The notes under the pieces: generated by a model | What the model was told of the DNA's origin: nothing | What the model saw: only the letters and a program-made list of their open reading frames with translations | Databases searched by the model: none | DNA from: Candidatus Hermodarchaeota archaeon | Lineage (GTDB): Archaea; Asgardarchaeota; Hermodarchaeia; Hermodarchaeales; Hermodarchaeaceae | Direction: 5' to 3' | Assembly: GCA_016840595.1 (NCBI GenBank) | Contig: JAEOSA010000052.1 | Coordinates: 1 to 10,552, forward strand | Length of the DNA: 10,552 nt | Program-made: the position numbers and the translations under genes | In this document: positions 1 through 10,552 of the stretch, in pieces | Layout of the letters: every line of letters begins with the position of its first letter | How positions within the stretch are numbered: the stretch's first letter is position 1

Positions 1-463
1 CAAATTCTTTACAGATTGGTAAATCCGCATCGAGAATAGGTCCTTTCATCCCGCCGACTGCAATTGATAATCCCGGTGTTATGAGTTTAAGGTTGAGTAA
101 TTTTGCTTTCAGCTGGTCCTCCATTCTGCGAAGAGCCTTCTGGAATTCGCCACCTCCCGGGTGGATCTTCTCTTGTTCATCTTTTTGCCCAACGTAGGTG
201 TCAAAGGCAGCGAGAGACTTATCGGTCAAGTTGGCTTTTTGGAGTTTACCAACGAATTTTTTGAACGTGCGGGTCGGGCGACCCATGTGATTGGGTGAGC
301 CCATTAAAATTGCATCAAAGCCTGCTGCTTCGTCAACGTTGACTTTCTTCATGTTTTCAATAACGGCTTCGGCACCAGCAGCTTTCAGTCCTTCTGCAAT
401 TAATTCGGCGACGCGTTGTGTGTTTCCATATTTTGTATCATAAGCAACGAGAACTTTCACCAT
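1..463 (-). CDS. Flavodoxin-like protein, C-terminus cut by the left window edge
   Basis: This is a small FMN-binding electron carrier or flavodoxin-domain protein. I translated 154 codons from ATG at 463; no stop is reached before the window edge. The N-terminus opens with a hydrophobic first strand (VKVLVAYDT) and a phosphate-binding loop DTKYGNTQ at residues 9-16, in the place of the flavodoxin T/S-x-T-G-x-T loop. GSPNHMGRP at residues 55-63 matches the second FMN loop, and a third strand ends near FDTYVG (88-92). A Shine-Dalgarno-like GGGAGG lies 7 nt before the ATG, so the start is firm. It is divergent from the acyl-CoA synthetase across 215 bp. The full family is usually 140-180 residues, so little is probably missing. 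Redox partners are not evident; the iron-sulfur protein further right is one possibility but is not adjacent. Confidence 0.87.
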   Translation of the reverse strand, partial: MVKVLVAYDTKYGNTQRVAELIAEGLKAAGAEAVIENMKKVNVDEAAGFDAILMGSPNHMGRPTRTFKKFVGKLQKANLTDKSLAAFDTYVGQKDEQEKIHPGGGEFQKALRRMEDQLKAKLLNLKLITPGLSIAVGGMKGPILDADLPICKEF

Positions 464-497
464 TAGAGAACCTCCCGGTTGTAGAGGTATTCGAAAA

Positions 498-516
498 TGA
501 CCTTAAATCTTTACGG
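498..516 (-). promoter_or_regulatory. Possible archaeal BRE/TATA promoter of the flavodoxin gene
   Basis: Read on the minus strand this stretch is GTAAAGATTTAAGGTCAT: an A-rich BRE-like AAAGA followed by the TATA-like ATTTAAGG centred near 506. A start of transcription about 25 nt downstream would fall near 480 and give a leader of some 15-20 nt holding the GGGAGG ribosome site. The spacing fits an archaeal promoter. This is pattern matching only. Confidence 0.4.
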
Positions 517-618
517 AATAATGATGCTGTGAATACGCGACAGCGCTGAAAGGACTCCAGCTTGATTTTCGTCGCCATTTTTGACCGTGCCAAAAGGTAA
601 TTCAACTAGAACAATACC

Positions 619-639
619 AATAACCGATACTCGGTTATT
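619..639. promoter_or_regulatory. Perfect 9-bp inverted repeat, possible operator of the acyl-CoA synthetase gene
   Basis: The left arm AATAACCGA (619-627) and right arm TCGGTTATT (631-639) are exact reverse complements around the 3-nt spacer TAC. The repeat ends 39 bp before the acyl-CoA synthetase ATG. The right arm contains the best TATA-like stretch (GGTTATTT) at the distance expected for a start of transcription near 660. A dimeric repressor bound here would block TBP/TFB recruitment, as TetR/FadR-type regulators do at fatty-acid genes. With no T tract following it and such a short loop, an operator is likelier than a terminator. The bound protein is unknown. Confidence 0.5.
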
Positions 640-678
640 TCCAACTGATAACAATAACAATGGAGCGTAAAATGACTC

Positions 679-2442
679 ATGAAAGAAATGCTCTGGCACA
701 AGCATCACTGGCCTGAAAAGGTTCCAAAAACCATTGACTACCCCAACGAACCTCTCTACGCACTTCTCGACAAAGCCGCTAAAGAAGCAGGAGATAAACC
801 CTATACCATCTTCTATAAGGAACAAACTTTTACCAACGTCCACGAAAGCGCGAATCGTATAGCCAACTTTCTCCATAGCAAAGGGATCAAAAAGGGTGAC
901 CGGGTGGCGCTATTTTTGCCTAATCTCCCTCACTATCCACCAATCTTCTTTGGCATCCTCAAGGCTGGAGCAGTAGCGGTAACCTGTAACCCACGCTACA
1001 AGGCACCTGAGCTTCAGCACCAGTTCAAGGATTCGGGTGCGAAAATGGTCTTTTGTATAGACCATGATGAACTCACCCCTACCTGTTATGAGGCTGTCAA
1101 AGGAACTGATGTCAAGCACGTGATTGTCTGCAGTGTTAAACCTTGGCTTCCCAAATTCAAAGCTATCATTGGTGGTCTTCTTGGAAAGGTACCTAAGAGC
1201 CCCTACTACGAAGAAGGAATGACATTCCACTACGATGATATCATGGCAAACTACCCACCGGATCCCCCCAAGGTGAAAATCAAACCCAAAGATGATTTGG
1301 CACTGATTTTGTACACCGGTGGAACCACTGGTGTTCCCAAAGGGGCAATGCTAACTCACCATAACCTCTATGCCAATGTCCTTCAATATAGTGAATGGAT
1401 CTGGCTTGAGCCTGACGAAGGTGGTCCGCTAGTTCCAGTTGATATTGGAAATGAGGTGTACATAGGGGCTTTACCCTGGTATCACAGCTTTGGACTCACC
1501 TTGACAATGATTGCCTCCGTTCTCCATCAAAGCAAACTTGTCTGCATTACTGATCCCCGTGCTGGCAAACCGCCATTCTCAGATGTCCTTAAAGCAATAC
1601 AAGATTACAAAGTGACATTACTACATGCTGTTCCAGCGATGTATGCAGCACTCGCTTACCACCCCAATGTTACTAAATATAATCTCAGCAGTCTCAAAGC
1701 CTGTGGAGCAGGAGCTGCCGCGCTTGCCCCAGCAACTGCTAAGGTTTTTGAAGGTGAAACAGGTGCTACTCTCTTTGAAGGCTACGGACTCACGGAAACC
1801 TCACCTTTGGCATCTGCTGATCCTTCGAATAAGCGCCAACGCAAGTTTGGTTCTGTCGGCTTCCCAATGCCTGATACAATCATCAAAATCGTCGATGTAG
1901 ATACGGGCAAGAAGGAAATGAAGACAGGAGACGATGGAGAAGTTGCCATTCACGGACCACAAGTTATGAAAGGCTACTGGAACAAACCCAAAGAAACTGC
2001 TGCTGTCATGAAAACCATCGGTGGCAAACGTTACTTCCTCTCTGGTGACATCGGACACTTCGACAAAGAAGGCTATCTAGTCATCACCGACCGCAAGAAA
2101 GACATGATCAACGTCAGTGGACTAAAAGCCTGGCCTGCAGAAATTGAAGAAACCCTTGTAGAACATCCTAAGATTCAATTGGCGGCGGTCATTGGAATTC
2201 CACGGGAGGATGATCCTGGGAACGAAACGGTCAAAGCCTACGTGGTTCTCGCCCCTGGTCAGACAGCAACTGAAGAAGAAATCATGGCCTGGGCGAAGGA
2301 CAAAATGGCAGCGTATAAACGACCGAAAGCTGTGGAGTTCCGGGATGCACTCCCACAAAGTGCAGTAGGAAAGGTTCTCCGTCGGGTTCTTCGTGATGAG
2401 GAACTAGCCAAACTGGGTGAAAAATGGGAACCCTCAGGTTAA
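679..2442 (+). CDS. AMP-forming acyl-CoA synthetase (long-chain fatty-acid-CoA ligase type)
   Basis: Activates a carboxylic acid, probably a medium- or long-chain fatty acid, with ATP to an acyl-adenylate and then to acyl-CoA, in the cytoplasm. The 587 residues show the ANL superfamily motifs in order: the P-loop-like YTGGTTGVPKG at 212-222, YGLTET at 369-374, SGDIG at 455-459, TDRKKDMINVSG at 470-481 and the C-terminal GKVLRR, whose Lys565 aligns with the adenylation lysine. The large N-domain spans about residues 30-480 and the small C-domain about 485-580. The length is typical and no key residue is missing. An in-frame TGA at 673-675 leaves 679 as the first ATG; ATG at 688 is an alternative. 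The only nearby Shine-Dalgarno-like GGAG (662-665) suits an out-of-frame ATG at 672 better. Chain-length specificity cannot be read from sequence. It is followed by a terminator-like hairpin, so it is probably transcribed alone. Confidence 0.93.
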   Translation: MKEMLWHKHHWPEKVPKTIDYPNEPLYALLDKAAKEAGDKPYTIFYKEQTFTNVHESANRIANFLHSKGIKKGDRVALFLPNLPHYPPIFFGILKAGAVAVTCNPRYKAPELQHQFKDSGAKMVFCIDHDELTPTCYEAVKGTDVKHVIVCSVKPWLPKFKAIIGGLLGKVPKSPYYEEGMTFHYDDIMANYPPDPPKVKIKPKDDLALILYTGGTTGVPKGAMLTHHNLYANVLQYSEWIWLEPDEGGPLVPVDIGNEVYIGALPWYHSFGLTLTMIASVLHQSKLVCITDPRAGKPPFSDVLKAIQDYKVTLLHAVPAMYAALAYHPNVTKYNLSSLKACGAGAAALAPATAKVFEGETGATLFEGYGLTETSPLASADPSNKRQRKFGSVGFPMPDTIIKIVDVDTGKKEMKTGDDGEVAIHGPQVMKGYWNKPKETAAVMKTIGGKRYFLSGDIGHFDKEGYLVITDRKKDMINVSGLKAWPAEIEETLVEHPKIQLAAVIGIPREDDPGNETVKAYVVLAPGQTATEEEIMAWAKDKMAAYKRPKAVEFRDALPQSAVGKVLRRVLRDEELAKLGEKWEPSG

Positions 2443-2450
2443 CATCTCTC

Positions 2451-2477
2451 AGAGGGCTTCCCTCTCTCTTCTTTTTT
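2451..2477 (+). terminator. Hairpin with T tract after the acyl-CoA synthetase gene
   Basis: AGAGGG (2451-2456) pairs with CCCTCT (2460-2465) around a CTT loop. A pyrimidine-rich tail ending in TTTTTT (2472-2477) follows. It starts 8 nt after the stop codon. Archaeal RNA polymerase stops mainly on U tracts, so the T run may matter more than the stem. Confidence 0.6.
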
Positions 2478-2487
2478 AATGAGCATC

Positions 2488-2500
2488 TGACTATTTTAGA
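2488..2500 (+). promoter_or_regulatory. Possible TATA element of the GNAT gene
   Basis: TGACTATTTTAGA contains the TATA-like CTATTTTAG centred near 2495. Transcription would begin near 2520, giving an almost leaderless message or one whose very short leader includes the GGTAGGTG stretch at 2518-2525. It sits directly after the preceding terminator, as expected for an independent gene. Confidence 0.4.
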
Positions 2501-2531
2501 AGCTAAATTACCTTTTTGGTAGGTGTTATCG

Positions 2532-3308
2532 TTGGATAGCTCATATACCTCAACAGCATTAGCTCCTAGCGATATGCCACTCCTAGCTGATTTCCTCGGA
2601 GACTCACCAGAGACGGTTCTCGCAATGCATGCACTTCGGCGACAGAATTGTCAAGCATATATTGTTGGTGAGCTGCCTCAAGTTCAGGCAGCTTTGCTGC
2701 AAATCAGCTCTTTTCCTAACGAGCCCCAAGCCTTTGGCACTGACGCAAATGCAATACTTACAATGCTTCAAGCAATTCAGGGATGGGATTGTGTTAATGT
2801 GGCTTCTGAAGTGGCTGAGTCAGTTGGAGCGCTTATTCAAGAGAAAATGAAAATGGCTGTCCGTTATTATGGGGATTTCTACTATACACTCTCAAAACCT
2901 GTGATGCATTTTCGTCACAATTATGTGAGGTGTTTACAACTTGAGGATCTTTCTTTATTGGAATCTGCACCTAGAGAATTTCAAGGACATGGGTATGGTA
3001 CACCTCGTGGATTATTAGAAGACGGAGTAGTTGCCTGTGGGATTGTATCAGGAGAGGTTGTCTCGATTGCCCATACAGCCGGACACACAAAGAAATTTGC
3101 TGATATCGGAGTTATTACTCGTGAAGATTGGCGGAACCAGGGATTGGCAAGTGCTGCAGCATCAATTGTGGCTGAGATTTTACAAGAAAAAGGTATTACA
3201 CCTGTGTGGAGTGCCGGTGATGATAATCTTCCATCAGTTCGTATTGCTCAAAAACTTGGCTTCTCAAAGGTTTCTCTACGAAAATACGTAATATTAGATA
3301 AAGGCTAG
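2532..3308 (+). CDS. GNAT-family N-acetyltransferase with an extra N-terminal domain
   Basis: Probably transfers an acetyl group from acetyl-CoA to an amine; the acceptor is unknown. The C-terminal half carries the acetyl-CoA pyrophosphate-binding signature as WRNQGLASA (200-208, the RxxGxA type) and the family's closing block DNLPSVRIAQKLGF, in which Asn and the KLGF turn are conserved. The first 100 or so residues do not look like the catalytic fold and resemble the separate N-terminal domain of ZmaR-type GNAT proteins (PF12746), which would also fit the total of about 258 residues. The start is uncertain. TTG at 2532 has GGTAGGTG upstream with 6-nt spacing from its last G; GTG at 2523 would add three residues and be nearly leaderless; the first ATG is at 2574 with no ribosome site. 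It converges on the iron-sulfur gene with 16 bp between stops. Confidence 0.8.
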   Translation: MDSSYTSTALAPSDMPLLADFLGDSPETVLAMHALRRQNCQAYIVGELPQVQAALLQISSFPNEPQAFGTDANAILTMLQAIQGWDCVNVASEVAESVGALIQEKMKMAVRYYGDFYYTLSKPVMHFRHNYVRCLQLEDLSLLESAPREFQGHGYGTPRGLLEDGVVACGIVSGEVVSIAHTAGHTKKFADIGVITREDWRNQGLASAAASIVAEILQEKGITPVWSAGDDNLPSVRIAQKLGFSKVSLRKYVILDKG

Positions 3309-3324
3309 ACTAGAACCAGGATTT

Positions 3325-4416
3325 TCATTGGTTAGAGGAACTAGTTCTCCGTTGTAAGCGCTTTTCTCCAATTTCCCGATAGAGCTCAAAAGCATTCGCA
3401 GGTGGAACAACGACCTCAGCTTCATCTTTCTGTTTCAAAGCTAAGGCTTCTGAAGGACAGGTGGTGACACACAACCCACATCCAATGCAATAATCTAGGT
3501 CAATTTTCGCAACGCCTTCCTCCATAGTTATTGCTCCCATTTGACAGCGATCAAGACAGGTTTCACAACCTGTACAATTGTCTACATCAACTTCAGCAAA
3601 ATAATTACTAGCCACGATAGAACTGGGCTTAGGGATTTTCTTTAAAGTCGTCAAAATCTCACAACAACAACCACAGCAATTGCAAATTACGAAGCCTTTT
3701 TGATCGTTACTGGGACTACAGACAAGACCTGCATCGTGAGCCTGATCAAGAATTTCTAATGCTTCATCAGTAGTAATTTCGTGACCATATCCGTTTTCAA
3801 TGTAATAGTAAGCGCCAGTAGAGAAGACCATACATACCTCGTCAGGTTTGTCACATTCATTACCAAGAGCCCGTTTTTCGAGACGACAAATGCAAGGAGC
3901 AATGGCAATTTTGCTCTGCTGCTTCACAATTTCACGAGCATCTTCATAGGGAAGAACGCCCATCGTGGGAGACAAACTGGCATGTACTGGGACCACTCGG
4001 AGTTGAGGTGGGTCAGCAGATGCGACGAGTTCCTCTCGAAGAGCTTCATCCAGATATTGCTCAAAATCCTCAGCCAACTCTTTGGTCATATTTTTAACCT
4101 GATGTTCATAGATTCCAATTGCAAACCATTCAGCACGATATGTAGTGATACCCCCTTTTCGTGCCCGGAAAATCAATCCTTTATTGGCTAATTGTTCGAG
4201 CATCGGTTCAATTTCTTTCGGGTCTTTGTCAATTTTCTGAGCTATCACTTCTAGGGGTTCAGGAATATATGACAAGTGCATTGCCATTTCTGCTTCTTCT
4301 TCGGTGAATAAACGTTTGAGAATGCGTAATTCTACTCCTGACTCCGTTTTGGGAAAACCTACAGGAAGATTATCCAGATGTTCCCGAAGTCGCACATACA
4401 CATCATCAGTTGCCAT
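3325..4416 (-). CDS. Winged-helix-like and cysteine-rich protein with a C-terminal 2x[4Fe-4S] ferredoxin domain
   Basis: Predicted cytoplasmic iron-sulfur protein of 363 residues from ATG at 4416; GTG at 4428 would add four. Residues about 30-95 look like a winged helix (LRILKRLFT, a helix PLEVIAQKI, then a helix ending KGLIFR and a strand GGITTYRAEW). A middle domain holds CICR at 175-178, C188, C195 and the cluster CNCCGCCC at 245-252. The C-terminus has two classical ferredoxin motifs, C281-x2-C284-x2-C287-x3-C291 and C310-x2-C313-x2-C316-x3-C320-P, enough for two [4Fe-4S] clusters. The middle cysteines could hold a further cluster or metal. I know similar proteins in anaerobic archaea and bacteria only as '4Fe-4S binding protein' without a defined role. 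The winged helix may bind DNA or only support folding. A stand-alone electron carrier or redox-sensing regulator are both possible. Confidence 0.82.
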   Translation of the reverse strand: MATDDVYVRLREHLDNLPVGFPKTESGVELRILKRLFTEEEAEMAMHLSYIPEPLEVIAQKIDKDPKEIEPMLEQLANKGLIFRARKGGITTYRAEWFAIGIYEHQVKNMTKELAEDFEQYLDEALREELVASADPPQLRVVPVHASLSPTMGVLPYEDAREIVKQQSKIAIAPCICRLEKRALGNECDKPDEVCMVFSTGAYYYIENGYGHEITTDEALEILDQAHDAGLVCSPSNDQKGFVICNCCGCCCEILTTLKKIPKPSSIVASNYFAEVDVDNCTGCETCLDRCQMGAITMEEGVAKIDLDYCIGCGLCVTTCPSEALALKQKDEAEVVVPPANAFELYREIGEKRLQRRTSSSNQ

Positions 4417-4452
4417 ATCTATCGCCACGAGTGTGACATAGAAGTAGCATAA

Positions 4453-4470
4453 CTCCTTGAATATCTTATG
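4453..4470 (-). promoter_or_regulatory. Possible TATA element and AAGGAG motif upstream of the iron-sulfur gene
   Basis: The minus strand reads CATAAGATATTCAAGGAG. The TATA-like AAGATATT, centred near 4464, would put transcription start near 4438. AAGGAG (4458-4453) looks like a ribosome site but lies 25 nt or more before either main start and only 2 nt before an out-of-frame ATG at 4450, so its role is unclear. Confidence 0.3.
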
Positions 4471-4507
4471 TTCATGTCACAAACGAGTCAAAGCCACAGT
4501 TATCGCA

Positions 4508-5095
4508 TTAGAGTTTATGACCGCAGTTCGAACAATGCCTTGAATCTGGATCCACCACTGACCCACAACTCTCACAAAACTGACTAGCGGACTTCCCAGG
4601 AATATACCCCGTTTCACGAGGTAGAGGTTTTGTTTTTTCTAATACTTTGTGTTTTACAACAATGACAGGGAAATGCCACAAGTATAAACCTGCAGACACC
4701 GTAGCCCCGAGAAGTCCCATGATGATATCACGGACACCATTCCACCAGAAGTCAGAATATATGCCGATCCAAGGGAAGAAGTTGGCTAGGAATTCTTCAA
4801 AAATTTCCCAAGCAAATGCAGCTGCCAATGTGTAAAGAATGGCTGGCAGAATAACAATGAGAATGGGCGGCACAAAGAGGAGGGCTTTTTTACGGGATCG
4901 GGTCAAGTTGAAGTTGAGAAGGAATGCACAAATTGCCGCGCCAAAGAGAAAGTGGGGAATCATGTCGAGATAAGCACCTGCGCTATATCCCCCCGTTAGT
5001 TGAATCCAGATATGGGACGAAAAGGCGAGGATAAAGAGTATTATTGTAATCAGAACCCAAAGGCGATCAGTTTGAAACCTTGAACGTGTTGTCAT
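4508..5095 (-). CDS. Four-helix membrane protein with a C-terminal zinc ribbon (YjdF/DUF2238-like motifs)
   Basis: Integral membrane protein of 195 residues, start ATG at 5095. Hydrophobic segments fall at about 12-32, 44-62, 72-95 and 122-147. The conserved-looking polar residues sit at helix ends: DMIPHFLFG (44-52), WEIFEE (96-101) and WNGVRDIIMG (118-127). This D-H-G / WE-E / D-W-D pattern reminds me of the YjdF/DUF2238 family, but the match is from memory and weak. After a linker of roughly 25 residues comes a zinc ribbon, C174-x2-C177 and C188-x2-C191, on what should be the cytoplasmic side. Zinc ribbons of this kind usually mediate protein contacts. No catalytic role can be assigned. 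It lies between glpD (62 bp upstream) and the iron-sulfur gene (91 bp downstream), all on the minus strand, so cotranscription with either is possible. Confidence 0.75.
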   Translation of the reverse strand: MTTRSRFQTDRLWVLITIILFILAFSSHIWIQLTGGYSAGAYLDMIPHFLFGAAICAFLLNFNLTRSRKKALLFVPPILIVILPAILYTLAAAFAWEIFEEFLANFFPWIGIYSDFWWNGVRDIIMGLLGATVSAGLYLWHFPVIVVKHKVLEKTKPLPRETGYIPGKSASQFCESCGSVVDPDSRHCSNCGHKL

Positions 5096-5113
5096 TGCTA
5101 CAATTCCCCGTTC

Positions 5114-5151
5114 TAGACCCGTGGAATAGGCTCAAAAAGTTGTGGGGTCTA
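5114..5151. repeat. 7-bp inverted repeat in the gap between glpD and the membrane-protein gene
   Basis: TAGACCC (5114-5120) and GGGTCTA (5145-5151) are exact reverse complements separated by 24 nt, filling most of the 63-bp gap. It could form a loose hairpin in the transcript or be a split protein site. No T tract follows on the minus strand, so it is not a standard terminator. It could also occur by chance. Confidence 0.3.
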
Positions 5152-5158
5152 ACAATTT

Positions 5159-6922
5159 TCAGAGTTTTGGAATGGGAATTTCTCCTTCGAAGAAGAAACT
5201 ATTTTTCCGGACATAATTGATGTAGCGACGAATTTCTTGTTGTTTCGTCTTCTGGGACCATCCAAGGATTTGACCCATCCGTGAAGCGGCTACCGCTGCG
5301 ATTTTTCCTTGGTATTCGGGTCGGACAGTCCAACTGACTTCCATACGGCGACACAACACATCCTCCAAACGTAAAGGGGCTTCATTGCGTACAACATAGT
5401 CTACCTCGCCAACTATCCACGGAGCAACCTCAACGGGATATGCTGGTTCGTCTAGTAATCTTTGAGCCATGTCTGGTTGCTGTGAGGCTTCACGGAGAAT
5501 AGTGAGTCCTCCTCGTCCATATTGTTGGTAGAGGTGAAGGAGAATATGTGGGTGAAGTTCTGAGTTCTTGATTTCCGGATGGGATTCCCACTCTTCCTTA
5601 GTAATAGTAATGGCAAAGGCAATCTTAGTAAGGCCCTTTCGTCCGCTAAATTTGGGTAATTCATGTTGGTGTCTGTTCTTTTTGATGTGATTTACTAGTA
5701 AATCCTCTGCCATTTTGCGAAAGGTGGTTAATTTTCCTCCAAGTAGACTATAGAGTCCATCATCTCGTTCTAATACGGTATGTTTCCGTGACACGTCACT
5801 TTCGGCTTTCCCCGTTTCGGCTACTAAGGGGCGAAGACCTGCATACGTGCCATGAATATACTTATCATCGATTTTCGCTTCTGGAAAGAGGATTCTGATA
5901 GTGTTCCGAAGGTAGTCTGCATCTTCACGGGTGCAATAACTCTCAGCTGGGTCCCCCGAAAAATCGGTATCTGTTGTTCCCACGAGTACCCATTCGTTTC
6001 GTCGAATCGCAAAGAAAAAGCGTCTATCATCGATAGAGTTCATAGCAAAAGTGTCATTAATGGGGAAATCCTTTCGGTGATAAACTAAATGAACGCCTTT
6101 AGTAGGTCGAAGAATCTTTGCTTCAACTTCTCGATCAAGGGATAGGAGCTCATCAGCCCACACACCTGTTGTGTTGACGACCACTTTCCCTCTGACTAGG
6201 AAGGGTTCTGAAGTGAGATTATTTTCGTCAATAGCCTCAACCCCATTAATCTGCTGGCCAGAATCACTGGTAAATCCCACCACACGCAAATAGTTCATAG
6301 GAAGAACCTTCCCCTTCCACATCGCCTCCTTGAGAATTTCAATGACAAGCCGTGCATCATCCACATTTGAGTCATACCACATAACAGCGCCTTTCAATCG
6401 GGATGTATTCAAGAGGGGTTCTAAGTCATGAATTAAATTGACTTTCTTGGTGCCCTTCCCCTTCTTGTAACTCTTAAAGCCACTGAGAAGATCGTAGAGA
6501 AACACGCCTAATCGAACGATGCGATAACTCCAGCTCTTTGGCAACTCAAAATTTTCCAGTTGCCCGGCTTCTAGAATTGGATATAAAAATCGGGTTGGTC
6601 GAGTCATATGTGGAAGTCCTTTAGTCCGTAACCAATTCTGTTCGGTGGTTGCTTCCCGAACTAATCCAAATTCAAGTTGAGCGATATACCGGAATCCTCC
6701 ATGAGCAAGTTTCGTTGACCGACTGGACGTACCAAATGCAAAGTCCCTTTGATCAAGGACAGCCACGCTTAATCCGCGATATGCTGCCTCTAGTGCTACA
6801 CCTGCACCATTAATACCCCCTCCAATTACGATGACATCCCAGACTTTTTCCTGTAATTCCTGAAGATGCTGTTGACGGTTAATTTGGTTGAAGGCAAGTG
6901 TATCAATGTTCTTCGGAGGCAT
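5159..6922 (-). CDS. glpD: FAD-dependent glycerol-3-phosphate dehydrogenase, GlpD-type
   Basis: Oxidises sn-glycerol 3-phosphate to dihydroxyacetone phosphate with FAD, passing electrons to quinone or another acceptor, normally at the membrane face. The protein has 587 residues from ATG at 6922. It shows the dinucleotide-binding strand and loop DVIVIGGGINGAG (29-41), the FAD/substrate segment GTSSRSTKLAHGGFRY (64-79), RPTKGVH (272-278), GTTDTDF (315-321), AGLRPL (361-366) and GGKLTTFRKMAE (395-406). The DAO_C helical domain covers about the last 140 residues. There is no C-terminal [2Fe-2S] BFD domain, so it is like GlpD and unlike GlpA. Codon 1 could also be ATG at 6943 or TTG at 6973; I chose 6922 because the TATA-like AATAAGATAGAATA just upstream would give a short leader there. 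An N-terminal extension of some 25 residues precedes the Rossmann fold. Confidence 0.93.
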   Translation of the reverse strand: MPPKNIDTLAFNQINRQQHLQELQEKVWDVIVIGGGINGAGVALEAAYRGLSVAVLDQRDFAFGTSSRSTKLAHGGFRYIAQLEFGLVREATTEQNWLRTKGLPHMTRPTRFLYPILEAGQLENFELPKSWSYRIVRLGVFLYDLLSGFKSYKKGKGTKKVNLIHDLEPLLNTSRLKGAVMWYDSNVDDARLVIEILKEAMWKGKVLPMNYLRVVGFTSDSGQQINGVEAIDENNLTSEPFLVRGKVVVNTTGVWADELLSLDREVEAKILRPTKGVHLVYHRKDFPINDTFAMNSIDDRRFFFAIRRNEWVLVGTTDTDFSGDPAESYCTREDADYLRNTIRILFPEAKIDDKYIHGTYAGLRPLVAETGKAESDVSRKHTVLERDDGLYSLLGGKLTTFRKMAEDLLVNHIKKNRHQHELPKFSGRKGLTKIAFAITITKEEWESHPEIKNSELHPHILLHLYQQYGRGGLTILREASQQPDMAQRLLDEPAYPVEVAPWIVGEVDYVVRNEAPLRLEDVLCRRMEVSWTVRPEYQGKIAAVAASRMGQILGWSQKTKQQEIRRYINYVRKNSFFFEGEIPIPKL

Positions 6923-7099
6923 GATGTTGCACCAGTTCTTCATGCCGTATTCTATCTTATTCAGTTTTACCAAAGGACAAAATTATCCGAGTATAAGCGC
7001 TCTGAAATTCATTCACAACAAAATACTTTAGTAAAGCGAGGTGGGGAGGAATCTTGTACCCGTTCGAATAGGTCGGGATTGCGAAGAGGTCCTAGGGCT
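6923..7099. promoter_or_regulatory. Divergent control region between glpD and the longin-like gene
   Basis: This 177-bp gap must hold both promoters. On the minus strand AATAAGATAGAATA (about 6962-6949) is the best TATA-like site for glpD. On the plus strand AAATACTTTAG (about 7021-7031) is the best candidate for the longin-GTPase unit. Between the latter and the chosen start lies a purine-rich stretch, GAGGTGGGGAGGAA (7038-7051), that looks like a strong ribosome site but is followed only by a TTG whose frame stops after five codons. Confidence 0.4.
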
Positions 7100-7921
7100 T
7101 TGACCGTTCATAGCTTCTACGTCGTCGGATTACGAGAAGGTTTCCCACTTTATAGTCGCAGGTGGACCCAATCCGATGTGGATAGTGCCCTCCTCTCTGG
7201 TTTTCTTGCCAGCATGGAACACATGGCTCAACAAGTAGCAGCCCAACACGTTAACGTCGTCAACATGAAGGATCGTCGCTTCTTTTTCCAAATCGACGAA
7301 GAAAACGGATTACTCCTTGTCTTTATCACCGATGTTAGCGAAAGTGCAGCGAGGTTCCGTAAATACCTCGGCATCCTTAATACACAATTCGTTAAAATGT
7401 TCCAAGAACAACTCGAAATCCTCCACAAAGAAGGCGCAACCGATACAACTCTCTTCAACAACTTTGACGAGTTTATCGATGATTTAGTTCTTACATGGTG
7501 GATGGGTGAAACGACTGTTTCTGCTGCAAAAGTCATGGATGTCTTCGAAATCTTCACCCTTTTCTATAACACTCTCCTGCAACGATTCCTCACAGAAGTG
7601 TCTCGCCGAACCTACGATAAAGAAATCCAAGTGATCTTCAAGGACAAAACGAAAAAACTTCCTGCTCTCAAAGGAGTCAAGATGGACACATCTGGTGTTG
7701 TAACCTACGCCTCAATCGACCCCCAACAAATTAAATACCCCCACTTGCGTCAAGTCCTTTTTGACATCTTCCACGAACTTGTCTTACTCACCCGAAAGAC
7801 TATGCCAAAACAAACCTACCAATCCCTCGTCTTCAAACACTTCAGCCCACTCATCCGAACGGAACAAGATCGGCTCAAAACCTACTCATTAACAGAAAGA
7901 ATTGTGTTGGATATCCTATGA
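7100..7921 (+). CDS. Longin-like domain protein with an unassigned C-terminal half, coupled to a Rab-like GTPase
   Basis: Predicted soluble protein of 273 residues. The N-terminal 110 residues fit a beta-beta-alpha-beta-beta-alpha order: strands at 4-11 (HSFYVVGL) and 14-22 (GFPLYSRRW), a long helix at 26-47 containing LLSGFLASME, strands at about 51-66 and 70-79 (LLLVFITDV), and a long helix at 81-108. Starting with two strands points to a longin fold and away from roadblock, whose first element is a helix. Residues 118-273 are mostly helical with a strand-rich stretch near 175-207, and I do not recognise them. Longin-fold proteins bind or regulate small GTPases (Mon1-Ccz1, TRAPP, SRX). The stop overlaps the GTPase start as ATGA, so the two are made together. 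The start is uncertain: TTG 7100 has AGAGGT upstream, TTG 7079 is also in frame, and no ATG lies in a likely place. Confidence 0.72.
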   Translation: MTVHSFYVVGLREGFPLYSRRWTQSDVDSALLSGFLASMEHMAQQVAAQHVNVVNMKDRRFFFQIDEENGLLLVFITDVSESAARFRKYLGILNTQFVKMFQEQLEILHKEGATDTTLFNNFDEFIDDLVLTWWMGETTVSAAKVMDVFEIFTLFYNTLLQRFLTEVSRRTYDKEIQVIFKDKTKKLPALKGVKMDTSGVVTYASIDPQQIKYPHLRQVLFDIFHELVLLTRKTMPKQTYQSLVFKHFSPLIRTEQDRLKTYSLTERIVLDIL

Positions 7922-8472
7922 GCAATCCTACAGAAAGCACTACTCAACCCATTGCCACGAAACGACCATACACACACATTGCCAAGGCGGTTGTAGTTGG
8001 TGACGCTGCAGTGGGAAAAACTAGCCTCCTCGTCCGCTATGTGAAAGGCATCTTCAATCCTACATATATTCTCACTATTGGAGTTGCTTTTCATGTAAAA
8101 GACATCATTCTCGGTGAAAACGTGCTAAGAATGCAGATTTGGGACACTGGAGGTCAAGAGCGGTTTGGACCCATTCGCCAACTCTATTATCGTGGAACCA
8201 AGGGCGTCTTACTGGTCTATGATCGAGCGAACCGAACTAGCTTCGAAAGAGCCGCATATTGGCTGAAGGAAGTGCGCCGGGGTTGTGGCGATGTTCCAGT
8301 AATCTTAGTGGCGAACAAAGCGGATTTGGACGCAGTGGTAAAGCCTGAGGAAGGACAAAAATTTGCCGAAGAACACTCGATCAGTTTCGTCGAAACTAGT
8401 GCAAAAACGGATTTGAATACTGATCTGGTCTTTTCAATTTTAGCAGGACAGGTTATCGAGAACGTGGGTTAA
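7918..8472 (+). CDS. Rab-like small GTPase (Ras superfamily)
   Basis: GTP-binding switch protein of 184 residues. All guanine-nucleotide motifs are present: G1 GDAAVGKT (28-35), the switch I threonine T53 in a Rab-like TIGVAF, G3 WDTGGQERF (75-83), G4 NKAD (133-136) and G5 ETSAK (159-163). YYRGTKGVLLVYD (90-102) is also strongly Rab-like, so of the Ras superfamily branches Rab is the closest by eye. Two differences stand out. G3 reads DTGGQ where Rab has DTAGQ, like the DxGGQ of Arf and G-alpha, and the C-terminus ends VIENVG with no cysteine, so it cannot be prenylated at its tail like Rab. Gln80, the usual catalytic residue, is kept. A polar leader of about 20 residues precedes strand 1. 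It overlaps the longin-like gene by 4 bp and probably depends on it for translation. It converges with the DUF4443 gene. Confidence 0.93.
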   Translation: MSNPTESTTQPIATKRPYTHIAKAVVVGDAAVGKTSLLVRYVKGIFNPTYILTIGVAFHVKDIILGENVLRMQIWDTGGQERFGPIRQLYYRGTKGVLLVYDRANRTSFERAAYWLKEVRRGCGDVPVILVANKADLDAVVKPEEGQKFAEEHSISFVETSAKTDLNTDLVFSILAGQVIENVG

Positions 8473-8502
8473 TACACAATTCTATCAGAAAACGTGTTTC
8501 AG

Positions 8503-9093
8503 CTATTTTTGTAGAAGAGTGAGTGCAGCTGCTAGTGCTCCAAGTTGCGCGGTTAATCGAGTCTGAGCTGACCCAATGATGATAACATCTCCAAGTTGAA
8601 GGTTAAACGCAGATAGAATCGTCTTCAACTCTGCTTTTGGAAATTCATAGTCTAATGGCATGGTTATGACATCAAGATTGGTTCCCTGAAAAAACGTAGT
8701 AGCACCGGTGGCTCCTGCTTGTTTGGCTGCATCTCGTTGGACGAGCCCGTCAGTAAGATACTGAGCTCGATTCCTAAGATGACAAGCAAAATTTTCCTTA
8801 TCTACAGTAAAACTACTCGCTGGGACCTCTACGAGGTCGAGAAGGGCTTTGTTAAGTTCACTGCAACATTGGCTTCCTTGTTCTGATAGTTGATGCCCTT
8901 GTCGACCCATTGGTTTGATAAGACCACGGTTTCGAAGAAAACGAACGAGAGAACGGATACTCCCATCACCTAATTCTAGCTCTTCTCCAAGCTGATACCT
9001 GCCTACTGGACGCTCAGCTTTACAAAAAATGTAAAATGCTGCCAACAAATGCCATGAACGAAATTGCGTGGGAGGTCCTCGTCGCTGTGACAA
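8503..9093 (-). CDS. DUF4443-type winged-helix transcriptional regulator
   Basis: Likely archaeal DNA-binding regulator of 196 residues. The first 70 residues form a winged helix: FRSWHLLAAFYIF, then GRYQLGEELELGDGSIRSLVRFLRN as the helix-turn-helix with a GxGS(I/T)R turn, then GLIKPMGRQGHQLSEQG as the wing. The C-terminal half, with DVIIIGSAQ near 170-178 and an alanine-rich last helix, matches what I remember of DUF4443 (PF14544), probably a ligand or dimer domain. No metal site is evident. TTG at 9093 is the only standard start after the upstream in-frame stop, but it lacks a ribosome site. A better one, GGAAGGA, sits 6 nt before an in-frame CTG at 9117, which would add eight residues. It is 62 bp downstream of the transporter gene on the same strand and may control that cluster. 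Confidence 0.75.
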   Translation of the reverse strand: MSQRRGPPTQFRSWHLLAAFYIFCKAERPVGRYQLGEELELGDGSIRSLVRFLRNRGLIKPMGRQGHQLSEQGSQCCSELNKALLDLVEVPASSFTVDKENFACHLRNRAQYLTDGLVQRDAAKQAGATGATTFFQGTNLDVITMPLDYEFPKAELKTILSAFNLQLGDVIIIGSAQTRLTAQLGALAAALTLLQK

Positions 9094-9155
9094 ATCCAGG
9101 AGATCAATGATTTCCAGCTGACATCCTTCCCTTTGGCAATTATTTCATTGGTAGC

Positions 9156-9779
9156 TCACATATCATTATTATTCTTTATCGGTGCGTGCCTCTTGAATTG
9201 TAGGTGTCCAATATTGAGTTGCATAGCAATACGTGAAATTGCTGGAGTAAGCAGACCGAAGAGAATACCATTGGTCGTCATATGCAGGACCATAAAAGGC
9301 AATCCAGTGAATAATGTGATCACAAAGGGAACAACAAAGGTAATGCTGTACGCCAAGTTCGTAACTAGGTCGTAAAACAGAGTAATTATGACACCAAAAA
9401 ATGCAGGCCAAAGATACCAGCGTAAGGGGATTTTTCCCCTGGTGGCTGAAAGCTGAAAATTTCGACCTAGTATTCCGCCTACCAAACCAATGAACATAGT
9501 ACAACCAATTACTGCAAAACCAATAGGCGGGAGAAATGCACCCCAAGGGTTCCACAGTTGGTAAATAGTCATTGCAATAAGACCAGTTAAGATCCCAATC
9601 AATGGACCAAAGAGAAAGCCACTGAGAAACACCATTACTGATGACAATTCCACATTAGGAATAGCGGATAAGGCATAATTTCCACCAATGGCTAGTGCCG
9701 CTAAAATCGCTATAAGCGCTACATTCACGGCGAGGCTATTCGTCTGGGAAATCTCGTCTTTTCCTGATGTGTTCAACAA
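9156..9779 (-). CDS. ECF-type transporter S component (substrate-binding membrane subunit)
   Basis: Integral membrane protein of about 207 residues with six predicted helices, at roughly 17-38, 46-73, 83-103, 122-138, 142-162 and 165-185. The segment AIPNVELSSVMVFLSGFLFG followed by GxLxG and an aromatic loop, and the later FYDLVTNLAYS, are typical of S components of energy-coupling factor transporters, which bind a vitamin or other small solute and join a shared EcfT-EcfA energising module. The substrate cannot be read from sequence. No EcfA ATPase or T subunit is in the window. Starts are TTG at 9785, 9779 or 9776. I chose 9779 because AAGGA lies 7 nt before it; 9785 would give a TTGA overlap with the upstream stop. 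Either way it is tightly linked to the secreted-protein gene upstream. Confidence 0.78.
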   Translation of the reverse strand: MLNTSGKDEISQTNSLAVNVALIAILAALAIGGNYALSAIPNVELSSVMVFLSGFLFGPLIGILTGLIAMTIYQLWNPWGAFLPPIGFAVIGCTMFIGLVGGILGRNFQLSATRGKIPLRWYLWPAFFGVIITLFYDLVTNLAYSITFVVPFVITLFTGLPFMVLHMTTNGILFGLLTPAISRIAMQLNIGHLQFKRHAPIKNNNDM

Positions 9780-9781
9780 TA

Positions 9782-10495
9782 TCAATTCCTTACATTTGGA
9801 CGTCGAATCACTACAAAGGCAACGATTAGGCTGATGAATATGGCTGATAGGAGAATTCCAAAGTAAGTCGTGCCAGTTGGGACTTGAGTAACTCCAACAT
9901 ATTCAACGCCAAGATGATAATCATTCAGGAAGAAGAATTCCGTGTACCCTTCGAGGAGAATGCCTGTTTGTTTATCATAAATTAAAGTGGTGTTTTGATT
10001 TCCTGGCGCTGCTTGATGGTAAATGTAACTTTTCGTGGTTGTAGTCGTTAGGATCTCTAATTCTCCTACAAGTAATCCTGAGGCAGCATCAGATGCTCTT
10101 TGGTCAACGGTAGCCCAAGTCAGATGTGAAATTAATCCTGGAAACCACGGCCAAATACTGAATGCTAGTTCGGCTGCAATACGAGAATCATTCGTAGGAA
10201 TTGTGAGGTTTCCTATTATGAAAATCCCATGCACTTCTGCATCAGCAAGCTGATTGATATTAAAGACAATATGCTGATTTTCGGTTGCCTGCCAAAATGC
10301 ACCTGAACCAAACCCCCATTCTACTACTTCGCTGGTAACATTGTTAATTCGCCATTCTACAGTTTTATTGAAAAATGGTGTAGGTGCAACAGCTGAGGAG
10401 TAGGCGAAATCCTGAGCTGGAACCTTTTGAACAGATCCCAATAGCAATACTAAGATGAAAACACAAATTAGGATAATAGGGTTTTTTGAACGCAT
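9782..10495 (-). CDS. Secreted, membrane-anchored protein of unknown function
   Basis: Exported protein of 237 residues with a signal peptide (MRSKN, hydrophobic core PIILICVFILVLLLG, likely cut after VPA near residue 28) and a C-terminal membrane helix at about 210-229 followed by RRPNVRN. The positive tail puts the body outside and the tail inside. The outer domain of about 180 residues is rich in strands and aromatics and has five N-glycosylation sequons (NKT, NVT, NLT, NDS, NTT), as in archaeal surface proteins. Motifs such as YDKQTGILLEG recur in Asgard surface proteins I remember, but I cannot name a family. ATG at 10495 follows a GGTG ribosome site at 8-nt spacing and begins the signal peptide cleanly; an in-frame TTG at 10525 is less likely. 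It probably works with the S component whose start overlaps or abuts its stop. Confidence 0.72.
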   Translation of the reverse strand: MRSKNPIILICVFILVLLLGSVQKVPAQDFAYSSAVAPTPFFNKTVEWRINNVTSEVVEWGFGSGAFWQATENQHIVFNINQLADAEVHGIFIIGNLTIPTNDSRIAAELAFSIWPWFPGLISHLTWATVDQRASDAASGLLVGELEILTTTTTKSYIYHQAAPGNQNTTLIYDKQTGILLEGYTEFFFLNDYHLGVEYVGVTQVPTGTTYFGILLSAIFISLIVAFVVIRRPNVRN

Positions 10496-10502
10496 TCTTT
10501 TT

Positions 10503-10552
10503 TCACCGCATTCGCCGACTAACAAATAGTGCCAAGAAGATAATGAAAATGC
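10503..10552 (-). CDS. Possible C-terminal tail of an upstream membrane protein, cut by the window edge
   Basis: In one minus-strand frame the right edge reads IFIIFLALFVSRRMR then TGA (10505-10503): a hydrophobic run followed by a positive tail, as at the end of a membrane-anchored protein. The stop lies 7 nt before the next gene's ATG and overlaps its ribosome site, as in an operon. Only 15 residues are visible, and the frame of the secreted protein is also open to the edge, so this is tentative. Confidence 0.35.
   Translation of the reverse strand, partial: IFIIFLALFVSRRMR

What the first reader, a model, noticed from the sequence alone, without database searches (positions are those of the whole stretch)
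7100..8472. Longin-like protein translationally coupled to a Rab-like GTPase
The sequence shows an ATGA overlap between a protein with longin-type strand and helix order and a GTPase with a full set of Rab-like motifs. In eukaryotes longin-fold dimers (Mon1-Ccz1, TRAPP subunits) are nucleotide exchange factors or scaffolds for Rab GTPases. I infer that this pair is a regulator and its own GTPase made in fixed ratio, a possible archaeal forerunner of a Rab-GEF module. Asgard genomes are known to hold many GTPases and longin or roadblock proteins, but most partners are not assigned, so a physically coupled pair is a good clue.
Basis: partly seen in the sequence, partly recalled or inferred. Interest (0 to 1): 0.82.

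Follow-up and report, generated by a model that had tools for sequence, protein, structure and literature searches.

The report
Archaeal longin protein paired with GTPase
A gene for a longin-fold protein overlaps the gene for its neighbouring Rab-like molecular switch in a group of Asgard archaea, a lasting pairing that names a likely partner for one of these switches, although what the partner does to the switch is untested.

Summary

The pair is conserved: in eight Hermodarchaeota-type genomes all 15 complete copies, plus the window, meet a Rab-like GTPase through ATGA (16 of 16). Longin and GTPase distances correlate (r 0.93; true partners rank first of 128 within-genome swaps). In other Asgard genomes no overlap was seen (57 loci; 60 loci), though longin-GTPase fusions occur.

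Against an obligate pair, three genomes keep the A-type GTPase at this locus without the longin. The MON1-like Pfam hit is below cut-off and generic in Asgards (170 of 227 genomes).

Verdict: a real, apparently unreported longin/Rab-like gene pair; physical partnership likely (0.8), exchange activity about 0.42, Mon1-Ccz1 ancestry weakly supported.

The parts
7100..7921 (+). Longin-domain protein, 273 aa, TTG start, TGA stop
7100..7513 (+). N-terminal longin domain (aa 1-138)
   Evidence: AlphaFold2; VIA-align; Pfam PF19036 E 3.6e-5, 24.4 bits, below the 26.1 cut-off
7514..7918 (+). C-terminal helical domain with a short hairpin (aa 139-273), no clear PDB fold match
   Evidence: (aligned through the diverse relatives)
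7918..7921 (+). ATGA overlap: start of the GTPase gene and stop of the longin gene
   Evidence: 16 of 16 pairs
7918..8472 (+). Rab-like small GTPase, 184 aa, no C-terminal cysteine
   Evidence: (Ras PF00071, 171.9 bits)
7999..8022 (+). G1 / P-loop GDAAVGKT
8074..8091 (+). G2 / switch I TIGVAF
8140..8166 (+). G3 / switch II WDTGGQERF, Gln kept
8314..8325 (+). G4 NKAD
8395..8406 (+). G5 TSAK

Best explanation
A two-gene switch module. The longin protein is the dedicated partner of the Rab-like GTPase made from the next, overlapping frame. It probably forms a longin-longin dimer (with itself or with the longin of the second pair in the same genome) whose face binds the GTPase near its switches and most likely promotes GDP/GTP exchange. 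Shown: overlap, longin fold by prediction, intact GTPase motifs, conservation of the pair, correlated divergence of the two proteins. Inferred: translational coupling, dimerisation, direct binding (about 0.8), exchange rather than another effect (about half of that).
For: 16 of 16 complete pairs carry ATGA, with longins down to 30% identity to the window's and at B, x and y loci where, of the 11 window proteins searched, only longin and GTPase matched. Longin and GTPase distances correlate at r 0.93 over 16 pairs; 0 of 2000 permutations reach it; the true partner assignment ranks 1 of 128 within-genome swaps. Without the window copy r is 0.91 (15 pairs), and with one A and one B copy only 0.82 (8 pairs). 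Longin fold by prediction. Entries with a longin protein beside a small GTPase are among the structural matches (5ck3 SRβ-GTP/SRX, 9rs9 Rab23-Fuzzy-Inturned, 7kmt TRAPPIII-Ypt1; 5ldd Mon1-Ccz1-Ypt7). Related longin domains share one ORF with a GTPase in L070 and L071 and, by profile only, L113, L124, L171 and L156. Longin platforms that act on Rab-type GTPases in eukaryotes are mostly exchange factors (recalled; [quoted passage not shown]
Against: Three genomes keep the A-type GTPase at the same locus without a longin. Some clusters hold more GTPases than longins (L044, L016/L098). Full-length relatives in other Asgard genomes have no Rab-like GTPase directly beside them in the flanks seen. 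Physical linkage and joint duplication alone would give correlated divergence. The two G069 pairs do not sit alike in the longin and GTPase trees. No complex was predicted, and nothing in the sequence marks exchange, so GEF, GAP and effector roles are not told apart. SRα, SNARE and adaptor longins rank level with or above GEF longins in fold.
Confidence: 0.42

Rival explanations
1. Effector or receptor pair: the longin binds the GTP form and is recruited or held by it, as the SRα longin (SRX) with SRβ or adaptor subunits with Arf (recalled), without changing the nucleotide.
Confidence: 0.26
2. GTPase-activating partner, a longin counterpart of bacterial MglA-MglB, where a GTPase gene is coupled to its roadblock-fold GAP.
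For: Same gene logic: PMC4316618 (passages) counts 390 of 449 MglA coupled to MglB, with co-evolving groups. Longin GAP complexes exist (FLCN-FNIP, recalled; a review title on them stands in the PMC10933270 reference list). The Gln of switch II is kept.
Against: The fold is longin and not roadblock. No arginine finger is identified; R60, R85 (14 of 15) and R258 (15 of 15) are conserved in the coupled set, but their place relative to a GTPase is unknown.
Confidence: 0.12
3. Mere co-expression: two genes of one operon, duplicated together, whose products do not touch.
For: 4-nt overlaps are ordinary (another at 9782-9785). Linked genes share a history by descent. The A-type GTPase survives without the longin.
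Against: The junction outlived at least two duplications (A/B in one clade, x/y in the other) while the other neighbours changed. Longin domains fused to GTPases occur in other Asgards.
Confidence: 0.2

Closest known systems
MglA-MglB (bacterial small GTPase with roadblock-fold GAP)
   Same: Small GTPase coupled in the genome to a partner of the roadblock/longin superfamily, the two diverging together (PMC4316618 passages)
   Different: Partner here is a longin with an added helical domain, the GTPase is Rab-like, the genes overlap, and activity is untested
Mon1-Ccz1, HPS1-HPS4 and Fuzzy-Inturned longin Rab exchange factors
   Different: One longin domain, not three; a CCZ1/INTU/HPS4-type longin is over cut-off in 0 of 8 genomes; exchange untested
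SRα longin (SRX)-SRβ GTPase
   Different: SRβ is Arf-like and membrane-anchored (recalled); no SRP-GTPase part here
Asgard longin-GTPase and roadblock-GTPase fusion proteins (MK-D1 and others)
   Same: Same two kinds of domain; the fusion L070 has the same order, longin then GTPase
   Different: Those are single chains, in L070 with an Arf/Ras-type GTPase and in MK-D1 mostly Rag/Arf-like (PMC10933270); here two chains and a Rab-like GTPase

Membership tests
Longin domain | Strand and helix order b1-b2-a1-b3-b4-b5-a2-a3 | tested here: met
   AlphaFold2 model
Longin domain | Structural match to solved longin domains | tested here: met
Pfam PF19036 (first longin of FUZ, MON1, HPS1) | Score over the curated cut-off (26.1 bits) | tested here: not met
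   24.4 bits, E 3.6e-5; 20 of 20 members of A1 match at E up to 1; 31 of 37 of A2 at E up to 0.1
MON1/HPS1/FUZ three-longin Rab exchange factors | Three longin domains in one chain | tested here: not met
   273 aa; residues 139-273 are helical with a two-strand hairpin; no PDB match at E 0.001 for that part (model pLDDT 71.5)
MON1/HPS1/FUZ three-longin Rab exchange factors | Partner of the CCZ1/HPS4/INTU type | tested here: inconclusive
   PF19031: 0 of 8 genomes over cut-off, 1 of 8 at E 0.047; one member of A1 matches at E 0.083; genomes may be incomplete
MON1/HPS1/FUZ three-longin Rab exchange factors | Nucleotide exchange on a Rab | not testable with these tools
   needs an assay
Rab GTPases | G1-G5 with the switch II Gln | tested here: met
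   Ras PF00071 171.9 bits against cut-off 21.6
Rab GTPases | Nearest solved relatives are Rabs | tested here: met
   of the 60 rows shown (800 matches in all) 59 are named Rab or Sec4 and one is GH01619p; best E 5.4e-40
Rab GTPases | C-terminal cysteine for prenylation | tested here: not met
   ends ...AGQVIENVG; PMC10933270 reports no terminal cysteine in MK-D1 GTPases
MglA-MglB type coupled pair | GTPase gene coupled to regulator gene, the two diverging together | tested here: met
MglA-MglB type coupled pair | Partner has roadblock fold | tested here: not met
   No N-terminal helix, longin order; top fold matches are longins

The most novel reading that the evidence does not exclude
The two longin paralogues of each genome (A with B, or x with y, on one contig in L044) form a heterodimer that activates the two co-encoded Rab-like GTPases: a minimal archaeal counterpart, and possibly a relic of the ancestor, of Mon1-Ccz1-type Rab exchange factors, still genetically paired with its Rabs.
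Probability: 0.12. Interest if true: 0.87.

Novelty: new variant of a known kind. Interest (0 to 1): 0.56.

Why it matters
Asgard archaea hold dozens of Rab-like GTPases with unknown regulators. The one structural survey found here states that in strain MK-D1 GTPase genes generally do not share operons with roadblock, longin or TRAPPC3 genes, so partners are hard to match (PMC10933270, discussion read). This module gives a matched pair, in several paralogous copies, small enough for direct biochemistry. It could show whether longin control of Rab-like switches predates eukaryotes.

Tried and rejected

Obligate pair: rejected as stated. L086, L087 and L088 hold an A-type GTPase beside the divergent G3P oxidase gene and no longin; DUF4443 and ECF genes follow in L087 and L088, while L086 ends just after the GTPase. 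These orphans group with the A GTPases (support 82/92).

General Asgard linkage: rejected. Loci from genomes other than the eight: 57 from the A1 search (L019-L040, L046-L080) with 2 fusions (L070, L071), same-strand GTPase neighbours in L072, L073 and L075, one with an ORF between (L064) and one on the other strand (L057); and 60 places taken down the list, mostly one per genome, with 3 fusions (L113, L124, L171), one fusion next door (L156), a same-strand GTPase in L127, and in L114 a GTPase upstream of a second longin. No longin/GTPase overlap was seen in either set. Limits: flanks of 1.5-2.5 kb, less at contig ends (L061 has 33 bp downstream), and GTPases sought with the window's own sequence or a profile of 67 relatives, so very divergent ones can be missed.

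One clade of linked GTPases: not established. With three outside GTPases the linked ones group together (86/91), but with more GTPases added the deep forks are weak (31/79) and long branches meet.

Second longin in the C-terminal half: not supported. Predicted alone it is helical but of modest confidence (pLDDT 71.5, 7 rows), and no PDB match reaches E 0.001; this does not prove a new fold. A ribosome site before the GTPase start was looked for by eye; no motif was constant. No relatives in viral contigs (70 stretches, none confirmed) or plasmids.

Papers: seven searches for Asgard, longin, GTPase, operon, GEF, Mon1, Hermodarchaeia showed no title or abstract on this pair in the open-licence papers held; subscription papers and preprints are not covered. 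Seen: PMC10933270 (passages, section on GTPases, discussion), PMC4316618 and PMC10307638 (passages); the other listed papers only as listings.

Dropped rows: longins cut by contig ends (G068:C262 and the second copy on G071:C203) were left out of the junction count; the window and G001 copies are near-identical, so 16 junctions are about 15 independent ones.

Full report
WHAT IS THERE. The window holds an ORF at 7100-7921 (+), 273 aa with a TTG start, followed by a GTPase ORF at 7918-8472 (+), 184 aa; start and stop share ATGA. The longin frame stays open up to 6866, but 15 of 34 relatives are exactly 273 aa and start at the aligned residue. The window is close to Candidatus Hermodarchaeum yapensis (L001: longin 95.6%, GTPase 97.3% identity, same gene order but two tandem 4Fe-4S genes).

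THE LONGIN PROTEIN. Pfam gives only Fuz_longin_1 (PF19036) at E 3.6e-5, 24.4 bits, under the 26.1 cut-off; all 20 members of alignment A1 match it at E up to 1 and 31 of 37 members of the diverse alignment A2 at E up to 0.1. A profile of A2 against PDB sequences puts a designed helical protein first (E 0.00088, through the helical part), then coatomer delta (0.0068) and MON1A (0.036 and 0.057), all marginal. AlphaFold2 on 50 sequences gives pLDDT 85.3 and pTM 0.59 with canonical longin order in residues 1-138. VIA-align places it with longins: SRα 14.8, Sec22b 14.5, VAMP7 14.0, TRAPP 13.9, SRX of SRβ-GTP/SRX 13.4, Ykt6 13.1, Fuzzy 12.9, adaptor subunits about 11 to 13. Rows within 1 Z are tied, so the fold is well supported and the class is not. 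Residues 139-273 align through the diverse relatives and are helical; predicted alone (pLDDT 71.5) they had no PDB match at E 0.001 or better.

THE GTPASE. G1-G5 are complete; Ras PF00071 171.9 bits; best PDB relatives Rab35, Rab1a, Rab10 and Sec4. It ends without cysteine, as reported for MK-D1 GTPases (PMC10933270, discussion read).

CONSERVATION OF THE PAIR. Alignment A1 matched 135 of 227 genomes of the phylum at E up to 0.001. Eight of them (G001-G004, G068-G071) hold close relatives, 17 copies in all; two copies are cut by contig ends. The 15 others, and the window, are each followed by a Rab-like GTPase through ATGA: 16 of 16. The GTPase of the G004 B copy runs off its contig, but its start is seen. 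The longins fall into group A (window type, 6), group B (4), x and y (2 each, in G070 and G071) and two more divergent copies in G069. At the B, x and y loci, of the 11 window proteins searched only longin and GTPase matched, so the pair and not the neighbourhood is conserved. Distances of longins and GTPases correlate with r 0.93 over 16 pairs; 0 of 2000 permutations reach this; among 128 ways to swap partners inside the seven genomes with two pairs, the true one ranks first, the next at 0.915. Without the window copy r is 0.91 (15 pairs), without G069 too 0.92 (13 pairs), and with one A and one B copy only 0.82 (8 pairs). Linkage and joint duplication alone could give this, and the two G069 pairs do not sit alike in the two trees. 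In L044 (G070) two pairs stand on one strand of one contig with two further GTPases between.

EVIDENCE THE OTHER WAY. In G069, G070 and G071 the same locus carries an A-type GTPase (57-60% identity to the window's) 155-166 bp from the divergent glycerol-3-phosphate oxidase gene and no longin (L086-L088). DUF4443 and ECF genes are seen beyond the GTPase in L087 and L088; L086 ends just after the GTPase. These GTPases group with A (support 82/92). So the longin was lost there or gained in the other clade. In 57 loci from other genomes and in 60 further Asgard PF19036 loci no longin was seen to overlap a GTPase gene, within flanks of 1.5-2.5 kb or less. In 20 of the 22 loci L019-L040 the full-length relative lies between members of two gene families that in L020 are a methyltransferase and TFIIB. 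Fusions do occur: L070 and L071, and by profile only L113, L124, L171 and L156; in L070 the longin scores 27.8 bits, over cut-off, and is followed by an Arf/Ras-type GTPase. Longin or roadblock domains fused to GTPases are already described for MK-D1 (PMC10933270, sections read).

HOW IT MOST LIKELY WORKS. The longin is the dedicated partner of the GTPase (about 0.8, inferred). Exchange is the likeliest effect (0.42 in all) because longin platforms on Rab-type GTPases are mostly exchange factors (recalled, and in PMC10933270 passages), but the structural ranking favours no class, and effector (0.26), GAP (0.12) and no contact (0.2) remain.

MEMBERSHIP AND NOVELTY. It is a longin protein by predicted fold. 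It is not shown to be a MON1/HPS1/FUZ member: one longin domain, and below the curated cut-off; PF19036 itself matches 170 of 227 Asgard genomes. The nearest working analogy is MglA-MglB (PMC4316618 passages), with a longin in place of the roadblock. A conserved, overlapping longin/Rab-like gene pair in archaea did not show up in seven paper searches, and the one dedicated survey found says such operons are not general in MK-D1. Hence: new variant of a known kind.

Noticed in passing
L044:2532-6976 (G070:C56): Cluster on one strand: longin-GTPase, GTPase, GTPase, longin-GTPase; a possible multi-GTPase operon with two longin paralogues.
   Followed up: partly
L045:1-1326 (G069:C331): Open-ended 441-aa ORF that by eye has an extracellular-looking part and a membrane span, with a longin-like stretch (profile E 5e-3; tblastn of the window longin E 4e-5), 126 bp upstream of a longin-GTPase pair; no Pfam match.
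   Followed up: partly
   Followed up: partly
L117:1568-2436 (G138:C96): Two small longin ORFs overlap each other by 4 nt; in L118 (G136:C57) two lie 7 bp apart.
   Followed up: no
L019-L040: In 20 of 22 loci the full-length longin relative lies between two conserved gene families, a methyltransferase and TFIIB as named in L020.
   Followed up: partly
window 5159-6973 and L086-L088: A glycerol-3-phosphate oxidase/dehydrogenase-like gene (Pfam DAO and DAO_C; NCBIfam below cut-offs) lies divergently beside the GTPase locus in both clades of an archaeon.
   Followed up: no
window 3325-4428; L001:1133-3325; L004:1133-3324: The window has one 4Fe-4S protein gene where L001 and L004 have two tandem copies (77% and 57% in L001; 75% and 61% in L004).
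   Followed up: no
window 9156-9785 and 9782-10525 (-): ECF transporter-like gene and a gene of unknown function also overlap by 4 nt, beside a DUF4443 gene with a winged-helix-like N-terminus.
   Followed up: no
L072, L073, L075: Small longin gene 29-97 bp downstream of a 533-586 aa GTPase ORF with, by eye in L072 and L075, a long acidic tail and a C-terminal zinc-ribbon-like end.
   Followed up: no
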